From NCBI RefSeq assembly GCF_003353425.1, contig NZ_QRAO01000005.1, positions 62,001 through 126,000 on the forward strand: a stretch of 64,000 nt of DNA. The letters are read 5' to 3'. Under the pieces are notes generated by a model. That model searched no databases, had not been told where the DNA came from, and saw nothing but the letters and a program-made list of their open reading frames with translations. Source of the DNA: Marinirhabdus gelatinilytica (GTDB lineage Bacteria; Bacteroidota; Bacteroidia; Flavobacteriales; Flavobacteriaceae). Every line of letters begins with the position of its first letter. The first letter of the stretch is position 1. Positions 1-64,000 of the stretch are shown piece by piece. The translations under genes were made by a program, and so were the position numbers.

Positions 1-1211
1 AAAACCAATTTCAGCAACCAGTTTGAGGTAACACCCTCTATGGGTTCCTCTCGAGCAGGGTAGATATCCAGCAACAATACTTCATCAAATTGTGCCAAGC
101 TTTGGGCAAACCCCTTGGCAAAATCCTTAGTCCTGCTGAAGAGATGTGGCTGAAAGACGATAACTTTTTCATCTTCCGGGTACATTTCTGAAACGGCTTG
201 GTACAAAGCATTTATTTCGGTAGGGTGATGGGCGTAATCATCTATCAAAACCAAATCGTCCCTTTTTATTTTATACGAGAACCTACGCTCCACCCCCTTA
301 AAGGTCGCTAAAGCTTTGGGAAGGCAATGGGTTGGGGAACCAGCTAGCATTGCCATTCCCAGAGCTGTTACAGCATTATGTAGGTTGTGATGTCCGGGTA
401 GGTGAAATTGTAAATTATTTATAGTTTCCGCAGGTGTTTTCAGGTCGAAAATATAGGCGCCATCTTCAATACGTACATTTTGCGCTTCAAACGCTGCCGC
501 TTCTTCAATAGCGACAGACTGCCCCTCTAGCGGTAGCCCTTTTTTAAACAATAGGTTATTTTTTTCTGGAAGTAAATCCGCAAATTCCCTGAACGCACCT
601 TGAATTGAAGTTTCAGTTCCGTAGATGTCCAAGTGATCTGCATCCATAGAAGTAACGCAGGCAATATCTGGGCTCAAGGTAAGGAACGAACGGTCAAACT
701 CATCGGCCTCCACCACGGTGATCTGGGTACCTTTTGAAATAAAATTCGAGTTGTAGTTCTCGGCAATTCCCCCTAAAAAAGCAGTGACCGGCATCTCGCA
801 GTACGCCAACAAATGACCCAATATGGCGCTTGTTGTTGTCTTACCATGAGTGCCGGCTACCGCCAAACATAAAGTGTTTCGTGTTACCTCACCAAGCAGC
901 TGGGACCGCTTGATAACGGTATAATTATTTTCCCTGAACCAGTTTAACAAGCTATTAGCCCTTGGGATAGCTGGGGTGTACACCACCAAGGTCTCTTCTT
1001 TTTGCTGGATATGCGCTGGAATTTCGTCAACAGTATCTACAAAGGTAATCCCAATACCCTCTGAATTTAATGCTCGCGTAAGATTGGTTTCAGTCTTGTC
1101 ATACCCAAACACGGCAAAACCCTTCAACTTTGCGAAACGGGCGAGCGCACTCATCCCTATCCCGCCAATGCCGATGAAGTAAATGGTTTGTATGTTGTTT
1201 AAAAGGCTCAT
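1..1211 (-). CDS. murC: UDP-N-acetylmuramate--L-alanine ligase, partial
   Basis: Cytoplasmic ATP-dependent ligase that adds L-Ala to UDP-MurNAc, the first Mur ligase step of peptidoglycan synthesis. Reading from the ATG at 1211 gives MSLLNNIQTIYFIGIGGIG, the MurC-type N-terminal dinucleotide-like loop, followed by the Mur ligase ATP loop GTHGKTTTSA (about residue 115) and the SMDADHLD and DDYAHHPTEI motifs. The frame is open to the left edge, so about 403 codons are present and the C-terminus is missing. It is the last dcw gene visible; ftsQ, ftsA and ftsZ would be expected beyond the edge. A palindrome at 1256-1308 separates it from murG. Confidence 0.97.
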   Translation of the reverse strand, partial: MSLLNNIQTIYFIGIGGIGMSALARFAKLKGFAVFGYDKTETNLTRALNSEGIGITFVDTVDEIPAHIQQKEETLVVYTPAIPRANSLLNWFRENNYTVIKRSQLLGEVTRNTLCLAVAGTHGKTTTSAILGHLLAYCEMPVTAFLGGIAENYNSNFISKGTQITVVEADEFDRSFLTLSPDIACVTSMDADHLDIYGTETSIQGAFREFADLLPEKNNLLFKKGLPLEGQSVAIEEAAAFEAQNVRIEDGAYIFDLKTPAETINNLQFHLPGHHNLHNAVTALGMAMLAGSPTHCLPKALATFKGVERRFSYKIKRDDLVLIDDYAHHPTEINALYQAVSEMYPEDEKVIVFQPHLFSRTKDFAKGFAQSLAQFDEVLLLDIYPAREEPIEGVTSNWLLKLV

Positions 1212-1255
1212 ATTTTATACGAACAAGCGGGTTTTCTTATATTAAAATTCTGTCT

Positions 1256-1308
1256 AAACATCCCCCTAGCCCACCCCTTTAAAGGAGAGTAATGGGATGA
1301 GGATGTTT
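1256..1308. repeat. Intergenic palindrome between murC and murG
   Basis: The ends AAACATCC and GGATGTTT are inverted copies, and between them are CCCACCCCTTTAAAGG and GGAGAGTAATGGG, which also partly pair. The right arm contains the murG stop codon (1307-1309). The same style of C-rich arm facing a G-rich arm recurs at 5554-5688, 55366-55440 and 56227-56300, so this looks like one member of a dispersed family. It could act as a transcript processing or 3'-end signal. Confidence 0.6.
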
Positions 1309-2407
1309 ACGTTTTTATCATTTTTTCAATTTCATCAACAATATCTTTTGCTGCGTTGGGCCTAGCCAATTTTTTGATATTTGCTGAAAGTTCTTTTTGT
1401 TTTGTTTCGTCTTTCAACAGCGCGGCTATTGTTTGCTGAAATGTAGCGTCGGCTTCATTTTCTTTCAATAGAATCGCTGCATTTTTTTCTGAAATAGACA
1501 GTGCGTTCTTGGTTTGGTGATCCTCGGCCACATTGGGAGAGGGAATGAAAATTACAGGTTTGCCAACCAAACACAACTCTGAAACCGAAAGTGCCCCAGC
1601 TCTCGAAATAATGATGTCTGCCGCGGCATAGGCCAAATCCATCCTATTTAAGTACGGGTGTACCTGAACAACTTTATAAGATTTTTTACCATATTCATTT
1701 TCATACAATTTTCCGCATTGCCATATTAGTTGTACGTTTTCAGTATTAAAAAAAGGCAATGTTCCATCCACCAACTGGTTTATTTTTCGAGCTCCCAAAC
1801 TGCCGCCCAACACCAACACCGTTTTTAAATTAGGATTCAGACTGAAAAACTGCTGTGCTTCTCTTCTTTTACTGGCTATTTCCAACAAATCCTGCCTTAC
1901 TGGATTGCCCGTTAGCACGATTTTTTCAGCAGGGAAGAATTTTTCCATTCCATCGTAAGCGGTGCAAATGGTGTATACCGATTTGCTCAACCATTTATTG
2001 GTAATGCCTGCGTGGCTGTTCTGCTCTTGAATAAGACAGGGAATATTCCTACCTGAAGCCACTTTTAACAAAGGTGCGCTAGCATAGCCTCCCGTACCAA
2101 TGGCGGCATTGGGCTTAAATTTTTTGATAATTTTTTTACTCTTTAGTAAACTTGATATAAGTTTAAACGGGAACATCAGATTTTTGAAAGTCAAACTTCG
2201 CTGTAATCCAGAAATCCATAATCCTTCAATCTCGTAGCCTGCCTGTGGCACCTTTTCCATTTCCATACGGTCACTGGCCCCGACGAACAGGAATTTGGCA
2301 TCGGGATAGCGCGATTGCAACTCATTGGCAATGGCAATAGCTGGATAAATGTGGCCACCGGTGCCGCCGCCGGAGATGATAAATCTGTATGGATATTTTG
2401 TTTTAAT
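1307..2407 (-). CDS. murG: UDP-GlcNAc:undecaprenyl-pyrophosphoryl-MurNAc-pentapeptide GlcNAc transferase
   Basis: Membrane-associated GT28 glycosyltransferase that converts lipid I to lipid II. The conserved N-terminal glycine loop [13 protein letters not shown], the middle GTGGYASAP and the C-terminal sugar-nucleotide region ([22 protein letters not shown]) are all present. The first ATG/GTG/TTG in frame (TTG at 2320) lies after the essential glycine loop, so it cannot be the real start. Between the upstream stop and that loop there is no ATG, GTG or TTG. The best start is ATT at 2405-2407, giving (M)[14 protein letters not shown] and 366 residues, a normal MurG length. A start further upstream through the REP-like piece at 2426-2450 is less likely. 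The function is certain; the start is inferred. Confidence 0.9.
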
Positions 2408-2425
2408 ATCTTGACTTTTAATTAG

Positions 2426-2450
2426 GCTTCGACTGCGCTCAACCTGACAT
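2426..2450. repeat. REP-like palindromic fragment between ftsW and murG
   Basis: GCTTCGACTGCGCTCAACCT followed by GACAT matches the PST-type REP-like palindrome that is common in Flavobacteriaceae. It begins two bases after the ftsW stop codon in the reading direction and fills most of the ftsW-murG gap, directly upstream of the unusual murG start. Related pieces in this window are at 13184-13213, 22839-22892, 51740-51763 and 58490-58508. Confidence 0.65.
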
Positions 2451-2452
2451 TC

Positions 2453-3655
2453 CTATATTGTTTCAGAGAGGATTTCCAGTGGGTTTTCCACGGCTCCTCC
2501 CTCTTCGGTTTCTTTCTGTACTATTTCCCTTTTTGCAGCTACGCTCAACACCATACCCAGTGCAAGGCACGTCATCCAAATACTGGTCCCCCCGCTACTG
2601 ATCAATGGGAGTGTTTGTCCCGTTACGGGAAACAGTTCCACCGCAACGGCCATGTTTATCAATGCCTGAAACACAATGGGCAACCCTACACCAATCACTA
2701 ACAATTTCCCGAACATTGCCGTAGCCTTGTGTGCCACAACGACCAAACGGAACAACAATGCCAAGTAGAGAAACATTAAGAACAATGCACCCACGAGGCC
2801 AAACTCTTCCACGATAATGGCGTATATAAAGTCTGAAGACGACTGTGGCAAAAAGTTTTTCTGCACACTTTTACCCGGTCCCAGTCCTGTTACTCCGCCT
2901 GAGGCTATTGCAATTTTTGCGATTTCTATCTGGTAGTCGCCCTCGGTATCTTCTTTATCGGTGAAATTTTCTATACGACTCATCCAAGTATCCACACGGT
3001 TGCTGAAAGCACCAGGAAAGGCCATGGCTGCTAGGATAAAAAATGTAAGTGCAACCAAACCCGTACCCAATACTATCATTAAATAGCGAATTGGATATCC
3101 ACCAATAAATACCAATACAACTACCATAGCAAAGATGATGGCCGTTGTTGAAAGGTTGGCAGGGAGTATCAATGCCAATACCAAAAACACAGGCAGCCAT
3201 AAAGGCAGCAATGTTTCTTTAAAGGTGACCGTCTTGTCTTTAATCTTGCTTAAATAGCGGGCTACATACGTTAGTAATACAACCGCCGCAAGCGTTGAAG
3301 TTTGAAACGTTACTCCCACAAAAGGCACCCTAATCCAACGACTAGCGTTGGCACCTTCAATAGTATTGCCTTGCGCCATGGTAAAAATAAGCAGGAGAAT
3401 AGCAAACGGTAATGCAATAATGGAAAGCCCCTTAAAGTAGTGATACGGAATTTTATGCACCCCGTACAGAATGGCAAATCCCAATAACAGGTGCGCGAGA
3501 TGTTTCAGCAAAAACTTAAACGTATTTCCATCGCCATACAAATACGCCAAGTTACTGCTAGCACTGTACACGGGCAGGAACGAAAACAGCGCCAGCAAGC
3601 CTGCTACGGCCCAAATGGCCTTATCTCCTTGTATGTTTTTGAAAATATTCTTCAC
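2453..3655 (-). CDS. ftsW: SEDS-family peptidoglycan glycosyltransferase FtsW
   Basis: Inner-membrane lipid II polymerase of the division septum, working with the FtsI transpeptidase encoded further upstream in the same cluster. The 400-residue protein is strongly hydrophobic with about ten membrane segments. It carries the SEDS signatures GPGKSVQKNFLPQSSSDFIYA and, near the C-terminus, PVTGQTLPLISSGGTS. The start is the ATG at 3655 (MKNIFKNIQGDK). The gene lies between the four-helix-bundle gene and murG in the normal dcw order. It could be confused with RodA, but its place in the cluster supports FtsW. Confidence 0.95.
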   Translation of the reverse strand: MKNIFKNIQGDKAIWAVAGLLALFSFLPVYSASSNLAYLYGDGNTFKFLLKHLAHLLLGFAILYGVHKIPYHYFKGLSIIALPFAILLLIFTMAQGNTIEGANASRWIRVPFVGVTFQTSTLAAVVLLTYVARYLSKIKDKTVTFKETLLPLWLPVFLVLALILPANLSTTAIIFAMVVVLVFIGGYPIRYLMIVLGTGLVALTFFILAAMAFPGAFSNRVDTWMSRIENFTDKEDTEGDYQIEIAKIAIASGGVTGLGPGKSVQKNFLPQSSSDFIYAIIVEEFGLVGALFLMFLYLALLFRLVVVAHKATAMFGKLLVIGVGLPIVFQALINMAVAVELFPVTGQTLPLISSGGTSIWMTCLALGMVLSVAAKREIVQKETEEGGAVENPLEILSETI

Positions 3656-3762
3656 AGCTATGTTGTTATTGGATTCATTAATTGGACTCTAATTGCACTT
3701 AGTCAAACTTTTAAGTACGATGTTTTTCTCACTTGGTCGTTTTAATATCTATTTCTATTGTT

Positions 3763-4131
3763 TTATTTGTTATCTATTCTTTTTCTCATTGTTGTAATTG
3801 AAGCTATGGTTATGGATAAAAGTTCGTTTGCTTCAGTATGCAACCTTTTCAAGTTTTCACTTTCTTCATCTGTAAAGGCCATTAAAATTTTAATCCAATA
3901 CATACTTTCATCTGCCTCTTCTTCTACAATTTTTAATTTATTTATGAAATCTTTATCAGATTTTGTCCTACAAGCTGCCCTGTAATTTGCTCCAACTGAA
4001 GCTGAACTCCTAATTAACTGATTACAATATGTATAATACTTCCTTTGTTCTAAAAATTGGTTGCACAGTTTCCCACAATCTACCGCAAATTGAAACATTC
4101 TTTCCTTTAATTCAGTTTTGAAATCTGCCAT
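3763..4131 (-). CDS. Four helix bundle protein (23S rRNA intervening-sequence protein family)
   Basis: A 122-residue protein with the family pattern: an N-terminal helix (FAVDCGKLCNQF), the core LIRSSASVGANYRAACRTKSDKDFINKLKIVEEEADESMYWI, and a last helix rich in Glu and Leu. The family forms a homopentamer of helical bundles; its function is unknown, and members often sit inside rRNA intervening sequences or stand alone at scattered sites. Here it interrupts the dcw cluster between murD and ftsW, on the same strand. The ATG at 4131 is preferred to a TTG two codons earlier. A heptad-repeat tract lies just upstream. It is probably an insertion rather than a cell wall gene. Confidence 0.85.
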   Translation of the reverse strand: MADFKTELKERMFQFAVDCGKLCNQFLEQRKYYTYCNQLIRSSASVGANYRAACRTKSDKDFINKLKIVEEEADESMYWIKILMAFTDEESENLKRLHTEANELLSITIASITTMRKRIDNK

Positions 4132-4142
4132 TAACAATTAGT

Positions 4143-4177
4143 CAATTCGTATATCGTAATTCGTACATTGTATTTCC
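4143..4177. repeat. Degenerate 7-bp tandem repeat, five units
   Basis: The units read CAATTCG, TATATCG, TAATTCG, TACATTG, TATTTCC: constant period of 7, related but not identical units. It lies between the four-helix-bundle gene and murD. See the finding on heptad tracts. Confidence 0.65.
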
Positions 4178-4201
4178 TAAAGGGGGAGAACTCAGCTTAT
4201 A

Positions 4202-5539
4202 TTAGAGATTACGTATGGCATTTTTAAATTGTCTTCCCCTATCCTCATAATTTTCGAACAAATCGAAACTTGCACAGGCGGGGCTCAACAATACTGTATC
4301 GTTACGTTCGGCTATTTTATAAGCTACTTTTACCGCTTCTTCCATACCCGCTGTCTCCACCATAAGATCTACTATGTTGCCAAATGATTGCTTAATTTTT
4401 TCGTTATCAACTCCCAAACAGATGATAGCTTTCACCTTTTCGTTCACTAGGGGCAACAATTGGGTATAATCGTTCCCCTTGTCCACACCACCTACAATCC
4501 AAACTGTTGGGGTTTCCATACTGTCCAAGGCATAAAAAGTTGCGTTTACATTGGTAGCCTTGCTATCGTTTATGTACATAACATTATTAATTTTCAGTAC
4601 TTTTTCCAGACGGTGCTCCACGCCTTGAAAACTCTCTAAACATTCGCGAATAGTGGCTTTTCTAATCTTTAGCAAAGTGGCCACGGTAGTGGCTGCCATA
4701 GCGTTCTTGGTATTGTGCTGTCCTTGTAATCCTAATTGTGCGATTGGCATAGTATGTTGGGTATTATCAATAGTTAATAGTATATTATTGTCTTTAATAC
4801 AAGCCCCTTCCTGTACTTCTCTTTGAAGTGAAAAAGGCAGTTTTTTTGCTTTAATTTCATGGCTATCGAGCCAATTTTTTATATCTGGATCATCTCCATC
4901 GTAAATGAAATAATCATCTTCGGTTTGGTTCATGGTTATCCTGAATTTGGATGCGATGTATTTTTTATAATCGTACTCGTATCTATCCAGGTGATCTGGG
5001 CTTAGGTTGGTCAAAACCGCTATGTGCGGTGCAAATGTTTCAATACCATCTAGCTGAAAACTGCTCAACTCCAGCACATAGTTTTTGTAGTTTCCCTCTG
5101 AGACTAGCTCGGCGAAACTCTTTCCAATATTACCTCCCAACCCTACATTCAGCCCATCTTTCAACAATGCGTAGGTTAAGCTGGCTGTTGTGGTCTTTCC
5201 ATTGCTACCTGTGATGCCCACAATAGTGGCGTTGGTGTATTTAGAAGCGAATTCAATTTCTGAAATCACTTGTACCCCTTTCGCCCTCAGTTGGTCAACA
5301 ATAGCTGCCGTATCAGGTATTCCAGGGCTTTTCATCACCACATCGGCATCCAAAATTTTTGTTTCGGTATGACCGCCTTCTTCCCAGTCCAATCCATTAT
5401 CTCTAAGAACTTCTTTGTATGCTTCCTTTATTTTTCCGAAGTCTGAAACAAAGACTTCATATCCTTTTTGCTTGCCCAGAATAGCCGTTCCTACGCCACT
5501 TTCTCCTGCTCCTAATATGACTAATCTTTTGTTTTTCAT
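4202..5539 (-). CDS. murD: UDP-N-acetylmuramoyl-L-alanine--D-glutamate ligase
   Basis: Cytoplasmic ligase that adds D-Glu to UDP-MurNAc-L-Ala. The 445 residues show the N-terminal UDP-binding loop VILGAGESGVGTA, the ATP loop ITGSNGKTTTASL at about residue 108, the central NLSPDHLDRY motif, and the C-terminal HRLEKV/NDSKATNVNAT and SPACASFDLFENYEDRG motifs typical of MurD. The start is the ATG at 5539 (MKNKRLVILG). A gap of about 150 bp with a long palindrome separates it from mraY upstream. Confidence 0.97.
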   Translation of the reverse strand: MKNKRLVILGAGESGVGTAILGKQKGYEVFVSDFGKIKEAYKEVLRDNGLDWEEGGHTETKILDADVVMKSPGIPDTAAIVDQLRAKGVQVISEIEFASKYTNATIVGITGSNGKTTTASLTYALLKDGLNVGLGGNIGKSFAELVSEGNYKNYVLELSSFQLDGIETFAPHIAVLTNLSPDHLDRYEYDYKKYIASKFRITMNQTEDDYFIYDGDDPDIKNWLDSHEIKAKKLPFSLQREVQEGACIKDNNILLTIDNTQHTMPIAQLGLQGQHNTKNAMAATTVATLLKIRKATIRECLESFQGVEHRLEKVLKINNVMYINDSKATNVNATFYALDSMETPTVWIVGGVDKGNDYTQLLPLVNEKVKAIICLGVDNEKIKQSFGNIVDLMVETAGMEEAVKVAYKIAERNDTVLLSPACASFDLFENYEDRGRQFKNAIRNL

Positions 5540-5553
5540 TTAACATTTGTCTT

Positions 5554-5688
5554 AACATCCCTCTACTTATGCCTTCCTCTCATTCGTGCCTCACTCGTCG
5601 GAGGCAAGTCAAGGGGAGGATTTTATTTAAAAACCTCACTTAGGCTACTCACTCTCCTATGGAGGAGAGGGTTGGGAGTGAGGATGTT
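5554..5688. repeat. Long inverted repeat between mraY and murD
   Basis: AACATCCCTC on the left faces GAGGATGTT on the right; inside, CTCACTCTCC and GGAGGAGAGGG also face each other. The right arm ends next to the mraY stop codon (5690-5692), just as the murC-murG palindrome ends at the murG stop. It is probably a member of the dispersed palindrome family seen at 1256-1308. Confidence 0.55.
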
Positions 5689-5689
5689 C

Positions 5690-6922
5690 TTATCTTATCT
5701 TCAAGGTCACAATGGTCAAAATGGCCAAGAAAATCCCAACGATCCAGAACCGTGTCACGATCTTGCTCTCGTGAAAACCCTTTACTTGGTAATGGTGGTG
5801 CAAGGGGGACATCCTGAAAATCCTTCGACCTTCTCCAAATTTCTTTTTCGTGTATTTAAACCAGCTCACCTGTAGCACTACTGAAATATTCTCCATGAGG
5901 AAAATTCCGCAGAGCAATGGAATGAGCAGCTCTTTTCTAATAATAATGGCGATCACGGCGATTATACCCCCAATGGTCAAACTTCCTGTGTCTCCCATGA
6001 ATACTTGTGCGGGATACGCATTGTACCACAGAAACCCTATGAGCGCCCCCACGAAAGCTGTTATAAAAATGGTGACCTCGCCAGTGTTGGGTATGTACAT
6101 TACATTGAGATAGTCACTAAAAATCACGTTCCCCGAAACCCATGCAAATAGCGCCAAGGTAACTGCAATAATTGCTGAAGAGCCCGCTGCCAGACCATCA
6201 ATACCATCGGTTAGGTTGGCACCGTTGGAGACAGCTGTTATAATAAATATCACAATGGGAATAAAAATGAGCCATACATATTTTTTGGCTCCCTCCCCTG
6301 CCCAAGCAATTAATGTCTCGTAGTTAAACTCATTCTGTTTTACGAAAGGGATGGTAGTTTGCAAAGACTTTTCGGCATCGTAAAATTCCACTGGGGAGTT
6401 TTGGGTGAGTTGTTCCTGTGTATTTTGTGGGTGTATCTTCTCACGCTTAATGGTCACGTCCGAATGAAAAAACATGACAGCTCCCACAAAAATGCCCAAA
6501 CCAACTTGCCCAATGATTTTGAATTTTCCCGGTAATCCTGCTTTGTCTTTTTTGAACTTTTTGAGATAATCGTCCAAAAACCCTATCGCTCCCATCCAAA
6601 TAGTGGTGACGATGAGCATAATTACATATATGTTCTCCAACTTTGCGAAAAGCAATACAGGCACCAATGTGGCCAAAATAATGATGAGACCACCCATTGT
6701 TGGGGTTCCCGCTTTTTCGTTTTGTCCTTCCAGTCCCAAATCACGAATCTGCTCCCCCATTTGCTTGCGCTGTAGGATACGAATGATTTTTTTACCAAAA
6801 AGTGTCGCAATGACCAGCGAAAAGATAATCGCCAATGCTGCTCGAAAGGTGATAAAACCAAAAAGGCTTGCCCCTGGCATCTGGTAATTGTTTTCCAAAA
6901 ATTCGAATAAGTAGTACAGCAT
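5690..6922 (-). CDS. mraY: Phospho-N-acetylmuramoyl-pentapeptide-transferase
   Basis: Integral membrane enzyme that moves phospho-MurNAc-pentapeptide from UDP to undecaprenyl phosphate, forming lipid I. At 410 residues it is longer than the usual ~360: about 50 extra residues rich in Gln, Asn and Thr (around 155-210, [10 protein letters not shown] onward) sit between membrane segments, an extension known from Bacteroidota MraY. Diagnostic motifs are [33 protein letters not shown] and [11 protein letters not shown], which contain the catalytic aspartates and the HHH motif. One base separates it from murE, so the two are surely co-transcribed. Confidence 0.97.
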
Positions 6923-6923
6923 C

Positions 6924-8390
6924 TTATTTATTTAGGGCGGTTAATAGTTGGTTTACAATCTTAAAATCATCAAAATCGGTTCTTTTGCCGTTTATCTCCT
7001 GATAGGTCTCATGACCTTTCCCCGCAATGAGGATGATGTCATTGGTTTCAGCTAACTGGCAAGCGGTTTTAATAGCTTGTTTCCTATCGGTTACCGAAAG
7101 GGTTTTCTTATAATTTTCAGGAGGTACGCCTTGTTCCATTTCTTCAATAATCGCCTCGGGATCTTCTGTGCGTGGGTTATCGCTTGTAAAAATGGCCTTG
7201 GTACTCAACTGGCTGGCTATATGCGCCATTTTTGGGCGCTTGGTCGTATCCCTATCGCCTCCACAACCTACTACTGTTATAAGTGTTTCATTACCCGTAC
7301 GGATTGCATTTATGGTTTCCAGTACATTTTTCAGTGCGTCTGGTGTATGTGCATAATCTACAATGGCCGTAATTTTTTCTCTTGCTGAAATAGAAAATTG
7401 AAACCTTCCATCTACACTTTCCAGCGTGCTCAACAATTGCAGGGTTTCCATTTGTTCCAGCCCCAACAATTCTGCAGTTGCGTAGATTGCCAATACGTTG
7501 TAGGCGTTAAAACTTCCAATGAGCCTTACCCACAATTCGTTGTTATTTATTTTTAGCAATAAGCCTGAAAACTGGTTCTCGAGAATTTGTGCTTTGTAAT
7601 CGGCATAACTTTTAAGGGCGTAGGTATATTTTTTTGCAGAAGTATTCTGCAGCATCACGTTTCCGTTCTTATCATCTATATTGGTGAGGGCAAAAGCAGA
7701 TTTTGGCAGGTCATCAAAAAACTTCTTTTTTACATCACGGTATTCCTTGAAATCCTTGTGATAATCTAAATGGTCGTGCGATAAATTTGTAAAAATACCT
7801 CCTGTAAAATGAAGCCCCTCGGTGCGCTTTTGGTGGATGCCGTGGCTGCTCACTTCCATAAAGCAGAACTCTACTCCCGCTGCGACCATTTTGGCCAAAT
7901 ATTTATTGATTGTCAAACTATCGGGCGTGGTGTGTGTTGCCTTGTACCCGGTTCTTCCCACTAAGATCTTTACGGTGGAAAGCAATCCGCACTCAAAGCC
8001 AGCAGCAGTAAAGAGATTGTACAACAAGGTTGAGATGGTAGTTTTCCCATTGGTACCCGTTATACCCACAAGCTTGATGCTCTCGGAAGGATTTCCGTAG
8101 TAATTTGCTGCCATCATCGCCAAGGCTTGTTGGCTATCGGCTACTTGCACATAGGTAATTCCGTTTACGATGTGCTTGGGCATCGTTTCGCAAACTACTG
8201 CCAGCGCACCTTGATTCACAGCTTTTTCAATATACTCGTGCCCATCGCTTACGGTCCCTTTAATGGCAATAAAAACATCGTCCAGCCCTATCTCCCGGCT
8301 ATCGAACTGTAGCTCACGAATGGCTACACCCGTATTGCCCACTACTTTTTCGAGGGTTACTTTGTAGAGTATGTCACGCAATATGTTCAC
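6924..8390 (-). CDS. murE: UDP-MurNAc-L-alanyl-D-glutamate--2,6-diaminopimelate ligase
   Basis: Cytoplasmic ligase that adds the third stem-peptide residue. The 488 residues include the ATP loop [14 protein letters not shown] at about 110, the TTPDS and [10 protein letters not shown] motifs, and the C-terminal SDNPRTEDP. The DNPR signature marks enzymes specific for meso-diaminopimelate rather than lysine, so the cell wall is probably of the A1-gamma type. Its ATG at 8390 overlaps the ftsI stop codon, which indicates translational coupling. Confidence 0.97.
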
Positions 8391-10390
8391 GATAGCGTTA
8401 ATATGATGGTTTGTCCTTTTTTTATTTTTTCTCCTGAAGGGATAGATTGCTCCTGTACGGAGCCATTTCCTTGTAGCTTAACCTTAAGTCCTAAATTTTC
8501 TAGTAACGAAACGGCGTCCATTCCGGCCATCCCTTTCACATTGGGAATTTTGCTGAAACGTTTTTGTACCTTGCCATAGTAGCTTTCAAAATCGTTTTGG
8601 AATATTGGATCAACAACATCCAAGTTTGCCACCTCAGCTTTTAAGGGCGAATCTGTAAAGATCTTTTGTGCAATGCGCTTGAATACAGGTCCCGTTACAT
8701 CGGCACCGTAATATCCTTTCTTGGTACTGGGTTTGTGGATTACGACAATGCAAGAGTACTTCGGATTTTCAGCCGGGAAATAGCCTGCGAAAGACGAGAC
8801 GTATTTCTTATCTTTCAACCAAGCGTCAAAATTTGCGTATTCGGTTCTTGCTGTTCCTGTTTTCCCTGCCATCGAAAAGTTTTCAGAATACAGCTTCTTT
8901 CCCGTTCCACGTTTTACGATATTTTTTAAAATTTCTTGTATTTTTTTGATGGTTTCCTCGGAGGCTATTTGACCATGTAAGACTTCAGTTTCATACGATT
9001 CAATTTCCTCTTTCCAAGAGCGTATTTCTTTGATGAAGCGCGGTTTTACCATTTTCCCATTATTGGCAATAGCATTGTAAAAGGTCAGGATTTGAAGTGG
9101 GGTCATTCTCAAGTTATACCCATAGGACATAGACGGAAGGGCATTTCGACTCCACAAATCGTCCCCTTTTTCATATATTACAGGATGAGCCTCTCCCTTA
9201 ATGGGAATACCTATTCTATTGCCCAATCCCCACTCCTTTACTTGGTTGGTAAATTTTTTCGGATTGTCTTTGTAGGCATCGTCTATAAGTCGTGCCAAGC
9301 CAATATTTGAAGAAACCTCCAATGCGCGCGCAGCCGAAATCTCTCCATAACCACCCCTTTTAGAATCTGAAATGGTACGCCCATATATCCTGAAGCTTCC
9401 ATCCTTAGTGTCTACCACCGTAGCCGTATCAATTACTTTATGCTCCAGTGCCACTGTAAGCGCTACGGTCTTAAAGGTAGAACCTGGCTCAGTACTTTCT
9501 CCCACCGCATAGTTAAGACGTTCATAAAAACCACCGCTTCTGCTCCTGCCCAGATTTGAAACTGCTTTAATCTCACCAGTTTCCACTTCCATCACAATTA
9601 CACAGCCGTGATCTGCTTCGTATTCTTCCAGTTGCTTCAGTAAAGCGTGGTGTGCAATATCCTGTATGTTAACGTCTATGGTAGAGACCACATCGTAGCC
9701 GTCTTGCGGTTCAACCTCGTTTTCGTCATACACTGGTTTCCACTGGCCTTTGGCGATTTTCTGTTTGAGGCGTTTCCCTTTTTTTCCGCTCAACTTTTCG
9801 TGGAAAGCACCTTCCAATCCCACTGCGTAGTACCCGGGGTTTTCACGGTCTTCATTACCCACCAATCTAGCCCCTATCTTACCCATAGGGTGCTCCCTAA
9901 CGGTTTTTTGCTCCACAATAATCCCTCCTTTGTAGGGCCCTTTGTTCAACAATGGCATTTGCTTTACTCGCTTATAATCTGAATAGCCCAAGTTTTTTGC
10001 CAACAATAAATAGCGGTTCTTATTGGCGCGTGCCTTGCGCAGTACATTTTGATAATAGGAGGCTGGCCTATTGAACATATTACCCATCTCCTTGGAAAGT
10101 GGCACCAAATGTTCTTTAAAATCTTCGGAAGAGACCGTCACGGCATCAAAACGGATATCGTACTTGGGCACGGAGCTGGCCAGCAAACTTCCATCGTCCG
10201 CATACACATTGCCACGGTTGGCGGGTATGGTGAAATTTTTGGTGGTGTTCTTTTCGGCCAGTTCCCGGTACTTATCACCTTCTACAAACTGAATATCGGC
10301 CAGTTTAATAGCGATAAGGAGCGCAAAGAGAAACATACCTCCAGCGATAAAATATAAGCGGTTCAATATGTTCTTTTCTTTATCTGCCAC
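8387..10390 (-). CDS. ftsI: Division-specific penicillin-binding protein (PBP3-type transpeptidase)
   Basis: Septal peptidoglycan transpeptidase anchored by one N-terminal membrane segment (about residues 11-28). The 667 residues contain the class B PBP dimerisation region (IPANRGNVYADDG), then the transpeptidase motifs STFK (SxxK, active serine), SSN and KTGTA. The C-terminal 60 residues (IPNVKGMAGMDAVSLLENLG onward) form one PASTA domain, commonly seen on Bacteroidota FtsI. It overlaps murE by four bases and follows the ftsL-like gene by four bases. Confidence 0.96.
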   Translation of the reverse strand: MADKEKNILNRLYFIAGGMFLFALLIAIKLADIQFVEGDKYRELAEKNTTKNFTIPANRGNVYADDGSLLASSVPKYDIRFDAVTVSSEDFKEHLVPLSKEMGNMFNRPASYYQNVLRKARANKNRYLLLAKNLGYSDYKRVKQMPLLNKGPYKGGIIVEQKTVREHPMGKIGARLVGNEDRENPGYYAVGLEGAFHEKLSGKKGKRLKQKIAKGQWKPVYDENEVEPQDGYDVVSTIDVNIQDIAHHALLKQLEEYEADHGCVIVMEVETGEIKAVSNLGRSRSGGFYERLNYAVGESTEPGSTFKTVALTVALEHKVIDTATVVDTKDGSFRIYGRTISDSKRGGYGEISAARALEVSSNIGLARLIDDAYKDNPKKFTNQVKEWGLGNRIGIPIKGEAHPVIYEKGDDLWSRNALPSMSYGYNLRMTPLQILTFYNAIANNGKMVKPRFIKEIRSWKEEIESYETEVLHGQIASEETIKKIQEILKNIVKRGTGKKLYSENFSMAGKTGTARTEYANFDAWLKDKKYVSSFAGYFPAENPKYSCIVVIHKPSTKKGYYGADVTGPVFKRIAQKIFTDSPLKAEVANLDVVDPIFQNDFESYYGKVQKRFSKIPNVKGMAGMDAVSLLENLGLKVKLQGNGSVQEQSIPSGEKIKKGQTIILTLS

Positions 10391-10394
10391 CGCG

Positions 10395-10712
10395 CTACTG
10401 TTGTTTTGTTATTATTATTTTTTGCGGAGGCGTTTCACTGGGCTGCAACCCACGAGCCGCCATCGCTTTTGTTATCTTACTTTCCATCTTGCTCTGTGTC
10501 ACTTGCTTGCGCACATCCAAGTATTCGCTCTTTAATTCTTTTACATCGTTATTGAGCTTAGCTATACGATGTACTTTTTTATCGGCAACATGGCTACTCC
10601 CAATCATCACCAAGGCCAATAGACTCAGGAAAATGATGAAACGCCAATTCTTTAGCGCATCGTCACTTACCAGAAATTTGCCTTTTAATATGTTGTAGAA
10701 ACCTTTCTTCAT
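10395..10712 (-). CDS. ftsL: FtsL-like division protein
   Basis: A 105-residue bitopic membrane protein: a basic N-terminus (MKKGFYNILKGKFLVSDDALKNWR), one membrane segment at about 26-42, then a periplasmic coiled coil (KLNNDVKELKSEYLDVRKQV). Size, topology and position between rsmH and ftsI are those of FtsL, which links FtsQ and FtsB to the FtsWI synthase. FtsL diverges fast and sequence identity alone proves little, so the name rests mostly on context. Confidence 0.8.
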   Translation of the reverse strand: MKKGFYNILKGKFLVSDDALKNWRFIIFLSLLALVMIGSSHVADKKVHRIAKLNNDVKELKSEYLDVRKQVTQSKMESKITKAMAARGLQPSETPPQKIIITKQQ

Positions 10713-10798
10713 TTACGGTTTATGGTGTACTATTTTCAGATCTATTGCTTTCTTTTAAAGTTAGCCCCACCAGGCTTCCCAGAAGGAAGGGAAAGGGA

Positions 10799-11695
10799 CT
10801 ATAATTTCTCAGCGATGCGCAGCTTTGCGCTTCTTGCCCTGTTGTTCTCTTTTATCTCTTCTTGGGTTGGGATGATGAATTTACCCACTGGCTTCAACGG
10901 GACCTCAACCCTTCCAAAGACATCCCGCTCCGGCTCTCCCTCAAACAATCCATTTCGCATAAAGCGCTTTACCAATCTATCCTCAAGGCTGTGGTAGCTT
11001 ATCAAGCTTAACCTTCCGCCGGGTTTCAACACTTCCACTGTTTGTTGCAAAAATTCCTTAAGAGCCTCCAGTTCTTGGTTCACTTCAATACGGATGGCTT
11101 GATACACCTGGGCTAAAATTTTATTTTCTCTATGTTTGGGCAAAAACCTCCCCAATGCTTTTTTTAACTGGTCGCTGGTTTTTATTTCACCGTTCTTTCG
11201 GTTTTCAACAAGTACTCTCGCCATTCCCGCGGCAGCCCTCAACTCGCCATACTGGAACAGGACATTTCGCAATTGAGATTCATCGTACTTGTTCACCACA
11301 TCGTAGGCCGAAAACGTATCGTTCTGGTTCATCCGCATATCCAGGTCTGCTTCAAAGCGCGTGGAAAAGCCTCGCTCCGCTACATCGAACTGATGTGACG
11401 ACACCCCAAAATCACCCAAAATTCCGTCTACTTCTTTGTAACCGTGAAAACGTAAGAAGCGCTTGAGAAATCTGAAATTTTCATTCACCAATAAAAATCT
11501 CGGGTCGTCGATAGCATTCTCAAGCGCATCTAGATCCTGGTCGAAGGCAATAAGTCTCCCAGAATTATCCAGTCTCTTCAGGATTTCTCGCGAGTGGCCC
11601 CCACCGCCAAAAGTGACATCCACATATACCCCGCCGGGTTGGATGTTGAGCCCATCTACAGTTTCGGTCAAGAGGACCGGGTTATGATAGTCCAT
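10799..11695 (-). CDS. rsmH: 16S rRNA (cytosine(1402)-N(4))-methyltransferase
   Basis: SAM-dependent methyltransferase (formerly MraW) that modifies C1402 of 16S rRNA. Motifs are YHNPVLLTETVDGL at the start, the SAM loop YVDVTFGGGGHSREIL, DFGVSSHQFD and the C-terminal SYHSLEDRLVKRF. The ATG at 11695 matches the usual family start (MDYHNPVLL); an ATG five codons earlier is also in frame. The gene start overlaps the mraZ end by 14 bases, so the two are probably translated in a coupled way. Confidence 0.96.
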   Translation of the reverse strand: MDYHNPVLLTETVDGLNIQPGGVYVDVTFGGGGHSREILKRLDNSGRLIAFDQDLDALENAIDDPRFLLVNENFRFLKRFLRFHGYKEVDGILGDFGVSSHQFDVAERGFSTRFEADLDMRMNQNDTFSAYDVVNKYDESQLRNVLFQYGELRAAAGMARVLVENRKNGEIKTSDQLKKALGRFLPKHRENKILAQVYQAIRIEVNQELEALKEFLQQTVEVLKPGGRLSLISYHSLEDRLVKRFMRNGLFEGEPERDVFGRVEVPLKPVGKFIIPTQEEIKENNRARSAKLRIAEKL

Positions 11696-12152
11696 CACTA
11701 GCATTGGCATCTCCCATCACTTCTTCTGCCAGATCTGCAAAGTCGTTGGCAGCGTCGTCAATGGCTTGTTCATATTTCGCTTTATCCCAAATTTCCACAA
11801 TGTTTATTGCAGAGCTTATTGTTATCTCTTTTGTAATCCCGGCAAAGTTTGCCAGGTCCTTTGGGATGTTCAACCTACCAGTGGCGTCCAGCTCTACGTG
11901 CTTTACCCCCGCTGTAAACCTGCGGATAAAGTCCACATTTTTACGATTGAACCTGTTGAGGGAGTTCATTTTGGCCATTAGGGCATTCCACTCTTCCATA
12001 GGGTACAACTCTAGGCACGGCTGGAAAACAGCGCGCTTTATGATGAAGCCCGAAGACGCGACAGACGCCAGCTGCTTTTTTAGAGCAGCCGGTACCATGA
12101 CACGCCCCTTCACGTCAGCCTTGCATTCATAAGTTCCTATTAAATTGACCAT
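11682..12152 (-). CDS. mraZ: Transcriptional regulator MraZ
   Basis: First gene of the dcw cluster; a DNA-binding protein with two SpoVT/AbrB-type repeats that forms a ring and binds repeated boxes in front of its own operon. The 156 residues show GTYECKADVKGRVMVPAALKKQL in the first repeat and VELDATGRLNIPKDLANFAG in the second, matching the DxKGR/DxxGR pattern of the family. The start is the ATG at 12152, about 30 bases downstream of a TATATTTG promoter element overlapped by three regularly spaced boxes, consistent with autoregulation. Confidence 0.95.
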   Translation of the reverse strand: MVNLIGTYECKADVKGRVMVPAALKKQLASVASSGFIIKRAVFQPCLELYPMEEWNALMAKMNSLNRFNRKNVDFIRRFTAGVKHVELDATGRLNIPKDLANFAGITKEITISSAINIVEIWDKAKYEQAIDDAANDFADLAEEVMGDANASDGLS

Positions 12153-12182
12153 CAGGGTTTCCCAAATCTTAATTTACAATTC

Positions 12183-12190
12183 CAAATATA
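12183..12190 (-). promoter_or_regulatory. Promoter -7 element of the dcw cluster
   Basis: On the minus strand this reads TATATTTG, a perfect match to the Bacteroidota -7 consensus TAnnTTTG, placed about 31 bases before the mraZ ATG. No clear TTG -33 element is seen at the expected distance; the region is instead filled by the repeated MraZ-type boxes, so strength may depend on that site. Confidence 0.65.
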
Positions 12191-12199
12191 AAAAGTATT

Positions 12200-12226
12200 T
12201 ACCACTTTTTACCACTAAATACCACT
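12200..12226 (-). promoter_or_regulatory. Probable MraZ operator: three 10-bp-spaced boxes
   Basis: TACCACT (AGTGGTA on the coding strand) occurs at 12200-12206, 12210-12216 and 12220-12226, exactly 10 bp apart. Known MraZ operators in other phyla are TGGGN boxes with 10-bp spacing, so period and place fit while the base content differs slightly. The boxes lie just upstream of the -7 element, where binding would block RNA polymerase. Confidence 0.75.
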
Positions 12227-12388
12227 TTGTTGATAAGTTTTGCCACCCTCACCATAAAAAGTTACTTTTCAGATTGATACTGAAGGGTTTTGGTTGTGGC
12301 ATAAAAAGAATATTGAGCTGCTGAAAACGCTTTGTATTACTGAAAAGGCAAGAAAAATAAATGTTCGGCTTAAGTTGAATAAAAAGTG

Positions 12389-12396
12389 TATTTTTG
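12389..12396 (+). promoter_or_regulatory. Promoter -7 element of the alpha/beta hydrolase gene
   Basis: TATTTTTG fits TAnnTTTG and is 22 bases before the ATG at 12419. A second partial match, CATCTTTG, touches the start codon. No -33 element was recognised at the usual spacing. Confidence 0.45.
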
Positions 12397-12418
12397 TTTT
12401 TAACAATTGCATCTTTGC

Positions 12419-13183
12419 ATGACCGACCAACTTAAACAAGAAGGAAAATTCAGTTATTTAGAAATTGGTGAAGGCCAGCCTATCATAATCTTACATGGAT
12501 TGATGGGTGGCTTGAGCAATTTTGATGGAGTGGCAAATTTCTTCCCACCCAAGGGATATAAAATCTTGATCCCGGAGCTTCCCATCTATAAAATGCCCGT
12601 ATTAAAAACCAACGTAAAGAATTTTGCGAAATACGTAAAGCAGTTCATGGACCACAAACAGTTGAAGGATGTTATCCTATTGGGTAATTCCCTGGGTGGA
12701 CATATTGGTTTATTATGTACAAAAATGTATCCCGAATACATTAAAGCACTTGTTATTACCGGTAGTTCTGGTCTTTACGAAAGCGCCATGGGCGAAAGCT
12801 ACCCCAAAAGAGGCGACAGGGATTATATCCAGAAAAAAGCCGAGAATGTTTTTTACGACCCAAAGGTTGCAACCAAGGAAATTGTGGACGAAGTGTATGC
12901 CACGGTTAACGACCGCCAGAAACTCATACGCACCCTGGCCATCGCCAAGAGTGCCATACGCCACAACATGGGTAAGGACCTTCCAACTATGGAGACTCCC
13001 ACCTGTATTATCTGGGGGAAAAACGACAACGTAACCCCTCCCGAGGTGGCAGACGAGTTCCACGAAAAGCTGCCCGATAGCGACCTATTCTGGATAGACA
13101 AATGTGGCCACGCAGCTATGATGGAACATCCTAACGAGTTTAATGAATTGTTGTGGGCCTGGTTGGAGAAACGTGGATTCTAG
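12419..13183 (+). CDS. Alpha/beta hydrolase
   Basis: A 254-residue cytoplasmic hydrolase of the alpha/beta fold; substrate unknown. The oxyanion HGLMGG loop is at about residue 27, the nucleophile elbow GNSLGG at about 90, the acid in WGKNDNVTP and the catalytic His in CGHAAMMEHP near the C-terminus, so the full Ser-Asp-His triad is present. The ATG at 12419 (MTDQLKQEGKF) is preferred to an upstream TTG. It diverges from mraZ and is followed by engB on the same strand after a REP-like fragment. Confidence 0.9.
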   Translation: MTDQLKQEGKFSYLEIGEGQPIIILHGLMGGLSNFDGVANFFPPKGYKILIPELPIYKMPVLKTNVKNFAKYVKQFMDHKQLKDVILLGNSLGGHIGLLCTKMYPEYIKALVITGSSGLYESAMGESYPKRGDRDYIQKKAENVFYDPKVATKEIVDEVYATVNDRQKLIRTLAIAKSAIRHNMGKDLPTMETPTCIIWGKNDNVTPPEVADEFHEKLPDSDLFWIDKCGHAAMMEHPNEFNELLWAWLEKRGF

Positions 13184-13213
13184 CCTTGACTTCGACTCCG
13201 CTCTGTCTGCGGT
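13184..13213. repeat. REP-like fragment
   Basis: CCTTGACTTCGACTCCGCTC and then TGTCTGCGG begin right after the hydrolase stop codon and resemble the CTTCGACTGCGCTCA REP-like core found at 2426-2450. The copy is degenerate. Confidence 0.45.
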
Positions 13214-13247
13214 TTATACTTAACTTTTTTCTCCAAGATATTTTAAC

Positions 13248-13871
13248 ATGAAAATAAAATCGGCAGAATTTGTAATGAGCAACAGCGAGGTGGCCAAGTG
13301 CCCCAAGGATCGCTTGCCAGAGTATGCCTTTATTGGCCGTAGCAATGTGGGAAAATCGTCCCTCATCAATATGTTGATGGAGCGGAAGAACTTGGCAAAG
13401 ACCTCTGGCCGTCCCGGGAAGACACAGCTTATAAACCACTTCATCATTAACAAGAACTGGTACCTCGTGGATTTACCGGGCTATGGTTATGCACGGGTTT
13501 CCAAAAAAGCGAAAAAAACATTCCAGAAGTTCATTACCAATTATTTTGAAAAACGCAAACAGTTGGTGCTCGCGTTTGTACTGGTAGATTGCCGCCACGA
13601 GCCACAACCTATAGATCTGGAGTTTATGCAGTATCTGGGTGAAAGCCAGATACCGTTTTCCATTGCTTTTACAAAAGCAGATAAACTGAAGCCTAATGCG
13701 CTACAGCGCAATATCGAAGCCTATAAAGAGCGTTTATTACAGGACTGGGAAGAGATGCCCCATTATTTTATAACCTCTTCCAGCAACAGTACCGGTCGTG
13801 AGGATTTATTGGACTATATAGACAGGATCAATGAGGAACTGGGTGGACAGTTGCCAGCCATACATTCCTAG
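13248..13871 (+). CDS. engB: Ribosome biogenesis GTPase EngB (YihA/YsxC)
   Basis: TRAFAC-class GTPase needed for assembly of the large ribosomal subunit. The 207 residues carry G1 GRSNVGKSSLIN (about residue 30), G2 GRPGKTQ, G3 DLPGYG, G4 TKADK and the G5-like TSSSNSTG, in the normal order. The start is the ATG at 13248 (MKIKSAEFVMSN). It converges with gldC, with only one base between the two stop codons and no separate terminator. Confidence 0.95.
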   Translation: MKIKSAEFVMSNSEVAKCPKDRLPEYAFIGRSNVGKSSLINMLMERKNLAKTSGRPGKTQLINHFIINKNWYLVDLPGYGYARVSKKAKKTFQKFITNYFEKRKQLVLAFVLVDCRHEPQPIDLEFMQYLGESQIPFSIAFTKADKLKPNALQRNIEAYKERLLQDWEEMPHYFITSSSNSTGREDLLDYIDRINEELGGQLPAIHS

Positions 13872-13872
13872 A

Positions 13873-14208
13873 TTACTTTTTCTTCAACTCTAGTTTTTCG
13901 GCAAAATAATCGGTGAAGTCCTTCATGGTCGCGGCCATTTTTTCATCGCCCGTGGCTCGTTTAAAGGTATCGGTCATCGCTACAAGGGTCTGGTGGAAAA
14001 ACACCTGCATCTCGTCCAAGGGCATATCCTTGGTCCAAAGGTCTATTCGCAACGCCTCCTTAGCCTTATGGTCCCAAACCGAAAGCAGGACCGCTTTGGA
14101 TTCTTCATTGTTCACCCCTCCATCCGGAGCAGACCATTTTAATTTTTCCGGTACTTTATTATCGTCCAGTGCAACGTTTATCTTAATTTCTGAAGTATGA
14201 TTTGCCAT
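13873..14208 (-). CDS. gldC: Gliding motility protein GldC
   Basis: A 111-residue acidic protein matching the GldC family (KINVALDDNKVPEKLKWSAPD at the N-terminus, LWTKDMPLDEMQVFFHQTL in the middle). GldC is found only in Bacteroidota, is linked to gliding, and is thought to stabilise or assist the GldB function; it has no catalytic motif. Its start codon overlaps the gldB stop codon (TAATG), the usual gldB-gldC operon arrangement. Confidence 0.92.
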   Translation of the reverse strand: MANHTSEIKINVALDDNKVPEKLKWSAPDGGVNNEESKAVLLSVWDHKAKEALRIDLWTKDMPLDEMQVFFHQTLVAMTDTFKRATGDEKMAATMKDFTDYFAEKLELKKK

Positions 14209-15167
14209 TAGTTCTTTCTTGGTTTGTATCTTGAATTTTTAAAAATTTCGTCTGCATCCTTGTTGAGGAGTTCTTGGATGGACACCTCATTACTATCCAT
14301 ATAAGCGCGTACAATTTGCCACCCCACAAACTGGCCGATGCGCCCCGGGGATTCGTTATCTATCTCCAAATAAAATTTTGAGAATGGCGCATTAAGGATA
14401 AACCGAGGAGCCATTTTAGGATCTGTACTGTACAGTAGTTCCTTCTCAATAAAATAACGCCACATATCTTCCTCGTTATCCTCCGCCCATTGTATCTCTT
14501 CATTAGTGTAGCCTATCTTTTCGGCATCAGGCGTATTGGGCAATAGCATATCCTTTAAATAGAGTAATTTTCCGTAATAAACCATTTGCGCCAACAACGT
14601 ACGCTTTTTAGGAGCAGCGACCAACTGCTCGGCATAGGCCTCCGCCGCATCTGGCGCTATTTGTGATGGTTTCATATTTACTGAAATATACTTTTTTATA
14701 TTCTCGTAAAATTCGTGGTCGGCCCCTAAATAGGTGTCCAAGGCCAAGACCAATAAAGTATCTGCCACTATTACTTTGTGCTGGTAATCTACATCGCTGG
14801 TCACCCCTACAATGGTTGGTTCCGTGAATTCAGGAAAGTAATATTTTAAGTGCTGAAACAGCGGCAGCAACTGGTTCTCAATATGCTCATTGTCCGGAAA
14901 GACCTTCCCCACCTCCTTGACCAACTGTTGTTGCAAGGTATCTTTCATATTGCCTATCCAAATACTATCGTGAAATTGTCTCGGAAAGAAAATGGGATAC
15001 TTTTTCTTTAAAGCTTGAAGATCCTTGGGAGAAGCATTCCCAAATTCCTGATCAAAGCGCAAAATATCCATCTCCATGGAAATGGCCTCGATTTCTCTTT
15101 CCCTCTTGCTTGTTTCGTCGCAAGAGACAAAAAGGATTAGCAATACTATAACGCAGCTATATTTCAT
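14208..15167 (-). CDS. gldB: Gliding motility lipoprotein GldB
   Basis: Lipoprotein required for gliding in Flavobacterium johnsoniae; its exact role is unknown. The ATG at 15167 gives MKYSCVIVLLILFVSC, a lipoprotein signal with the lipobox FVSC and cleavage before Cys16, then the conserved LRFDQEFGNASPKDLQALKKKYP region and the C-terminal PGRIGQFVGWQIVRAYM. The longer open frame up to 15275 would begin upstream of the predicted promoter (15240-15247) and would bury the signal peptide, so it is rejected. Length is 319 residues, normal for GldB. Confidence 0.92.
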   Translation of the reverse strand: MKYSCVIVLLILFVSCDETSKREREIEAISMEMDILRFDQEFGNASPKDLQALKKKYPIFFPRQFHDSIWIGNMKDTLQQQLVKEVGKVFPDNEHIENQLLPLFQHLKYYFPEFTEPTIVGVTSDVDYQHKVIVADTLLVLALDTYLGADHEFYENIKKYISVNMKPSQIAPDAAEAYAEQLVAAPKKRTLLAQMVYYGKLLYLKDMLLPNTPDAEKIGYTNEEIQWAEDNEEDMWRYFIEKELLYSTDPKMAPRFILNAPFSKFYLEIDNESPGRIGQFVGWQIVRAYMDSNEVSIQELLNKDADEIFKNSRYKPRKN

Positions 15168-15226
15168 TTTGTGTAGAATTGGCAACTGTTTAACGCTGCT
15201 CATTTTCATAAATTTTGCTTTTGGGT

Positions 15227-15234
15227 TACTTTTG
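15227..15234 (+). promoter_or_regulatory. nadE promoter -7 element
   Basis: TACTTTTG fits TAnnTTTG and lies 41 bases before the nadE ATG. It lies only a few bases from the oppositely oriented gldB element, so the two start sites should overlap. Confidence 0.5.
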
Positions 15235-15239
15235 TTCTG

Positions 15240-15247
15240 CAAAAATA
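15240..15247 (-). promoter_or_regulatory. gldB promoter -7 element
   Basis: On the minus strand the site reads TATTTTTG, fitting TAnnTTTG, about 73 bases before the chosen gldB start. It faces the nadE element. Confidence 0.5.
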
Positions 15248-15274
15248 TCATTATTAACGCGTAAACCCTACCCA

Positions 15275-16066
15275 ATGCAGACCGAAAAAGTAATAAACCA
15301 CATAGTAACTTGGCTTAAAGAATATGCCACAAAGGCAAAAATGGAAGGATTTGTACTGGGAATAAGCGGCGGGATAGACAGCGCACTCACCTCAACACTC
15401 TGTGCCAAGACAGGCCTCCGGGTTTTGTGTGTAGAAATGCCCATACACCAGCATCCCAACCAAGTAACAAGGGCGCAGGAACATATTGCGCAATTGAAAA
15501 AGCGCTTTGCAAACGTAACCGATGTTAGGGTAGACCTCACCCCTGTTTTTGAAGAATTTAAAACCGAAATCCCACCCACTACCGATGATAGCTTTCTAGA
15601 CTTGAGCCTTGCCAATACAAGAGCCCGTTTACGGATGACCACCCTTTACTATTTTGCAGGCTTGCATCGTTATTTGGTCGCGGGGACGGGAAATAAAGTT
15701 GAAGATTTTGGTGTAGGTTTTTTTACAAAATATGGGGATGGCGGTGTAGACCTAAGCCCTATTGCAGATTTAATGAAAAGTGAGGTGTACCAACTCGCTA
15801 GAGCCTTGCAAGTACCCACCTCTATCCTTAACGCCGCCCCCACCGATGGACTTTTTGGTGACAGCCGTACAGATGAAGACCAAATAGGCGCCAGCTATGA
15901 TGAGTTGGAATGGGCTATGCAAATGCAGGAGGAAGGCAAGAATGCTGAAGATTTTGGAGACCGTGAAAGAATTGTTTATGAGATATATACACGGTTAAAT
16001 AAAGCCAACCAGCACAAAATAAAGCCTATCCCTGTATGCAACATACCACCAAACCTTAAAGAATAG
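15275..16066 (+). CDS. nadE: NAD(+) synthase, ammonia-dependent
   Basis: Catalyses the last step of NAD synthesis, the ATP-dependent amidation of nicotinate adenine dinucleotide. The 263 residues have the adenylation P-loop SGGIDSALTS at about residue 29, TGNKVEDFGVGFFTKYGDGGVDLSPI, and PTDGLFGDSRTDEDQIG, all standard for the short NadE that lacks a glutaminase domain, so it uses free ammonia. The ATG at 15275 (MQTEKVINHIV) is chosen over an upstream TTG, which would lie before the predicted promoter. Confidence 0.95.
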   Translation: MQTEKVINHIVTWLKEYATKAKMEGFVLGISGGIDSALTSTLCAKTGLRVLCVEMPIHQHPNQVTRAQEHIAQLKKRFANVTDVRVDLTPVFEEFKTEIPPTTDDSFLDLSLANTRARLRMTTLYYFAGLHRYLVAGTGNKVEDFGVGFFTKYGDGGVDLSPIADLMKSEVYQLARALQVPTSILNAAPTDGLFGDSRTDEDQIGASYDELEWAMQMQEEGKNAEDFGDRERIVYEIYTRLNKANQHKIKPIPVCNIPPNLKE

Positions 16067-16127
16067 TAATTTTAACGAGTTTTCTGGAAGTTGAACGAAA
16101 TTAATCTTCGTCTTAATTTTTTTCATT

Positions 16128-16135
16128 TAGATTTG
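16128..16135 (+). promoter_or_regulatory. Response regulator promoter -7 element
   Basis: TAGATTTG fits TAnnTTTG and lies 85 bases before the response regulator ATG at 16221, implying a fairly long leader. No -33 element is clear. Confidence 0.4.
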
Positions 16136-16220
16136 TTTTGTAGTATTTGTATTACAAAAAACCTCACACACCTTTCAATTTCCCCTTGTAAGGAGTGTCT
16201 TTTACTTAAAAGACTAACAA

Positions 16221-16853
16221 ATGAAAAAAATCTTTATTGCGGATCACCATCCCATAACCCGAAAGGGGATAGCATGCATGCTCAAAAAAAATGATAAGTT
16301 TGAAATAATTGGCAAAGCAACCACGGGGGACGAACTTTACAAAAGTTTACAAGAAGAAACACCAGACATACTCATCATGGAGATAGATATGCCCAATATT
16401 AATGGCATAAATGCCCTCCGCAGCATTAAAACCGAATTCCCACAAGTTCGTGTGCTTATATTTTCCTGTCATCCCGAAGAAATCTATGCGCTGCGTTCCA
16501 TAAAATCTGGAGCGGCAGGGTACGTTCCCAAAACAGCCAGTACCAAGACATTTATGGGAGCGCTCAAGAAAATAGCAAAGGGAGGAATTTTCCTAAATGA
16601 AGAACTCACTTCTACCTTTACAAGCCGTAATGTAGGAGAGAGCAGTGCCATAAGCCGTTATAAAAAATTATCTTCCAGAGAAGTTGAAGTATTGAATCTG
16701 CTTTCCAGCGGAAAACGAAACAAGGACATTGCAAACGCATTGAACATTAACGAAAAAACCGTTAGCACCTATAAAACCAGATTGTTGAAAAAACTAAAAG
16801 TAGATAACCTGGCCGATTTGATTCACCAATCGAGAATGTTTCAGTTTGGATAG
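16221..16853 (+). CDS. LuxR/NarL-type response regulator with atypical receiver
   Basis: A 210-residue protein with an N-terminal receiver domain (1-120) and a C-terminal GerE/LuxR helix-turn-helix (about 145-205; LSSREVEVLNLLSSGKRNKD and KTVSTYKTRLLKKLKV). The receiver normally needs an Asp pair and a phosphoacceptor Asp. Here the pair reads D8-H9 (ADHH instead of ADDH) and the acceptor position is Glu54 (LIMEIDMP instead of LMDIxMP), while Ser82 and Lys104 remain. Normal phosphorylation is therefore doubtful, and the Glu may mimic the phosphorylated state. No histidine kinase is adjacent. Targets are unknown. It converges with dnaG, one base apart. Confidence 0.9.
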   Translation: MKKIFIADHHPITRKGIACMLKKNDKFEIIGKATTGDELYKSLQEETPDILIMEIDMPNINGINALRSIKTEFPQVRVLIFSCHPEEIYALRSIKSGAAGYVPKTASTKTFMGALKKIAKGGIFLNEELTSTFTSRNVGESSAISRYKKLSSREVEVLNLLSSGKRNKDIANALNINEKTVSTYKTRLLKKLKVDNLADLIHQSRMFQFG

Positions 16854-16854
16854 G

Positions 16855-18819
16855 CTACAGTACACGCCTTAGTTTTTCCGAAAGAATCTTCTTTAAAGTA
16901 ATATAGTCTACAATATCTTGTAGGCTATTTTCTTTTTGGGACTCTTCGGTTAGTTCCTTTACCTCAGTAGAGAGTTCTACAATTTTTTTGGTGACCAGTT
17001 CCCGGCGTAGATTAAGGATGGTCTCACTTACAATTTGGGAAATGGTGTATTTTTTCTCCTTCACGTAGATTTCTTTTCGTTCCCAATCGTGCAATTGGTA
17101 CTTCTCCTCCTGCATCAATATATCCGTGATGGCTTCGGCTTTTTCAGGTTCTAGTTGGTTTACTAGCGTTTCTATCTTAAATTCCTGTTGCTGGTTCAAA
17201 CGCTCAATAATTTCAAAATAGAGTTCCTTGAATTCAGGGTTTGTAAATTCCACCTCATCATCTTGCAGATCCAAATATATCTTCTCGAAAACCTTCGCAT
17301 TGGATTTTTCAGGAGAAAACGTGATCTCTCCCGCTTCATTAGTTTCCAGGATTAAATCTTCGAATTCCTCCTCCACCATTCCGTAGAGTAGCAATAGCTC
17401 AATTATTTTTCGTTCCAGTTCGTACTGTACATCTACCTTTTTTACCTGTTGGGGAGTATTGGGAACTACCTCCATCTGCTCCTTCTGGGAAACTGGTTTC
17501 TTAGAAGCGTCCCTTCGTTCCTTTTGCAGCAATTGCGCTAGGGTATTGAAGAGCACCTCTTCACTAATGTCCATAATTCGGGAGCATTCCTTTATGTAGA
17601 CCTCCTGTTTTATTACGTCGGGTATCTTGGATATGCTCACGACCATATCCCGGATGGTATCGGCCTTTTTCACAGGATCGTTCTTTGCTTCGTTGGCCAG
17701 GAGCGAGGCCTTGAACGCTATAAAATCCTGTGCCTGCTCTTCTAGATAGCGGGTAAGATCTTCCAGTGAATGTTCACGGGCAAAACTGTCTGGATCTTCG
17801 CCTTCGGGGAAGGTGCAAATCTTAACGTTCATCCCCTGTTCCAGAATTAAATCTACTCCACGAAGCGACGCGCGTAGCCCAGCAGCATCCCCATCAAAAA
17901 GAACGGTAATGTTTTTGGTCAACCTATTCACAAGGCGTATCTGCTCTGGTGTGAGTGCTGTCCCCGAAGAAGAAACCACGTTCTCGATACCTCTTTGGTG
18001 AAACTGGATCACATCGGTATAGCCTTCTACCAAGTAGCAATTGTCCTCTTTGGCAATGGACTGCTTGGCGTGGTAAATTCCATAGAGCACCTTGCTTTTA
18101 TGGTAAATCTCGCTCTCTGGTGAATTCAGGTATTTTGCGGCTTTTTTATCGGTTTTTAGGATCCGGCCACCAAAGCCCAATGTGCGGCCGCTCATACTCA
18201 AGATAGGGAACATAACCCGTCCCTTAAAACGGTCGAACTTCTTCTCGCCCTTCACAATGGTGAGTCCTGTTTTTTCGAGATAGCTTAATTGGTAGCCATT
18301 TTTTAAGGCTTCGTCTGTAAATGCTGTCCAACCTTCGGGAGAGTATCCTAAACTGAACTTTTTGATGGTAGCATCGCTAAAACCCCGTTCCTTGAAATAA
18401 GATTTCCCTATTGCCTTGCCCTCTTCGGTCTCCAACAGGGTTTTATGGAAGTATTCCTTTGCAAATTCGCTCACCAGGTATAGGCTCTCACGCTCGTTGG
18501 CCTGCTGCTTCTGCTCGTCGGTCTGTTCGGTTTCCTCTACCTCGATACCATATTTCTTGGCGAGGTATTTTATGGCTTCTGGATAGGTAAAATGTTCGTG
18601 TTCCATTAAGAAAGAAACCACATTACCACCTTTCCCACTACTGAAATCTTTCCAGATTTGCTTAACAGGGCTCACCATAAAGCTCGGGGTTCGCTCGTCG
18701 CTAAAAGGACTCAATCCCTTGAAGTTGCTACCCGATTTCTTCAACTGTACAAAATCGCCTATCACCTCCTCTACACGGGCGGTCTCAAAAACGTTGTCTA
18801 TGGTGGTACGGGATATCAT
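16855..18819 (-). CDS. dnaG: DNA primase
   Basis: Makes RNA primers at the replication fork. The ATG at 18819 (MISRTTIDNVF) gives 654 residues. The N-terminal CHC2-type domain is recognisable (FKGLSPFSDERTPSFMVSP, IWKDFSSGKGGN), but all four zinc ligands are replaced: Ser37, Ser40, Asp58 and Ser61 stand where Cys, His, Cys, Cys are expected. The TOPRIM core is intact (YLVEGYTDVIQFHQ, VLFDGDAAGLRA, GEDPDSFA). The C-terminal ~200 residues form the helicase-interacting region. An in-frame ATG at 18906 would add 29 residues not seen in the family. Confidence 0.95.
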   Translation of the reverse strand: MISRTTIDNVFETARVEEVIGDFVQLKKSGSNFKGLSPFSDERTPSFMVSPVKQIWKDFSSGKGGNVVSFLMEHEHFTYPEAIKYLAKKYGIEVEETEQTDEQKQQANERESLYLVSEFAKEYFHKTLLETEEGKAIGKSYFKERGFSDATIKKFSLGYSPEGWTAFTDEALKNGYQLSYLEKTGLTIVKGEKKFDRFKGRVMFPILSMSGRTLGFGGRILKTDKKAAKYLNSPESEIYHKSKVLYGIYHAKQSIAKEDNCYLVEGYTDVIQFHQRGIENVVSSSGTALTPEQIRLVNRLTKNITVLFDGDAAGLRASLRGVDLILEQGMNVKICTFPEGEDPDSFAREHSLEDLTRYLEEQAQDFIAFKASLLANEAKNDPVKKADTIRDMVVSISKIPDVIKQEVYIKECSRIMDISEEVLFNTLAQLLQKERRDASKKPVSQKEQMEVVPNTPQQVKKVDVQYELERKIIELLLLYGMVEEEFEDLILETNEAGEITFSPEKSNAKVFEKIYLDLQDDEVEFTNPEFKELYFEIIERLNQQQEFKIETLVNQLEPEKAEAITDILMQEEKYQLHDWERKEIYVKEKKYTISQIVSETILNLRRELVTKKIVELSTEVKELTEESQKENSLQDIVDYITLKKILSEKLRRVL

Positions 18820-18948
18820 TACGAATTGTAAAGATGTAAAATTTGGGGGAGTTTCCCTTTTCGAGATGCAATTTATTATAAACAAAATGCTATTGCACAT
18901 TGTCACGCAAAGCTTTTCAGAAATTCAAGGAAATAAATGTAGCTAAAA

Positions 18949-18979
18949 CAAAAAAAGGCCCTCAAAAATGAGAGCCTTT
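18949..18979 (-). terminator. Intrinsic terminator after the outer-membrane protein gene
   Basis: On the minus strand AAAGGCTCTC pairs with GAGGGCCTTT around a 6-base loop (one G-U pair), followed by a run of T. It lies 17 bases past the stop codon of the gene ending at 18997 and before dnaG. Confidence 0.85.
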
Positions 18980-18996
18980 CCTGGATTGATGAATGG

Positions 18997-20055
18997 CTAA
19001 TCCCAATCCCACCGTACACCCAACGATACGTTGCGCTGTTCGGTAGGGTTGTTTTTAAAAATCGTGTTTAGGTCATACTTGGCGTACAATGAAATATCGC
19101 CGTAGCCAATATAGCCCGAAAGACCGTATATAAAGTTATTTGTGTTGTAACCAGCCTTCAGTTTTTGTTTTACATCCTCGCCATTGTCCTCAAACTTTAG
19201 TTTTTGGCGTGTGCTCAAGTTAAGCCCTGCATAGCCACCAAAACCAATCTTGAAGCTTTTGTTGGTATTGTACCTAAAATAGTCTTCTTTCTCAATCTTA
19301 CGGGAAGGGCCAATTTCAAAATGGACGGGCACCACTAGATTATCCATCCTGAATTTGGATTTGTCCAAATCTATCTCGAATTCCTGCAACTCAGTCTGTT
19401 CGCCGGTGTCTACAAAATAACGGTTGTCGGTTGGTTTCAACCCATTGAACTGGAAGGATAGCCCATACCGCAAACGCAACCAATTACTTTCCTTGAATAC
19501 CCGCGTAGTCCACGCCAAGCCCAGCTCTGCGTAACGGCTACCCGCAATTTTATAAGGGGAATCGTCCAAGGACTGGCCATCTATACTAGCATTGTTAAGG
19601 CCAAAAGAAAAGACCAACTGCCCTGTGGTACGGCGGTCGTACTTGGGTTTTTTATAGGGGCTCTTAACCGTTAGACCGTAGACCGAATCTTCTTCATCCC
19701 CAAAATTGATACTTACCGAAAAGCCATCGCCATCTATAGCCGTAGTGTCTGTGCCATTTCGTTCCAATAGCGCTATCCTATTGTCTATAATGGCAAGTTT
19801 GTTCTCAATATTCAAAGCGTGCTTTTCTGCAGCTTCTTGTTTAAGTTGGTCCGCCTCGGCTTGGGTCAACGTTCCTTCTGCCAGTTTTTCGTTGATGGAC
19901 GCTACCGTTTTCTTTAGCGCCTCTTTTTCTTGGTTTACCACCTCGGTCCTTGCTTTTTGGAGCAGTTCCAGGGTTGGATTTTCTTCTTGTGCAATGCTAA
20001 GGCTTATTGCCAACACCCATAATACCAGGGCGATACTTAGTTGAATTGTTTTCAT
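18997..20055 (-). CDS. Outer-membrane beta-barrel type protein with coiled coil
   Basis: A 352-residue exported protein. MKTIQLSIALVLWVLAISLS is a Sec signal peptide with cleavage after about SIAQ. Residues 25-100 are Glu/Lys/Ala-rich and probably form a coiled coil; the rest alternates polar and aromatic residues in beta-strand style and ends in SLGVRWDWD, consistent with an outer-membrane barrel of the PorT-like kind. It follows the sigma/anti-sigma pair on the same strand after 177 bases and ends at a strong terminator, so it may be a target of that sigma factor. No enzymatic motif was recognised. Confidence 0.75.
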   Translation of the reverse strand: MKTIQLSIALVLWVLAISLSIAQEENPTLELLQKARTEVVNQEKEALKKTVASINEKLAEGTLTQAEADQLKQEAAEKHALNIENKLAIIDNRIALLERNGTDTTAIDGDGFSVSINFGDEEDSVYGLTVKSPYKKPKYDRRTTGQLVFSFGLNNASIDGQSLDDSPYKIAGSRYAELGLAWTTRVFKESNWLRLRYGLSFQFNGLKPTDNRYFVDTGEQTELQEFEIDLDKSKFRMDNLVVPVHFEIGPSRKIEKEDYFRYNTNKSFKIGFGGYAGLNLSTRQKLKFEDNGEDVKQKLKAGYNTNNFIYGLSGYIGYGDISLYAKYDLNTIFKNNPTEQRNVSLGVRWDWD

Positions 20056-20232
20056 CTTTATTTAATATTTGATTGATTGGAAGATGGAATGCCCAGATGT
20101 GTATCATCTTCCTTTGATTTAAACTTTATGAATGGGCATTTCATGACTGTTCGTGTTTAGTTTGTTCCTGATGTGTCCTTCGACAGCCCCAGAAACCTGA
20201 TTAATGATTGATGAATAAACTTTTATGTTAGA

Positions 20233-21027
20233 TTAATTGTTCCGCTCTACCACGGCGGTGCGTATTTTGTTGAAACCTTCGCCCAGGGCGTCAAAGACCT
20301 TGTCCCTAAAACTGCGTTCCAGCTCGTTTTCCACATCGTCCAACAGACTGGCCGGATCTATTCTTGTAGTGGCTTGGTCCAGCAGGCGCTGGGTGGCAAT
20401 GTCTCGTTGTGCCTGTTGCAAGAGATTCTCTACCTCTTCAATTGTAACTTGGGTATTTTTTTGCTGAAGACTCTCAACACTGGCAACCACTTCCTCCACT
20501 TTTTTGTCGAAATATTGAGTTGCTTTTGGAGCTTCAGGGTTTTCTTTAACTTCAGAGGCCTCGCTGGTGGCTACCGAAGTTTCAGCAGTTTTAATACGTG
20601 TGTTCTCTTTAGTTTCAAGTTTCTTTTCCGTTGAAGTTTCAGAAGTAGCTGTTGCCAATTCCCCTTTGTTTTGCTGCATGGTTTTTTCCAAAAGTTCCTT
20701 TTCTTCCTCTTCAGTGGACTCTTCGGCTACAACGGTATTTTCTTCTGGTCCATCCTTAAAAATGGGCGAGGTTGAGTTTTCTTCAATTTCAGTGGGATTG
20801 GCCTGTTCTACGATTTCTTTGGAGACCGTTTTATCCTCCTTCAGCAAAAATGAACCTACCACCAAGATTGCAACCAGACTGGCGGCAATGGAGTACCACA
20901 GCGTTTTGTTGCTGGTTTTGGGTTCGCCAAGTTGTGCTTCCAACTTACCCCATGCTTGTGGTGTAGGCTGGATTTCCCGCTCCTCGAGCTTGGTACGGAT
21001 GTTCTCTTCAAATTTATTGGGTTCCAT
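20233..21027 (-). CDS. Membrane protein, probable anti-sigma factor
   Basis: A 264-residue protein with a short cytoplasmic N-terminus (MEPNKFEENIRTKLEEREIQ, with TPQAWGKLEAQLGE), one membrane segment at about 43-60 (WYSIAASLVAILVVGSFLL), and a long periplasmic part rich in Glu, Thr and Lys that ends in a coiled-coil-like stretch. Its start overlaps the 3' end of the sigma factor gene by 14 bases, the classic arrangement of sigma and its inhibitor. There is no HxxxCxxC zinc motif, so it would be a non-ZAS type. The role is inferred from topology and context. Confidence 0.75.
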   Translation of the reverse strand: MEPNKFEENIRTKLEEREIQPTPQAWGKLEAQLGEPKTSNKTLWYSIAASLVAILVVGSFLLKEDKTVSKEIVEQANPTEIEENSTSPIFKDGPEENTVVAEESTEEEEKELLEKTMQQNKGELATATSETSTEKKLETKENTRIKTAETSVATSEASEVKENPEAPKATQYFDKKVEEVVASVESLQQKNTQVTIEEVENLLQQAQRDIATQRLLDQATTRIDPASLLDDVENELERSFRDKVFDALGEGFNKIRTAVVERNN

Positions 21028-21580
21028 AACTGCTGTTGTTTTGTTTAGTAACTAATTGCTGAAGCATCTTGCGGGCCTTGGACAGTTGCGATTTTGAGGT
21101 GCCTTCGGAAATGTGTAACAGTTCGGCGATCTCGCTATGCTTGTAACCTTCTACCGCATAGAGCACAAAAACGGTTTTGTAACCATCGGGCAGCGCATCT
21201 ATCAATTTTTGGATGTCCTCTACTTCCAGTTCCGATGGAAATTCTGTGGCGTGACCCAATGAATTTTCGATTACAGATTCGTCCTGAAAGAATAGTTTTT
21301 TCTGTTTCCGAAGTTCGCTAATGGACTCGTTTACCATGATACGGCGAATCCAGCCTTCGAAACTTCCCGTACCCTCGTAGGAATCGAGCTTGGTGAACAC
21401 TTTTAAAAATCCCGAGAGCATCACTTCTTCGGCCAACGCGTTATTTTTCACATACTGCCTACATACGCTCATCATCTTGGGCGAAAATAGTTGAAAGACC
21501 TCGTGCTGTGCCTTGCGGTTGCCTTTCTTGGCCTTGGCGATGAGCCTGTCGTAATTTTTATGTAAAGAAATAAGCTTCAT
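21014..21580 (-). CDS. ECF-type RNA polymerase sigma factor
   Basis: A 188-residue sigma-70 family protein with only regions 2 and 4. Region 2 (about 25-95) contains YVKNNALAEEVMLSGFLKVFTKLDSYEG and FEGWIRRIMVNESISELRK; region 4 (about 125-180) contains LPDGYKTVFVLYAVEGYKHSEIAELLHISEGTSKSQLSKARK. The start is the ATG at 21580 (MKLISLHKNYD). It is coupled to the probable anti-sigma gene by a 14-base overlap. The signal it answers to is unknown. Confidence 0.92.
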   Translation of the reverse strand: MKLISLHKNYDRLIAKAKKGNRKAQHEVFQLFSPKMMSVCRQYVKNNALAEEVMLSGFLKVFTKLDSYEGTGSFEGWIRRIMVNESISELRKQKKLFFQDESVIENSLGHATEFPSELEVEDIQKLIDALPDGYKTVFVLYAVEGYKHSEIAELLHISEGTSKSQLSKARKMLQQLVTKQNNSSYGTQ

Positions 21581-21724
21581 AAATACGCTACGCTAGTTGC
21601 TTCTATTTTAATAGACGGGATTTTATTTAGAAGGGTTGCCTGGGGTGTAAAAAAAGTATTATTGTGCTGTTGTAGTTGCCAACTAAGGGTAGTTGGAAAT
21701 TGAATATGGGCATAGACGCCAATG

Positions 21725-21752
21725 CTCACCACTCACCACTCACCACTCACAC
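21725..21752. repeat. 7-bp tandem repeat, four units
   Basis: CTCACCA three times and CTCACAC once, nearly perfect, between the polyprenyl synthase stop and the sigma factor gene. A small hairpin (CCAACTA, loop AGGG, TAGTTGG) is close by at 21679-21696. Confidence 0.75.
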
Positions 21753-21766
21753 CTTAAAACCTAAAA

Positions 21767-22744
21767 TTATTTTTTCCTTTCTATCACATAGTTCACCATT
21801 AGCTCCAGCGACTCTTTGTAGGGAGAGGCAGGATATTTTTGCAGCAGCTGAAGGGCTTGGGACTGGTAGTCTTTCATTTTTGAGATTGCGTATTCCAGCC
21901 CGCCACGGGTTTTCACAAAGGAGATGACTTCCTTCACCCTTTTTTTATTCTTGTTATGGTTTTTTACTGAATTGATGAGCCACTTTCTATCCTTTTCCGA
22001 AGCATTGTTAAGAGCGTAGATTAACGGAAGCGTCATTTTTTGTTCCTTGATGTCTATGCCCGTAGGTTTCCCTATTTTTTCTTCCCCATAATCGAACAGG
22101 TCGTCTTTTATTTGGAACGCAAGGCCAATAAGCTCACCAAATTTCCGAAGGTTTTCCACTTCCTCCGTGGGCGCGTGTACCGATTGGGCACCCATAGCGC
22201 AACAGGCCGCTATTAGCGTAGCTGTTTTCTGCCGGATGATCTCGAAATAGACTTCTTCGGTGATGTCCAGCTTTCTTGCTTTTTCAATCTGGAGGAGTTC
22301 TCCCTCGCTCATTTCCCGTACGGCTACAGAAATGATTTTCAGCAAGTCGAAATCGTCATTATCTATACACAGCAACAAACCTTTAGAGAGCAAAAAGTCG
22401 CCCACCAATACTGCAATCTTGTTTTTCCATAGGGCATTTAGGGAGAAGAACCCACGGCGGCGATTACTATCGTCCACCACATCGTCGTGTACGAGGGTTG
22501 CGGTATGTATAAGTTCTATGACCGAAGCCCCTCGATAGGTGCGTTCGTTCAATTGACCATTGTTGCACATCTTGGCGATAAGGAAAATGAACATAGGGCG
22601 CATTTGTTTCCCCTTACGGTTTACCACATAATGGGTAATGCGGTTTAGCAGGGCTACCTTGGAGGACATGGCGTTGGAGAACTTCTGCTCGAAGTGCTCC
22701 ATCTCCTGTTCAATGGGTTGTTTTATTTGGGAAACTATTTTCAT
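21767..22744 (-). CDS. Polyprenyl diphosphate synthase family protein
   Basis: Trans-isoprenyl diphosphate synthase that extends prenyl chains from isopentenyl diphosphate, probably for the menaquinone side chain. The 325 residues carry both Asp-rich motifs: DDVVDDSNRRRG (first, about residue 85) and FQIKDDLFDYGEEKIGKPTGID (second, about 210). The start is the ATG at 22744 (MKIVSQIKQPIEQEMEHFEQKF). The exact chain length cannot be read from the sequence. It lies upstream of the sigma factor gene on the same strand, separated by 186 bases. Confidence 0.9.
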   Translation of the reverse strand: MKIVSQIKQPIEQEMEHFEQKFSNAMSSKVALLNRITHYVVNRKGKQMRPMFIFLIAKMCNNGQLNERTYRGASVIELIHTATLVHDDVVDDSNRRRGFFSLNALWKNKIAVLVGDFLLSKGLLLCIDNDDFDLLKIISVAVREMSEGELLQIEKARKLDITEEVYFEIIRQKTATLIAACCAMGAQSVHAPTEEVENLRKFGELIGLAFQIKDDLFDYGEEKIGKPTGIDIKEQKMTLPLIYALNNASEKDRKWLINSVKNHNKNKKRVKEVISFVKTRGGLEYAISKMKDYQSQALQLLQKYPASPYKESLELMVNYVIERKK

Positions 22745-22792
22745 CCAGTGTGGTAAAAATAGTTAAAATGCATGAGTTGATGCCCGTAATAA

Positions 22793-22930
22793 TAAAGAGG
22801 CCGTCTAAAAAGTATCAAGACAATTAATATGTCGCATTGAGCTTGTGGAAATGTATTGATTGTCAAGTTTATTAAAACTTCGACAAGCTTAGTTTAACAA
22901 GCTATATAATCATTTTAAACGGCCTCTTTA
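22793..22930. repeat. 138-bp MITE-like inverted-repeat element
   Basis: TAAAGAGGCCGTCTAAAA at the left end and TTTTAAACGGCCTCTTTA at the right are inverted copies with one mismatch in 18. Inside, a REP-like GAGCTTGTGGAA (from 22839) faces TTCGACAAGCTT, a second, nested inverted repeat. There is no open frame. The layout is that of a short non-autonomous element; on the RNA level it would fold into one long hairpin and may end transcription of the neighbouring genes. Target duplications were not evident. Confidence 0.6.
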
Positions 22931-22951
22931 AAGTATTTAATGGAGTTAGAG

Positions 22952-25492
22952 TTACGTTTTAATAGTCTCTTTCCTGTTCCTGTACAGCGAGGTGTCCACA
23001 CAACCGGCCATAGCCTTGGTATCCAGCTCTAGCCCGATAAACTCTTGGACTTTTTGGGCCATCTCTTCTGGCTTTTCGAGCACGTCTTTATAATCTATAT
23101 AGATAAGTTCTACGCCGGGTTCAGCTTCTTTCCAAACATTGATCTGTTCCAGTTGTTCATAATAGGCATTATATAAACTCACAGGAATAGTATCTGGATC
23201 TTTACCTGTCATAACCCGCTGGCTCTTTACAACTTCATCCAGGTCACGTTTCATAAAAATTATCTTGTAGCGGTTTTCTGGACTTAAGTGTTTTAGGAGC
23301 GGAGCAACAATTTTTAATGTTTTGTTGTTAGCAGAAGTCAACCAAGAGTTATCTCTATGAAGAGACATAACAGGTTCATATTCATAGTATCCCTTGGGAT
23401 TTGATTTATCTGCTTTTCTCTTTCCATCTGTCAAGATATCCATTCCGGCCTTATCCATCATCTGCATCATCAATGATGTTCCTGAGCGAGGTAATCCAGA
23501 GACAACTACTATTTGATCTTCTTTATAGGCATTAAGTGTCTTTTCGTTTAAGTTTAAAGGTTCACTTAATTTTTCTTCAATTTTTTCAAGTGCTCTCTCT
23601 GCGCGGTGAAAGCGTTTTGGTTTTAATTTTTTTGCTGTCTCATAAGCAATTTTAGCATTTTCAAGATCTCCCATTTTTTCTAATGCTTCACCAAGGGTAT
23701 AATGAGCTTCAGGGAAATACTTCACTAATTCGATACTGGTGAGGGCATATTCTGCAGCTTCTTCATATTCGTTCAGTCGCAATAAAACTTCTGCCATGGC
23801 ACGATTGTATTTAGCTCTATCTGGCTCTATCTCGATTGCGGTTGCATAGTTTTCTTTCGCTTTTTCGAATTGACTATTTCTTCTGTGAAGTTTACCTATC
23901 TGAAAGAAAATTTCTGCCGAAGGACGGGTTTTCTTAACCTTGTTGAGAAGCGCGAGAGCCTTTTCAATCTCACCTTTTGCTACGAGGATATGTGCTTCAG
24001 CAAAATGTGTTGTAAAGTCGAATTCTTTATCTTTTTCTCTCAAAAGTTTTAGATATTCTTCAGCTTTGTCAAATTCTTCGGTCTTAAGGCTTATCGCAAG
24101 TAAATCCATATAAAATGGGATTGTATTTACAGGCTCTTTTTCTTTTATGAGCTGCAATAATATGTCTCTAGCCTTGTCATAATCCTTTTTCCCCAAATGA
24201 ACTCTAGCAAGATTGTGTTTTATATCACATCCCACTTTTAGCATTGCTGTCTCAATCTTTTCATCAGGACGGTCAATATAGCCTAGTTCCACCAATTGCT
24301 CCATAGTTTCCTGTTCGGAAATGGAGTCTACTTTAGCATTTTTATCAATCTCTCCAAAATCTCCTTCGACCTTTTCCCAACTTTCTATATAAGTAGGATC
24401 AGTTGGTTCCTTAAATATATCCAGCGCAACTTTACCATCCATATCCTTTCCAATAGGCAAATCGAAGTGATTGAGGACCGTAGGTGCTATATCTATTAAA
24501 CCAAGCCCGAAGATCTTTTCATTCTTTTTAATATTAGGTCCTTTTGCTACAAAGACCCCAAACTGCCTGTGATCCAAGGATGGGGCTGCTGGATACTTTG
24601 GCATTTTAATAATTCGTTTGTTCCCTGACTCAAACCCGTGGTCTGAAAGTATCATTACCGTTGTGTCGTCGTCTATTAACTGCAACTTTCTGCCCAGCAT
24701 CATGTCTTGGAACCTATACGCTCCCACTACAGCGTCTTTATAAAGTTCATACCTTTCTTGTGCTATCGCTCCTAACTTTGGCGGGTGATATTTCATAAAA
24801 GCATGGCACATGTGGTCTATTAAATCGTAATATATTGCCATAAAGTCCCACTCAGTAGAGTGCATAAGATTTGTCGCTGCGTTATGGACAGACACATTCT
24901 CTGCAAGTATTTTAGAAAATGTTGAAAGACTCCCTTCCTTTTCTTGATCTATTTTTGTGGCATTGGGAAAAAAAGGTAAGATATGCTCCCCTGTAACCTC
25001 ATAGGGTCTCATTCTCAGGTCGGCCATATCCATTGCGATTGATTCTGGATGGATAGTGCCTTTGTAAATAGGATTTTTTTTCTTGGGGTCTTTATTCATC
25101 TTTTGAAACCTATCCGAAACAACAACCCCATTAATAGGTTCTGCTGGAAAGCTTGGCCACCAACCAACAACATTGCTCTTATAGCCTTTATTGTGTAATA
25201 TGTTCCAAATCGCCCTTGCCTTTCTAGAGGATGTAGTAACAGGTCTTACCCCGTTTAGATCTTGTGCAATTTCAATAAAATTTAAAACTCCGTGCTTATC
25301 GGGGGTTTTTCCAGTTGCTACGGTTGACCATAGCATAGGGCTCAATGGTGGGTTCATAGTACTTAAGTTACCATACACACCCTCGCCTATAATTTTTTTT
25401 AAGTTTGGCATTTGCCCTTTTGCAAGTAACGGACCTATAATTTTCCAATCTGCTGCATCCCAACCAATTAAAAGTAATTTATTCTTCTTCAT
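22952..25492 (-). CDS. Phosphodiesterase/nucleotide pyrophosphatase-like, TPR and sulfotransferase fusion protein
   Basis: An 846-residue three-part protein. Residues 1 to about 360 are an alkaline-phosphatase-superfamily domain of the type I phosphodiesterase kind: LLIGWDAADW (first metal Asp), NPPLSPMLWSTVATGKTP (nucleophile region) and ILSDHGFESG (metal Asp284-His285). Residues about 390-640 are tetratricopeptide repeats. Residues about 660-846 are a sulfotransferase-like domain with the PAPS loop VVSGLPRSGTSLMMQMM (around 668) and FMKRDLDEVVKSQ. No signal peptide is visible, so it is probably cytoplasmic. The substrate is unknown. It starts inside a 48-codon gene, with a 14-base overlap. 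Confidence 0.85.
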   Translation of the reverse strand: MKKNKLLLIGWDAADWKIIGPLLAKGQMPNLKKIIGEGVYGNLSTMNPPLSPMLWSTVATGKTPDKHGVLNFIEIAQDLNGVRPVTTSSRKARAIWNILHNKGYKSNVVGWWPSFPAEPINGVVVSDRFQKMNKDPKKKNPIYKGTIHPESIAMDMADLRMRPYEVTGEHILPFFPNATKIDQEKEGSLSTFSKILAENVSVHNAATNLMHSTEWDFMAIYYDLIDHMCHAFMKYHPPKLGAIAQERYELYKDAVVGAYRFQDMMLGRKLQLIDDDTTVMILSDHGFESGNKRIIKMPKYPAAPSLDHRQFGVFVAKGPNIKKNEKIFGLGLIDIAPTVLNHFDLPIGKDMDGKVALDIFKEPTDPTYIESWEKVEGDFGEIDKNAKVDSISEQETMEQLVELGYIDRPDEKIETAMLKVGCDIKHNLARVHLGKKDYDKARDILLQLIKEKEPVNTIPFYMDLLAISLKTEEFDKAEEYLKLLREKDKEFDFTTHFAEAHILVAKGEIEKALALLNKVKKTRPSAEIFFQIGKLHRRNSQFEKAKENYATAIEIEPDRAKYNRAMAEVLLRLNEYEEAAEYALTSIELVKYFPEAHYTLGEALEKMGDLENAKIAYETAKKLKPKRFHRAERALEKIEEKLSEPLNLNEKTLNAYKEDQIVVVSGLPRSGTSLMMQMMDKAGMDILTDGKRKADKSNPKGYYEYEPVMSLHRDNSWLTSANNKTLKIVAPLLKHLSPENRYKIIFMKRDLDEVVKSQRVMTGKDPDTIPVSLYNAYYEQLEQINVWKEAEPGVELIYIDYKDVLEKPEEMAQKVQEFIGLELDTKAMAGCVDTSLYRNRKETIKT

Positions 25493-25625
25493 TTAATAAT
25501 TCTGTTTGTCCTGATTCTATTTTAATTTGTCTCCATTTTCTAAAAGCTATATCGCCATAGGCTAATACCCCAAGAGAACCACTTGGTGATATGGTATGCG
25601 TTTGTTTCGACTTTTCCTTATTCAT
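25479..25625 (-). CDS. Small 48-residue protein overlapping the phosphodiesterase-TPR-sulfotransferase gene
   Basis: From the ATG at 25623-25625 the frame reads MNKEKSKQTHTISPSGSLGV, continues with LAYGDIAFRKWRQIK, and ends with ELLNEEE and a TAA at 25479-25481. Its last 14 bases overlap the start of the large downstream gene, which is a strong sign of translational coupling. The protein has a basic start, a Gly/Leu/Ala-rich middle and an amphipathic helix with FRKWRQIK. I do not recognise the family with confidence. Coupling suggests it works with, or sets the dose of, the fusion protein. Confidence 0.65.
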   Translation of the reverse strand: MNKEKSKQTHTISPSGSLGVLAYGDIAFRKWRQIKIESGQTELLNEEE

Positions 25626-25641
25626 TATTTAAATTAATTTG

Positions 25642-25659
25642 TATATTGTGAGCAATATA
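25642..25659. promoter_or_regulatory. Perfect palindrome between divergent genes
   Basis: TATATTG and CAATATA flank TGAG, a perfect 7-bp inverted repeat. It lies between the small overlapping gene (minus) and the T9SS protein gene (plus), where a dimeric regulator could control both. No regulator is known for it. Confidence 0.4.
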
Positions 25660-25673
25660 AGAAAATAGATATC

Positions 25674-25681
25674 TAATTTTG
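25674..25681 (+). promoter_or_regulatory. Promoter -7 element of the T9SS protein gene
   Basis: TAATTTTG fits TAnnTTTG, 19 bases before the ATG at 25701. A TTG occurs inside the neighbouring palindrome with a spacing of 25, slightly long for a -33 element. Confidence 0.5.
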
Positions 25682-25700
25682 TTTAATTAAACTAAGAAAA

Positions 25701-26510
25701 ATGAAAAAAACTACATCTCAAAACTTATCTAAAAAGCTCGCGAAATATGGTGCGCTTTCTTTAGCAATTGCTGGTGTTTCAAACGCTGCTGGACAAGTTG
25801 TATACACTGACATTGATCCAGACGAAACAATTGACGATACCAACTTTGAAGTTGATATGAACGCAGACGGAACTGTAGATTTTACCATCCATAACGAAGG
25901 TGCTGGAGGTTTGGCTGTTCGTATATATAACGATCAATCAAACTCTGTATTGGGACAAAACTTTGGAGGTAACTACAACTATCCCACTGTATTGAATGAG
26001 GGAGACTCCATTGGTCCAGGTAATTCTTTTACGATGCACCCTAACTATCAAACCCTAAATTGGAACAGTTGCGCTTATACCAATAGCCAATGGTGTGGAG
26101 GACAAGTAGACAAATATGTTGGTCTTCGATTCAATGTTGGTGGAAATCAACATTACGGATGGATTCAACTTGACGTTCCTGCAGATGCTAGTACTTTTAC
26201 AATAAAAGGTTTTGCATTTGACGCTACTCCCGATACTGAAATTGCTGCTGGAGATCAAGGAACTCTAGGGGTTGACGACAACTTGTTCGCTAACTTTAAC
26301 TACTTTGTAAACAATGGCCAATTAAACCTTGTTGCTGCTACAGCGATGGAGAATATCTCTATCTACAGCATCACAGGACAACAAGTAGCCAACAAAGCAC
26401 TTAGCGGTACTAACGAGCTGGTAGATATCGCTACGCTTACAAGCGGTGTGTATCTTGCTAACGTAACGATCGAGGGTACTAAAAAGACCATCAAATTTGT
26501 GAAGAAGTAA
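25701..26510 (+). CDS. Secreted protein with T9SS C-terminal sorting domain
   Basis: A 269-residue exported protein. The N-terminus MKKTTSQNLSKKLAKYGALS continues with LAIAGVSNAAGQ, a signal peptide with a longer basic start than usual. The mature part has an Asp-rich TDIDPDETIDD and FEVDMNADGTVDF stretch that may bind calcium, and a beta-rich middle. The last ~75 residues (SIYSITGQQV, LTSGVYLANVTIEGTKKTIKFVKK) are a type A sorting domain that directs export through the type IX system and release or anchoring at the surface. Function is unknown. It ends at a strong terminator. Confidence 0.88.
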   Translation: MKKTTSQNLSKKLAKYGALSLAIAGVSNAAGQVVYTDIDPDETIDDTNFEVDMNADGTVDFTIHNEGAGGLAVRIYNDQSNSVLGQNFGGNYNYPTVLNEGDSIGPGNSFTMHPNYQTLNWNSCAYTNSQWCGGQVDKYVGLRFNVGGNQHYGWIQLDVPADASTFTIKGFAFDATPDTEIAAGDQGTLGVDDNLFANFNYFVNNGQLNLVAATAMENISIYSITGQQVANKALSGTNELVDIATLTSGVYLANVTIEGTKKTIKFVKK

Positions 26511-26534
26511 TATTCTAAAACAATAGATCTTAAA

Positions 26535-26560
26535 AAAGAGCGACCTTTCGGTCGCTCTTT
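26535..26560. terminator. Strong intrinsic terminator between convergent genes
   Basis: AAAGAGCGACC, loop TTTC, GGTCGCTCTTT: a perfect 11-bp stem with A-rich and T-rich flanks, 24 bases after the T9SS gene stop and just before the rlmN stop on the other strand. It can serve both directions. Confidence 0.9.
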
Positions 26561-26576
26561 GTAGTAATGCCATATA

Positions 26577-27617
26577 CTAACTCTTATTGGCCAGTTGCCC
26601 ACAGGCAGCATCTATATCCTTTCCACGGCTACGCCTTACGGTAACAGGGACCCTGGCTCGTTCCAATGCATGTATATATGCCTCTACGGCTGTTTCGGCG
26701 GCTTGTTGAAAGTCTCCATCGTCTATGGGATTGTACTCTATTATATTTACTTTGCAGGGCACGTAGGAGCAAAATTGTACCAAGGCATCAATATCCTCTT
26801 TGTTGTCGTTCAACCCTTTCCAGACCACATATTCGTAGGTAATCCTTCGGCTTGTCTTTTCGTACCAATATTCCAAGGACTCTTTTAGGTCTTCCAAAGT
26901 GAAGTTTTTTGCAAAGGGCATGAGCTGCTCCCTCTTTTCTTGGATGGCACTGTGCAATGAAACGGCAAGATGGAATTTCACATCATCGTCGGCCAGTTTT
27001 TTTATCATTTTGGGAACGCCAGAAGTGGAAAGTGTAATACGCTTGGGGGACATTCCCAAACCTTCTTCCGAGGTAATCTTTTCAATAGAGGCCAGTACGT
27101 TCTTGTAATTCATCAATGGCTCTCCCATTCCCATAAACACGATATTGGAGAGCGGCCGATCATGGTACAGTTTACTTTCACGGTCTATGGCCACTACTTG
27201 GTCGTAAATTTCATCAGGGTTCAGGTTGCGCATGCGTTTCAGTTTTGCAGTTGCACAAAACCTACAATCCAAGCTACACCCTACCTGTGAGGAAACACAA
27301 GCGGTAGTACGGCTGTATGTGGGAATCAAAACCGATTCCACAATAAAACCATCGTGCAACTTCACGGCATTTTTAATAGTGCCATCGTTGCTTTTTTGAA
27401 GGCTGTCCACCTCTATGTGATTGATAACAAAATGCTCTTCCAAAAGTGAACGGGTAGTTTTTGAGATATTCGTCATGTCCTCAAACGTATGGCTACCCTT
27501 GCTCCAGAGCCATTCATAGACTTGGTTGCCCCTAAAGGCTTTATCACCAATAGATTCAAAAAACTCCCTAAGTTCTTCCTTGGAGAGCGAGCGTATATCT
27601 TTTTTTTGTTGACCCAT
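26577..27617 (-). CDS. rlmN: 23S rRNA (adenine(2503)-C(2))-methyltransferase
   Basis: Radical SAM enzyme that methylates A2503 of 23S rRNA and A37 of some tRNAs. The 346 residues contain the cluster motif CSLDCRFCATA (CxxxCxxC) at about 115, the GMGEPLMNYKNV motif, and the C-terminal Cys (DIDAACGQL) that takes part in the transfer. The N-terminal half carries the usual accessory helical domain (LSKEELREFFESIGDKAFRGNQVYEWLW). The start is the ATG at 27617 (MGQQKKDIRSL). RlmN is preferred to the clade member Cfr. Confidence 0.95.
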   Translation of the reverse strand: MGQQKKDIRSLSKEELREFFESIGDKAFRGNQVYEWLWSKGSHTFEDMTNISKTTRSLLEEHFVINHIEVDSLQKSNDGTIKNAVKLHDGFIVESVLIPTYSRTTACVSSQVGCSLDCRFCATAKLKRMRNLNPDEIYDQVVAIDRESKLYHDRPLSNIVFMGMGEPLMNYKNVLASIEKITSEEGLGMSPKRITLSTSGVPKMIKKLADDDVKFHLAVSLHSAIQEKREQLMPFAKNFTLEDLKESLEYWYEKTSRRITYEYVVWKGLNDNKEDIDALVQFCSYVPCKVNIIEYNPIDDGDFQQAAETAVEAYIHALERARVPVTVRRSRGKDIDAACGQLANKS

Positions 27618-27758
27618 TCACGTATCATTTTGCATATAAGGTGAATTCCCTATACACGGCTTGTCCTTGGCATTCCAAATCTGGAATAGATGGAGATTAC
27701 AAAAGTACTATAATTGAAAGGAAGTGGCGGCGTATTTTAAAAAGGAAGGCATTGAAGA

Positions 27759-29417
27759 TTATTTACGCACTACAATTTTTTTGGTAATAGCATTGCTGTC
27801 GTCCTGGTTTACCAAATGAAGGAAATAAACTCCGTCTGCCAGATTCTCTACCGAAATAGTATTACTGGTATTGTGCAGCGTACCTTGCTGCATCTGCTTC
27901 CCCACCACGTCGTATAGGCCGTAGGTGAGATTAGGATATTTTGAATTCATCACCGTAATCAAGCTGCTCACGGGATTTGGGTAAATTTGTAGGTCGCCTA
28001 TAAATTCATTTTCGGGGATGCTCAGGATATTCGAAAGGGTCTCGATTTGGGTTTGTCCAGTTTGCTGAGGATCCAACCAGTCCTTTAAGCGCTGCGATTC
28101 ACTGTTACCAGCATCCCAAGAAACCGCAAACCTGCCATAAATATCGAATTCGCCATTATTGGAAGTACCATCGCAGAACGATTGCCCTCCGTATAGCTGA
28201 CCGATGATATATCCATTTTCATTAAAAAGTGGAGAGCCTGAAGAACCACTCTCGGTAGTTCCCAATTCCCAACCGTTTCCTGTCCCTGCGCTACCACCAC
28301 CAATTAACCATACCTCTACGCCTTGGGCATTTTCTTTTACGGCTCCAGAATTGTCGCGACATATCTTCATAATATCCCCATTGGGATGGTGTATCCCCAC
28401 TCCAAATCCTGGATTGGTATCGGTATTGTCCCATCCTGCAAAGGCTACATCCCAAGAATCTGGAATGCCATTGTAGAATTCTACCAAGGCAAAATCTGAA
28501 AGCGGGTTATTGGCCTTTACCTCTGCACCGCTTAGTGTAAAATTGTTCTCTACCCCCATAGTTTCTTCGCCTGTCCCACAAATGGGTGCGGGACTTATCC
28601 AGTTGAACCTAGCCGACCACAAATCGGTATTACTGTTGTCAAGACAATGGTTTGCTGTGAGCAGGTAGGGGGTTTTATCACGCTCTACATTGTTCAGCAA
28701 TACTGAAGAACACAAATAGCCATTGCCTAGATTAAGGAGTGCCACTGCTTTTTTAACTGTATTTTTAATGCCGTCGAAATCCTGGCCCACTTCACAATTA
28801 ACATCGTAGTTACATTCACCTGCATCGTTAAGGTCTCGGTTCCCATACACGAGTTGTGATACCTGGCCCATTCTATAGCCATGGATAATGCTTTCGATTT
28901 CTAATTTAAAATCGGAAGCAGTGGTTACTGGCTCGAAATACTCTATCCAAATTTCATCTCCTTCCAAGAACCAGGTTCCAGCACGTTGGTTACTTCTGTT
29001 GTGCAAGTGTGTATATACGGTAGAAACATCGCTATTGGCACCGTTGTACAATTGTAATCTTGAACCCACCGGAAGAACAAATTTGCTGAAATTTACACTC
29101 AAGTTTACCGCCCCTTGGGAGGTAAAGGCAATGCGCCATATTTTATCGCCGTTGTCCAATACCACAAGCTCACCCCTATCCTTGATATTTACTGATATTC
29201 CCTGTTCAATCCCGTAGCGCCACGGGAGTGATTTATTAAAATCGTTGATACTATCTTCTTGAGCAATACGGGAAAAATCTATGGGAGGGAGCACAATGGG
29301 CTTAAAGTTGGTATCCACATCTCTGGTCCAACTAGTGGGGAGTTCTGTCCCTCCTACTTGTGCAAGCAGCGAAAACGCACTTAAAAACATGCAAAAAAAG
29401 AGTAACAGTTGTTTCAT
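27759..29417 (-). CDS. Trypsin-like serine protease with T9SS sorting domain
   Basis: A 552-residue secreted protease. The ATG at 29417 gives MKQLLLFFCMFLSAFSLLAQ, a Sec signal peptide; an earlier in-frame start lacks one. The catalytic triad is readable: His in LLTANHCLDN, Asp in LSDFALVEF and Ser in GSSGSPLFNENG, in the style of lysyl endopeptidase. A prodomain of about 200 residues precedes it. The last ~80 residues (YPNPVSSLITV, YGLYDVVGKQM, VYFLHLVNQDDSNAITKKIVV) are the T9SS type A signal. It probably degrades extracellular protein. Specificity is not determined. Confidence 0.9.
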   Translation of the reverse strand: MKQLLLFFCMFLSAFSLLAQVGGTELPTSWTRDVDTNFKPIVLPPIDFSRIAQEDSINDFNKSLPWRYGIEQGISVNIKDRGELVVLDNGDKIWRIAFTSQGAVNLSVNFSKFVLPVGSRLQLYNGANSDVSTVYTHLHNRSNQRAGTWFLEGDEIWIEYFEPVTTASDFKLEIESIIHGYRMGQVSQLVYGNRDLNDAGECNYDVNCEVGQDFDGIKNTVKKAVALLNLGNGYLCSSVLLNNVERDKTPYLLTANHCLDNSNTDLWSARFNWISPAPICGTGEETMGVENNFTLSGAEVKANNPLSDFALVEFYNGIPDSWDVAFAGWDNTDTNPGFGVGIHHPNGDIMKICRDNSGAVKENAQGVEVWLIGGGSAGTGNGWELGTTESGSSGSPLFNENGYIIGQLYGGQSFCDGTSNNGEFDIYGRFAVSWDAGNSESQRLKDWLDPQQTGQTQIETLSNILSIPENEFIGDLQIYPNPVSSLITVMNSKYPNLTYGLYDVVGKQMQQGTLHNTSNTISVENLADGVYFLHLVNQDDSNAITKKIVVRK

Positions 29418-29551
29418 ATAATGGCTAGATGTATAAAAACCAAACCAATATACTGTAATTTTTCGACTCCTAAAAGAGAAAAAGCCCCAAAACCCCAAAT
29501 ACGGATCAGAATAAGCATTACATCCTGAAACTACTCTTAAAAATCAAGAAA

Positions 29552-29581
29552 ACAAAAAAATCCCGACCATTGGTCGGGATT
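29552..29581 (-). terminator. Intrinsic terminator after queA
   Basis: AATCCCGACC, loop of three, GGTCGGGATT: a perfect 10-bp stem followed on the minus strand by a T run, 22 bases past the queA stop. Confidence 0.9.
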
Positions 29582-29603
29582 GTAGTATGTTATCAGCAAC
29601 GTA

Positions 29604-30653
29604 TTAAATAATCAACATGGCATCTCCATAGGTGTAAAAGCGGTATTTTTCCTTTACAGCCTCGGCATACGCTTTTTTCACGAATTCGTGCCCTGCAAAG
29701 GCAGAGACCATCATAAGTAACGTAGACTTTGGTGTGTGGAAATTTGTCACCATCATATTGGCAATGCTAAAATCGTAAGGTGGGAAAATAAATTTGTTGG
29801 TCCATCCTTCGTAGTCGTTGAGTGTAGCACTAGAAGATACCGAACTCTCCAAAGCACGCATCACGGTGGTTCCTACGGCACAAACACGTCTTTTCTGTGC
29901 TATCCCTTCGTTTATGATCTTTGCGGCTTGTTTGTCTATGGCAATTTCTTCGCTGTCCATTTTGTGCTTGGAGAGATCTTCCACCTCAACCGGGCTAAAG
30001 GTTCCCAAACCTACATGCAGTGTTACTTCAGCAAAATTAACGCCTTTTATCTCCAGTCGCTTCAAGAGATGCTTGGAAAAGTGAAGTCCTGCGGTGGGCG
30101 CTGCAACGGCACCTTCTTTTTTTGCAAAGATAGTTTGGTAGCGCTCTGCATCTTCGGGCTCTACGTCTCTTTTAATATATTTGGGAAGCGGGGTCTCGCC
30201 AAGCTCTGTTAATTTATTCCTGAATTCTTCATAAGAACCATCGAACAGGAAACGCAGTGTACGGCCACGGCTTGTAGTGTTGTCTATAACTTCTGCCACG
30301 AGCGATTCGTCCTCACCAAAATACAGTTTGTTCCCTATACGTATTTTTCTTGCAGGATCTACCAGCACATCCCAAAGACGGGTCTCTGGATTCAGTTCGC
30401 GCAATAGGAATACCTCGATACGAGCTCCTGTTTTTTCCTTGTTACCGTACAATCTTGCCGGAAACACCTTGGTATTGTTAAGTACCAGTACATCGTCCTC
30501 GTCAAAATAATCTATAAGGTCCTTGAACATTTTATGCTCTATGGTCTGCTCCTTTCGGTTTAGTACCATCAAGCGGGCCTCGTCACGATTGGGAGCAGGA
30601 TGTTCTGCCAAGAGTTCTTGTGGAAGATTAAAGTTGAAGTTGGATAATTTCAT
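29604..30653 (-). CDS. queA: S-adenosylmethionine:tRNA ribosyltransferase-isomerase
   Basis: Transfers and isomerises the ribosyl part of SAM to preQ1 in tRNA, making epoxyqueuosine. The 349 residues show the family blocks [70 protein letters not shown] and [19 protein letters not shown]. The ATG at 30653 (MKLSNFNF) is the family start; one two codons earlier is also in frame. A complete Bacteroidota promoter lies about 35 bases upstream and a strong terminator follows the gene, so it can be transcribed on its own. Confidence 0.96.
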
Positions 30654-30687
30654 TCCCATAGGTATACAGTTTTATTTCAAAAAGTTG

Positions 30688-30719
30688 CAAATATACAACC
30701 TCAACATAGGGGTTGTCAA
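30688..30719 (-). promoter_or_regulatory. queA promoter with both elements
   Basis: On the minus strand TTG (30717-30719) is followed after 21 bases by TATATTTG (30688-30695), matching the TTG-N17-23-TAnnTTTG pattern of the primary sigma factor of Bacteroidota. It lies 35 bases before the queA ATG. Confidence 0.75.
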
Positions 30720-30827
30720 GTAAATGAAGTATTATCTTTTGACAAATTAGGGTTTAGAGCCAAAATACTACCAATAACAGCTATTCTTTTGGAACAAAAC
30801 CTGAAAAAGGGTGTTGATGGAAAACAA

Positions 30828-32057
30828 TTATCTTGAAACTGTAAGCCCCACTTTTTCCATGGCCTCCCAAAACGTTGGGAAGGATTTTGAAACCACTTCG
30901 GCATGATTGATCTGTAACGGGCCTCTTACTGCCAGCGGTGCAAAGGCCATTGCCATACGGTGGTCGTTGTAGGTGTCTATGGCTATGTGTTTGTTTATTT
31001 TTATAGATGGTGCAAGCAATAGACTTTCTTCGGTGATCGTTACATTACCTCCCAATTTTTCCAGCTCAATCTTCAGGGCAAGAAGTCTATCGGTTTCCTT
31101 TATTTTCAGGGTATGGAGGCCTTTTAGCTCACAGCCAATCCCTAAACCAAAACACGTAACCGCAATGGTCTGGGCAATATCTGGTGTATTGGCAAGGTTT
31201 GCGGTATAGGTTTCAGGAAGTGTGGTGTTTATTTTCTGGAGGACGATGCTATTCTTTTCAGCATGGAAAGTAGTCTCTACCCCTACCGTTTTGTACAAAT
31301 CCACCAATGCACTATCGCCCTGCAAGCTTTCGGTCCTATAACTTCTTAAACGGATCTTTAGATGTTCTGAAAGTGCTACGATGCTATAAAAATAGGATGC
31401 CGAGCTCCAATCGCTTTCTACGGTTATGGTCTTTTCTTGAATTTCTGAAATGGGGCGCACCACAATTTTATTTTCAGCAAAATGATACGGGATCCCCAAT
31501 TGCTCCAAAAGTGACAATGTCATTTCTATGTAGGGCCTAGACGTAATAGTACCCGTTAAAGAGAGCTCCAGGCCGCTGGGTAGTGAAGGGGCAATGAGCA
31601 ATAGCGCCGAAATGAATTGGCTGCTCACATCTGCCTTGAGGGTCACTTTGTTGTTTTTTAGCTCTGTCCCGTGGATGTGCAAGGGTGGGTAGCCCACTTC
31701 TTTTACGTAGGATATTTTTGCCCCCAATTGTCTTAAAGCGTCTACCAATATACCTATGGGGCGTTGTTGCATGCGCTGGCTTCCCGTAATGAGCACATCT
31801 GCACCGTGGCTGGCCGCAAAATAAGCAGTGAGGAACCGCATAGCCGTTCCTGCATGATGTACATCTACAGTGCCATTTGTGGTTTTTAGAGCTTGTTGAA
31901 GCACCTTGCTATCGTCGCTCTTGGAACTATTTTCAATGGAGAGATTTGGGTAGAGCGCCTGAAGGATGAGCAAGCGGTTGGTCTCACTCTTGGAACCCGT
32001 GATTTGTAGCGATGTGCTATTCTTTAACGCTGAAGGTTTGGAGAGGGTTATGTTCAT
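30828..32057 (-). CDS. aroA: 3-phosphoshikimate 1-carboxyvinyltransferase (EPSP synthase)
   Basis: Sixth step of the shikimate pathway, joining shikimate-3-phosphate and PEP. At 409 residues it is a little shorter than the ~430 common elsewhere, normal for Bacteroidota. Motifs include ITGSKSETNRLLILQAL (the substrate-binding SKS), HHAGTAMRFLTAYFA, KADVSSQFISALLL and the C-terminal IDTYNDHRMAMAFAPLA. Its ATG overlaps the stop of the small membrane protein gene (32054-32057). It belongs with the DAHP synthase gene 8 kb upstream to aromatic amino acid synthesis. Confidence 0.95.
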   Translation of the reverse strand: MNITLSKPSALKNSTSLQITGSKSETNRLLILQALYPNLSIENSSKSDDSKVLQQALKTTNGTVDVHHAGTAMRFLTAYFAASHGADVLITGSQRMQQRPIGILVDALRQLGAKISYVKEVGYPPLHIHGTELKNNKVTLKADVSSQFISALLLIAPSLPSGLELSLTGTITSRPYIEMTLSLLEQLGIPYHFAENKIVVRPISEIQEKTITVESDWSSASYFYSIVALSEHLKIRLRSYRTESLQGDSALVDLYKTVGVETTFHAEKNSIVLQKINTTLPETYTANLANTPDIAQTIAVTCFGLGIGCELKGLHTLKIKETDRLLALKIELEKLGGNVTITEESLLLAPSIKINKHIAIDTYNDHRMAMAFAPLAVRGPLQINHAEVVSKSFPTFWEAMEKVGLTVSR

Positions 32058-32293
32058 TTATTCTTGTAATCTTCCTGCTTTAACTTCCCCCAAAACTTAC
32101 CGTATGTTGTTGCAAACCCCACGATAAAACCACCAACTAGGAAAATTACAATTCTCTTTAAGCTGAAGCTCAGAAATTGAGAATTAAAATTGGTTCCCAT
32201 CCATTGAATCAAAAACAGCGCAATAGCATACACAAAACCAATGACAACTACAGACTTCCAAAACCCTTTATGAGTAACGACCCTTTTAAACAT
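32054..32293 (-). CDS. Small membrane protein, two segments
   Basis: A 79-residue protein with two membrane segments, at about 13-30 (SVVVIGFVYAIALFLIQWMG) and 46-63 (KRIVIFLVGGFIVGFATTYG), and charged ends. I do not recognise a function. It overlaps aroA at its 3' end by four bases and shares one base with the end of the MazG-like gene, so it is clearly part of this operon. Such small two-segment proteins often accompany these genes in Flavobacteriaceae. Confidence 0.75.
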   Translation of the reverse strand: MFKRVVTHKGFWKSVVVIGFVYAIALFLIQWMGTNFNSQFLSFSLKRIVIFLVGGFIVGFATTYGKFWGKLKQEDYKNK

Positions 32294-32619
32294 TATTTAA
32301 GTTTTTTGTTGTTGTGGTGCCGGTCGTGGTCGCGTTTTGCCTTTAGCTCCATCTTCGCATCGAAGGCGGCTTGGAGATCTACCCCTGTTTGGTTGGCAAG
32401 GCACAATACCACAAAAACCACATCGGCCAGTTCCTCGCCCAGCTCTTTTTCCTTATCGCTCTCCTTTTCGCTCTGTTCGCCATAGCGGCGGGCGATGATA
32501 CGTGCCACCTCACCTACTTCCTCGGTAAGCTGGGCCATATTGGTGAGCTCGTTAAAATAGCGTACGCCGTGTTCCTGTATCCAAGTGTCTACTGCCTTTT
32601 GGGCGTCTTTAAGGTTCAT
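32293..32619 (-). CDS. MazG-like nucleotide pyrophosphohydrolase
   Basis: A 108-residue all-alpha NTP pyrophosphohydrolase. The metal-binding pattern of the family is present: LTEEVGEVARII (ExxE) and, after about 22 residues, ELGEELADVVFVV (ExxxD). Short single-domain members hydrolyse (d)NTPs to monophosphates and may clean the nucleotide pool. The start is the ATG at 32619 (MNLKDAQKAVDTWIQEHG). It is tightly packed between the DUF3857 genes and the small membrane protein gene. Confidence 0.9.
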   Translation of the reverse strand: MNLKDAQKAVDTWIQEHGVRYFNELTNMAQLTEEVGEVARIIARRYGEQSEKESDKEKELGEELADVVFVVLCLANQTGVDLQAAFDAKMELKAKRDHDRHHNNKKLK

Positions 32620-32624
32620 TTGCT

Positions 32625-34658
32625 TTAGATTTTTGTAAATACAATTTTCTCTTTTTCCTTTTCGGTAATCTGTGCGAACATACCCTTTATAAATTCGTAA
32701 TCTTGGGGGAGAACGATAGGGGTATTTAAATCTAAAGATACAGCTAATTGTAGTATCCCGGGTGCTTCTTTCAGCAAATAGGTATAACTTCCCATGTTGT
32801 TTGCCAAATCTGCCTTAATGGCCTCGGGCAGCGACTTTACTTTATACCCTTCCGGAATTTTTAGGGAGATATTATATTTCTGTGATTTTGGATACTCAAA
32901 AAAGATGGGGTATTCACGGGAATCGCTCTTAAAGGGGTTTTCTGTCTGTGCAAAGAACAACATTGGGGAAATGTACAAATCGCCGCCAATCTCTTCTACC
33001 AAAGAACTAGAATTTGCGGTATAGCTTATGCTCATATTGTCTTTTAAGCTCTCTAGGTCTTTTGCTTCAAATTCTGAAATTTCTACAGCTTCACTTCCTG
33101 TATCTACCCCATCCATTTGTAGCTTATCGCTGGTAGCTACATATTTATTTCGATACTCTTTCGCAAAATGTCCTCCTTTTCGTTCACGTACTTTCACTAG
33201 TACATTTTGGTCGTTTATCTCTGCCTGCACATACGTAAGTTTTTGGGACACATATCCTGGGTATAGCCCGACCCAGTTTGAGGTACCATCTGGGCGTATC
33301 AAGCGACCTTGCCAGTTCATAGCGCGTCTGGGCAGCATATTTACTTGCGAAAAAGGGTCTGTTGCGTCCAAGAGGTACACATTCCCGTTGCTGTTCACCG
33401 CTGCTATCACATAGTTGAAACCTTCCCGTGTAGGATATACGGGGATTCCATTTTCTGAAGTACTGAGCAATACTGGGAATGCATCCAGCCCACTATTTTG
33501 AAGCATTGAGAGTAGCATCAAATTTATATCGGCAGTGTTTCCGGTCCCTTCCCTGTATGCTTTTTTAACGCCCTTCTCAGGAATGAAACCTACGTAGTTG
33601 TTCCATGTTACTTTCGATTTTACCAAGTTCAGGATACTGACCATCTTTTCCTCGTTTGAGGCGGCGCCCTTTGTTACGGCTGCAAGATCTGCCTGGTAGT
33701 AATCGTTCTTTTTTATTTGGTTCACGAAATCGTCGTCCTCGTACACACTTTTTGCTACGGCCTCCCAAGTTGTAGCATAACGCTTTGGGATGCCGTTGGG
33801 GTTGTTCACCATGGCAAGCTCCCAAAGGGATTTGGCCTGATAATTTTTAAGATTATCTACATACACTTCTTCCTTGAGCGGGGGAATGTTATTTTCTTCC
33901 AGGGTATAGATATTTTCCTTGTATGAATACTCCTTGGTTCCCGTAGTATTCCTCCCCATAGTATTTCTTCTAAAATTTTTATTGTAGTTCACGGTGCCCA
34001 GCCCACTTCTTTCGCGGAGGTTTATCTTTTTTTCTCTTGTGTTTTGTTCAAAACTGAAACTTAAGGGAGACTTTGGGTTCAATTGTATATTGAACACATA
34101 ATACTCCGGCACCTCAATTTTTATGTTCTCTTTCTTGATGGGTATGGTATATTGTAGGTCTACATCCTCGATATAGGGGAATGGAGACTCTATGGTGTAC
34201 TCATATTCTACAATACTTCCGGGGGATATGTTGGGCATTGTAAATTTATTGTCCACGCGATATTTACTAGCGCGTTCCTCAAAAATACCTTCGTTCCTAA
34301 GTTTTTCTTTTTCTACGGAACCATTCTCCAGGGTAAAGGTGTATCCCTTCACATCAAACGATTCCTTATCGGTCCCGTCGTTATAGGTCCGGACAGTTCT
34401 GGTTGCCCAGTCAAACCCTTGGTTGTTATAAATTTTTATGCGTTCATGCACTTTGGTAATCTGTACAAAACCCTGTCCCTGGGTAAAAACATAACTCACG
34501 GAGTAATCTCGATACAATACCGATGCATTGGCATTTGGATAACTGGGGTGGGCTTTTTCTTTTAATTCTTCTTTTGAAACTTTTCCTAATTTATAGTTTT
34601 GGGCAGTGCCCGCTACAGTAAAAGCCAACAATAAAATGAGTAGGTATTTAAACTTCAT
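32625..34658 (-). CDS. DUF3857/transglutaminase-like protein, catalytic residues lost (paralogue 1)
   Basis: A 677-residue exported protein: signal peptide MKFKYLLILLLAFTVAGTAQ, an N-terminal DUF3857 beta domain (about 60-250), a transglutaminase-like fold (about 290-420) and a C-terminal DUF3858-type domain. In the core the usual GDCK stretch is replaced by GTGNTADINLML and the catalytic His position by Asn (GFNYVIAAV), while the Asp (YLLDATD) remains. It is thus predicted to be a non-catalytic, binding-type member. It is the third of three adjacent paralogues. No function is known for the group. Confidence 0.85.
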   Translation of the reverse strand: MKFKYLLILLLAFTVAGTAQNYKLGKVSKEELKEKAHPSYPNANASVLYRDYSVSYVFTQGQGFVQITKVHERIKIYNNQGFDWATRTVRTYNDGTDKESFDVKGYTFTLENGSVEKEKLRNEGIFEERASKYRVDNKFTMPNISPGSIVEYEYTIESPFPYIEDVDLQYTIPIKKENIKIEVPEYYVFNIQLNPKSPLSFSFEQNTREKKINLRERSGLGTVNYNKNFRRNTMGRNTTGTKEYSYKENIYTLEENNIPPLKEEVYVDNLKNYQAKSLWELAMVNNPNGIPKRYATTWEAVAKSVYEDDDFVNQIKKNDYYQADLAAVTKGAASNEEKMVSILNLVKSKVTWNNYVGFIPEKGVKKAYREGTGNTADINLMLLSMLQNSGLDAFPVLLSTSENGIPVYPTREGFNYVIAAVNSNGNVYLLDATDPFSQVNMLPRRAMNWQGRLIRPDGTSNWVGLYPGYVSQKLTYVQAEINDQNVLVKVRERKGGHFAKEYRNKYVATSDKLQMDGVDTGSEAVEISEFEAKDLESLKDNMSISYTANSSSLVEEIGGDLYISPMLFFAQTENPFKSDSREYPIFFEYPKSQKYNISLKIPEGYKVKSLPEAIKADLANNMGSYTYLLKEAPGILQLAVSLDLNTPIVLPQDYEFIKGMFAQITEKEKEKIVFTKI

Positions 34659-34664
34659 AAATTT

Positions 34665-36509
34665 TTATTTAATTTTTGATAGTACGATTTTTGATTTAGA
34701 TATTTTTAAATATTCACTATACAATCCCTGTATAGCAGGGTAATAATCTGCAGGGATCAAATATTCATTAAACTCCAGTGAGAACATCACCTGCAACTGG
34801 CTTCCTCTTTGTTGAATATTAAAGGTAAGTGAGCCTATACCCTTTTCCATGGTCACCAGTTTACCCTCTGGCAAACTTTCTACTTTATAGCCGTCTGGGA
34901 TTGTATAGTTTATTATGTAGTTTTCAATAGAAGGATGTTCAAAATCTATTGGATACAACCTATCTTCTTCTACAAACTGGTTTTCTTCAAGGCCCCAGAT
35001 CAAAAGAGGTTCAAAATAGAGGGAACCGGCAATATTTTCCACAAAGTCCTTTCTTTCAAAATCGTAGGAAATGGCAATAGGTCTATCTGGATTTTCTACA
35101 TTTTTCTTAACCACGTTTGTTGCAGTGAAAAGCGGAATATCGTTTAAATATTCCTCGTAGGTTTCCTTTCTAAGGTCTGTATAATGATCTCTAAACGATA
35201 ACGCATTGTAGTTTGTAATTTGCTTTTTAACAGTACCCTGTACCGAGAGTTTCTCAGGATGTAGTGTAGCATTAACGATCAAGGTGTTTTTTGATGGTTC
35301 TTCAATTTTAAACCAATACAGCTCGTGGGAGCCATCTTCACGAATAATTAGACCTTTATCGTTGATATAATGCAATGGCAATTGCGCAAATTTTGTATGC
35401 TCTTCAGATCCGTCCAGGATGTACATTTTCCCATCTATCTTCACGGTAGCCAAAACAGTGTTAAAAGCATCGATATGTGGATACATTACCCATCCTGCAC
35501 TTTTAGTGGCTACTAAGATTGGATTGGCATCCAGCCCTCGTGATTTCAACATTTGAACAAGCATGATATTAATGCCCCCGCTGGAGCCCTTTTTGTCTCT
35601 GAAAACATTTTTAACATACTCTGTACCGCGGGTATACTGCTTGTTCCACTCAATGGTATCTTTCACGAAACGATCTATTTTTTTCGCTATTTCCAATGTG
35701 TCCTTCACTTGTACCAGTAGGGTATTTAAATCCTTTTTATAGAGTGCATAACCTGTTCGCAACTGGTCTCCAAACCAGTCGAAACTTTTATAATCCCTAG
35801 CTACGTTGCTCCAAGACTGGCGGTATAGAACCCCGTGACGTTCCAAAAGTATTTTTCCTCTAAAATTATCTACGTTCCCCACAAAACTCTCTTCCCTTAA
35901 TGGGGGGATATTTTCGCCTACGAACAATCTATATGCAGTTTTCTCGTAACTTTGAATTGGTAGCTTTACATATTGGTTTTGGCGAATAGACAGATTTCCG
36001 TAGTAATCGTTCTCTATAAAAATACGCTGGTACCTTATGGGCAAGGGCATTTGAGTGTAAAGGATGGATAGCCCTATAAATGGCACTTTGTATCTCAACT
36101 CGATAATGGAGCCCTCTTTTACCTTTGGGAACGTTAATTTACTGATCTCTATCTCTTCTGAAACTTCCTCCTTAAAAATTCCGCTTCTGGAGACTTTTGT
36201 TCGGTCAATTTTTCCATTTTCCAAATTGTATGTGGCTGCTTTCAACGCCTTCATACCATCGAAAGGTATGGTCCAATCTGAATATTTAAAGGCCTCGCTA
36301 TTGTATATCTTAACGCGTTCGTGAACTTCCAGAACTCTACCATACTCAAAATTTATATCTCGGTACAGAATAACGGCAGGTGCGTTAGGGAAGGTAGGGT
36401 CTGCTGTTTCCCGGAGTTCAGCTTCAGTTACATCCCCAAACTTTCTTTCTTGGCTAAATACAAGAACAGGGCATATAAAAAAGAGGATAACCGTTAAAAT
36501 TCTCATCAT
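34665..36509 (-). CDS. DUF3857/transglutaminase-like protein, catalytic residues lost (paralogue 2)
   Basis: A 614-residue exported protein with the signal peptide MMRILTVILFFICPVLVFSQ and the same three-domain order as its neighbours. The core reads KKGSSGGINIMLVQML where the active Cys should be and AFNTVLATV where the His should be; YILDGSE keeps the acid. It is therefore probably not an enzyme. Its start touches the stop of paralogue 3 and only six bases separate it from paralogue 1, so the three are co-transcribed. Confidence 0.85.
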   Translation of the reverse strand: MMRILTVILFFICPVLVFSQERKFGDVTEAELRETADPTFPNAPAVILYRDINFEYGRVLEVHERVKIYNSEAFKYSDWTIPFDGMKALKAATYNLENGKIDRTKVSRSGIFKEEVSEEIEISKLTFPKVKEGSIIELRYKVPFIGLSILYTQMPLPIRYQRIFIENDYYGNLSIRQNQYVKLPIQSYEKTAYRLFVGENIPPLREESFVGNVDNFRGKILLERHGVLYRQSWSNVARDYKSFDWFGDQLRTGYALYKKDLNTLLVQVKDTLEIAKKIDRFVKDTIEWNKQYTRGTEYVKNVFRDKKGSSGGINIMLVQMLKSRGLDANPILVATKSAGWVMYPHIDAFNTVLATVKIDGKMYILDGSEEHTKFAQLPLHYINDKGLIIREDGSHELYWFKIEEPSKNTLIVNATLHPEKLSVQGTVKKQITNYNALSFRDHYTDLRKETYEEYLNDIPLFTATNVVKKNVENPDRPIAISYDFERKDFVENIAGSLYFEPLLIWGLEENQFVEEDRLYPIDFEHPSIENYIINYTIPDGYKVESLPEGKLVTMEKGIGSLTFNIQQRGSQLQVMFSLEFNEYLIPADYYPAIQGLYSEYLKISKSKIVLSKIK

Positions 36510-38398
36510 TATTTTTTGACCAATACTATTTTAGATTTATCCTTTTTAGCTACCGTTCTCCAAAAATCCCTAAATTCTGTGTACATTTCCTTTGGGTACT
36601 TTCCATCGTCGTACACTAGTTGTCTTTTGTAAGCTATCTTAGATTCGTTTATCTTCTCAATTGAAGCAGTATAGGCGCCAAATTGGGAATCTACCTGTAT
36701 GGGATCGAAGATAGCTTCTAGTGCATAGCCATCTGGCAGGGTGATCTCTATTTCATCATTATAGGTCCGTCCACGCCTTAATTGTATGGGGAGTTTTCGG
36801 TTTTCTTCATCGTCAGGTATAAAAGTATTTCGGTTAAAGATGTTTGGGTTCAATAAAATTCTGTCGCCAGCCTTGGATATATAGTTGTTTGACGAAAAAG
36901 TTAGGTTTTCAATAAAATAGATACTGTCCTTATTGTTTTCAAAGGCAACTTCGCCAATACTCAATGCGTTTAGATGTCCCCAAAGGTTTTTGTAGTACAT
37001 CACCACATCATCACTTTTTGTAGTTTCTAGGGAATACTTATCATTATAGGCCAGTCCTTTAGAGTTCTCGGTTACTCTCCCAGATAATTCAAGATTGTCG
37101 TGCAAAGTGACAACTGCCTTTAGGGACTGGACGTTTTCATTGGTTTCATATTTATGGGTCCGTATCATCACTCCCCCTTCTGGAGTTACCATAAGTGCCT
37201 TACGATCGTCTGTATGCGTGCCCAAATAGTTGAATGGCAATTCCTGGCTGGTACATTCCAAGAATACATTTTCGTCTTCAAAGGGCACTGTTAAGATCAC
37301 ATGATTTCCTTGCAACGCTACAAAATCTTCATCGAGGTCTCTTCCATTTTCTCCAGAGTCTACAATCGTGTAATAAGACTCAATGCCTTGGGATTTCAGC
37401 AATGCTTTTGTGTAGTTGGTAAGCCCCTTACAGTCTCCATAGCTCAGCTCGTCAACTTCTTTGGCAGTTGTTGGTTGCCAACCGCCTATACCAATCGCAA
37501 TAAACACATACCTGGTCTTATCCTGCATGTACTCATAGATTAAACGTGTTTTTTCCTTAGGATCCTCAACACCGCTGACCAAGTTATCTATTCTTGCTTT
37601 TGTACCGTTGGAAAGTTTATCCCTTCCTTTTAGCAGCGAATTGTTCTGCCACAATCCAAAATCTGTCCAGTTTTTGATGTTAGCAGTTTCATTGACAAGC
37701 TGGAATTTTTGGAGTGCCACTTTCACAACAGGGTTAAACTCTGTAAAATGAGGACTGAACCCTTCCCTTTTATCAGGCTTCATATTTGCAATACTATAGG
37801 TGTACTTTTTCGGCGTTTCTGAATATTGCGCGTTGAACACATCCAGATTATATTTTCTGGTCGTTAGTGGTATTTCCTCTTCGTTGATGATGGTGTAGCT
37901 GGATTTTTCAACACTCACATCATAATAAGGAGAGGGCATCCATTGATTTAAAAATGCTGTGGACGTTGATTTTTTTTCATAAAAGAACTCACAAGTTAGA
38001 GGATATGAGGCTACATAATGCTCTACATACAACTTGCGATTGTCGGAATAAAGTGTACCGCCAGAGGCACTAACGTCCAAGAAATCTCTCTTTTTGTACT
38101 CTTTTATTTCGTTCCCGTCCTTATCATAAATGATCATCCCAATATCCTTCACAGAAGAGCTGGAGTCGTAATCAACACCTATAGTCGCGGCAGAAAGACC
38201 CTCTCTATTAAAAAACGTGACCACTTTCTTATACGTGGTTTGCATTGAATTATAATCCTTCAACTCATGGACGGTCTCTTCCAAGCGTATCACTGCATTG
38301 ACACCCTCGGTCAATTCCTCGGGAATATCCTTTACAGCATATTGTGCAAAAAGTGTAGTTGAAAAAAATATAAATAATAGGAGTAATCGAAATTTCAT
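36509..38398 (-). CDS. DUF3857/transglutaminase-like protein, catalytic Cys and His kept (paralogue 3)
   Basis: A 629-residue exported protein with the signal peptide MKFRLLLLFIFFSTTLFAQY, DUF3857 (about 50-230), a transglutaminase-like core and a C-terminal beta domain. The core has SYGDCKGLTNYTKALLKSQGI with Cys323, and GNHVILTVP with the His; the acid position reads FLECTSQ. This is the only one of the three adjacent paralogues with a plausible active site. It is first in the set. Substrate and partners are unknown; the periplasm or outer surface is the likely place. Confidence 0.87.
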   Translation of the reverse strand: MKFRLLLLFIFFSTTLFAQYAVKDIPEELTEGVNAVIRLEETVHELKDYNSMQTTYKKVVTFFNREGLSAATIGVDYDSSSSVKDIGMIIYDKDGNEIKEYKKRDFLDVSASGGTLYSDNRKLYVEHYVASYPLTCEFFYEKKSTSTAFLNQWMPSPYYDVSVEKSSYTIINEEEIPLTTRKYNLDVFNAQYSETPKKYTYSIANMKPDKREGFSPHFTEFNPVVKVALQKFQLVNETANIKNWTDFGLWQNNSLLKGRDKLSNGTKARIDNLVSGVEDPKEKTRLIYEYMQDKTRYVFIAIGIGGWQPTTAKEVDELSYGDCKGLTNYTKALLKSQGIESYYTIVDSGENGRDLDEDFVALQGNHVILTVPFEDENVFLECTSQELPFNYLGTHTDDRKALMVTPEGGVMIRTHKYETNENVQSLKAVVTLHDNLELSGRVTENSKGLAYNDKYSLETTKSDDVVMYYKNLWGHLNALSIGEVAFENNKDSIYFIENLTFSSNNYISKAGDRILLNPNIFNRNTFIPDDEENRKLPIQLRRGRTYNDEIEITLPDGYALEAIFDPIQVDSQFGAYTASIEKINESKIAYKRQLVYDDGKYPKEMYTEFRDFWRTVAKKDKSKIVLVKK

Positions 38399-38461
38399 AA
38401 AGTAGTAAGCTGCGGGGCTATATCTTAATTGGCATGTATGTTATCGCAGTAAAGCAGATTG

Positions 38462-38914
38462 TCACTCTTTGTTTTTAGAATCAATAGCAATGGTCACGGG
38501 GCCATCGTTCACCAAGGCCACATCCATCATGGCGCCAAATATACCAGTTTGTACTTTTTTTTCCAATTCCACTTCCAGATTCCTGACAAAATCTTCATAC
38601 ATAGGGATAGCTTTGTCTGGCCTAGCAGCTTTTATGAAACTAGGACGGTTGCCCTTTTTGGTACTGGCATGCAAGGTAAATTGGCTTACCACGATCACAT
38701 CGCCATCTATGTCCCTGATAGATCTATTCATAGCCCCTTGTTCATCTGCAAAAATCCGTAATCGAGCTACTTTTCCGCATAACCAGTTGATGTCCTCCTG
38801 TGTGTCGGCATCCTCAATTCCCAATAAAATAAGGTATCCCTGTCCTATCTCTGAAACTATTTTTTCTGAAACGGTTACTGAAGCTTTTTTTACTCGTTGG
38901 ATGATGATTCTCAT
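38462..38914 (-). CDS. dtd: D-aminoacyl-tRNA deacylase
   Basis: Removes D-amino acids (and glycine from tRNA-Ala) wrongly attached to tRNA. The 150 residues carry MRIIIQRVKKASVTV at the start, VVSQFTLHASTKKGNRPSF (the catalytic SQFT-type motif) and the C-terminal FGAMMDVALVNDGPVTIAID with the Gly-cisPro-type region and NDGP. The start is the ATG at 38914. Just upstream is a G-rich heptad tract that fills the space up to rsgA. Confidence 0.95.
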   Translation of the reverse strand: MRIIIQRVKKASVTVSEKIVSEIGQGYLILLGIEDADTQEDINWLCGKVARLRIFADEQGAMNRSIRDIDGDVIVVSQFTLHASTKKGNRPSFIKAARPDKAIPMYEDFVRNLEVELEKKVQTGIFGAMMDVALVNDGPVTIAIDSKNKE

Positions 38915-38920
38915 ATAATA

Positions 38921-38997
38921 GGTTGTCGGTTGTGGGTTGTGGGTTGTGGGTTGTCTGTTGTCGGTTGTGGGTTGTGGGTTGTGGGTTGTGGGTTGTG
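38921..38997. repeat. 7-bp tandem repeat, eleven units, with G-quadruplex motif
   Basis: Eleven units of GGTTGTG (some GGTTGTC, one TGTTGTC) run between rsgA and dtd, ending seven bases before the dtd start codon. Within it, GGG tracts at 38969-38971, 38976-38978, 38983-38985 and 38990-38992, each separated by TTGT, make a canonical G-quadruplex motif on the plus strand. Confidence 0.9.
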
Positions 38998-39064
38998 GAA
39001 AATTTTTTTTTATCTCATAGTTTATTTTTTTTAGCGAAGGGGGCTATTCTCTTTGGTCTTAGGA

Positions 39065-40015
39065 TTACTCCTTATTGTAAATATCTTTTCTGAAATGTTC
39101 TTCCTCCCCTTCCATAATTTGGAGATAGCTTTTATAGCGCGACCACGGAAGCTCATCGTTTTCCAATGCCTCTTTTACAGCACATTTGGGTTCTTCAAGA
39201 TGTAGACAGTTATTGAATTTACAGTGTTCCTTCAGTTCAAAAAATTCGGGGAAATAGTCGCCCAGTTCTTCTTTTTCAATTTCAACCACGCCAAACCCTT
39301 TGATGCCCGGGGTATCAATGATCTTTGCGTTGAACGAAAGATCGAACATTTCAGCAAACGTTGTGGTGTGCTGTCCTTGTTTATGCTGTTCAGAAATTTC
39401 TGAGGTCTTTAGATTCAATGAAGGTTCTATGGCATTTACCAAGGTACTCTTGCCCACCCCGCTATGGCCTGAGAACATACTTACCTTGTCCTTCATCAAT
39501 GCTTTTACCTTTTCCACGTTCTTGCCCGTTGCTGCCGAGATACCAATGCACTCGTACCCAATGTCACGATACATTGCAGCCAGGTACTTTACTTCCAGCA
39601 ATTCGTCTTCGGTATAGGTATCTATCTTGTTGAAAAGCAACACTGCCTTGATATGGTAGGCCTCTGCAGTGACCAAAAAGCGATCGATAAAACTGGTAAA
39701 GGTGGGAGGATTGTTCAACGTGACCAGCAGGAAGGCAACATCTACATTTGCCGCAATAATGTGGGTTTGCTTGGATAGGTTCACACTTTTTCTAATGATG
39801 TAATTATCCCTTTCCTCTATTTTATGGATAACCCCTATGGTTTCATCTCCTTTTGTCTCAACCTTAAAATGCACATGATCGCCCACCGCAACAGGATTTG
39901 TACTCTTTATACCCTCCATGCGGAACTTCCCCTTGATACGGCACTCGTAAAATACTCCTTTATCAGATTTTACGGTGTACCAGCTTCCGGTAGATTTATA
40001 GACAATGCCCTTCAT
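39065..40015 (-). CDS. rsgA: Ribosome small subunit-dependent GTPase RsgA
   Basis: Circularly permuted GTPase that helps mature the 30S subunit. The ATG at 40015 (MKGIVYKSTGSWY) gives 316 residues: an N-terminal OB fold, then G4 (LLFNKIDTY), G1 (FSGHSGVGKSTLVN) and G3 (DTPGIKGFGV) in permuted order, and a C-terminal zinc knuckle (CKFNNCLHLEEPKCAV). It follows the DAHP synthase gene by about 20 bases on the same strand. Confidence 0.96.
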   Translation of the reverse strand: MKGIVYKSTGSWYTVKSDKGVFYECRIKGKFRMEGIKSTNPVAVGDHVHFKVETKGDETIGVIHKIEERDNYIIRKSVNLSKQTHIIAANVDVAFLLVTLNNPPTFTSFIDRFLVTAEAYHIKAVLLFNKIDTYTEDELLEVKYLAAMYRDIGYECIGISAATGKNVEKVKALMKDKVSMFSGHSGVGKSTLVNAIEPSLNLKTSEISEQHKQGQHTTTFAEMFDLSFNAKIIDTPGIKGFGVVEIEKEELGDYFPEFFELKEHCKFNNCLHLEEPKCAVKEALENDELPWSRYKSYLQIMEGEEEHFRKDIYNKE

Positions 40016-40036
40016 ACTACAAAGTTGCAAAAAGAT

Positions 40037-41119
40037 TCAGTCATTTATTATTTTCTTTTGGTGGTTAATGGATTCTTGATGGATGGCCTTGTAAAGCTTT
40101 AGGACAAACTCTTCGCTCAAATCGGTTTCTTCACCACGGAGTATCATACGACCCAATACTTCGTTCCACCGTTTTCTCTGTAATATAGCAACATTATGTT
40201 GTTTTTTAAGCCCCCCTATAGTATCGGCTATTTTCATGCGCTTGCCCATCATCTCTACTATCTTGTTGTCGATAACGTCTATTTGGGTTCGCAATGTATT
40301 CAGTTCATTCTGAAACTCTAACGCCGCATCCCCTTTTTTCCGAATACGTAAATCTATGGTCATTTGGTGTAGGGTTTCTGGTGTAATCTGTTGCTTGGCA
40401 TCACTCCATGCATTGTCTGGGTCGTAATGTGTCTCCACCATCAAACCGTCATAATTAAGGTCCAAGGCGGTTTGGCACAGATCGAAAATAATATCACGAC
40501 GTCCGGCAATATGTGACGGATCTAAAATCAACGGAAGATCTGGGAAACGGTTTTGCAGGTCTATGGGGATTTGCCACTCCGGATTGTTACGGTACCGGGT
40601 TTTTTCATACGTAGAGAAACCACGGTGTATCACTCCCAGATTTTTTAACCCAGCTTCGTAAAAACGTTCTACAGCACCTAACCACAGCGGCAAATCCGGG
40701 TTTACAGGATTTTTAATGAGTACTGTTTTATCGGTTCCCTGTAGAGCATCTGCCAATTCCTGTACTATAAAAGGAGAAACGGTAGTCCTTGCCCCAACCC
40801 ACAAGATATCTACATCGTGTTTTAAAGCCAGATCTACGTGGTTGGCATTGGCCACTTCGGTAGTGGTGAGCAAGCCTGTTTCCTCTTTGGCCTTTTGTAG
40901 CCATTTGAGACCCAGGGCACCTACTCCTTCAAAATTTCCGGGACGGGTGCGGGGTTTCCAAATTCCTGCCCGAAATACGGTGGTATCGGTCTCTTTAAGT
41001 TGATGGGCAATCTTAAGCACCTGCGCTTCGGTTTCGGCACTGCAGGGGCCTGCGATTACCAAAGGGTGGTCCAACCCAAAGGTATCCAACCAGTTTCGTA
41101 GTTCTTTTTTGTTTTCCAT
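40037..41119 (-). CDS. Bifunctional 3-deoxy-7-phosphoheptulonate synthase/chorismate mutase
   Basis: First step of the shikimate pathway fused to the branch enzyme leading to Phe and Tyr. Residues 1 to about 260 are a DAHP synthase of the KDOPS-like type (IAGPCSAETEAQ, FRAGIWKPRTRPGNFEG, VIHRGFSTYEK, LILDPSHIAGRRDI); residues about 265-360 are an AroQ-class chorismate mutase (LRTQIDVIDNKIVEMMGKRM, AILQRKRWNEVL). The mutase may serve as the feedback sensor. The start is the ATG at 41119 (MENKKELRNWLDTFG). Upstream lies an attenuator with a Trp-rich leader peptide at 41185-41296. Confidence 0.95.
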   Translation of the reverse strand: MENKKELRNWLDTFGLDHPLVIAGPCSAETEAQVLKIAHQLKETDTTVFRAGIWKPRTRPGNFEGVGALGLKWLQKAKEETGLLTTTEVANANHVDLALKHDVDILWVGARTTVSPFIVQELADALQGTDKTVLIKNPVNPDLPLWLGAVERFYEAGLKNLGVIHRGFSTYEKTRYRNNPEWQIPIDLQNRFPDLPLILDPSHIAGRRDIIFDLCQTALDLNYDGLMVETHYDPDNAWSDAKQQITPETLHQMTIDLRIRKKGDAALEFQNELNTLRTQIDVIDNKIVEMMGKRMKIADTIGGLKKQHNVAILQRKRWNEVLGRMILRGEETDLSEEFVLKLYKAIHQESINHQKKIIND

Positions 41120-41123
41120 GCAA

Positions 41124-41158
41124 TAGACGTTAGTCGGTAAACTTTAGACGTTAGATTT
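41124..41158. repeat. Degenerate 7-bp tandem repeat, five units
   Basis: Units TAGACGT, TAGTCGG, TAAACTT, TAGACGT, TAGATTT between the attenuator terminator and the DAHP synthase start. It lies in the part of the transcript made only after readthrough. Confidence 0.65.
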
Positions 41159-41183
41159 TTTACTTTTTTGCGGTTTCTTTGCA

Positions 41184-41209
41184 ACAAAAAAAGCCCCAAA
41201 CGGGACTTT
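41184..41209 (-). terminator. Attenuator terminator in front of DAHP synthase
   Basis: On the minus strand AAAGTCCC pairs with GGGGCTTT around the loop GTTT and is followed by seven T. One position is a G-U pair in the minus-strand RNA and would be a C-A mismatch on the plus strand, so the hairpin works only in the direction of the aromatic gene. It lies upstream of the coding region, as expected for attenuation. Confidence 0.8.
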
Positions 41210-41251
41210 ACATAATTTCGTATTGCAACATACCATATCCTCCCCGATGTT

Positions 41252-41296
41252 TCAGTTTGTTATGTGGTGCCACCAAAAGTTGGATCGTGTTGTCAT
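41252..41296 (-). CDS. Aromatic leader peptide (attenuator), 14 residues
   Basis: The ATG at 41294-41296 opens the frame MTTRSNFWWHHITN, ending in TGA at 41252. Phe followed by two Trp codons is the mark of a control peptide for aromatic synthesis. TGGTG and CACCA inside the FWWHH codons pair with each other, giving the pause hairpin and explaining the His codons. About 6-10 bases downstream, CGGGG (41242-41246) can pair with TCCCG, the 5' arm of the terminator, as an antiterminator. When charged Trp-tRNA is scarce, stalling would free this pairing and let DAHP synthase be transcribed. Confidence 0.8.
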   Translation of the reverse strand: MTTRSNFWWHHITN

Positions 41297-41312
41297 TTCT
41301 CTTTATATGATG

Positions 41313-41339
41313 TAAAAATAGCCATTTCATCACAATCAA
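41313..41339 (-). promoter_or_regulatory. Probable promoter of the attenuator and DAHP synthase gene
   Basis: On the minus strand TTG (41337-41339) is followed after 16 bases by TATTTTTA (41313-41320), seven of eight to TAnnTTTG. The predicted start lies about 10 bases before the leader peptide ATG. Confidence 0.45.
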
Positions 41340-41364
41340 GAAACTTTTTAAGATTTTTTATCGT

Positions 41365-41372
41365 TAGCTTTG
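41365..41372 (+). promoter_or_regulatory. gldA promoter -7 element
   Basis: TAGCTTTG fits TAnnTTTG, 16 bases before the gldA ATG. Confidence 0.5.
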
Positions 41373-41388
41373 TATAACTTCAACATAG

Positions 41389-42285
41389 ATGTCCATAACA
41401 GTACAAAATATCACGAAAACCTACGGCGATCAAAAAGCGCTGGCCGCTGTTTCCTTTGAGATTAAAAAGGGGGAAATCGTTGGTTTTTTAGGGCCCAACG
41501 GTGCCGGAAAATCTACCATGATGAAGATCTTGACCACGTATCTATCTCCTTCGGAAGGGGAAGCGGCAGTGAACGGGTTCCCTGTTGCTGAAGCTCCAAC
41601 AAACGTGCAAAAGAGTGTGGGGTACCTACCAGAGCACAATCCACTGTATCTTGAAATGTATGTAAAAGAATATCTCGCTTTTAATGCTGAAATCTACGGA
41701 ACCCCCAAACAAAAAGTAACACAAGTTATTGAACAAACAGGCCTCACCCCCGAGGCCCATAAAAAAATTGGGCAGCTCTCCAAAGGGTACCGCCAGCGGG
41801 TAGGGCTTGCAAATGCCCTACTGCACAATCCCGAAGTGCTTATTCTGGACGAACCCACCACAGGGCTGGACCCCAATCAGCTCATTGAAATACGAGAACT
41901 TATAAAATCGTTGGGCAAAGAGAAAACCGTACTGCTCTCCACCCACATTATGCAGGAAGTGGAAGCCATTTGCGACCGTGTGATCATCATTAACAAGGGA
42001 ACCATAGTACTGGACAAACCTTTAAAAGAACTTACTGAAGGCCAACAACAAATCGTGGAAGTTGAGTTTGACTACCGGGTGGAAACTGTGGCTATCCAAC
42101 AACTGGCCAAAGTTTCAAAAGTTGAAAACCCAGCAGGTTTTGTGTACCATATTTATTTTGATACACAGGAAGATATGCGCAGTAAGGTGTTCGATTTTGC
42201 TCACGATAACGGACTTAAAATCCTGCAATTGCACCAAAAGAACACCACGTTGGAGAAGTTGTTCGTGGAGTTAACCAGTGGGTAG
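41389..42285 (+). CDS. gldA: Gliding-associated ABC transporter ATP-binding protein GldA
   Basis: ATPase subunit of the GldAFG ABC complex, needed for gliding in F. johnsoniae. The 298 residues carry Walker A GPNGAGKST (35-43), the Q-loop region, the signature LSKGYRQRVGLANALLH, Walker B LILDEPTTGLDP and the switch His (STHIMQEVEAI), followed by a ~90-residue C-terminal extension typical of GldA. The membrane partners GldF and GldG are not nearby. The stop codon lies within a 7-bp repeat. GldA is preferred to a generic ABC-2 ATPase because of its length and overall sequence. Confidence 0.88.
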   Translation: MSITVQNITKTYGDQKALAAVSFEIKKGEIVGFLGPNGAGKSTMMKILTTYLSPSEGEAAVNGFPVAEAPTNVQKSVGYLPEHNPLYLEMYVKEYLAFNAEIYGTPKQKVTQVIEQTGLTPEAHKKIGQLSKGYRQRVGLANALLHNPEVLILDEPTTGLDPNQLIEIRELIKSLGKEKTVLLSTHIMQEVEAICDRVIIINKGTIVLDKPLKELTEGQQQIVEVEFDYRVETVAIQQLAKVSKVENPAGFVYHIYFDTQEDMRSKVFDFAHDNGLKILQLHQKNTTLEKLFVELTSG

Positions 42286-42300
42286 TTTGTAGCGGGTAGG
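42280..42300. repeat. Degenerate 7-bp tandem repeat, three units
   Basis: GGGTAGT, TTGTAGC, GGGTAGG begin within the gldA stop codon region. They are related in reverse complement to the tract at 45259-45314. Confidence 0.5.
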
Positions 42301-42349
42301 ACGCTCCGCTGTCAGTAAAAAATCAATATTATTAATCTATATCTTTTAA

Positions 42350-42383
42350 TTCGTACCTCGTACCTCAAAACTCGTACTTCAGA
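42350..42383. repeat. Degenerate 7-bp tandem repeat, about five units
   Basis: TTCGTAC, CTCGTAC, CTCAAAA, CTCGTAC and TTCAGA run directly up to the start codon of the PaiB-like gene at 42384, so they form its 5' leader. Confidence 0.7.
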
Positions 42384-42983
42384 ATGTACCCACCTCTACA
42401 CCACCAAAGTGACGACCCACAAAAAATGATTGCTGTTATGAAACAGTATCCATTTGCCACGCTGGTTTCTGCGGAAGGGAACACCCCATACATTACCCAC
42501 ATCCCCGTAATTTACAATGAAGAAAGTGGGAAACTCGTCGCGCATATAGACAGGCAAAACCCGCAAGTAGCAACTTTAAAGGATGATGCAGAAGTGACCG
42601 TAGTGTTTAAAGGTCCTGATTCTTACATTTCACCCAATGTATACAGCACCCCCCAACTTCCCACGTGGAACTACATTATAGTACACCTAACAGGAAAAAT
42701 AAAACTGATAGCAGATCCCGAAGCCACAAAAAAAACCATGGTGGAGATGACCGATTTCCTGGAACAACCCGACCACAAGTTTAAGTTAGAAATGGACGAT
42801 CCAAGAATGGATAGGCTCATCAACTATATACAGGCTTTTGAGGTGGAGATCACACATTGGGAAGGGAAGTTCAAGTTGTCACAGGATAAAAATGCTGAGG
42901 ATTTTGAACGGGCGAAAAAAGAACTCATAAAAAAACTCCCTACGAAAAATAAGGAGTTTATTAATAAGATCTATAAAAGTTGA
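42384..42983 (+). CDS. FMN-binding negative transcriptional regulator, PaiB-like
   Basis: A 199-residue split-barrel flavin-type protein of the PaiB family: MYPPLHHQSDD at the start, FATLVSAEGNTPYITHIPVIY, a VVFKGPDSYISPNVY block and the PQLPTWNYIIVHLTG stretch, all hallmarks. In Bacillus, PaiB goes with PaiA and lowers sporulation and protease expression; most members have no tested role, and the protein may simply bind FMN. No PaiA-like acetyltransferase is nearby. It ends at a converging lipoprotein gene, one base away. Confidence 0.9.
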   Translation: MYPPLHHQSDDPQKMIAVMKQYPFATLVSAEGNTPYITHIPVIYNEESGKLVAHIDRQNPQVATLKDDAEVTVVFKGPDSYISPNVYSTPQLPTWNYIIVHLTGKIKLIADPEATKKTMVEMTDFLEQPDHKFKLEMDDPRMDRLINYIQAFEVEITHWEGKFKLSQDKNAEDFERAKKELIKKLPTKNKEFINKIYKS

Positions 42984-42984
42984 A

Positions 42985-43632
42985 TCAGTCACTTATATTA
43001 CTTTCCAGCAAAGTCAATATATATAGTGGGTCAGGAGATGTAACAAAAGAAATTGTCTTAGCAATTAAGCCTTCTTTTTCTCTGTAAAAGCTTGAATCTT
43101 CTCCTTCAGAAATACTGCCATCATTAAATTCTAAAAAATACGTATTTGTATCAACATCACTGAAACTACCTGCTGGTGTTTGGGCGGTTGTTATGGTAGA
43201 TTGATATTGGCCGAAGATCTTACCAAAATCTTGTTGTATAAGTAAATAAGGAGCTTCACTTTGGGTTGTAAACCTTTTTACTCCGGTATTATCAACCAAA
43301 TACCCTAAAGAATCCCTTACAGACTTATTTCCTAATTCATCAAGGCACAATTGGCATTCATCGTTACCAACCGAAGTTGTTTCAAATATAAAGTAGGTCT
43401 CATCGTTGATTATCTCAGTACCGGTAATTGTATTTGTAATTACAATATCCTGTTCTTCATATTCTGAAGTAGTACCATTAAAACGATACACATTGTATTT
43501 CCAACTATTGCCCACCTTTAAAGCAAAATAATTTGCTTCTTCCTCAGGAGGATTGCTTACATCATCATCGTTTGAGCATGAAAAAAAAGTGATTGTAAAT
43601 AGGGCAAAAAAGAAAATTGAAAACTTATTCAT
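42985..43632 (-). CDS. Hypothetical lipoprotein
   Basis: A 215-residue protein with a lipoprotein signal (MNKFSIFFFALFTITFFSCS; lipobox TFFSC, lipid on Cys19) and an acidic linker (NDDDVSNPPEEE), the usual Bacteroidota surface-lipoprotein export context. The mature part begins YFALKVGNSWKYNVYRFNG, a start shared by many small beta-rich proteins of the phylum, and has one CQLC pair. No function is recognised. It is a single gene between paiB-like and mpl. Confidence 0.8.
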   Translation of the reverse strand: MNKFSIFFFALFTITFFSCSNDDDVSNPPEEEANYFALKVGNSWKYNVYRFNGTTSEYEEQDIVITNTITGTEIINDETYFIFETTSVGNDECQLCLDELGNKSVRDSLGYLVDNTGVKRFTTQSEAPYLLIQQDFGKIFGQYQSTITTAQTPAGSFSDVDTNTYFLEFNDGSISEGEDSSFYREKEGLIAKTISFVTSPDPLYILTLLESNISD

Positions 43633-43742
43633 TACATTTTAAGGTTTTGGTTAAAAGTAGTGTTGCTGAATAAGCAGATGGAAATTTGGTTGGTGTATGT
43701 ATAGAACGTATTCGTTATAATTTTAGTGTTGAAATAAAGAAA

Positions 43743-45098
43743 TTACTTTAAAAATCCTTCCACCTCAGCAAAATCCAATCCACCATAATTACCGCTGCTC
43801 ATAAGCAAGAGCGAGGTATCGTTAAAATCCTGGTTGTAGAGAAAGGTCTTAAAATCGGCTGGGTTGGTGAAAACGGTCAAATCGTCCCGCTGGAATGCTT
43901 CAGAAATCTGTTCCCTTTTTATTTCTTCCAAACCTTTTATCATCACCGCGTGGGGCGAATAAAACACAATAGCCGTATCGGCTGCATCTAATGTGCCTTG
44001 ATACTCGGTCAAAAATTCTGGATTTAGACTGCTATAGGTGTGCAGTTCCAGACAGGCAATCAGTTTTCTGTCGGGATATTGGTTTTTCAAGGCTTCGGCA
44101 GTTGCCTTTACCTTACTGGGGCTATGGGCAAAATCCTTGTAGGCAATTGCGGTATCGGTTTCAGCTATTTTCTCCAAACGTTTACTGGCACCACTAAAAG
44201 TGTCAATAGCTTCATAAAAATCTTCGGCATCTACCCCCATAAGCTGGCAGATCCATCGGGCGCCTTCCAGATTGTTCAGGTTGTGTTTCCCAAACACTTC
44301 AATGGGCATAGGGCCTTCGGGGGTTTCGAGGAAGGTTGTTCCGTTTTCGACGGTATATTCGGGAGTTTTGTAAGGCACTTTTTTTATGGTTGCACCGCTT
44401 TGCTCTACTACTCGCTTTACTTCAGCATCTTCTTCATTGTAAATAATCGTTCCCCCATTAGTGATTTCAGTAAGAAAGATCTCAAATTGCTCCACATAAT
44501 TTTCATAGGTAGGAAATACATTTATATGGTCCCAGGCTATACCACTCAACAGTGCAATATTGGGCTTGTACAAATGGAACTTTGGCCGCCTGTCTATTGG
44601 GGAAGATAGATATTCATCGCCTTCCAAGACAATAAAATCGTTTTCTTCAGTAAGTTTTACCATGGTATCAAACCCTTCCAACTGTGCTCCTACCATATAA
44701 TCCACATCCCTATCGTGGTAGTGCATCACGTGCAGTATCATAGAAGTAATGGTAGTTTTTCCGTGGCTCCCACCAATCACTACACGGGTCTTGTCCTTGG
44801 ATTGCTCGTACAGAAATTCGGGATAGCTGTAAATTTTCAGTCCCAGCTCCTTAGCTTTCAACAATTCGGGATTGTCCTCTTTGGCGTGCATTCCCAAGAT
44901 AATGGCATCAATTTCTTCTGAAATTTTATCTGGAAACCAACCGTATTCTTTGGGCAACAGGCCTTTAGCAGCCAACCTGCTTTTAGAAGGATCAAAAATT
45001 TCATCATCGCTCCCGGTTACCACATATCCTTTGTTGTGGAGGGCCAATGCCAAATTGTGCATGGCCGCGCCGCCTATGGCTATAAAATGTACTCGCAT
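43743..45098 (-). CDS. mpl: UDP-N-acetylmuramate:L-Ala-gamma-D-Glu-meso-DAP ligase
   Basis: Peptidoglycan-recycling ligase that attaches free tripeptide directly to UDP-MurNAc. The 451 residues resemble MurC but with the Mpl pattern: RVHFIAIGGAAMHNLALALH at the start, VIGGSHGKTTITSMI as ATP loop at about 108, VLEGDEYLSSPIDRRPKF and the C-terminal SSGNYGGLDF. The preference for meso-DAP peptide agrees with the DNPR motif in the MurE of this window. The start is the ATG at 45098. It is a single gene on the minus strand. Confidence 0.93.
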   Translation of the reverse strand: MRVHFIAIGGAAMHNLALALHNKGYVVTGSDDEIFDPSKSRLAAKGLLPKEYGWFPDKISEEIDAIILGMHAKEDNPELLKAKELGLKIYSYPEFLYEQSKDKTRVVIGGSHGKTTITSMILHVMHYHDRDVDYMVGAQLEGFDTMVKLTEENDFIVLEGDEYLSSPIDRRPKFHLYKPNIALLSGIAWDHINVFPTYENYVEQFEIFLTEITNGGTIIYNEEDAEVKRVVEQSGATIKKVPYKTPEYTVENGTTFLETPEGPMPIEVFGKHNLNNLEGARWICQLMGVDAEDFYEAIDTFSGASKRLEKIAETDTAIAYKDFAHSPSKVKATAEALKNQYPDRKLIACLELHTYSSLNPEFLTEYQGTLDAADTAIVFYSPHAVMIKGLEEIKREQISEAFQRDDLTVFTNPADFKTFLYNQDFNDTSLLLMSSGNYGGLDFAEVEGFLK

Positions 45099-45258
45099 GT
45101 TGCCTTGTAAAGTTTAGGTATTTAAAAGGATAAAGTTACGGGTTTCTATACTGAAATTAATAAAGTAATCATAGTTTGCGCTCATACCCTACGCGTTACC
45201 ATCGCTTCGCCTGCAAAACCCCTCATATCACTGCAACGCTCATCACTACAAGCGCAGC

Positions 45259-45314
45259 GTCCTACCCGTCACAAACTACCGACTATTGACTACCGACTAA
45301 AAACTACAAACTAA
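45259..45314. repeat. Degenerate 7-bp tandem repeat, about eight units
   Basis: Units such as AAACTAC, CGACTAT, TGACTAC, CGACTAA, AAACTAC, AAACTAA (from 45273) with two looser units to the left. The last units extend into the 3' end of the TPR gene, so its final residues (LSL) are repeat-derived. Confidence 0.7.
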
Positions 45315-46254
45315 GTATCTCCTTCTTCTCTGCCTTCGCCTCTTTAAAATCTGGGCGGCTGCTAAGGGCTTTATCAATCCACGTCAAGGCTGTGTCCTTA
45401 TTTCCCAAATTTTTATAGATCTGTGCCAAGCGGTAATACGCCCAATCCTTAGGCACACCATCGCGCACGGAGTGATTTTGGATATACGCCAACAAACAAT
45501 TAATCCCCAAGGCAGCATCTAGATTGTATTGTGCAGCTATCTTTCCAATCTGGTAGTTCAAACTATTGCGCTTGTGTATCCGCAACGATGTATTGGCCGT
45601 CTCCATGGCTTCTTTGGGACGATTGTTCTTTTCGTAGTGCTCGGTAAGTTTTTCATAGGTGTGTGGCGAACCTCCTATAGCTATAGCTTTTTTATAATAA
45701 CGTTCGGCATCCTCGGGCTCGTCGTTGTATTCGGCTATGTAACCTTTGGCCAGATAACCATCCACGGGGGAAATTTTTAATAACTGCTCTGCGTATTTGG
45801 TCGCCTTTTTTTCACTGCCACCAAAAATTCCTGGAAGTTGCATGTAAAATTCTACCAGGGCCCATCGTGTTTCTATGTGGTTGGGATCCAACCTAGCGGC
45901 AGTCTCAAAATGATGCTTAATATCGTCTATGAGCACTACGGCCTTCAATTTGTTTTCAAGAGCCTTCATTCCCAACACGCCCCCGTTCTTAAAATGATAG
46001 GTCGCATTTTTGGGGTTGGCTTCCACTAGGGGCTCGTAGTACTCCAAAGCAGTATCCCAATCTTTGGAATAACCTGCTATATCACCCAAATATTCCTTTG
46101 TTTTCTCGTGGTTGGGGTATTGCTGTAAATGCTGCTCAAAAAGTGGTTTCGCCTTGCTGAACTGTTCCGCCTTAAAATAACCTTCGGCTTTTTCAAAAGT
46201 TGTTTGCGCAGTGAGCACAGCAGGGAACAGCAACAAAAGAAATAGGTTTCTCAT
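45304..46254 (-). CDS. Exported TPR protein
   Basis: A 316-residue protein with a signal peptide (MRNLFLLLLFPAVLTAQ) followed by at least five tetratricopeptide repeats; clear units are AEGYFKAEQFSKAKPLFEQHLQQYP, YSKDWDTALEYYEPLVEANPKN, and near the C-terminus YYRLAQIYKNLGNKDTALTWIDKALSSRPDF. A protein-binding role in the periplasm is likely, but no partner is visible. The C-terminus overlaps a heptad repeat tract. Confidence 0.85.
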   Translation of the reverse strand: MRNLFLLLLFPAVLTAQTTFEKAEGYFKAEQFSKAKPLFEQHLQQYPNHEKTKEYLGDIAGYSKDWDTALEYYEPLVEANPKNATYHFKNGGVLGMKALENKLKAVVLIDDIKHHFETAARLDPNHIETRWALVEFYMQLPGIFGGSEKKATKYAEQLLKISPVDGYLAKGYIAEYNDEPEDAERYYKKAIAIGGSPHTYEKLTEHYEKNNRPKEAMETANTSLRIHKRNSLNYQIGKIAAQYNLDAALGINCLLAYIQNHSVRDGVPKDWAYYRLAQIYKNLGNKDTALTWIDKALSSRPDFKEAKAEKKEILSL

Positions 46255-46649
46255 ACAGTAGGTTTGATAGGTTCAAAGATACGGTTTCAAAATTTCTATA
46301 AAACAAACGTATATACGCAGGTTTATAGTGTAAAGGTTTTGGTACCTTTATACAAATACGGTTCCAAAAAAAGGAGGAAGTGAGCTATAAATGGTAAGTC
46401 TTGTACTATGAGCTATAAGTATTCTATATTAATGTTGACCAGAAAGGCAGGTAATTTGTCCAACGTTGTATGTTACATCGTCAAGCACAGCGATCGTAAG
46501 CGGTACGTTCTTGAGCAGGACGGTCTTATGGACTTGCACCAACGTCTCCCTAATCCAAACCAGTGTTTGGCTCATTTTTTGTCGTACTGTACTCATTATC
46601 GTTATACCGAAACTGCTGTAACAAGTACTTTTCGGTAAAATTAGCACGT
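46255..46649. other. 395-bp intergenic region without convincing gene
   Basis: Between the divergent TPR and alpha-2-macroglobulin genes. The left part holds a degenerate heptad tract (46382-46430, GAGCTAT at 46382 and again at 46410). The rest, about 200 bases, has short open frames on both strands (76 codons plus, 72 codons minus) with no recognisable protein, and could hold promoters or a small RNA. Confidence 0.5.
46382..46430. repeat. Degenerate 7-bp tandem repeat, seven units
   Basis: Units GAGCTAT, AAATGGT, AAGTCTT, GTACTAT, GAGCTAT, AAGTATT, CTATATT. Only the 7-bp phase and the two identical GAGCTAT units 28 bases apart support it. Confidence 0.45.
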
Positions 46650-49600
46650 ATGAAAACCATCACAACCCTTATAATCGCACTTTTTGCAATGACGCTAACC
46701 AACGCCCAAAACACCAATTACAATGTGCTCTGGAACAAGGTAGAGCAGTTTGAAATTGACGATTTGCCCAAATCGGCTCTAGAAATCGTCCAACAGATTG
46801 AAACCAAGGCAAAGACCGAAAACAACCAAGCGCAACTCATTAAAACCTTGCTCTTTAAAAGTAAATTTGCATTGGTCTTGGAAGAAAACTCGCAGCTAAA
46901 GGTGGTTAACGATTTTAGGACTGAAATCTCCAAGACCAATGCTCCAGCGAAAAACGTACTGCAGAATATGCTCGCCAAGCTGTATTGGGACTATTTTCAA
47001 GCCAACCGTTACCAATTTTACAACCGAACAAAAACTGCCAATAAAGTAGACGAAACCGATTTCCGCACTTGGGATCTCGAAACCCTCTTTGCTGAAATTT
47101 CCAAATATTACCAAGCCTCACTGAACAATAAAGAAACACTACAAAATACCACCACCGAAGCTTTTGAACCCATCCTCAACACCTACAAGGGCTCCAACAA
47201 AATACGCCCCACCCTATACGATTTCCTTGCCCATAACGCTTTGGAATTTTATAAGACTTCCGAAAACTCCATCACAAAACCCACGTATGCCTTTGAGGTG
47301 AACAATGCTTCTTATTTAGAGGGGTTTCAAAAATTTCAGCAGCTTGAAATTGCTTCAAAAGATACTATTTCACTGGAGTTGAAAGCACTTCGGTTATATC
47401 AAGATTTAATTGAGTTCCATTCAGCAAAAAACAACACAGTACCCCTTGCAGCAGTAGATGTGGAACGCCTTTCTTTTGTAAAATCGAATGGGACTATCCC
47501 CGAAAAGGAAGCGGTATACCTTTCAGCATTACAGCATGGAAAACAAAAAGTGAGCGCTCCTTACGCTAAAGCCTTATACAACTTTGCCATTGCCGAGGGT
47601 ATATATGAAAAAGGAAACTCCTACGTAGCAGGAGAAAATGAAACCGATCGCTGGGCCCATAAAGAAGCCCTAGAAATATGCGAACGGCTCATTACTACCT
47701 TCCCAGACACCTACATTGCGGTACAGGCCAAAAACTTAAAACAGACTATTACAAGCCCTTTGCTACAAGTGCAACTAGAGGCTTTTCTCCCTATACATAG
47801 TGACAGCCGTATGCTGGTAACTTATAAAAATTCGCCCAGCGTTCAGCTTTGGGTGTATGAAATTTCAGCAAAACAGAGCGAACAGTTACAACGTATTTAC
47901 GACAAAGAAAAAAAGCGGGACTTTATTGAAAAACTCTCCCTGCAAAAGCAGTGGACCCAACAATTACGTGACGAGGGTGATTACCGCCAACACAGCACCG
48001 AAATCCTACTCCCCGGTTTTCCACAGGGCCATTATCTCGTGCTAGCTACACCAACCAATACCGAGAACAAACGCCTTTTTGAAGTTGCCGAAATACAATA
48101 TACCAACTTGGCGCTGGTACAAACGCAGGACAAGAAGTATTCCTATTACCAAGTGGTGGACAGAAACAATGGCCAACCCATTGCCAACGCAAATTGCATT
48201 GTAAGGGACGATCGTAAAAAGTATCGAAAAAGCTACACCAGTGATACCAAGGGGTTTATTAAAGTACCAAAGTACAATCGCAATTATTATAACTTTTCGG
48301 TAACCGTGGAAAAGGGTGACGATACAGCTGTATTCTCAAACTATTACAATTACAACCGATATTACGATGATGACGAAAACCCTTATAAAAGTTACCTGTT
48401 CACGGACCGAAGCATCTATCGTCCTGGACAAACGGTGTATTTTAAGGCCATTATCGTGAAGGCCGAAAAGGAAAAAGCCGCCGTAGCCCCCAACGAATCA
48501 CTTACAGCAACTCTCTACGATGCCAACGGTGATGAGCAAGGCGAATTGAAACTAAAGACCACCGAATTTGGTACCGTAGCAGGCGAATTTGTGGTTCCAA
48601 CCGGAGTCTTAACAGGTCAATTCCATATTGAAATAGCATCGAATACCCCAAAAAAATATTTCCAAGATTTTTACTTCAGGGTAGAGGAATACAAGCGTCC
48701 CAAGTTTGAAACCAACTTTAAACCGGTGCCCGAAACCTATCGTGTTAATGATAGTATTACGGTAAAAGGGGAGGCAGTCTCGTTTTCGGGCAGCAACATT
48801 ACCAATGCCAAGGTAACCTACAAAGTAACCCGAAAGGTACAGTACCCACGCTGGTGGTATTGGGGGCGTTCTTATAACATGGGCGAAGGGCAGGAAATCA
48901 CCTTTGGAGAAACCACCACCAATAATAAGGGCGAATACGAAATTGACTTTAAAGCCCTTCCCGATGGTACAGTGGACAAGGACGGGCAGCCTATATTCCA
49001 ATATGAGGTAACAGCAGATGTAACCGACATAAACGGTGAGACCCAAAGCACCAAAACCATTGTGAATGTAGGCTACCACGCCCTCACTATTGGTTTGCAA
49101 GTACCACAACGGTTGGACAAGCAAAACAAAAAGGAAAAAATTGAAATCACCACCAAAAACCTAAATGGTGAAAAAGTTTCCGCAACGGTCACCCTTAAAA
49201 TATATAAACTGAAAGCCCCCGAAACCGTATTCTGCAAACGCCCGTGGAATGCACCGGATTATCAGGAGTACAGTAAAGAGCAATTTAAAAAATTGTTCCC
49301 CCACGACCCTTATAACAATGAAGACAATATCCAGAATTGGGAACGAGGCGAAGAGGTGTTCAGTACAACAATAGATTCAGAAAATGTAGACGAACTGGAA
49401 CTTGGGAATTTAAAAAGATGGGCTTCGGGAGCTTATGTAGTCGTGGCAACCACCCAAGAAAAGTTTGGGCAGGAAGTGAAGGCCAAAAGCTATACAAAAG
49501 TGTTCAGCAACAAGGACAAAACCCCTGCAAATAATGCCCTTTTCGATATTTCCCTAGATAAAGAAACCTACGCGCCGGGCGACACAGCCCTTGTGACCGT

Positions 49601-52600
49601 AAAATCCAACGCAGCCATCACTGTGACACTCTCCGTGGAGAAACAACACCAAATCACCCAAACCTTTGTACTGGCGTTGGATAGTAACTCAAAGACTATT
49701 TCTATTCCTGTAACTGCTGAAGACATAGGTGGCTTTGTGGTGCATCGTTCACTTACCGCTTTTAATAGTTTTGAAGGGAGCGTCCATTACATTTCGGTCC
49801 CTGCTCCCAAAACCGAACTGACAATTGAAACCAACACCTTCCGTGACAAATTGGAACCAGGCGTGCCAGAAACTTGGAGCTTTACCATAAAAGGCCCCAA
49901 AGGTGAAAAAGTTTCAGCAGAATTGTTGGCGAGCATGTACGATTTGTCACTCGATCAATTTGCACCCCACGCTTGGAGTTTTAAACCGCAACCTTCGCTC
50001 AGGTACCGTCCTATTAGCAATCCTAGTGCCTCACAGAGTTTTGGAAATAGGGCTATTTATCTGGAACGAGAGTATCGCAATTACTATCATACAAACCCAC
50101 AACGTTTTGATCAATTTAATTGGTTTGGGTTGGATTTTTCTGGGCAGACTTGGCGATACAATAGATACAAAAATTCCTTGCGCCAAAAAATTAAGGAAAG
50201 CTATTCATCAACAGTAAAAGACGGTTTTATACGAGGCACTATTTATGATGAAAACGGACTCCCAATCCCTGGTGTAAACGTTGTTGTAAAAGGAACACAA
50301 CGAGGCACCCAAAGTGATTTTGATGGGAATTTCGAAATAAAAGCTGAAAAAGGAGAGGAATTAGTTTTCAGTTATATAGGCTACAAAGAAGAATCTCTAA
50401 AACTCAAGAAAAATAATGTTTTAGATATTCATCTGTGGGAATCTGGATCTAATCTCGACGAAGTAATTGTTACCGCACAAGGAATCCCTAGAGAGAAAAA
50501 AGCATTGGGCTATGCGGTGAGCGAAGTCTCTGCAGATGCGATTGAAGAAGAGATAGCTGCACCTTTAGATGGAGTTGCTGGTGGTCTTAAAATGGAAGAT
50601 GAAGAAGAAAGTAATGTTGCACAAAAAGAACCAGATTTCAGCACCGTAAAAATCCGCAAGAACCTTCAAGAGACCGCTTTTTTCTATCCGCAGTTACGAA
50701 CCGATAAGGACGGTACTATTTCCTTTAACTTTACCACCCCCGAGGCATTGACCCGTTGGAAAGTACAGCTCTTGGCGCATACCAAGGACCTCAACTCACA
50801 GGTTTCCACGTTCGAAACAGTAACTCAAAAAGAATTGATGGTAGTACCAAACGCGCCCAGATTTTTACGGGAGGGGGACGAGATTATCATCAGTGCTAAA
50901 ATTTCAAATTTAAGCGACAGCAAATTAACTGGAAAGATAGTTCTGCAACTGGAAGATGCGATAACTACAGCATCCATAAATAGGTTTTTTAATAAAGGAG
51001 AGCGAATTAAAGAATTTTCGGTAGGTAAGAATGAAAATACAGAAGTTTCGTGGCGACTACAAATTCCTTCCGACTATGCTGCCGTGCAATATAAAATTAT
51101 TGCCAAGACCAATAATTTCAGCGATGGCGAGCAAAACACCCTTCCAATCCTGAGCAACCGTATGTTGGTGACCGAGACCCAGCCTATGTGGGTGCGCTCC
51201 AACCAAACAAAAACGTTTACGCTGGATAAGCTGAAGAACAATACTTCAACTACATTAAAACACCACAAATTAACGCTCGAGATCACGTCCAACCCAGCGT
51301 GGTATGCGGTGCAGGCACTCCCCTATTTAATGGAGTTTCCATACGAGTGCAACGAGCAGACCTTTGCGCGCTATTATGCCAACACACTGGCAACACACAT
51401 TGCCAACAGCAATCCGCGCATCAAGGCGGTGTTCGACCAATGGTCTAATAGTGATGCATTATTGAGCAATCTGGAAAAGAACGAGGAGTTGAAATCGTTA
51501 TTGGTTCAAGAAACCCCATGGTTACGGGATGCCCAGAGCGAAGCCGAACAAAAAAAGCGTATCGCCCTACTCTTTGACCTCAACTTGATGCAGCGCAAGC
51601 AACAAGAAGCCGTGATGAAACTGCAGCAAAACCAATTGGGTTCCGGGGCTTGGCCGTGGTTCAATGGCGGGTATGCCAACAGATACATTACACAACATAT
51701 CGCAACTGGGTTTGGACATTTGAAAGCACTTGAAATCGACCCTTCGACTTCGCTCAGGGTGACCCACGAAAAAATGATTGAAAAAGCCGTTAGTTACCTG
51801 GATACGGAATTTGTAAAGGAGTACAGGCGTTTGTCACAATACACCCAAAAACCAGATTATAGCAAGGATCACTTAAGCCGAATGCAGACACATTATTTGT
51901 ATATGCGCAGCTTTTTTCCTGAGCTTCAAAAAAGTAAAGAGGTAGAAAAAATAAGCGACTATTACTTAGGGCAAATGGAAACCTATTGGAACACCCGAGA
52001 CCTATATAGCAAAGGGATGATCGCCCTGGTATTACACCGAAACGGAAAGACTGCCACTGCTTCAAAAATCACCAAATCGTTGAAGGAAACCAGTATTACC
52101 AGCGAAGAATTGGGGATGTACTGGAAGAGCAACACTCCATCATGGTATTGGTACCAAGCTCCTATCGAGACCCAGGCATTGATGGTCGAAGTGTTTTCTG
52201 AAATTGAAAAAGACACCGAAACCATAGACCATTTGAAAGTTTGGCTGCTAAAAAACAAACAGACCAACCAGTGGCGCACCACCAAAGCGACAACCGAGGC
52301 AGTATATGCGTTACTGCTCCAAGGTACCGATTGGTTGAGCGTGACAGAAGCGGTACAAGTAACCGTGGGCAATCAAGTTATAGACCCTTCCACCATGGAC
52401 AATATAAAAGTGGAGGCAGGAACCGGTTATTTTAAAACCAGCTGGAATACTACTCAAATAGAAGAAGAAATGGCTACCGTCACTATGCAGAAAAAAGGGG
52501 AAGGCATTGCTTGGGGTGGAATGTACTGGCAATATTTTGAGGATCTCGATAAGATCACCCACGCCGAAACCCCGTTGCAACTTCAGAAAAAATTGTTCTT

Positions 52601-52997
52601 AAAGAAAAATACCGCTACGGGTGAAGAACTTTCAGCAATTACCGAAAGTACTGCGCTACAAGTAGGCGATTTGGTCCGGGTGCGTATAGAATTGCGAACC
52701 GACCGCGAAATGGATTTTGTACACATGAAGGATATGCGAGCCGCGGGACTTGAGCCCATAGACGTTCTCTCCACCTATAAATGGCAGGACGGGCTGGGCT
52801 ATTACCAAGCTACCAAGGATGCCAGTACCAATTTCTTTTTCGATACCCTCCAAAAGGGTGTGTATGTGTTTGAATATGACCTACGGGTAAACAACGCAGG
52901 AGATTTCAGCAATGGTATTACCACCATACAGAGTATGTACGCACCAGAATTTACAAGCCATAGTGAAGGGATAAGAATTAGTGTAGGAAACGAATAA
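46650..52997 (+). CDS. Alpha-2-macroglobulin family protein with inserted SusC-like domain
   Basis: A 2115-residue exported protein; the ATG at 46650 gives the signal peptide MKTITTLIIALFAMTLTNAQ without a lipobox. After a helical N-terminal region come macroglobulin domains (MG2: FTDRSIYRPGQTVYFKAI, about 585), a bait-region-type domain (about 1050-1120) and then, at about 1190-1300, a carboxypeptidase-regulatory/SusC-type domain (IRGTIYDENGLPIPGVNVVV, DEVIVTAQGIPREKKALGYA). The core A2M domain follows (TPEALTRWKV), then the thioester motif CNEQ at Cys1567-Gln1570 and the complement-like helical domain. Such proteins trap proteases. A REP-derived stretch, PSTSLRVT, is at 1698-1705. Next gene is DoxX-like. 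Confidence 0.92.
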   Translation: MKTITTLIIALFAMTLTNAQNTNYNVLWNKVEQFEIDDLPKSALEIVQQIETKAKTENNQAQLIKTLLFKSKFALVLEENSQLKVVNDFRTEISKTNAPAKNVLQNMLAKLYWDYFQANRYQFYNRTKTANKVDETDFRTWDLETLFAEISKYYQASLNNKETLQNTTTEAFEPILNTYKGSNKIRPTLYDFLAHNALEFYKTSENSITKPTYAFEVNNASYLEGFQKFQQLEIASKDTISLELKALRLYQDLIEFHSAKNNTVPLAAVDVERLSFVKSNGTIPEKEAVYLSALQHGKQKVSAPYAKALYNFAIAEGIYEKGNSYVAGENETDRWAHKEALEICERLITTFPDTYIAVQAKNLKQTITSPLLQVQLEAFLPIHSDSRMLVTYKNSPSVQLWVYEISAKQSEQLQRIYDKEKKRDFIEKLSLQKQWTQQLRDEGDYRQHSTEILLPGFPQGHYLVLATPTNTENKRLFEVAEIQYTNLALVQTQDKKYSYYQVVDRNNGQPIANANCIVRDDRKKYRKSYTSDTKGFIKVPKYNRNYYNFSVTVEKGDDTAVFSNYYNYNRYYDDDENPYKSYLFTDRSIYRPGQTVYFKAIIVKAEKEKAAVAPNESLTATLYDANGDEQGELKLKTTEFGTVAGEFVVPTGVLTGQFHIEIASNTPKKYFQDFYFRVEEYKRPKFETNFKPVPETYRVNDSITVKGEAVSFSGSNITNAKVTYKVTRKVQYPRWWYWGRSYNMGEGQEITFGETTTNNKGEYEIDFKALPDGTVDKDGQPIFQYEVTADVTDINGETQSTKTIVNVGYHALTIGLQVPQRLDKQNKKEKIEITTKNLNGEKVSATVTLKIYKLKAPETVFCKRPWNAPDYQEYSKEQFKKLFPHDPYNNEDNIQNWERGEEVFSTTIDSENVDELELGNLKRWASGAYVVVATTQEKFGQEVKAKSYTKVFSNKDKTPANNALFDISLDKETYAPGDTALVTVKSNAAITVTLSVEKQHQITQTFVLALDSNSKTISIPVTAEDIGGFVVHRSLTAFNSFEGSVHYISVPAPKTELTIETNTFRDKLEPGVPETWSFTIKGPKGEKVSAELLASMYDLSLDQFAPHAWSFKPQPSLRYRPISNPSASQSFGNRAIYLEREYRNYYHTNPQRFDQFNWFGLDFSGQTWRYNRYKNSLRQKIKESYSSTVKDGFIRGTIYDENGLPIPGVNVVVKGTQRGTQSDFDGNFEIKAEKGEELVFSYIGYKEESLKLKKNNVLDIHLWESGSNLDEVIVTAQGIPREKKALGYAVSEVSADAIEEEIAAPLDGVAGGLKMEDEEESNVAQKEPDFSTVKIRKNLQETAFFYPQLRTDKDGTISFNFTTPEALTRWKVQLLAHTKDLNSQVSTFETVTQKELMVVPNAPRFLREGDEIIISAKISNLSDSKLTGKIVLQLEDAITTASINRFFNKGERIKEFSVGKNENTEVSWRLQIPSDYAAVQYKIIAKTNNFSDGEQNTLPILSNRMLVTETQPMWVRSNQTKTFTLDKLKNNTSTTLKHHKLTLEITSNPAWYAVQALPYLMEFPYECNEQTFARYYANTLATHIANSNPRIKAVFDQWSNSDALLSNLEKNEELKSLLVQETPWLRDAQSEAEQKKRIALLFDLNLMQRKQQEAVMKLQQNQLGSGAWPWFNGGYANRYITQHIATGFGHLKALEIDPSTSLRVTHEKMIEKAVSYLDTEFVKEYRRLSQYTQKPDYSKDHLSRMQTHYLYMRSFFPELQKSKEVEKISDYYLGQMETYWNTRDLYSKGMIALVLHRNGKTATASKITKSLKETSITSEELGMYWKSNTPSWYWYQAPIETQALMVEVFSEIEKDTETIDHLKVWLLKNKQTNQWRTTKATTEAVYALLLQGTDWLSVTEAVQVTVGNQVIDPSTMDNIKVEAGTGYFKTSWNTTQIEEEMATVTMQKKGEGIAWGGMYWQYFEDLDKITHAETPLQLQKKLFLKKNTATGEELSAITESTALQVGDLVRVRIELRTDREMDFVHMKDMRAAGLEPIDVLSTYKWQDGLGYYQATKDASTNFFFDTLQKGVYVFEYDLRVNNAGDFSNGITTIQSMYAPEFTSHSEGIRISVGNE
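51740..51763. repeat. REP-like palindrome inside a coding region
   Basis: CCCTTCGACTTCGCTCAGGG followed by TGAC is a full copy of the Flavobacteriaceae PST-type palindrome. Here it lies in frame within the alpha-2-macroglobulin gene and is translated as DPSTSLRVT, between two helices of the thioester-side domain. Confidence 0.75.
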
Positions 52998-53026
52998 AAT
53001 TTCAGTAATTTTAGGTTTTTTCCTAA

Positions 53027-53734
53027 ATGAAAACATTTGAACGCTTTTACCGTAACGCCAAGGCCAATAGATGGTACTGGTTGTTTGCGCTGTTTTGCCG
53101 CGTATCTTTGTCCATAGGCTTTATCGCTTCGGGAATGGTAAAGATTTTGGGCGAACGTTTTGCCAGTGGGCTTTCAGCAAACCACCCAATGGGGGCATAT
53201 CTGGAAGCATTGCACCATACGGGTTATTATTACACCTTTATTGGCGTTGCCCAGGTAATCGCAGCTATTCTTTTGCTCATACCTCGCACAGTGGCGTTGG
53301 GTGCACTTTTATATTTCCCTATTATCGTAAATATAACGGTGCTTTCGTTTGCGGTTCGGTTTGATGGCTCTTTTGTTTCGGCACCGTTAATGGTACTGGC
53401 GTGTTTGTACTTGCTGTTCTGGAATTATGATTCGCTGAAATACATACTACCGTTCAAAAAGCATGAAAACAAAACCATTGCCCTGAAACCTGCAAGGTAT
53501 AGCTTGAGATTTCCATTTGGTTTTGCAGCTGCGGTTATTGCAATGATAGCCGTAGTAATTTTGTTTTTCGCCTATGGTCACGATGTAATGCCCCGAAATG
53601 ATTTTAAAAACTGCATGGCTCAATTTCAACAAACCGAGTACGAAATGATTGGGAAAGAATTCTGTGAGTGCGTACACAAAAAAGGGGAGCCACTAGACAT
53701 CTGTTTGGGGGTTTTTGAGACTGCTATTCCTTAG
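53027..53734 (+). CDS. DoxX-like membrane protein
   Basis: A 235-residue protein with about four membrane segments in the first 150 residues (FCRVSLSIGFIASGMVKILG, YTFIGVAQVIAAILLLIP, ALGALLYFPIIVNITVLSFAV, LMVLACLYLLFW) and a fifth at about 165-185, resembling the DoxX family of unknown or quinone-related function. The C-terminal tail has three Cys (NCMAQF, FCECVHKKGEPLDICLG), which is unusual and could bind a metal or form disulfides. It follows the alpha-2-macroglobulin gene by 29 bases on the same strand. Confidence 0.75.
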   Translation: MKTFERFYRNAKANRWYWLFALFCRVSLSIGFIASGMVKILGERFASGLSANHPMGAYLEALHHTGYYYTFIGVAQVIAAILLLIPRTVALGALLYFPIIVNITVLSFAVRFDGSFVSAPLMVLACLYLLFWNYDSLKYILPFKKHENKTIALKPARYSLRFPFGFAAAVIAMIAVVILFFAYGHDVMPRNDFKNCMAQFQQTEYEMIGKEFCECVHKKGEPLDICLGVFETAIP

Positions 53735-54242
53735 GTGGATATTTCTTCAAAATTTTTTCTATCACTGCTAGATAGTGGGCTTCTTTTTGGGCCGGGGAAG
53801 CTTTTTCTTTATAGTCGGCATCGGCTACGGCTTGCCAAACCAGATCGTCCTTTAGTACGTCTATAAAATCCATGGTAAACTGTTGGTTCACCACGCGCCC
53901 ACCAATAGGAATGCCACCACTTACGCCTACGCCCACGTTGCCGCCGCCCCCGCCAACACCAATCCCTATTGTATTACGGGAATTGGAAACACTTTCCTTC
54001 GCATAAAAATTGATGTACAGTTGTGGCGTTTCAGATTTTATGAAACCACGTTGTTGCATCAGGCTATCGGTAAGTTGCATAACACGTTTGTCGTCCAGAT
54101 CGTTAAGACCCGATGCTATAGTGGGGTAAAAGTTATAGGTATTGTATTGGGAGAAATTGGTGGTTTCGTCATAATCTACCCCAACGGTCGCCCCGCAGGA
54201 TAGAAGGAGTAAACTTCCTAAAAGTACAGACAGTAATTTCAT
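53724..54242 (-). CDS. DUF4136 lipoprotein
   Basis: A 172-residue lipoprotein; the ATG at 54242 gives MKLLSVLLGSLLLLSCGATV with the lipobox LLSC. The mature part has the DUF4136 pattern VGVDYDETTNFSQYNTYNFYP, a Gly-rich stretch (GIGVGGGGGNVGVGVSGG) and a helical end (SPAQKEAHYLAVIEKILKKYPP). An upstream in-frame start would hide the signal. Function unknown. Its 3' end overlaps the converging DoxX-like gene by 11 bases. Confidence 0.87.
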   Translation of the reverse strand: MKLLSVLLGSLLLLSCGATVGVDYDETTNFSQYNTYNFYPTIASGLNDLDDKRVMQLTDSLMQQRGFIKSETPQLYINFYAKESVSNSRNTIGIGVGGGGGNVGVGVSGGIPIGGRVVNQQFTMDFIDVLKDDLVWQAVADADYKEKASPAQKEAHYLAVIEKILKKYPPKE

Positions 54243-54329
54243 AGCTTGGTTTTTCACTAAAATAGTCAAAAATTAAGCCGAAAGGTTGCGTATTTGTTAT
54301 TGTTTAACAAAATTTGGCAATGTGTAGCA

Positions 54330-55346
54330 CTACTCCTGTACGGATGTTTCATTCATCATCTCCCACAGTTTATCCTTCAGTTCCATTAACCCCTGTTGGG
54401 CAACGGCGGAGATAAATAGGTAAGGCACTTTGGTAAATTGTGGGTCCAGTTGGGCCTTCATCTCGTTCTTTAGTTCTTCATCCAGCATATCACTCTTGGA
54501 GATGGCTACCAGGCGCTGCTTGTCCAGCAATTCGGGGTTGTAACGTTTTAACTCATCCAGCAATATATCATACTGTTTTTTTATGTCGTCCGCATCAGCA
54601 GGGATTAGGAACAGCAACGTAGAGTTGCGTTCAATATGACGAAGGAAGTAGTGGCCAAGGCCTTTCCCTTCGGCGGCACCCTCGATAATCCCAGGAATAT
54701 CGGCCATTACAAAGGTGCGATGGTCTCGGTACTCTACAATTCCTAAATTGGGCTTTAGGGTGGTAAACTCATAGTTGGCAATCTTGGGTTTGGCAGCGGT
54801 CACTACTGAAAGCAAAGTAGATTTGCCCGCATTGGGGAAGCCTACGAGGCCTACATCGGCCAGCACTTTCATCTCCAAGGTAAAATTACCTTCTTCACCT
54901 GGCATCCCGGGTTGGGCATAACGTGGTGTCTGGTTGGTAGACGATTTAAAATGATCGTTCCCCAACCCTCCTTTTCCACCTTTGGCCAAGATTAGTTCTT
55001 CGCCATGCTCCATGAGTTCTTTTAGGGTTTCGTTGGTGTCGGTATTTTTCACTACCGTTCCCAAAGGCACTTCTACATACACATCCTCACCATCGGCCCC
55101 AGTGCTGGTCTGTTTGCCTCCCGCACCACCATGACCTGCCGTAAAATGTCTTTTAAACTTTAAGTGGTGGAGGGTCCACATATTTTCGTTGGCCTTTAAG
55201 ATCACATGTCCACCACGCCCACCATCACCTCCGTCGGGACCGCCTTTTGGGATATACTTTTCACGGCGCAAATGCGCACTCCCTTGCCCACCCTTTCCGG
55301 ATTTCACATGGATTTTAACGTAGTCTGTAAAGTTGCCTTCGGTCAT
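54330..55346 (-). CDS. obg: GTPase Obg
   Basis: Essential GTPase in ribosome assembly and stress control. The 338 residues begin with the Gly-rich Obg fold ([35 protein letters not shown], about 1-158), then the G domain with G1 [13 protein letters not shown]3 [17 protein letters not shown] and G4 ISKSDML. The C-terminal extension found in some bacteria is absent. The start is the ATG at 55346. It follows adk on the same strand after a 100-base palindromic gap. Confidence 0.96.
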
Positions 55347-55365
55347 TTTAAAAAAATTGAGGAGG

Positions 55366-55440
55366 TTGGTAGTTTATTGTGTATTGTTTTCGATTTCTAA
55401 TATAAGTAATCGAATTAGAAAACACCTCCTACCCCCCCTC
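55366..55440. repeat. Palindrome between adk and obg
   Basis: AGGAGGT facing ACCTCCT, with TTCTAAT facing ATTAGAA inside, and a C-rich then G-rich end (CCCCCCCTCAAGGGGG). It resembles the palindromes at 1256-1308 and 56227-56300. Confidence 0.45.
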
Positions 55441-55449
55441 AAGGGGGAT

Positions 55450-56028
55450 TTATAGTTTATTGATTACGTCGCTCAAACGCTCGGTAATTTCTTCTATGCT
55501 ACCCACACCGTCAACGCCATAGTATTTGTCTTGGGCTTGGTAGTACTCTTTTAGGATATCGGTTTTACGGTAGTACTCGGCAATGCGCTCGCGAATCACT
55601 TCCTCGTTGGCATCGTCTGCCCTACCGCTGGATTTTCCACGCTCGAGTAGGCGCTGTACCAAAATTTCATCATCTACTTCCAAAGCTACCATTGCATCTA
55701 CTTGGGTATCCTTTTTCGCCAAGAATTCGGTGAGCACTGCGGCCTGTGCCTTGGTACGTGGATAGCCGTCAAAAATAAATCCATTGGGGCTTTGTTCTAG
55801 CTGGCGGTTAACTTCGTCCTTTAGCATATCGTTGGTCACGCTATCTGGCACCAAATGTCCTTTTTCGGTATAGGTCTTGGCCAGTTTTCCCAGTTCGGTA
55901 TCATTCTTCATATTGTACCGAAACATATCGCCCGTAGAGAGGTGGATGAGCTGGTACTTTTCTTTCAATACTTCGGCTTGGGTTCCTTTTCCGGCGCCGG
56001 GAGGGCCAAATAATACAATGTTTTTCAT
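55450..56028 (-). CDS. adk: Adenylate kinase
   Basis: Interconverts ATP and AMP with ADP. Starting at the ATG at 56028 (MKNIVLFGPPGAGKGTQAEVL) the protein has 192 residues, the usual length of the short Bacteroidota form without a zinc LID. Further motifs are LSTGDMFR, DGYPRTKAQA and RLLERGKSSGRADD (the short LID). An open frame continues upstream; an ATG at 56094 would add 22 residues (MNDKAKQKVELIKYSTKDGA...) and lies downstream of the predicted promoter, so it cannot be ruled out. In some relatives adk follows or is fused to an hpt gene; that is not so here. Confidence 0.93.
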   Translation of the reverse strand: MKNIVLFGPPGAGKGTQAEVLKEKYQLIHLSTGDMFRYNMKNDTELGKLAKTYTEKGHLVPDSVTNDMLKDEVNRQLEQSPNGFIFDGYPRTKAQAAVLTEFLAKKDTQVDAMVALEVDDEILVQRLLERGKSSGRADDANEEVIRERIAEYYRKTDILKEYYQAQDKYYGVDGVGSIEEITERLSDVINKL

Positions 56029-56159
56029 CTGCATTGCTCCGTCTTTAGTGGAGTATTTTATTAATTCAACTTTCTGTTTTGCTTTATCGTTCATCTTGAA
56101 GAAAGTTCGCATCCAGTTCCACATACAGAAACAATAAAGGGTTACATTTTTTAGAGGCA

Positions 56160-56167
56160 CAAAGATA
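56160..56167 (-). promoter_or_regulatory. adk promoter -7 element
   Basis: On the minus strand the site reads TATCTTTG, a match to TAnnTTTG, 131 bases before the chosen adk start and about 65 before the alternative start at 56094. Confidence 0.55.
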
Positions 56168-56179
56168 CAAATATTCAAG

Positions 56180-56207
56180 CGACGAGGTACGAGATACGAA
56201 TGTCGAT
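56180..56207. repeat. Degenerate 7-bp tandem repeat, four units
   Basis: Units CGACGAG, GTACGAG, ATACGAA, TGTCGAT in the adk-purK gap, immediately upstream of the adk promoter. In reverse complement they resemble the CTCGTAC units at 42350-42383. Confidence 0.6.
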
Positions 56208-56226
56208 TTTATTTAATTTCAATCCT

Positions 56227-56300
56227 AACACCCCCAGCCCCCCTAGAGGGGGAATTGCTTTTTACAAGCAGCGAACCCTTGGAGCTCCCTTGGGGGTGTT
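56227..56300. repeat. Palindrome between adk and purK
   Basis: AACACCCCCA faces TGGGGGTGTT perfectly, with CCCCCCTAGAGGGGG inside, followed by a T run on the plus strand. It belongs to the C-rich/G-rich palindrome family and lies between two divergent genes, so a terminator role for either is not obvious. Confidence 0.6.
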
Positions 56301-56355
56301 TTTTTAGTTTTTCCCTCGACTTAAGTTTCCACTTCAATTTCAATTTCGATTTAAT

Positions 56356-56363
56356 TACCTTTG
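56356..56363 (+). promoter_or_regulatory. purK promoter -7 element touching the start codon
   Basis: TACCTTTG fits TAnnTTTG and only four bases separate it from the purK ATG, so transcription should begin at or next to the start codon (leaderless mRNA). Confidence 0.6.
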
Positions 56364-56367
56364 CGCT

Positions 56368-57525
56368 ATGGCAAACTATTTCTCTTCCTCCTTTACCCTT
56401 GGCATCCTAGGCGGTGGCCAGTTGGGCAAGATGATGGGCTACGAAACCCGTAAATACGATATCAAGACCCACGTACTGGATCCCAGTGACCAAGCGCCTT
56501 TCCGTATTGCTTGCGATTATTTTGAGCAGGGCGACCTTATGGATTTTGATACGGTGTATAACTTCGGAAAAAAAGTGGACGTGCTCACTTTTGAAATTGA
56601 GAGCGTGAATGTGGATGCACTTGAAAAGTTAGAAGAAGAGGGAAAAAAAGTATATCCCAGTGCCAAGACACTCCGAAACATACAGGACAAGGGGGTTCAG
56701 AAAAATTTTTATAAAAACAACAGCATCCCCACTGCCCCGTTTCTGGTCTTTAAAGATAAATTTCAACTCACGGAAGCTATTGTTCGCAAAGAAGTAACCT
56801 TGCCGTTTGTTTGGAAAAGCTGTACAGGCGGGTACGATGGTAAGGGTGTTTCGGTGATACGGACCGAAGAGGACATGATCCCCCTACCCGAAGTTGCCTG
56901 TATTGCCGAAAAATTGATTCCGTTTAAAAACGAACTCGCTGTAATCGTGGCGCGCAATGTTTCAGGAGAAGTAAAAACGTACCCTGTTGTAGAAATGGAG
57001 TTCCACCCAGAAGCAAACCAAGTGGAATATGTAATCTGTCCCGCAAGGATTTCAGACAACGTTGCAGCAAAGGCAAGGGCTGTGGCCGAAAAAGTTTCCG
57101 AGGCATTTAAACACGTAGGTTTGTTGGCCGTAGAACTATTCCAGACCGAAGATAACGAGATTATCGTGAACGAAGTAGCTCCACGCCCCCATAACAGTGG
57201 GCATTACAGCATTGAGGCAAGTTATTGCAACCAGTTTGAGCAGCACATTCGCGCCATTTTGGACCTCCCCTTGGGCAATACCCAAAATAAAGTGGGCGGC
57301 ATTATGGTAAATCTCGTAGGCGCCGAAGGCCATACGGGTGAAGTGGTGTACAAAAACATTGAAAGGATCATGGCAATGGACGGGGTAACCCCGCATATCT
57401 ATGGAAAGAAACAAACCCGCCCTTTCAGAAAAATGGGCCACGTGACCATTGTTGATGAGAGTATTGACAAAGCGAGGGAAGTTGCCGAGAGGGTGAAGGG
57501 GTTGATTGAGGTTGTAAGCAAATAG
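56368..57525 (+). CDS. purK: 5-(carboxyamino)imidazole ribonucleotide synthase
   Basis: ATP-grasp enzyme of purine synthesis that carboxylates AIR to N5-CAIR with bicarbonate. The 385 residues carry the N-terminal LGILGGGQLGKMMGYETRKYD, the central FVWKSCTGGYDGKGVSVI and the C-terminal VNEVAPRPHNSGHYSIEA motifs. The start is the ATG at 56368 (MANYFSSSFTLGI). It is followed by purE after 49 bases on the same strand, together the two-step route to CAIR. Confidence 0.96.
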   Translation: MANYFSSSFTLGILGGGQLGKMMGYETRKYDIKTHVLDPSDQAPFRIACDYFEQGDLMDFDTVYNFGKKVDVLTFEIESVNVDALEKLEEEGKKVYPSAKTLRNIQDKGVQKNFYKNNSIPTAPFLVFKDKFQLTEAIVRKEVTLPFVWKSCTGGYDGKGVSVIRTEEDMIPLPEVACIAEKLIPFKNELAVIVARNVSGEVKTYPVVEMEFHPEANQVEYVICPARISDNVAAKARAVAEKVSEAFKHVGLLAVELFQTEDNEIIVNEVAPRPHNSGHYSIEASYCNQFEQHIRAILDLPLGNTQNKVGGIMVNLVGAEGHTGEVVYKNIERIMAMDGVTPHIYGKKQTRPFRKMGHVTIVDESIDKAREVAERVKGLIEVVSK

Positions 57526-57549
57526 AACGCAAACGGAATTCCAAAATCG

Positions 57550-57557
57550 TATCTTTG
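57550..57557 (+). promoter_or_regulatory. purE promoter -7 element
   Basis: TATCTTTG fits TAnnTTTG, 17 bases before the purE ATG; purE may thus be transcribed separately from purK as well as with it. Confidence 0.5.
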
Positions 57558-57574
57558 ATTTTAAATTTTACAAC

Positions 57575-58066
57575 ATGAGCAAAGTAGCAATAATAATGGG
57601 AAGCACCAGCGATCTGCCTGTCATGCAGGACGCTATAGATATTTTGAAGGGTTTCGATATTGAAGTGGAAGTAGATATAGTTTCTGCTCACCGTACACCC
57701 GAGAAACTGTTCGATTTCAGCAAAAATGCCCACGAAAGAGGCATCAAGGTAATCGTTGCAGGTGCCGGTGGGGCCGCTCACTTACCGGGGATGGTCGCAT
57801 CTTTATCACCACTCCCTGTTATTGGCGTACCCGTAAAAAGCAGCAACAGCATAGACGGCTGGGACAGTGTGCTTTCTATTTTACAAATGCCCGGAGGTGT
57901 ACCCGTAGCCACGGTAGCGCTAAACGGTGCAAAAAATGCAGGTATTCTCGCAGCACAGATCATTGGGGCTGCGGACAAGTGCGTTCTGGACAAAATAATA
58001 GCCTATAAAGAAGGGCTTAAAATGAAGGTGGAAGAAGGAGCAAAATCTGTACGTAGTGGGCAGTAG
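57575..58066 (+). CDS. purE: N5-carboxyaminoimidazole ribonucleotide mutase, class I PurE
   Basis: Moves the carboxyl group from N5 to C4 to give CAIR, using the product of PurK. The 163 residues have the class I signatures IIMGSTSDLPVM, VDIVSAHRTPEKLF (active His), VIVAGAGGAAHLPGM and GWDSVLSILQMPGGVPVATV. The start is the ATG at 57575. Pairing with purK supports class I rather than the class II AIR carboxylase. Confidence 0.96.
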   Translation: MSKVAIIMGSTSDLPVMQDAIDILKGFDIEVEVDIVSAHRTPEKLFDFSKNAHERGIKVIVAGAGGAAHLPGMVASLSPLPVIGVPVKSSNSIDGWDSVLSILQMPGGVPVATVALNGAKNAGILAAQIIGAADKCVLDKIIAYKEGLKMKVEEGAKSVRSGQ

Positions 58067-58177
58067 GCAACGTTTAATCTTTTAACAATGTCCGGTCGAG
58101 CATTATTTGATAAATTACGATTGGTAATTTAGAAAATAGCCAACGTAGTTGTCGAGACCTTCATTGAACAAACAAAT

Positions 58178-58531
58178 TTGAAAAGTTATTACACTTATAT
58201 TATTGAATGCACTGATGGTCTCTTGTACACCGCCTTCACAAACAATATCACAAGGCGTTTTGAAGAACACCAGCTTGGAAAAACAAATCAAGCTTCACCT
58301 ATAAGCGAAGACCACTTAAACTACTTTATTACCTAAACTTTAAAAATGTTGAGCAAGCTATATATTTTGGAAAGAAAATAAAGAAATGGAGCGCACAAAA
58401 AAAGAGCTCTTGCCCAAAATGATTTTGAAATGTTACAGATATTAGCTGAATGTAGAAATATGACCCACTTTAAATATCGCCCCTCGGCATTGGAGGTCTC
58501 GACTGCGCTCGACCAGATATACAAAGACTAG
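58178..58531 (+). pseudogene. GIY-YIG nuclease family pseudogene
   Basis: Three reading frames together spell a GIY-YIG protein: SYYTYIIECTDGLLYTAFTN with NITRRFEEHQLGKTN in the first, RRPLKLLYYLNFKNVEQAIY plus GKKIKKWSAQKK in the second, and RALAQNDFEMLQILAECRN in the third. The first shift is near 58300, the second at an A7 run near 58400. The catalytic YIG has become YTAF. A REP-like piece (58490-58508) supplies the C-terminus (ALEVSTALDQIYKD). It is a decayed gene. Confidence 0.85.
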
Positions 58532-58537
58532 AAATTT

Positions 58538-60577
58538 ATGAACCCCCTTTTAAAAAAATTCAACACAGCACCGTTTTCAGAAATAAAGAACGAGCATTTT
58601 TTGCCCGCCATTAAAAAATTGATTGTTGAAACGAAAGCTGAAATTGACCAAATCGTAACCAACACCGAAGCTCCTACGTTCACAAATACCGTGGAAGCAC
58701 TAGAGAATACCGGGCAACAATTGGATCGTGCCACCAGTATATTCTTTAACCTGAACAGTGCCGAAACTTCCGAAGAAATCCAAAAGATAGCACAAGAAGT
58801 TTCTCCGTTGTTGACCGAATTTTCCAACGATCTATTGCTCAATGAAGCACTCTTCAAAAGGGTGAAAGCCGTATATGACAATCGTTCAGATTTCAGTTTG
58901 AATACGGAGCAAAATACACTCCTGGACAAGCAGTACAAAAGCTTTAGCCGCAACGGCGCCAACCTTTCGGAAGAGAAAAAGAAACAGCTCCGTAAATTGG
59001 ATACAGACCTCAGCAAGCTAAAACTCACTTTTGGGGAAAACGTACTTGCCGAAACCAACGCCTACCAAATGCATCTCACCGAGGCAGAAGATCTAGCAGG
59101 ATTGCCCAATGGCGCTAAAGAAGCAGCAAAACAAGCTGCAGAAGAGAAAGAACTTGAAGGCTGGTTGATAACCCTGGATTACCCAAGCTATATTCCTTTT
59201 ATGAAATATGCCGAAAAGAGGGAACTTCGCAAAGAACTATCCTTGGCTTTTGGGGCGAGGGCATTTCAAACACGCCTGCCGAATGGCACGGAGAATAAAT
59301 ACAATAACGAAGAGAACGTGCTGAAGCTCGTTAACCTTCGTCACCAACGCGCAAAATTGCTGGGCTATGATAGCCATGCACATTTTGTGTTGGAAGAGCG
59401 CATGGCAAAAACACCACAAAAAGTACAATCGTTTTTGGAGGAGCTCCTCGAAAAAGCAAAACCCGCCGCCCAGAAAGAATTTGAAGAACTTTCAGCGTTT
59501 GCAAAAGAGTTGGATGGCGTGGATCAACTTCAAAAATGGGACAGCGCTTTTTATGCTGAAAAATTGAAGCAACAAAAATTCAATCTGGACGATGAAAAAC
59601 TGAAACCCTACTTTAAACTGGAGAACGTGATCGATGGTGTGTTCATGGTAGCTGAAAAATTATTCGGTATACATTTTACAATTGATAACAGTATTGACAA
59701 ATACCACCACGACGTAAAAGCCTATCGGGTGACAGATGCCGAAGGTGCCGAGGTTGCCATTTTTTATGCCGATTTCCACCCGCGACCCGGCAAGCGACAA
59801 GGGGCGTGGATGACCAGCTACAAGCCCCAGCAAAAATTTCATGGGATTAACGATAGACCGCATGTTTCCATAGTTTGCAACTTTACGAAACCTACGCCCA
59901 CAACCCCATCATTATTAACATTTAACGAAGTTACCACATTGTTCCACGAATTTGGGCATGCCTTGCACGGAATGCTTGCAAACACAACGTATAAAGGCTT
60001 GAGCGGTACTAATGTATATTGGGATTTTGTGGAGTTGCCCAGCCAGATTCTGGAGAATTGGTGTTACGAGAAAGAAACGCTGGAACTGTTTGCAAAACAT
60101 TATAAAACAGACGAGATTATCCCTATGGAACTGGTCGAGAAAATAAAGGAAAGCGCCACTTTTCACGAAGGGATGCAAACACTGCGGCAAATCAGTTTTG
60201 GGATGTTGGACATGGCTTGGCATGGGGAAGATCCATCTTCCATAAAAAATGTGAAGCAATTTGAAACCAAAGCTTTTGAAGGAACCCAACTTTTCCCTGA
60301 AACTCCAGAAACGTGTATGAGCACTTCATTCGGGCATATTTTCCAAGGTGGGTATTCATCGGGGTATTACAGCTACAAATGGGCCGAAGTACTGGATGCC
60401 GATGCCTTTGCCTATTTTCAAGAAGAAGGGATTTTCAATAAAGAAGTAGCTACAAAATTCAAGGAATTCGTATTGAGCCAGGGGGGCACACAGGATCCAA
60501 TGGAATTGTACGTAAAATTCCGTGGCAAGAAACCAGATCCAGAAGCTTTGCTGAAACGTGCTGGACTTTTAAATTAA
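58538..60577 (+). CDS. M3 family metallopeptidase (oligopeptidase A/Dcp-like)
   Basis: Zinc peptidase that degrades short peptides, including cleaved signal peptides. The 679 residues have no signal sequence (MNPLLKKFNTAPFSEIKNEHFLPAIKK), so it is cytoplasmic. The zinc site LFHEFGHALHGML (HExxH) is at about residue 467, with the third ligand in the ENWCYE stretch, and the C-terminal FQGGYSSGYYSYKWAEVLDADAF is standard for the family. The start is the ATG at 58538, seven bases after the pseudogene. It is followed by a small lipoprotein gene. Confidence 0.94.
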   Translation: MNPLLKKFNTAPFSEIKNEHFLPAIKKLIVETKAEIDQIVTNTEAPTFTNTVEALENTGQQLDRATSIFFNLNSAETSEEIQKIAQEVSPLLTEFSNDLLLNEALFKRVKAVYDNRSDFSLNTEQNTLLDKQYKSFSRNGANLSEEKKKQLRKLDTDLSKLKLTFGENVLAETNAYQMHLTEAEDLAGLPNGAKEAAKQAAEEKELEGWLITLDYPSYIPFMKYAEKRELRKELSLAFGARAFQTRLPNGTENKYNNEENVLKLVNLRHQRAKLLGYDSHAHFVLEERMAKTPQKVQSFLEELLEKAKPAAQKEFEELSAFAKELDGVDQLQKWDSAFYAEKLKQQKFNLDDEKLKPYFKLENVIDGVFMVAEKLFGIHFTIDNSIDKYHHDVKAYRVTDAEGAEVAIFYADFHPRPGKRQGAWMTSYKPQQKFHGINDRPHVSIVCNFTKPTPTTPSLLTFNEVTTLFHEFGHALHGMLANTTYKGLSGTNVYWDFVELPSQILENWCYEKETLELFAKHYKTDEIIPMELVEKIKESATFHEGMQTLRQISFGMLDMAWHGEDPSSIKNVKQFETKAFEGTQLFPETPETCMSTSFGHIFQGGYSSGYYSYKWAEVLDADAFAYFQEEGIFNKEVATKFKEFVLSQGGTQDPMELYVKFRGKKPDPEALLKRAGLLN

Positions 60578-60582
60578 TCGTA

Positions 60583-60993
60583 ATGAAAAGATTTTTATAC
60601 GTTAGTATTTTCTTTCTGGTCTGTATTTCCTGTAACGAAAACAAAACAGGAACCACAAAAGAGCCAATTGAAGCAGTAAAAGACGATGCAACCGAAACCT
60701 TCAAAATGCTCCAGGGAACTTGGGTGAATGTCCAGGACACCCTTAGCACCATCAGCTTTGAAGGGAGTACCTCCACAAACAGCTATAATGGCACACCCAA
60801 TGGACGCACTATACATTTTACTATTGGAAATAACTGCGCTGCGGGACAGACTGTAACAATCTCAGAAAAAGATAAATATATAAACACCACTGGCGCAGCA
60901 GAAGAGTGTTACTACATTAAAACACTAACGAAAAGTACACTGGAGTTGCAACTGGTCGCTAGCGATCTTACTTTAGCATTTAAGAGACCGTAA
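60583..60993 (+). CDS. Hypothetical lipoprotein
   Basis: A 136-residue lipoprotein with the signal MKRFLYVSIFFLVCISC (lipobox VCISC, lipid on the last Cys), an acidic linker and a small beta-rich domain (MLQGTWVNVQDTLSTISFEG) similar in layout to lipocalin-like heat-shock-type proteins, with a second Cys pair (NNCAAGQ, EECYYI). It starts five bases after the M3 peptidase gene and is probably co-transcribed. Function unknown. Confidence 0.78.
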   Translation: MKRFLYVSIFFLVCISCNENKTGTTKEPIEAVKDDATETFKMLQGTWVNVQDTLSTISFEGSTSTNSYNGTPNGRTIHFTIGNNCAAGQTVTISEKDKYINTTGAAEECYYIKTLTKSTLELQLVASDLTLAFKRP

Positions 60994-61011
60994 GGTTCAA
61001 GATAGAGTCTT

Positions 61012-62460
61012 TTATTCTTTGATCACTTTTTTCGAAACCGAAACACCTGTTTTACTGGCAAGAGTAACAATGTAAACACCTTGGGAAAGACTGGCTACTG
61101 GCACTTCTCCTTTTGTTTCGGCAATAGGTAAAGACAATACTTTTTTTCCTAGAGTATCAAATACAGACAATAACTCAAATTCAGTTTTTGAGGCCGAAAC
61201 ATCGAAATGCAACTTATTTTGTTGAACTGTAACAAAAATTTCTTTTGCCGTAGCCTCATGTACCGAAAGAAGTTCATTTCCTTTAGCGGTTTCAATTAAA
61301 AACTCTGCACAAAGCTTTGTAAATTTTGTTGCGTGGGATGCCGTTCCAGTAACCGAAAAGGTATCGTTAGACGTATGGATGTTTCCGTTGTGTTGCCCAA
61401 AACTGGCCTCGAATGGAAAGGACGCCATATATCCTTCGGCCGTCCAGCTTGCGTGGTCCGAACAGCCGTAGTTACACAAGGAGGTACCGTATGTGATCTG
61501 GTGGTCTCCAGTAGCATTGTAGTGGTCCATCAAATCCATAAAAAATGTATTCAAATTGGCATTTGTAAAGTCGGAAATCAATGAAACATCAGTCGCCGAA
61601 CCATTAAAAAGAGTCATATCAAACTGTCCCACGGCAATAACATTTACATTGTTCGAGGCATATTCTTCCGCTATTTCAGCAGAACCTACCAGACCTATTT
61701 CTTCGGCTGCATAGGCCATCACCTCGATGGTTCGCTTAGGAACAAAACCAATTTCAAACAATGCACGTGTTGCTTCAGTTATTGTGGCAATACCCGATGC
61801 ATCATCGTCTGCGCCAGGGGCATTGTTGTTACCTTGGTTTGAGGTAGAGTCTAGGTGACCTCCCACTACAACAAACTCCTCTGGAGTTTCAGAGCCAGCT
61901 ATGGTCATTATTACCGATGGCATATTTGTATTTGTATGGTTAAATAGCCTCACACTCACATCGTTCCTATTGTATTGTGCGGCCATAGATTCCCATTTAA
62001 CTTTAAGGTCCTGGGCCGCTTGTATCGCTTCGGGTCTTGTATGGAACCTGGTTCCATACGCCTGCAACTCCAAGATATGGTCTTCAATATTCTGGACATT
62101 TATAACCTCTAATACCTCTGCTACGGTAGCATCCTCTGTTATGGTGAACGGCATTAGGTTTTCAGTATTTATAGCACCTTGTCTGCCCAATGCTGCTAAA
62201 GCATCAGTTTTTGAGGCCTTAAACATATACCCTGGCCCATGGACCAAGATACGGTCGTGCAATTTATGGGCTGCGGCTGGGGTCATTAAAACAGCCGCCT
62301 CGTTACCTTTGGTTGCCAAAATCTGGATTCCGTTAGGGATGTCTTTTTCTAATGCTTTTGCATCCACAACATTCATTGTTGCATAGAATGTATCGTTATT
62401 TTGTGCAAGTCCGCAGACTGAAAAAGCGATAAAGAGGAAACTTAGCAGTAAATTTTTCAT
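61012..62460 (-). CDS. Secreted M28 family aminopeptidase with T9SS sorting domain
   Basis: A 482-residue secreted zinc peptidase. MKNLLLSFLFIAFSVCGLAQ is the signal peptide. The di-zinc site is readable: VVGGHLDST (His), PGADDDASGIAT (bridging Asp), YAAEEIGLVGS (catalytic Glu), and CSDHASW (His). The last ~70 residues (SVFDTLGKKVLSL, SQGVYIVTLASKTGVSVSKKVIKE) form a type A T9SS domain. Between signal and catalytic domain is a propeptide of about 130 residues. It probably feeds extracellular peptides to the cell. Confidence 0.92.
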   Translation of the reverse strand: MKNLLLSFLFIAFSVCGLAQNNDTFYATMNVVDAKALEKDIPNGIQILATKGNEAAVLMTPAAAHKLHDRILVHGPGYMFKASKTDALAALGRQGAINTENLMPFTITEDATVAEVLEVINVQNIEDHILELQAYGTRFHTRPEAIQAAQDLKVKWESMAAQYNRNDVSVRLFNHTNTNMPSVIMTIAGSETPEEFVVVGGHLDSTSNQGNNNAPGADDDASGIATITEATRALFEIGFVPKRTIEVMAYAAEEIGLVGSAEIAEEYASNNVNVIAVGQFDMTLFNGSATDVSLISDFTNANLNTFFMDLMDHYNATGDHQITYGTSLCNYGCSDHASWTAEGYMASFPFEASFGQHNGNIHTSNDTFSVTGTASHATKFTKLCAEFLIETAKGNELLSVHEATAKEIFVTVQQNKLHFDVSASKTEFELLSVFDTLGKKVLSLPIAETKGEVPVASLSQGVYIVTLASKTGVSVSKKVIKE

Positions 62461-62535
62461 AATAATTTTTTAGTGCCACAAAAGTAGTCATTACATACGT
62501 ATCTAATTGAAGAAAATAACTTCACTACAGTATTT

Positions 62536-62559
62536 AACTTTCAAATAATTTTGAAAGTT
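62536..62559. promoter_or_regulatory. Operator-like inverted repeat before the GbsR gene
   Basis: AACTTTCAAA, spacer TAAT, TTTGAAAGTT: a perfect 10-bp inverted repeat. Its right arm contains the -33 TTTG of the promoter that follows. The inner core TTTCAA-N6-TTGAAA recurs in front of the next gene at 63195-63212. Confidence 0.75.
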
Positions 62560-62579
62560 TAAAATTTATTATATATTTG
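62550..62579 (+). promoter_or_regulatory. Promoter of the GbsR gene
   Basis: TTTG (62550-62553), spacer of 18, TATATTTG (62572-62579), a complete Bacteroidota promoter; only four bases lie between the -7 element and the ATG, so the transcript should be leaderless. Confidence 0.75.
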
Positions 62580-62583
62580 TGCT

Positions 62584-63087
62584 ATGGAATTACAAGAAGC
62601 AAAAGAGAAGTTTATAAGTACTTGGGGCACCTTGGGCTCACTTTGGGGTATCAATAAAGCAATGGCACAAATACACGCACTTTTATTTATATCGCCCAAC
62701 CCACTTTCCATGGAAGATATTATGGAAGCACTTGAAATCTCCCGCGGAAATGCCAGTATGAACCTACGTGGGCTTATGGACTGGGGCATTGTGTACAAAG
62801 TAAATGTACCCGGTGAGCGAAAGGAATTTTTCACCAGCGAGAAAGATGTTACCGAACTCTCTCGCCAAATCGCCAAGGAACGCAGCCGCAGGGAGTTACA
62901 GCCCACCATAAAAATTTTGAAAGAAGTTTCCAGTATTGAGGACGACGGTACAGCCGCCACCAAAGAATTTATAAAACAGACCAAAGCCATGCACGATCTG
63001 GCCGATACGGCAGATACTATGATGAACCGGATCGTAAGCCAGGAACAGAACTGGATTACAAAAACCCTGGTTAAGTTCTTGAAATAA
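62584..63087 (+). CDS. GbsR/MarR family transcriptional regulator
   Basis: A 167-residue winged-helix regulator. The helix-turn-helix is at about 40-75 (SMEDIMEALEISRGNASMNLRGLMDWGIVYKV), with the wing in PGERKEFFTSE, and a C-terminal helical dimer part follows. The motif ISRGNAS and the N-terminal STWGTLGSLWGINKAMAQIHALLF are characteristic of the GbsR-like group of Bacteroidota. A perfect inverted repeat overlaps its own promoter, and a matching one lies before the next gene, so it probably represses both. The ligand is unknown. Confidence 0.9.
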   Translation: MELQEAKEKFISTWGTLGSLWGINKAMAQIHALLFISPNPLSMEDIMEALEISRGNASMNLRGLMDWGIVYKVNVPGERKEFFTSEKDVTELSRQIAKERSRRELQPTIKILKEVSSIEDDGTAATKEFIKQTKAMHDLADTADTMMNRIVSQEQNWITKTLVKFLK

Positions 63088-63194
63088 CCCTCTCAGCACC
63101 GCTCGCATTGCGAATTTACACCCAAAGGCCATAAGAGTGCTGAAAAGACCATAATAAACAAATGGAGTTCACTCCCTTTTAATTTGAATTAATA

Positions 63195-63212
63195 TTTCAA
63201 TATTTTTTGAAA
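63195..63212. promoter_or_regulatory. Second operator-like inverted repeat
   Basis: TTTCAA, spacer TATTTT, TTGAAA: the same 18-bp layout as the core of the site at 62536-62559, placed 16 bases before the membrane protein ATG. Confidence 0.65.
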
Positions 63213-63228
63213 CTTTAAAATAATCGAA

Positions 63229-63663
63229 ATGAAACAAAATTTTCTACACATCCTTTTACTTCTTGCAGGAATTGGGCAAATCTTCACTGCAGTTGTATAT
63301 CCATTGGTACGGTATAAAGTATTGCTTTGGTTCACAGACCTAAAAAAACTGACACCTCTAAATGAAGCCATTGCAAAAATTTATGGCTACTACATCCAAG
63401 GCATAAATTTTTGCATGGGATTGCTATCAGTTATGCTCCCCAGCGAATTGCTCCGTCCTACTTCTCTTTCAATTGCAGTTGTTGGGTTTATGGCAATGTA
63501 TTGGATTGGCCGGATATCATTTCAGTTAAAGGACTACTCCTTTAAGGAGCTCTCAAAGAACAAACATTTCAAAAAAGGTGTTTGGGGAATGAATCTCCTC
63601 ATAAGCTTCTTCGCACTCACCTATTCAATTTTATTTCTCAACCTTTTAATTCAATCTATATGA
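63229..63663 (+). CDS. Four-segment membrane protein
   Basis: A 144-residue hydrophobic protein with four membrane segments (LLLLAGIGQIFTAVVYPLV, GYYIQGINFCMGLLSVMLP, SIAVVGFMAMYWIGRISFQL, GMNLLISFFALTYSILFL). I do not recognise a family with confidence. Its stop codon overlaps the next start (ATGA at 63660-63663), so it is coupled to the epimerase gene. The operator-like repeat upstream suggests control by the GbsR-type regulator. Confidence 0.75.
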   Translation: MKQNFLHILLLLAGIGQIFTAVVYPLVRYKVLLWFTDLKKLTPLNEAIAKIYGYYIQGINFCMGLLSVMLPSELLRPTSLSIAVVGFMAMYWIGRISFQLKDYSFKELSKNKHFKKGVWGMNLLISFFALTYSILFLNLLIQSI

Positions 63664-64000
63664 AAACTTTAGTGATTGCTGGCGGAAGTGGGTTTCTTGG
63701 AAATATCCTTATAAACCATTTCAAGAATAAGGTTCAAAACATATATATCCTATCTCGCTCTCCGAAGAAAAATTTTGAAAATGTAACGCACCTTATCTGG
63801 GATGCGGAAACGAGAGATATCTGGACACAAGTTCTTGAAGGTGCCGATGTTCTTATAAACCTCACAGGCAAATCGGTTGATTGCCGATATAACGAAAGGA
63901 ATAAAAAACTGATATTAAATTCAAGAGTTAACAGCACCAATATTTTGGGCAAAGTAATTTCAGAATGCAAACATCCCCCAAAGATCTGGCTAAACTCTTC
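63660..64000 (+). CDS. TIGR01777-type NAD-dependent epimerase/dehydratase family protein, partial
   Basis: The visible 113 codons from the ATG at 63660 form the N-terminal Rossmann fold of the YfcH/TIGR01777 group: MKTLVIAGGSGFLGNILINH has the GxxGxxG loop, and ADVLINLTGKSVDCRYNERN is the diagnostic NLxGxSVxxRY motif of that family. The rest lies beyond the edge. The substrate is unknown. It is translationally coupled to the membrane protein gene. Confidence 0.88.
   Translation, partial: MKTLVIAGGSGFLGNILINHFKNKVQNIYILSRSPKKNFENVTHLIWDAETRDIWTQVLEGADVLINLTGKSVDCRYNERNKKLILNSRVNSTNILGKVISECKHPPKIWLNS

Follow-up and report, generated by a model that had tools for sequence, protein, structure and literature searches.

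Protein sulfation is usually regarded as a eukaryotic modification. Metazoan TPSTs are membrane enzymes of the Golgi lumen, and their better substrates carry Asp beside the Tyr (PMC9372746). As of 2019, RaxX was the only documented case of bacterial tyrosine sulfation (PMC6637879). In the RaxST/RaxX system of Xanthomonas, a PAPS sulfotransferase with a TPST-like fold is co-encoded with a secreted protein and draws on core PAPS synthesis. RaxST has been described without alkaline phosphatase (AP) or TPR domains and with no microprotein, and RaxX, made as a 60-aa precursor, has a double-glycine leader and type I export.

The window, which is the whole stretch of 64,000 nucleotides analysed here from Marinirhabdus gelatinilytica (GCF_003353425.1, NZ_QRAO01000005.1:62001-126000), holds a locus that resembles RaxST/RaxX in the co-encoded PAPS sulfotransferase and secreted protein, the core PAPS synthesis and the TPST-like fold. 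It cannot be placed within RaxX/RaxST, since the conserved neighbourhood lacks an ABC exporter and the secreted partner has a Sec-like leader and a T9SS tail. The locus consists of a fusion enzyme, a microprotein gene and a divergent partner gene, whose features are collected in Table 1. The original prediction had correctly placed the enzyme at 22952-25492 and its PRSGTS loop at aa 668-673, and its view of the protein as a metal-dependent phosphohydrolase of the AP superfamily that TPRs connect to a PAPS-type sulfotransferase is upheld. The microprotein and the secreted partner had been missed.

Table 1. Features of the cassette in the window, and APS kinase genes beside the cassette in two other loci
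Feature	Position	Strand	Basis or remark
Fusion enzyme, 846 aa	22952..25492	(-)	ATG-start ORF; AP-superfamily phosphohydrolase / TPR / PAPS sulfotransferase
AP-superfamily domain, aa 1-385	24338..25492	(-)	PF01663, E 1.2e-27; fold
TPR superhelix, aa 413-643	23564..24256	(-)	Pfam TPR; helices in model
Compact sulfotransferase domain, aa 656-842	22967..23527	(-)	PF13469/PF00685; model; fold
5'-phosphosulfate-binding loop GLPRSGTS, aa 666-673	23474..23497	(-)	GxPR[ST]GTS in 83/83
3'-phosphate-binding motif R749...S757 (RDLDEVVKS)	23222..23248	(-)	R and S in 83/83
Microprotein gene, 48 aa (MNKEKSKQTHTISPSGSLGVLAYGDIAFRKWRQIKIESGQTELLNEEE)	25479..25625	(-)	3' end overlaps enzyme start by 14 bp
75-bp intergenic region	25626..25700	(.)	Between the divergent microprotein-enzyme operon and partner gene
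Partner, secreted 'YGW'-domain protein, 269 aa	25701..26510	(+)	C-terminal T9SS type A sorting domain
Special leader, partner aa 1-32 (MKKTTSQNLSKKLAKYGALSLAIAGVSNAAGQ)	25701..25796	(+)	Tyr16 codon 25746-25748
APS kinase genes adjoining cassette	L078:9253-9804; L085:12532-13137		Opposite sides, unrelated lineages

Pfam assigned the enzyme to PF01663 Phosphodiest (aa 6-308, E 1.2e-27), to TPRs (about aa 417-643) and, at aa 662-842, to both Sulfotransfer_3 (PF13469, E 5e-12) and Sulfotransfer_1 (PF00685, E 2.5e-9), all above the curated cut-offs. The AlphaFold model of the whole chain had a mean pLDDT of 87.9 and a pTM of 0.76. No signal peptide was apparent, and the first beta strand of the AP domain begins at residue 5.

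Seven residues of the AP domain were invariant in 84/84 aligned enzymes. Judging by family motifs, D12, D226, H230, D284, H285 and H308 would be the metal ligands and S51 the nucleophile, which is the full set of two-metal-site ligands plus nucleophile of the AP superfamily (PF01663). The fold matched ENPP1/3/7, Xac NPP and PafA at Z of about 27, and a profile search against PDB at E 1e-5 yielded no convincing sequence relative. The domain is like the NPP/ENPP enzymes (the 'Type I phosphodiesterase' of PF01663) in its fold, six metal ligands and nucleophile site, and the fusion enzyme is unlike them in having a probable Ser nucleophile, no signal peptide and fused TPR and sulfotransferase domains. 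The NPP nucleophile is Thr followed by a conserved Asn, and in a motif alignment S51 presumably stands at the position of this Thr; the domain probably belongs to COG3379. The AP domain is probably a functional hydrolase or transferase of phosphoesters, or less likely of sulfoesters. The TPRs were the most variable part of the enzyme in the 84-enzyme alignment, and Foldseek matched them to the TPR domains of O-GlcNAc transferase and to SPY. In O-GlcNAc transferase, too, a TPR superhelix precedes a C-terminal transferase; the transferase chemistry is different there, and the fusion enzyme has the AP domain in addition.

The sulfotransferase domain was modelled alone with a pLDDT of 92.1 and a pTM of 0.89. 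By published criteria (PMC6637879), the 5' motif of a sulfotransferase includes a basic residue, the 3' motif includes a Ser, and His or Glu acts as the base between the two. Among the 83 enzymes with an intact C-terminus, out of the 84 aligned, the basic residue of the 5' loop (R669), the 3' Ser with an Arg eight residues earlier (R749/S757) and a Glu between the two motifs (E704) were each conserved in 83/83, and E704 may be the catalytic base. HMMER aligned R749/S757 with the Arg/Ser pair, likewise eight residues apart, of SULT1D1 and SULT1A1, so the 3'-phosphate site on which the prediction of a PAPS enzyme hung is present on comparison. The Foldseek and VIA matches were mostly sulfotransferases, with a best Z of 13.7; TPST1/2 led (Z 13.0-13.7, against 12.5 and lower for other sulfotransferases), a slight lead given that rows within 1 count as tied. 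Their top two rows (Z 13.7 and 13.4) superposed at 3.3 A over 168-169 residues with 17% identity. The fusion enzyme differs from TPST1/2 in having no signal peptide and a much shorter sulfotransferase domain. We consider it quite likely that the enzyme uses PAPS. A stand-alone version of the sulfotransferase domain also occurs (L169).

The same three-domain order, with full-length coverage, was found in 80 public loci, and the fusion was present in 20/249 Flavobacteriaceae genomes; it is thus common among relatives, as the original prediction needed it to be, and no assembly artefact. Its occurrence is patchy. The 80 loci span Bacteroidota and two giant sulfur bacteria, and include Flavobacteriaceae, Chitinophagales, Marinifilum, a Chlorobiota bin, a Thiotrichaceae bin and Candidatus Halobeggiatoa. 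The fusion was further found in 1/398 Pseudomonadota genomes and in 2/392 genomes of a phylum sample that is rich in Flavobacteriaceae. In an enzyme tree built by a quick method, the enzyme of the source genome (3.29 Mb, 24 contigs) clustered with those of Flavobacteriaceae, and the two Thiotrichaceae rows paired up inside the Bacteroidota rows with support of 99 and 89, which suggests lateral transfer. Two loci on contigs titled Rokubacteria (L057) and Algicola (L041) fell inside the Flavobacteriaceae and are probably mis-binned or misnamed. In L109 (9980-11998), the enzyme frame ends at 673 aa, before the sulfotransferase domain, and the match runs on to 12583; a frameshift, a sequencing error or a decaying copy are possible readings. 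Carriage of the enzyme on plasmids was considered and dropped, as the listed matches were haloarchaeal AP proteins with 24-28% identity and no record covered 80% of the query. In the open-licence literature we found no paper uniting the AP superfamily, TPR and sulfotransferase, or sulfotransferase and type IX secretion; COG3379 was named in one unrelated paper and PFE-CTERM in none.

In 82 of 84 distinct loci (the 80 public ones, the window, L005, L006 and G742), the microprotein gene immediately precedes the enzyme gene on the same strand, usually overlapping the enzyme start, and in the remaining two (L093, L101) the microprotein forms an N-terminal extension of the enzyme. A pattern search detected it in 73 of 86 entries, some loci being entered twice, and the other 13 were read by eye from ORFs. 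Members are mostly about 45-100 codons long and follow the consensus [VI]PxEGSLGLLALGxxGLxAWRKxR, in which full or near invariance is limited to hydrophobics, Gly, Arg and a single Trp; Ser, Thr and Tyr are invariant at no position. With a profile of the family, E <= 1e-8 was reached by all 20 fusion-positive Flavobacteriaceae genomes and by 0/229 fusion-negative ones, where the best score was 6.6e-4 and came from partial matches in long frames. Members scanned singly against Pfam and NCBIfam reached the cut-off of no family, and comparison with PDB sequences gave no convincing relative. They weakly resemble CTERM anchors (PFE-CTERM, best E 3e-4 in 7/24; PEP-CTERM, best 0.0065 in 6/24). We noted this likeness and rejected a plain CTERM tail, because the scores shown lie below the curated CTERM cut-offs. 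Compared with PEP-CTERM/exosortase proteins, then, the microprotein has a motif that looks like a CTERM tail, lacks a signal peptide and stays below those cut-offs where seen. On sequence evidence, the microprotein family is undescribed and is an obligate companion of the fusion enzyme.

The partner ends in a T9SS tail (TIGR04183, E 4e-10; PF18962), outside which no family or relative was found in Pfam or NCBIfam and no convincing one in PDB; neither the microprotein family nor the YGW partner family has a Pfam or NCBIfam model. Partner relatives flank the enzyme in 70/80 loci. In most Flavobacteriaceae they are divergent and about 250 bp from the enzyme, and in most other loci they lie downstream, about 60 bp off, sometimes in tandem copies. 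A promoter consensus in the 75-bp intergenic region of the window did not rise above chance. Among the 10 loci with no adjacent partner, six (L076, L078, L085, L086, L096, L110) encode it at another place in the genome, and in each of them it bears the special leader; in L073 the contig ends at the enzyme and no adjacent partner is visible, and in L102 and L103 no partner was detected. Partner homologues occurred in 20/20 fusion-positive versus 10/229 fusion-negative Flavobacteriaceae genomes. RlmN, QueA, a polyprenyl synthetase and a sigma factor were rejected as functional partners, being syntenic only in about 14-21 flavobacterial loci against the partner's 70.

The two Thiotrichaceae loci have the enzyme and the microprotein with no leader-type partner, and the YGW proteins of one of these genomes are all of the CTERM-tailed kind. 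Halobeggiatoa (L106), the last of the 10 loci with no adjacent partner, has CTERM-tailed YGW-domain proteins. In L148 (G284, Halobeggiatoa), a genome that carries the fusion enzyme, there are three YGW-domain proteins, at least two of them tailed AELxMLNLLGLGAxGLAAFRRRR. YGW-type proteins of Pseudomonadota resemble PEP-CTERM/exosortase proteins in their CTERM tails, in genomes with an AP-TPR protein or the full fusion, whereas the Bacteroidota partners are sorted by T9SS. An apparent operon in the Pseudomonadota genome G625 (L174:7372-10794) encodes an AP-TPR protein without a sulfotransferase, a GNAT acetyltransferase and a PEP-CTERM protein that matches the YGW profile weakly (domain E 5e-4); this hints at a split-off version of the cassette and is offered as a lead only.

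The partner leader has the motif [KR][LI]xxY[GS]A, with the Tyr directly before the hydrophobic stretch in 87/87 sequences of the partner alignment. The stretch is Ala-rich and weakly hydrophobic: its maximal 10-residue Kyte-Doolittle mean was 1.89, compared to 2.45 in 45 other T9SS-tailed proteins from the same loci (Mann-Whitney P 2.6e-12; a few starts may be wrong), and the motif was present in 2/45 of these controls. Across the 12 genomes searched, full-leader matches occurred only in those carrying the fusion. In fusion-free genomes, the signal peptides of partner homologues are ordinary; the homologues of G112, G129 and G208 lack the leader motif and keep the mature QIxYTDxxPD start, and so do two extra partner copies in the fusion-positive G028. 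It follows that the leader, not the mature domain, tracks the enzyme. A search for the leader motif in the genomes of the two Thiotrichaceae, Saprospiraceae, G625 and G742 gave nothing above noise.

The mature-end Tyr (QxVYTDxxPD) was considered as an enzyme-specific sulfation site and set aside. Fusion-free genomes conserve it and some fusion loci have His or Phe in its place, which makes modification at this residue improbable; Asp follows at +2, but the Tyr is not invariant. The leader Tyr lies among basic residues, unlike the usual TPST substrates with Asp beside the Tyr (PMC9372746), and for want of this acidic neighbour we did not class the fusion enzyme as a TPST. The leader Tyr is within the signal peptide and would be lost with its removal.

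A supply of PAPS accompanies the fusion. APS kinase was present in 20/20 fusion-positive versus 94/229 fusion-negative genomes among the 249 Flavobacteriaceae (P 6e-8) and, counted by genus, in 18/18 versus 93/202 overall (P 3e-7), both P values being uncorrected for phylogeny. The fusion-free genomes that have a partner homologue served as an internal control, and 5/10 of them had the kinase. The APS kinase gene (cysC) abuts the cassette in L078, on the upstream side, and in L085, on the downstream side; these two loci are only distantly related. A check for PAPS synthesis genes had been proposed together with the original prediction; the source genome has APS kinase in a cysQ-DUF2061-cysC-cysD-cysN run, where all names except cysC were read from sequence. 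This run (L113, G000:C2:531500-551400) is followed by a flippase, an aminotransferase, a WbqC-like protein and a separate sulfotransferase gene, and this is likely a sulfated-polysaccharide locus that also supplies PAPS.

The enzyme, microprotein and partner genes very probably form one functional unit. Our preferred reading, to which we give a probability of about 0.42 as a whole, is that the cassette sulfates the secreted partner under guidance of its leader before export. The microprotein, conserved at every locus, and the secreted protein, whose signal peptide is a dedicated one, point to a protein substrate, and that the partner is this substrate is suggested by its association with the enzyme. 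Having no signal peptide, the fusion enzyme would act in the cytosol. Mainly because the leader and not the mature domain tracks the enzyme, we propose that the enzyme reads the leader: the TPR superhelix would grip the unexported partner by it, in analogy to O-GlcNAc transferase, and the weak signal peptide would slow export and give time for modification. The C-terminal domain would then move sulfate from PAPS to the partner, onto Tyr, Ser or Thr or onto a group attached to it. The microprotein would be an obligatory subunit that perhaps acts as an adaptor or tethers the enzyme to the membrane, and we can only guess that the AP domain serves for editing, for phosphate removal before sulfation or for a second modification. 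The modified partner would leave via Sec and T9SS.

A bolder claim, which we hold to be doubtful, is that this is a new leader-guided maturation system, in which an enzyme-microprotein complex recognises a surface protein by its slow, specialised signal peptide, and sulfates and phospho-edits it ahead of T9SS export (in Pseudomonadota, CTERM-type export). If true, bacteria would have, next to RaxST, a second and much wider route of protein sulfation, one that combines an AP-superfamily domain for editing in the same chain with an obligate microprotein family not described so far, and a signal peptide may carry information for cytosolic modification. The cassette, spread across Bacteroidota, provides an enzyme and a candidate substrate that can both be named, together with an obligate microprotein.

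The original prediction favoured the remodelling of a glycan, lipid or second messenger, and a reading of this kind, in which both active sites act in turn on a glycan, lipid or nucleotide that bears sulfate or phosphate and the role of the YGW protein is limited to using or binding what they produce, is unlikely in our judgement. The NPPs of the AP superfamily, to which the fold matches ENPP1-7 belong, do hydrolyse nucleotides and phospholipids, and cysC of the source genome lies in a polysaccharide cluster with a separate sulfotransferase gene. Against it, no glycosyltransferase, glycan, lipid or nucleotide-messenger gene was a conserved neighbour in the 80 loci, where the microprotein and a leader-bearing secreted protein are conserved instead, and the special leader of the partner is hard to account for. 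Somewhat less probable again is a RiPP-like modification of the microprotein itself, whose short CTERM-like helix (EGSLGLLALGxxGLxAWRKxR) would be the substrate and would afterwards serve the partner as anchor, chaperone or signal. The obligate 1:1 pairing, the overlapping genes and the weak likeness to CTERM anchors would agree with this; the missing invariant Ser, Thr or Tyr acceptor does not, and the fusion to the enzyme N-terminus in L093 and L101 suits a subunit better than a consumed substrate.

PAPS/PAP housekeeping or sensing seems improbable. Here the AP domain would hydrolyse PAP or another nucleotide and the sulfotransferase-like domain would bind PAPS or PAP, regulating a secretion chaperone, as the NPP-like fold and the co-occurrence with APS kinase would allow; yet a separate cysQ-type gene stands beside cysC in the source genome, the strictly kept full PAPS site with its invariant Glu suggests catalysis, and the partner leader is left unexplained. 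That the C-terminal domain is P-loop kinase-like and does not use PAPS is very improbable, for although fold searches with it also return a sugar kinase and a guanylate kinase, these rows reach Z 11.2 versus 13.7 for the best sulfotransferase, and the invariant 3'-phosphate Arg/Ser pair and the APS kinase linkage speak against it.

Two further observations concern the surroundings and copy number of the cassette. Two genes from it, the window encodes a T9SS-sorted trypsin-like protease of 579 aa (27759-29498), and secreted proteins are found at the same place in about 9 flavobacterial loci. Neptunitalea sp. Y10 has two enzyme cassettes (L063, L111), whose enzymes are 60% and 54% identical to that of the window; each cassette has its own partner genes, one of them with three tandem partner copies.

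Follow-up and report, generated by a model that had tools for sequence, protein, structure and literature searches.

In Marinirhabdus gelatinilytica, the first enzyme of aromatic synthesis is probably made only when tryptophan is short. Within the stretch of its genome analysed here (64,000 nucleotides, hereafter the window), the gene for DAHP synthase (DAHPS) fused to chorismate mutase is preceded by what is very probably a tRNA-Trp-sensing, ribosome-mediated attenuator, derived from the aromatic attenuator of the flavobacterial pheA operon. The comparison with relatives suggests that the same switch once read phenylalanine and tyrosine too, and that it was rewritten after the genes for their synthesis were lost.

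The leader of the DAHP synthase gene

The elements of the locus, all on the minus strand, are as follows:

41312..41343, minus strand: promoter-like region, TTTC (41343-41340), 19 nt, TATTTTTA(C) (41320-41312); predicted Bacteroidetes-type -33/-7
41252..41296, minus strand: leader ORF MTTRSNFWWHHITN and stop; 14 codons, ATG 41296-41294, TGA 41254-41252
41270..41275, minus strand: putative sensing Trp codons TGG TGG (Trp8/Trp9); Trp-Trp in 16 of 18 such leaders
41242..41246, minus strand: CGGGG, predicted 5′ strand of the antiterminator, just 3′ of the leader stop; relatives covary here
41183..41209, minus strand: predicted intrinsic terminator AAAGTCCC-GTTT-GGGGCTTT with T tract (stem 41209-41190); conserved in relatives
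40037..41119, minus strand: gene putatively controlled by the leader, a fusion of DAHP synthase (PF00793) and chorismate mutase type II (PF01817)

The leader codons read ATG ACA ACA CGA TCC AAC TTT TGG TGG CAC CAC ATA ACA AAC TGA, and the CGGGG that follows is complementary to the 5′ arm of the terminator and to the first base of its loop. The leader frame, its Phe-Trp-Trp codons and stop, CGGGG, the hairpin and the T run were all found where an earlier note on this DNA had placed them. A terminator-like site is present at the locus on the minus strand only. At high similarity, the genome has no DAHP synthase other than that of the downstream gene. The gene upstream, encoding a gldA-like ABC-transporter ATPase, is divergent, so that the terminator can end no transcript but that of the leader. 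The window has a single short ATG frame that bears TGGTGG and is followed within 140 nt by a strong terminator, namely the leader itself; order-2 Markov sequences yield 0.02 such cases per 64 kb by chance.

The promoter-like site proposed in the earlier note stands in part. The scan for E. coli-type (sigma-70) promoters gives no minus-strand match at the locus, and a sigma-70-like reading is thereby lost; the position of the site is conserved, since TATTTTTA (41320-41313) lies where relatives have a conserved TACTTTAG or TATCTTTG, shortly 5′ of the leader ATG. The consensus of the Bacteroidetes -7 promoter element is TAnnTTTG, and from position and conservation in relatives we infer that TATTTTTA is an element of this type. 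In its folding, the region is unremarkable: the fold energy is ordinary (z 0.05, single-sequence folding), and the antiterminator of the window, with 5 pairs and -7.4 kcal/mol, is weaker than the shuffled mean of -9.2. The case for a switch therefore rests on the relatives.

Leader codons and aromatic pathway genes in relatives

The sample comprised 80 DAHPS loci from named genomes and further loci from 397 Flavobacteriaceae genomes. A search upstream of the DAHPS genes of relatives, as the earlier note had proposed, recovered the leader frame together with the terminator at 18 distinct W-bearing loci in which DAHPS is its own first gene, namely the window and 17 others, pheA-less. Trp-Trp is present in 16 of these leaders and a single Trp in two; the motifs of relatives include YWWHPF, NWWHV, AWWHM, IWWHY, IWWHI, VWWAQ, NWWLQ, CWWQL and TWWSN, as well as RWRH in two loci, and in most relatives the codon after Trp-Trp encodes His. 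The His-His of the window had been explained by the pairing of TGGTG with CACCA. This pairing is nearly private to the window, most relatives lacking the CACCA complement, and comparison with them rules out such a hairpin as a conserved feature. The leaders of two loci, L026 and L009, are closely similar (SKAWWHM...NIR) despite belonging to DAHPS proteins of different clades, a likeness that suggests recombination or transfer at the locus.

In most of the Flavobacteriaceae sampled, the DAHPS gene lies after pheA or pheA-aspC-tyrA, and an attenuator of the same kind stands 5′ of pheA, with leaders rich in aromatic codons (e.g., MTKQYFWNGFYFYFFFKRGTGLF, MNKLSTYFNFWFFYFTERSGIVM and MLQNVWQGFYFYFYFFSKR). 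The window element shares with it the terminator/antiterminator core and the genomic niche, the divergent gldA-like neighbour being found in many pheA-type loci too, but it lacks both the Phe/Tyr-rich leader and the downstream pheA. Its Trp-only leader in a pheA-less genome points to a derived form, and not to a typical pheA-operon attenuator. Ancestry from a Phe/Tyr/Trp attenuator of the pheA operon, which thus appears, formed no part of the earlier note's reading. Phe/Tyr/Trp-rich leaders upstream of pheA were observed across the Flavobacteriaceae at L007, L008, L013, L049, L138 and about 85 other loci; no Rfam family was found for these pheA-upstream attenuators in the loci scanned, and they suit a new RNA family.

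The content of the leaders follows that of the genomes. The pheA gene (PF00800) is present in 360 of the 397 family genomes, and tyrA in 79 of the 80 sampled genera that have pheA. In the genome of the window, which is 99.94% complete, searches found neither pheA (14/14 control genomes positive) nor tyrA (PF02153; controls positive), and TrpE-type and TrpC genes are present. Where pheA and, as a rule, tyrA occur, the leaders contain on average 5.3 Phe, 3.5 Tyr and 0.8 Trp (75 peptides). Where pheA lies directly before DAHPS, a class in which tyrA is absent from all eight genomes tested, the means are 5.9 Phe, 2.1 Tyr and 1.0 Trp (16 peptides), and at pheA-less loci (tyrA absent where tested) they are 0.75 Phe, 1.06 Tyr and 1.94 Trp (16 peptides). 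The genus of the window holds both states, with two pheA-less genomes carrying a WW leader and one pheA-bearing genome carrying an aromatic leader.

Presence of trpC follows a similar pattern. Of the 13 genomes that have a W or WW leader and are at least 95% complete, 12 contain trpC. No leader was found at L117, L121, L123-L129, L132 and L134, whose pheA-less genomes, 11 in all, have readable DNA upstream of the gene; trpC is present in 4 of the 11, several of which are incomplete. The leader of L072 has no Trp codon, and its genome gives no trpC match. There are exceptions: L026 and L120 carry WW leaders in genomes without a trpC match, and L027 (Aequorivita sinensis) has kept a Phe-rich leader in a genome without a pheA match. 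The leader region of the latter lies about 170-300 nt 5′ of DAHPS, with a terminator about 174 nt before the gene, and it is perhaps an intermediate after recent pheA loss.

It is fairly likely that the codons of the attenuator record the aromatic synthesis of the host, with Phe, Tyr and Trp where pheA and tyrA are both present, fewer Tyr with pheA alone, Trp only where both are missing, and, in several genomes that lack trpC as well, a leader free of Trp codons or none at all. On this reading, two or more flavobacterial lineages would have undergone the Trp-only rewriting in parallel. The distribution of the pheA-less, leader-bearing group on the DAHPS tree requires 5 changes, or at least 4 when well-supported branches only are counted. 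The genus with MTNNNTWWSNSKFYLKR (L130 and L131) lies far from the clade of the window with strong support, so that at least two of the Trp-only rewrites look independent; a loss followed by transfer or regain could mimic additional ones. In a tree-based sign test of pheA loss against the Trp-only leader, run on independent pairs, all three informative pairs agree (p 0.25), too few pairs for significance.

A leader that still senses several aromatic amino acids, through Phe7 together with Trp8-9 and in the manner of the ancestral pheA leader, would fit the TTT immediately 5′ of TGG TGG in the window and the Phe/Tyr-rich character of the ancestral leaders. This is nevertheless unlikely, as relatives vary at the position preceding WW, with F, Y, N, V, A, I, C or T there and no constant Phe, and as the genome of the window has neither pheA nor tyrA, so that induction of DAHPS would not relieve a shortage of phenylalanine.

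Alternative pairing and a model for the switch

The loci of the Trp type share a common order, with the leader followed by a GGGA-like strand and by a terminator of the AGUCCC type. The covariance analysis called for in the earlier note finds the antiterminator pairing both conserved and covarying. The base 5′ of GGG and the base 3′ of CCC form a pair (C-G, U-A or A-U) in 12 of 14 sequences, where 6.9 are expected at random (permutation p=0.0003), and in 9 of 11 after thinning of close relatives (p 0.0025), both p-values ignoring kinship beyond the thinning. The 3′ partner lies in the terminator loop and is unpaired in the terminator, and hence the covariation backs the alternative pairing itself. 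When strands were swapped between all Trp-only loci, 10 of 2000 permutations paired as well as the cognate strands. The figure was 283 of 2000, and not significant, when the test was confined to the main Trp-only lineage, whose core does not vary. For the pheA-type loci, cognate strands reach -12.1 kcal/mol versus -8.8 for swapped ones, and none of 2000 permutations is as good. Mutually exclusive pairing of antiterminator and terminator is found across the relatives, and is weak in the window alone.

The spacing of these parts was examined with a footprint model in which the edge of the ribosome is assumed to lie 12 nt beyond the first A-site base. In the window, a ribosome at Trp8 would end at leader position 34 and one at the stop codon at position 55, CGGGG occupying positions 50-54. 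A ribosome stalled at Trp would leave the antiterminator strand clear of its edge in every one of the 16 Trp-type leaders modelled apart from L006, for which no clear antiterminator was seen in the model. A ribosome at the stop codon would cover this strand wholly, or partly in a few cases (e.g., L088 and L120), and with the strand hidden the predicted fold at the Trp-type loci modelled is the terminator. The hallmarks of a leader-peptide attenuator, namely an ORF with codons for the regulated amino acid, a terminator before the gene and suitable spacing, are found at the locus. The observation made in the earlier note is confirmed, and its core interpretation, a Trp-codon attenuator of the DAHP synthase/chorismate mutase gene, is supported by the conserved leaders, the terminator, the covarying antiterminator and the footprint arithmetic.

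In the proposed model, charged tRNA-Trp would be the signal, and the genome's sole DAHP synthase/chorismate mutase gene the target. With ample tryptophan, the ribosome would reach the leader stop and cover CGGGG, the terminator would form and transcription would end near 41185. When tryptophan is short, the ribosome would stall at Trp8/Trp9, leaving CGGGG free to pair with UCCCG of the terminator 5′ arm, so that no terminator would form and DAHPS would be transcribed. As for its origin, an ancestral Phe/Tyr/Trp-rich attenuator of pheA-(aspC-tyrA)-DAHPS would have turned to Trp-only codons in lineages without pheA and tyrA, in which the known genes would still lead from chorismate to a single aromatic amino acid, tryptophan.

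A constitutive terminator accompanied by a translated small protein, with no switching, would account for the ordinary fold energy of the region and for the weakness of the window's own antiterminator. It is highly improbable, since the divergent upstream gene leaves no other gene for the terminator to end, and since the relatives retain the Trp codons along with both the antiterminator strand and the terminator, and show covariation in the pairing. Least probable of all is a different RNA device, be it a T-box, a riboswitch or the described Bacteroid-trp RNA, which shares amino acid and phylum and of which a leader of this kind stands at the trp operon of the genome, as no Rfam family matches at gathering threshold in the window or in the leaders of relatives, nor do T-box and Bacteroid-trp (RF01692) at a permissive threshold at the DAHPS leader.

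Comparison with known attenuators

In E. coli trpL and pheL, whether the antiterminator or the terminator forms depends on where the ribosome stands relative to Trp or Phe codons, and the DAHP synthase genes of this bacterium are controlled by repressors. Unlike in trpL and pheL, the stop-codon ribosome in the window appears to cover the antiterminator strand directly; no separate pause hairpin (1:2) was identified in the window element.

Within the Flavobacteriaceae, the parts considered here of a transcriptome study of F. psychrophilum point to possible leader-peptide attenuation at amino-acid operons, and report a conserved 5′ structured element upstream of pheA, without an Rfam match, in this species and other members of the family (PMC9723704). 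In those parts, that element, from the same family and operon, is named without a description of peptide or mechanism (PMC9723704). The window element differs from it in lying directly before DAHPS, in being Trp-only and in belonging to a genome without pheA; an element of the F. psychrophilum type is very likely its ancestor. The Bacteroid-trp RNA (RF01692; PMC2864571), which has been recorded 5′ of the trp operon in F. psychrophilum (PMC6414381), is like the window element a Trp-related attenuator of Bacteroidetes, but the regulated gene differs. Outside the phylum, a leader-peptide attenuator has been predicted before aroF of Corynebacterium glutamicum, one of two DAHP synthases in that organism, with Phe-Tyr-Phe codons (PMC4046766). 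A literature search, with subscription papers and supplements outside its range, found only PMC9723704 and the Bacteroid-trp papers on an aromatic or DAHPS attenuator in Bacteroidetes. Ribosome-mediated attenuation is a known mechanism, and what looks new is its Trp-only recoding on a DAHP synthase.

Implications for aromatic synthesis in the Flavobacteriaceae

The genome of the window carries a second Trp leader, MRNTNTHSWWWNTLRKMS (WWW), with a terminator directly before trpE (G000:C8:64004-64118, locus L083). It scores 46.4 bits with the Bacteroid-trp model (cut-off 49), the only near-cut-off match of the genome. Given this separate leader before trpE, tryptophan would control the pathway at two steps. 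The chorismate mutase domain of the DAHPS gene (window 40037-40300) keeps 36 of 37 conserved positions, despite pheA and tyrA not having been found; its retention may reflect a regulatory role, or prephenate may be used by an enzyme that has escaped recognition.

For the Flavobacteriaceae, the result predicts that the entry step of aromatic synthesis is controlled at transcription, which raises the question of how a single DAHP synthase, shut by tryptophan, is to be squared with the supply of chorismate for folate and menaquinone. The regulator would be one whose sensed amino acids track the loss of pathways. Its leader peptides would form a readable record of auxotrophy, and the family a natural series in which to study how the specificity of a sensor is rewritten by a few codons.

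What the first reader, a model, noticed from the sequence alone, without database searches (positions are those of the whole stretch)
46650..52997. Alpha-2-macroglobulin with a SusC-like domain at the bait position
Between the bait-type domain and the core A2M domain lies a stretch that reads as a SusC N-terminal domain plus the start of its plug (GVNVVVKGTQRGTQSDFDGN, then DEVIVTAQGIPREKKALGYA). In known A2Ms this is where proteases cut to set off the trap, and the thioester CNEQ is intact at Cys1567. A transporter-derived module here could be a new bait, or could tie the protein to TonB/Sus complexes. Annotation pipelines have probably noted such a domain in other Bacteroidota, but its meaning is not established as far as I know.
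Basis: partly seen in the sequence, partly recalled or inferred. Interest (0 to 1): 0.75.

Follow-up and report, generated by a model that had tools for sequence, protein, structure and literature searches.

The report
Protease trap baited with transporter sequence
A bacterial protease trap (alpha-2-macroglobulin) carries, in the loop that proteases must cut to spring it, a piece copied from the start of a nutrient transporter; related traps have taken up or kept such pieces again and again, above all the short tag (Ton box) by which transporters are grabbed by TonB, which suggests that the trap's trigger is linked to TonB-dependent transport.

Summary
The window encodes one uninterrupted 2115-aa bacterial alpha-2-macroglobulin (A2M) with an intact thioester. 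At the bait position of the split macroglobulin domain (MG8 in bacterial numbering, MG6 in complement) sits a folded SusC N-terminal domain, then a disordered stretch holding a Ton box and the first residues of a SusC plug. There is no beta-barrel. It is not an assembly error. Of 109 related A2M genes examined, 79 carry SusC motifs at this place; 54 carry a Ton box that outscores all 1073 control stretches of the same proteins. In 65 short baits the SusC domain is gone (0-3 hits per 12-residue window), yet the Ton box remains in 33 and the plug motif ALQGRVAGV in 24. Baits are replaced wholesale between sister species (flanks 94% identical, bait 12%). Other lineages hold pieces resembling their own transporters, so capture probably happened more than once. 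More distant A2Ms of the phylum lack the motifs in 19 of 20 cases. I think the bait mimics the exposed part of TonB-dependent transporters (0.4); docking to TonB is the main rival (0.3). Neither binding nor cleavage was tested.

The parts
46650..52997 (+). alpha-2-macroglobulin gene, 2115 aa, non-lipoprotein signal peptide by eye (MKTITTLIIALFAMTLTNAQ)
49545..49892 (+). A2M_BRD Pfam match (residues 966-1081): the MG domain before the bait-bearing one and the first strands of the latter
49968..50654 (+). whole bait segment (residues 1107-1335), between the two halves of the bait-bearing MG domain (MG8)
   Evidence: boundaries by flank HMMs from orthologues; AF2 models
50229..50471 (+). SusC N-terminal domain (NTE, CarbopepD_reg_2), residues 1194-1274; folded, pLDDT mostly 86-97
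   Evidence: structural match to the BT3090 SusC NTE 9hfj, Z 14.4, 1.7 A over 80 residues
50454..50483 (+). Ton box-like segment LDEVIVTAQG, residues 1269-1278, at the start of a disordered stretch
   Evidence: published Ton box of Bt1763 is DEVVVTG (PMC7782687)
50484..50594 (+). start of SusC plug region (IPREKKALGYAVSEVSADAI...), residues 1279-1315; predicted disordered
   Evidence: TIGR04056 match to residue 1315; pLDDT about 30
50655..50942 (+). second half of the bait-bearing MG domain, with the start of PF00207 (RKNLQETAFF..., residues 1336-1431)
51348..51359 (+). thioester motif CNEQ, residues 1567-1570
52575..52949 (+). bMG10, C-terminal MG domain, residues 1976-2100

Best explanation
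A periplasmic alpha-2-macroglobulin whose bait is built from the N-terminal part of a SusC-type TonB-dependent transporter. Shown: the module lies between the two halves of the bait-bearing MG domain; the SusC domain is predicted to fold there, and the Ton box lies in a predicted disordered stretch, as a bait should. Shown by comparison: in relatives the Ton box and the ALQGRVAGV plug motif survive when the rest of the module is lost, sometimes in an order that a transporter does not have. Inferred: the bait works as a linear mimic of the periplasmic face of TonB-dependent transporters. A protease, foreign or the cell's own, that attacks exposed Ton boxes and plugs cuts the bait instead; the A2M then collapses around it and the thioester couples to it. 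The rapid exchange of baits between species would follow from changing protease pressure.
For: Intact A2M anatomy and thioester; thioester kept in 105 of 109 relatives. Insert at the bait/C3a position with disordered flanks. Ton box in 54 of 109 baits above all 1073 control stretches; ALQGRVAGV in 39. Retention profile over 65 short baits: Ton box 33, ALQGRVAGV 24, SusC-domain windows 0-3, linker between the motifs falling to 0-6, plug core mostly 2-10. Both kept motifs are linear, and ALQGRVAGV or IRIRG precedes the Ton box in more than a dozen baits, the reverse of the transporter's order, which fits peptide mimicry better than a folded plug. Wholesale bait replacement: L098/L109 flanks 94% and bait 12% identical; L064/L091 97% and 14%. 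TBDT pieces resembling own-genome transporters in other lineages.
Against: No protease that recognises Ton boxes is known to me, and no cleavage was measured. No bait holds two Ton boxes (58 have one, 51 none), although a decoy might gain from several. About half of the relatives lack a clear Ton box. L-x-EVVV-like segments directly after this kind of domain also occur in proteins of the own genome that are neither A2Ms nor SusCs, so the motif may have a further meaning.
Confidence: 0.4

Rival explanations
1. [quoted passage not shown]
For: The retention peak falls exactly on the published Ton box and conservation drops right behind it. Never more than one copy per bait. The segment is predicted disordered. 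Own genome has five TonB_C matches. TonB-dependent colicins are a precedent for Ton boxes outside transporters (PMC11658791). A YfbK-like vWA protein with the same module hints at a wider use.
Against: Does not explain retention of ALQGRVAGV, the rapid bait turnover, or the lack of a clear Ton box in half of the relatives. No binding tested.
Confidence: 0.3
2. Permissive loop: the bait tolerates inserts, an ancestral SusC piece happened to land there, and what remains are neutral leftovers spread by recombination between A2M genes.
For: The modules of Flavobacteriaceae A2Ms form nearly one group against SusC; one origin is not rejected. Baits are long and hypervariable. My pair test of Ton box conservation is open to ascertainment bias.
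Against: Retention is sharply uneven along the module (Ton box 33/65 against 5/65 for the linker window 15 residues on, Fisher p 6e-8, sequences not independent). Pieces of different transporter types occur in other lineages.
Confidence: 0.22
3. Release model by analogy with complement: a specific endogenous protease cuts the bait and frees or exposes the SusC domain, as C3 convertase frees C3a from the same position.
For: A folded domain at the place of C3a.
Against: Most relatives lack the folded domain while many keep the linear motifs.
Confidence: 0.06
4. Assembly error or fusion of two genes.
For: None beyond the unusual combination; third-position GC is only slightly lower around the insert (0.34 against 0.38-0.52).
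Against: Same layout in many independent genomes.
Confidence: 0.01

Closest known systems
E. coli ECAM and Salmonella A2M (4rtd, 4ziq, 4u48, 5a42)
   Same: MG-domain layout, bait within the same MG domain, thioester, C-terminal MG10
   Different: Their bait is largely disordered (20 residues, 923-942, unseen in elastase-cut ECAM; PMC4498604); here it is 229 residues with a folded SusC domain and a Ton box. More distant A2Ms of the phylum, the own genome's second A2M among them, lack these motifs in 19 of 20 cases
SusC/RagA TonB-dependent transporters (TIGR04056; Bt1763, BT3090)
   Same: N-terminal domain, Ton box and first plug residues
   Different: No barrel; in this protein no complete plug; embedded in the middle of an A2M
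Complement C3/C4/C5 with the anaphylatoxin domain
   Same: A folded domain inserted at the equivalent of the bait position
   Different: The inserted domain is an unrelated fold, and C3 is cut by a dedicated convertase (own knowledge)
TonB-dependent colicins
   Same: A Ton box in a disordered part of a protein that is not a transporter (PMC11658791)
   Different: Imported toxins, not periplasmic traps

Membership tests
bacterial alpha-2-macroglobulin | MG2, bait-region, A2M and bMG10 domains in order | tested here: met
   fold of residues 581-1496 matches ECAM best, Foldseek E 3.8e-30 (5a42), VIA Z 23.8, rmsd 4.6 over 425 residues (4rtd)
bacterial alpha-2-macroglobulin | thioester motif C-x-E-Q | tested here: met
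   CNEQ 1567-1570
bacterial alpha-2-macroglobulin | flexible bait inside the split MG domain | tested here: met
   AF2: two stretches with pLDDT under 50 around the SusC domain, between MG strands
bacterial alpha-2-macroglobulin | protease cleavage of the bait causes collapse and trapping | not testable with these tools
   needs purified protein
SusC/RagA TonB-dependent transporter | N-terminal CarbopepD_reg_2 domain followed by a Ton box | tested here: met
SusC/RagA TonB-dependent transporter | outer-membrane barrel, and model score above the family cut-off | tested here: not met
   118.7 bits against cut-off 368.25; only positions 3-127 of 981 match
SusC/RagA TonB-dependent transporter | complete plug (PF07715) | tested here: not met
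   no PF07715 match in this protein; relatives such as L017, L080 and L117 do hold the plug core
TonB-binding protein | binding of the Ton box by the TonB C-terminal domain | not testable with these tools
   only the motif is shown

The most novel reading that the evidence does not exclude
A protease trap coupled to the TonB motor: TonB holds or pulls the bait of a periplasmic A2M, so that trap readiness or placement depends on TonB-dependent transport. This would be part of a wider class of non-transporter envelope proteins (A2M, YfbK-like vWA) that carry transporter Ton boxes.
Probability: 0.2. Interest if true: 0.9.

Novelty: new variant of a known kind. Interest (0 to 1): 0.66.

Why it matters
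What bacterial A2Ms guard against is not settled. A bait made from, and in some lineages matched to, TonB-dependent transporters gives a concrete, testable link: either a protease that attacks the transporters' periplasmic face, or TonB itself. It would also be a use of the Ton box outside transporters and bacteriocins. And it shows baits being swapped as cassettes between species, as expected for an arms race.

Tried and rejected
(1) Pair test: among 54 Ton box baits the motif is more conserved in the nearest relative than the rest of the variable bait (0.50 against 0.31, p 4e-5). I do not rely on it: choosing intact motifs in the index sequence raises the expected identity by itself (about 0.56 under neutrality, my estimate). 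The retention profile avoids this. (2) Recent copying from the own genome's SusC: rejected here; the best own SusC is only 50% identical over 114 residues. (3) Many independent SusC captures within Flavobacteriaceae: not supported; the modules group together. (4) One origin for all, L204 included: the tree places L204 beside its own SusC (SH-aLRT 94), but the AU test does not reject one origin (p 0.28). (5) A profile search of the PDB with the 58-sequence alignment found nothing; folds were needed. (6) The first AF2 model of 630 residues had pTM 0.36; the 916-residue one reached 0.63. (7) Partner gene: the 235-aa gene just downstream was not found by tblastn in any of the 80 related loci, whose ends vary. 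(8) Literature: no paper held both macroglobulin and TonB box, nor macroglobulin with plug and Bacteroidetes; only open-licence papers were searched. (10) A YfbK-type vWA family was sought in the own genome and not found.

Full report
Observation. window:46650-52997 is a single open frame of 2115 aa. Pfam finds MG2, A2M_BRD, CarbopepD_reg_2 (1194-1274, 8e-22), A2M and bMG10; NCBIfam finds the first 127 of 981 positions of SusC. phmmer against the PDB finds SusC homologues at the same residues (1190-1307, E 1.5e-10). CNEQ is at 1567. The own genome holds four true SusC proteins, and the A2M is the next best match to the SusC model. A second A2M in the genome (C1:537918) lacks SusC motifs at its bait.

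Position. A first AlphaFold2 model (residues 935-1564) gave a confident SusC domain (pLDDT 92-97) and a disordered tail. A second with more context (residues 581-1496, mean pLDDT 80.7, pTM 0.63) placed MG strands on both sides with pLDDT mostly 80-92, the SusC domain mostly at 86-93, and two stretches under 50: 1132-1180 before it and 1267-1326 after it, the latter holding the Ton box. The model as a whole matches ECAM and Salmonella A2M best; the inserted domain matches the NTE of SusC BT3090 (Z 14.4, 1.7 A, 80 residues). The part behind the insert aligns with C3b alpha' from residue about 730 and the part before it with the C3 beta chain up to about 624 (2qki_D). The insert thus lies where complement has its anaphylatoxin domain and A2Ms their bait.

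The motif. PMC7782687 gives the Ton box of the levan SusC as DEVVVTG, between NTE (Pfam PF13715) and plug; deletion of VDEVVV gave the growth defect of a transporter without its lid. The A2M has LDEVIVTAQG there, followed by IPREKKALGYAVSEV, much as in its own SusC L123 (GIAREKKALGYAVST).

Relatives. A search of 198 genomes of the phylum and of species genomes (80 loci, nearly all from Flavobacteriaceae) gave 109 A2M genes whose bait could be cut out by flank profiles (one is the window's own, and L016 and L108 are one bait). Baits are 110-305 residues long. A profile from 33 SusC N-termini was scanned over them with 1073 other stretches of the same proteins as control: Ton box above every control in 54, ALQGRVAGV in 39, the plug end (ANGVILITT) in 17. 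79 of 109 hold at least one element; some hold NTE, Ton box and plug core, some NTE and Ton box as here, many only short motifs, and in more than a dozen the order is the reverse of the transporter's.

Selective retention. Sliding 12-residue windows along the SusC module over the 65 short Flavobacteriaceae baits: SusC-domain windows 0-3 hits; a peak of 33 at AGLDEVVVVGYG; 5-6 in the linker around VTGAVS, falling to 0-1 further on; a second peak of 24 at EQALQGRVAGVQ; plug core mostly 2-10. The fully modular A2Ms are detected in most of these windows, so weak detection alone does not explain the profile, although some linker windows are detected in half of them or fewer. Conservation in the short baits follows SusC through position 10 and falls after it. 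On a tree of the conserved flanks, 94 rows, the NTE needs 17 changes (13 forced by well-supported branches), the Ton-box-only state 22 (14); the retention is thus not one inherited case, but the counts are not independent.

Turnover and capture. Sister species differ almost completely in the bait while flanks are nearly identical (L098/L109, L064/L091, L048/L100), which points to cassette exchange. Within Flavobacteriaceae the modules form nearly one group. Elsewhere the bait pieces resemble the genome's own transporters: L028, 36 residues 75% identical to a 1045-aa SusC-like frame; L019, an Oar-type Ton box and plug start (VSERPLIEKSSTN) about 50% identical to own-genome transporters ('Oar-type' is my naming); L029, 52% over 29 residues; L204, a distant A2M with the whole module, 56% over 200 residues to its own SusC and beside it in the tree. 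So capture probably occurred more than once; the AU test does not prove it for L204. Of 20 more distant A2Ms from this search, 19 lack the Ton box, L204 being the exception.

Mechanism. A bait must be exposed and cuttable; the Ton box stretch is predicted to be so. Retention of two linear transporter motifs, order not kept, with rapid exchange, fits a bait mimicking the exposed periplasmic part of TonB-dependent transporters (0.4). Never more than one Ton box per bait, the sharp peak on the published Ton box, and TonB proteins in the genome fit docking to TonB (0.3). Neutral leftovers remain possible (0.22). Three of the four relatives with a lost thioester motif (L035, L036, L038) keep a Ton box without the NTE, and the fourth (L023) has both, so its role need not depend on covalent capture. 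None of these steps was tested by experiment.

Comparison with the known. It is a bacterial A2M by every sequence feature tested and not a SusC: the barrel is missing. What is new is the bait's composition, its selective retention and its probable repeated origin. I found no report of it in the open-licence papers searched.

Noticed in passing
L189 (G017:C8:217259-217375): An 895-aa frame with a YfbK-like vWA domain carries NTE, Ton box and a complete SusC plug in front of the vWA part: another non-transporter with this module.
   Followed up: partly
L186 (G192:C75:24919-25008): A 1033-aa frame with a vWA-like region holds plug-like IRGGRSNETQVRVQGTDVGDQF and shares the preceding YPNPQIAVGAVKANRIYDSVVTT with the A2M bait L029 of the same genome.
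   Followed up: partly
L127, L130, L135, L139, L145 (own genome): Several other proteins have an L-[DE]-E-V-[VL]-[IV] segment directly after a CarbopepD_reg-type domain; the motif may have a role beyond TonB-dependent transporters.
   Followed up: no
L023, L035, L036, L038: Four related A2Ms have lost the thioester motif, yet carry Ton box segments.
   Followed up: no
window 53027-53734 (+): A 235-aa protein with hydrophobic stretches, 29 bases downstream of the A2M gene, has no Pfam match and was not found in 80 related loci.
   Followed up: partly
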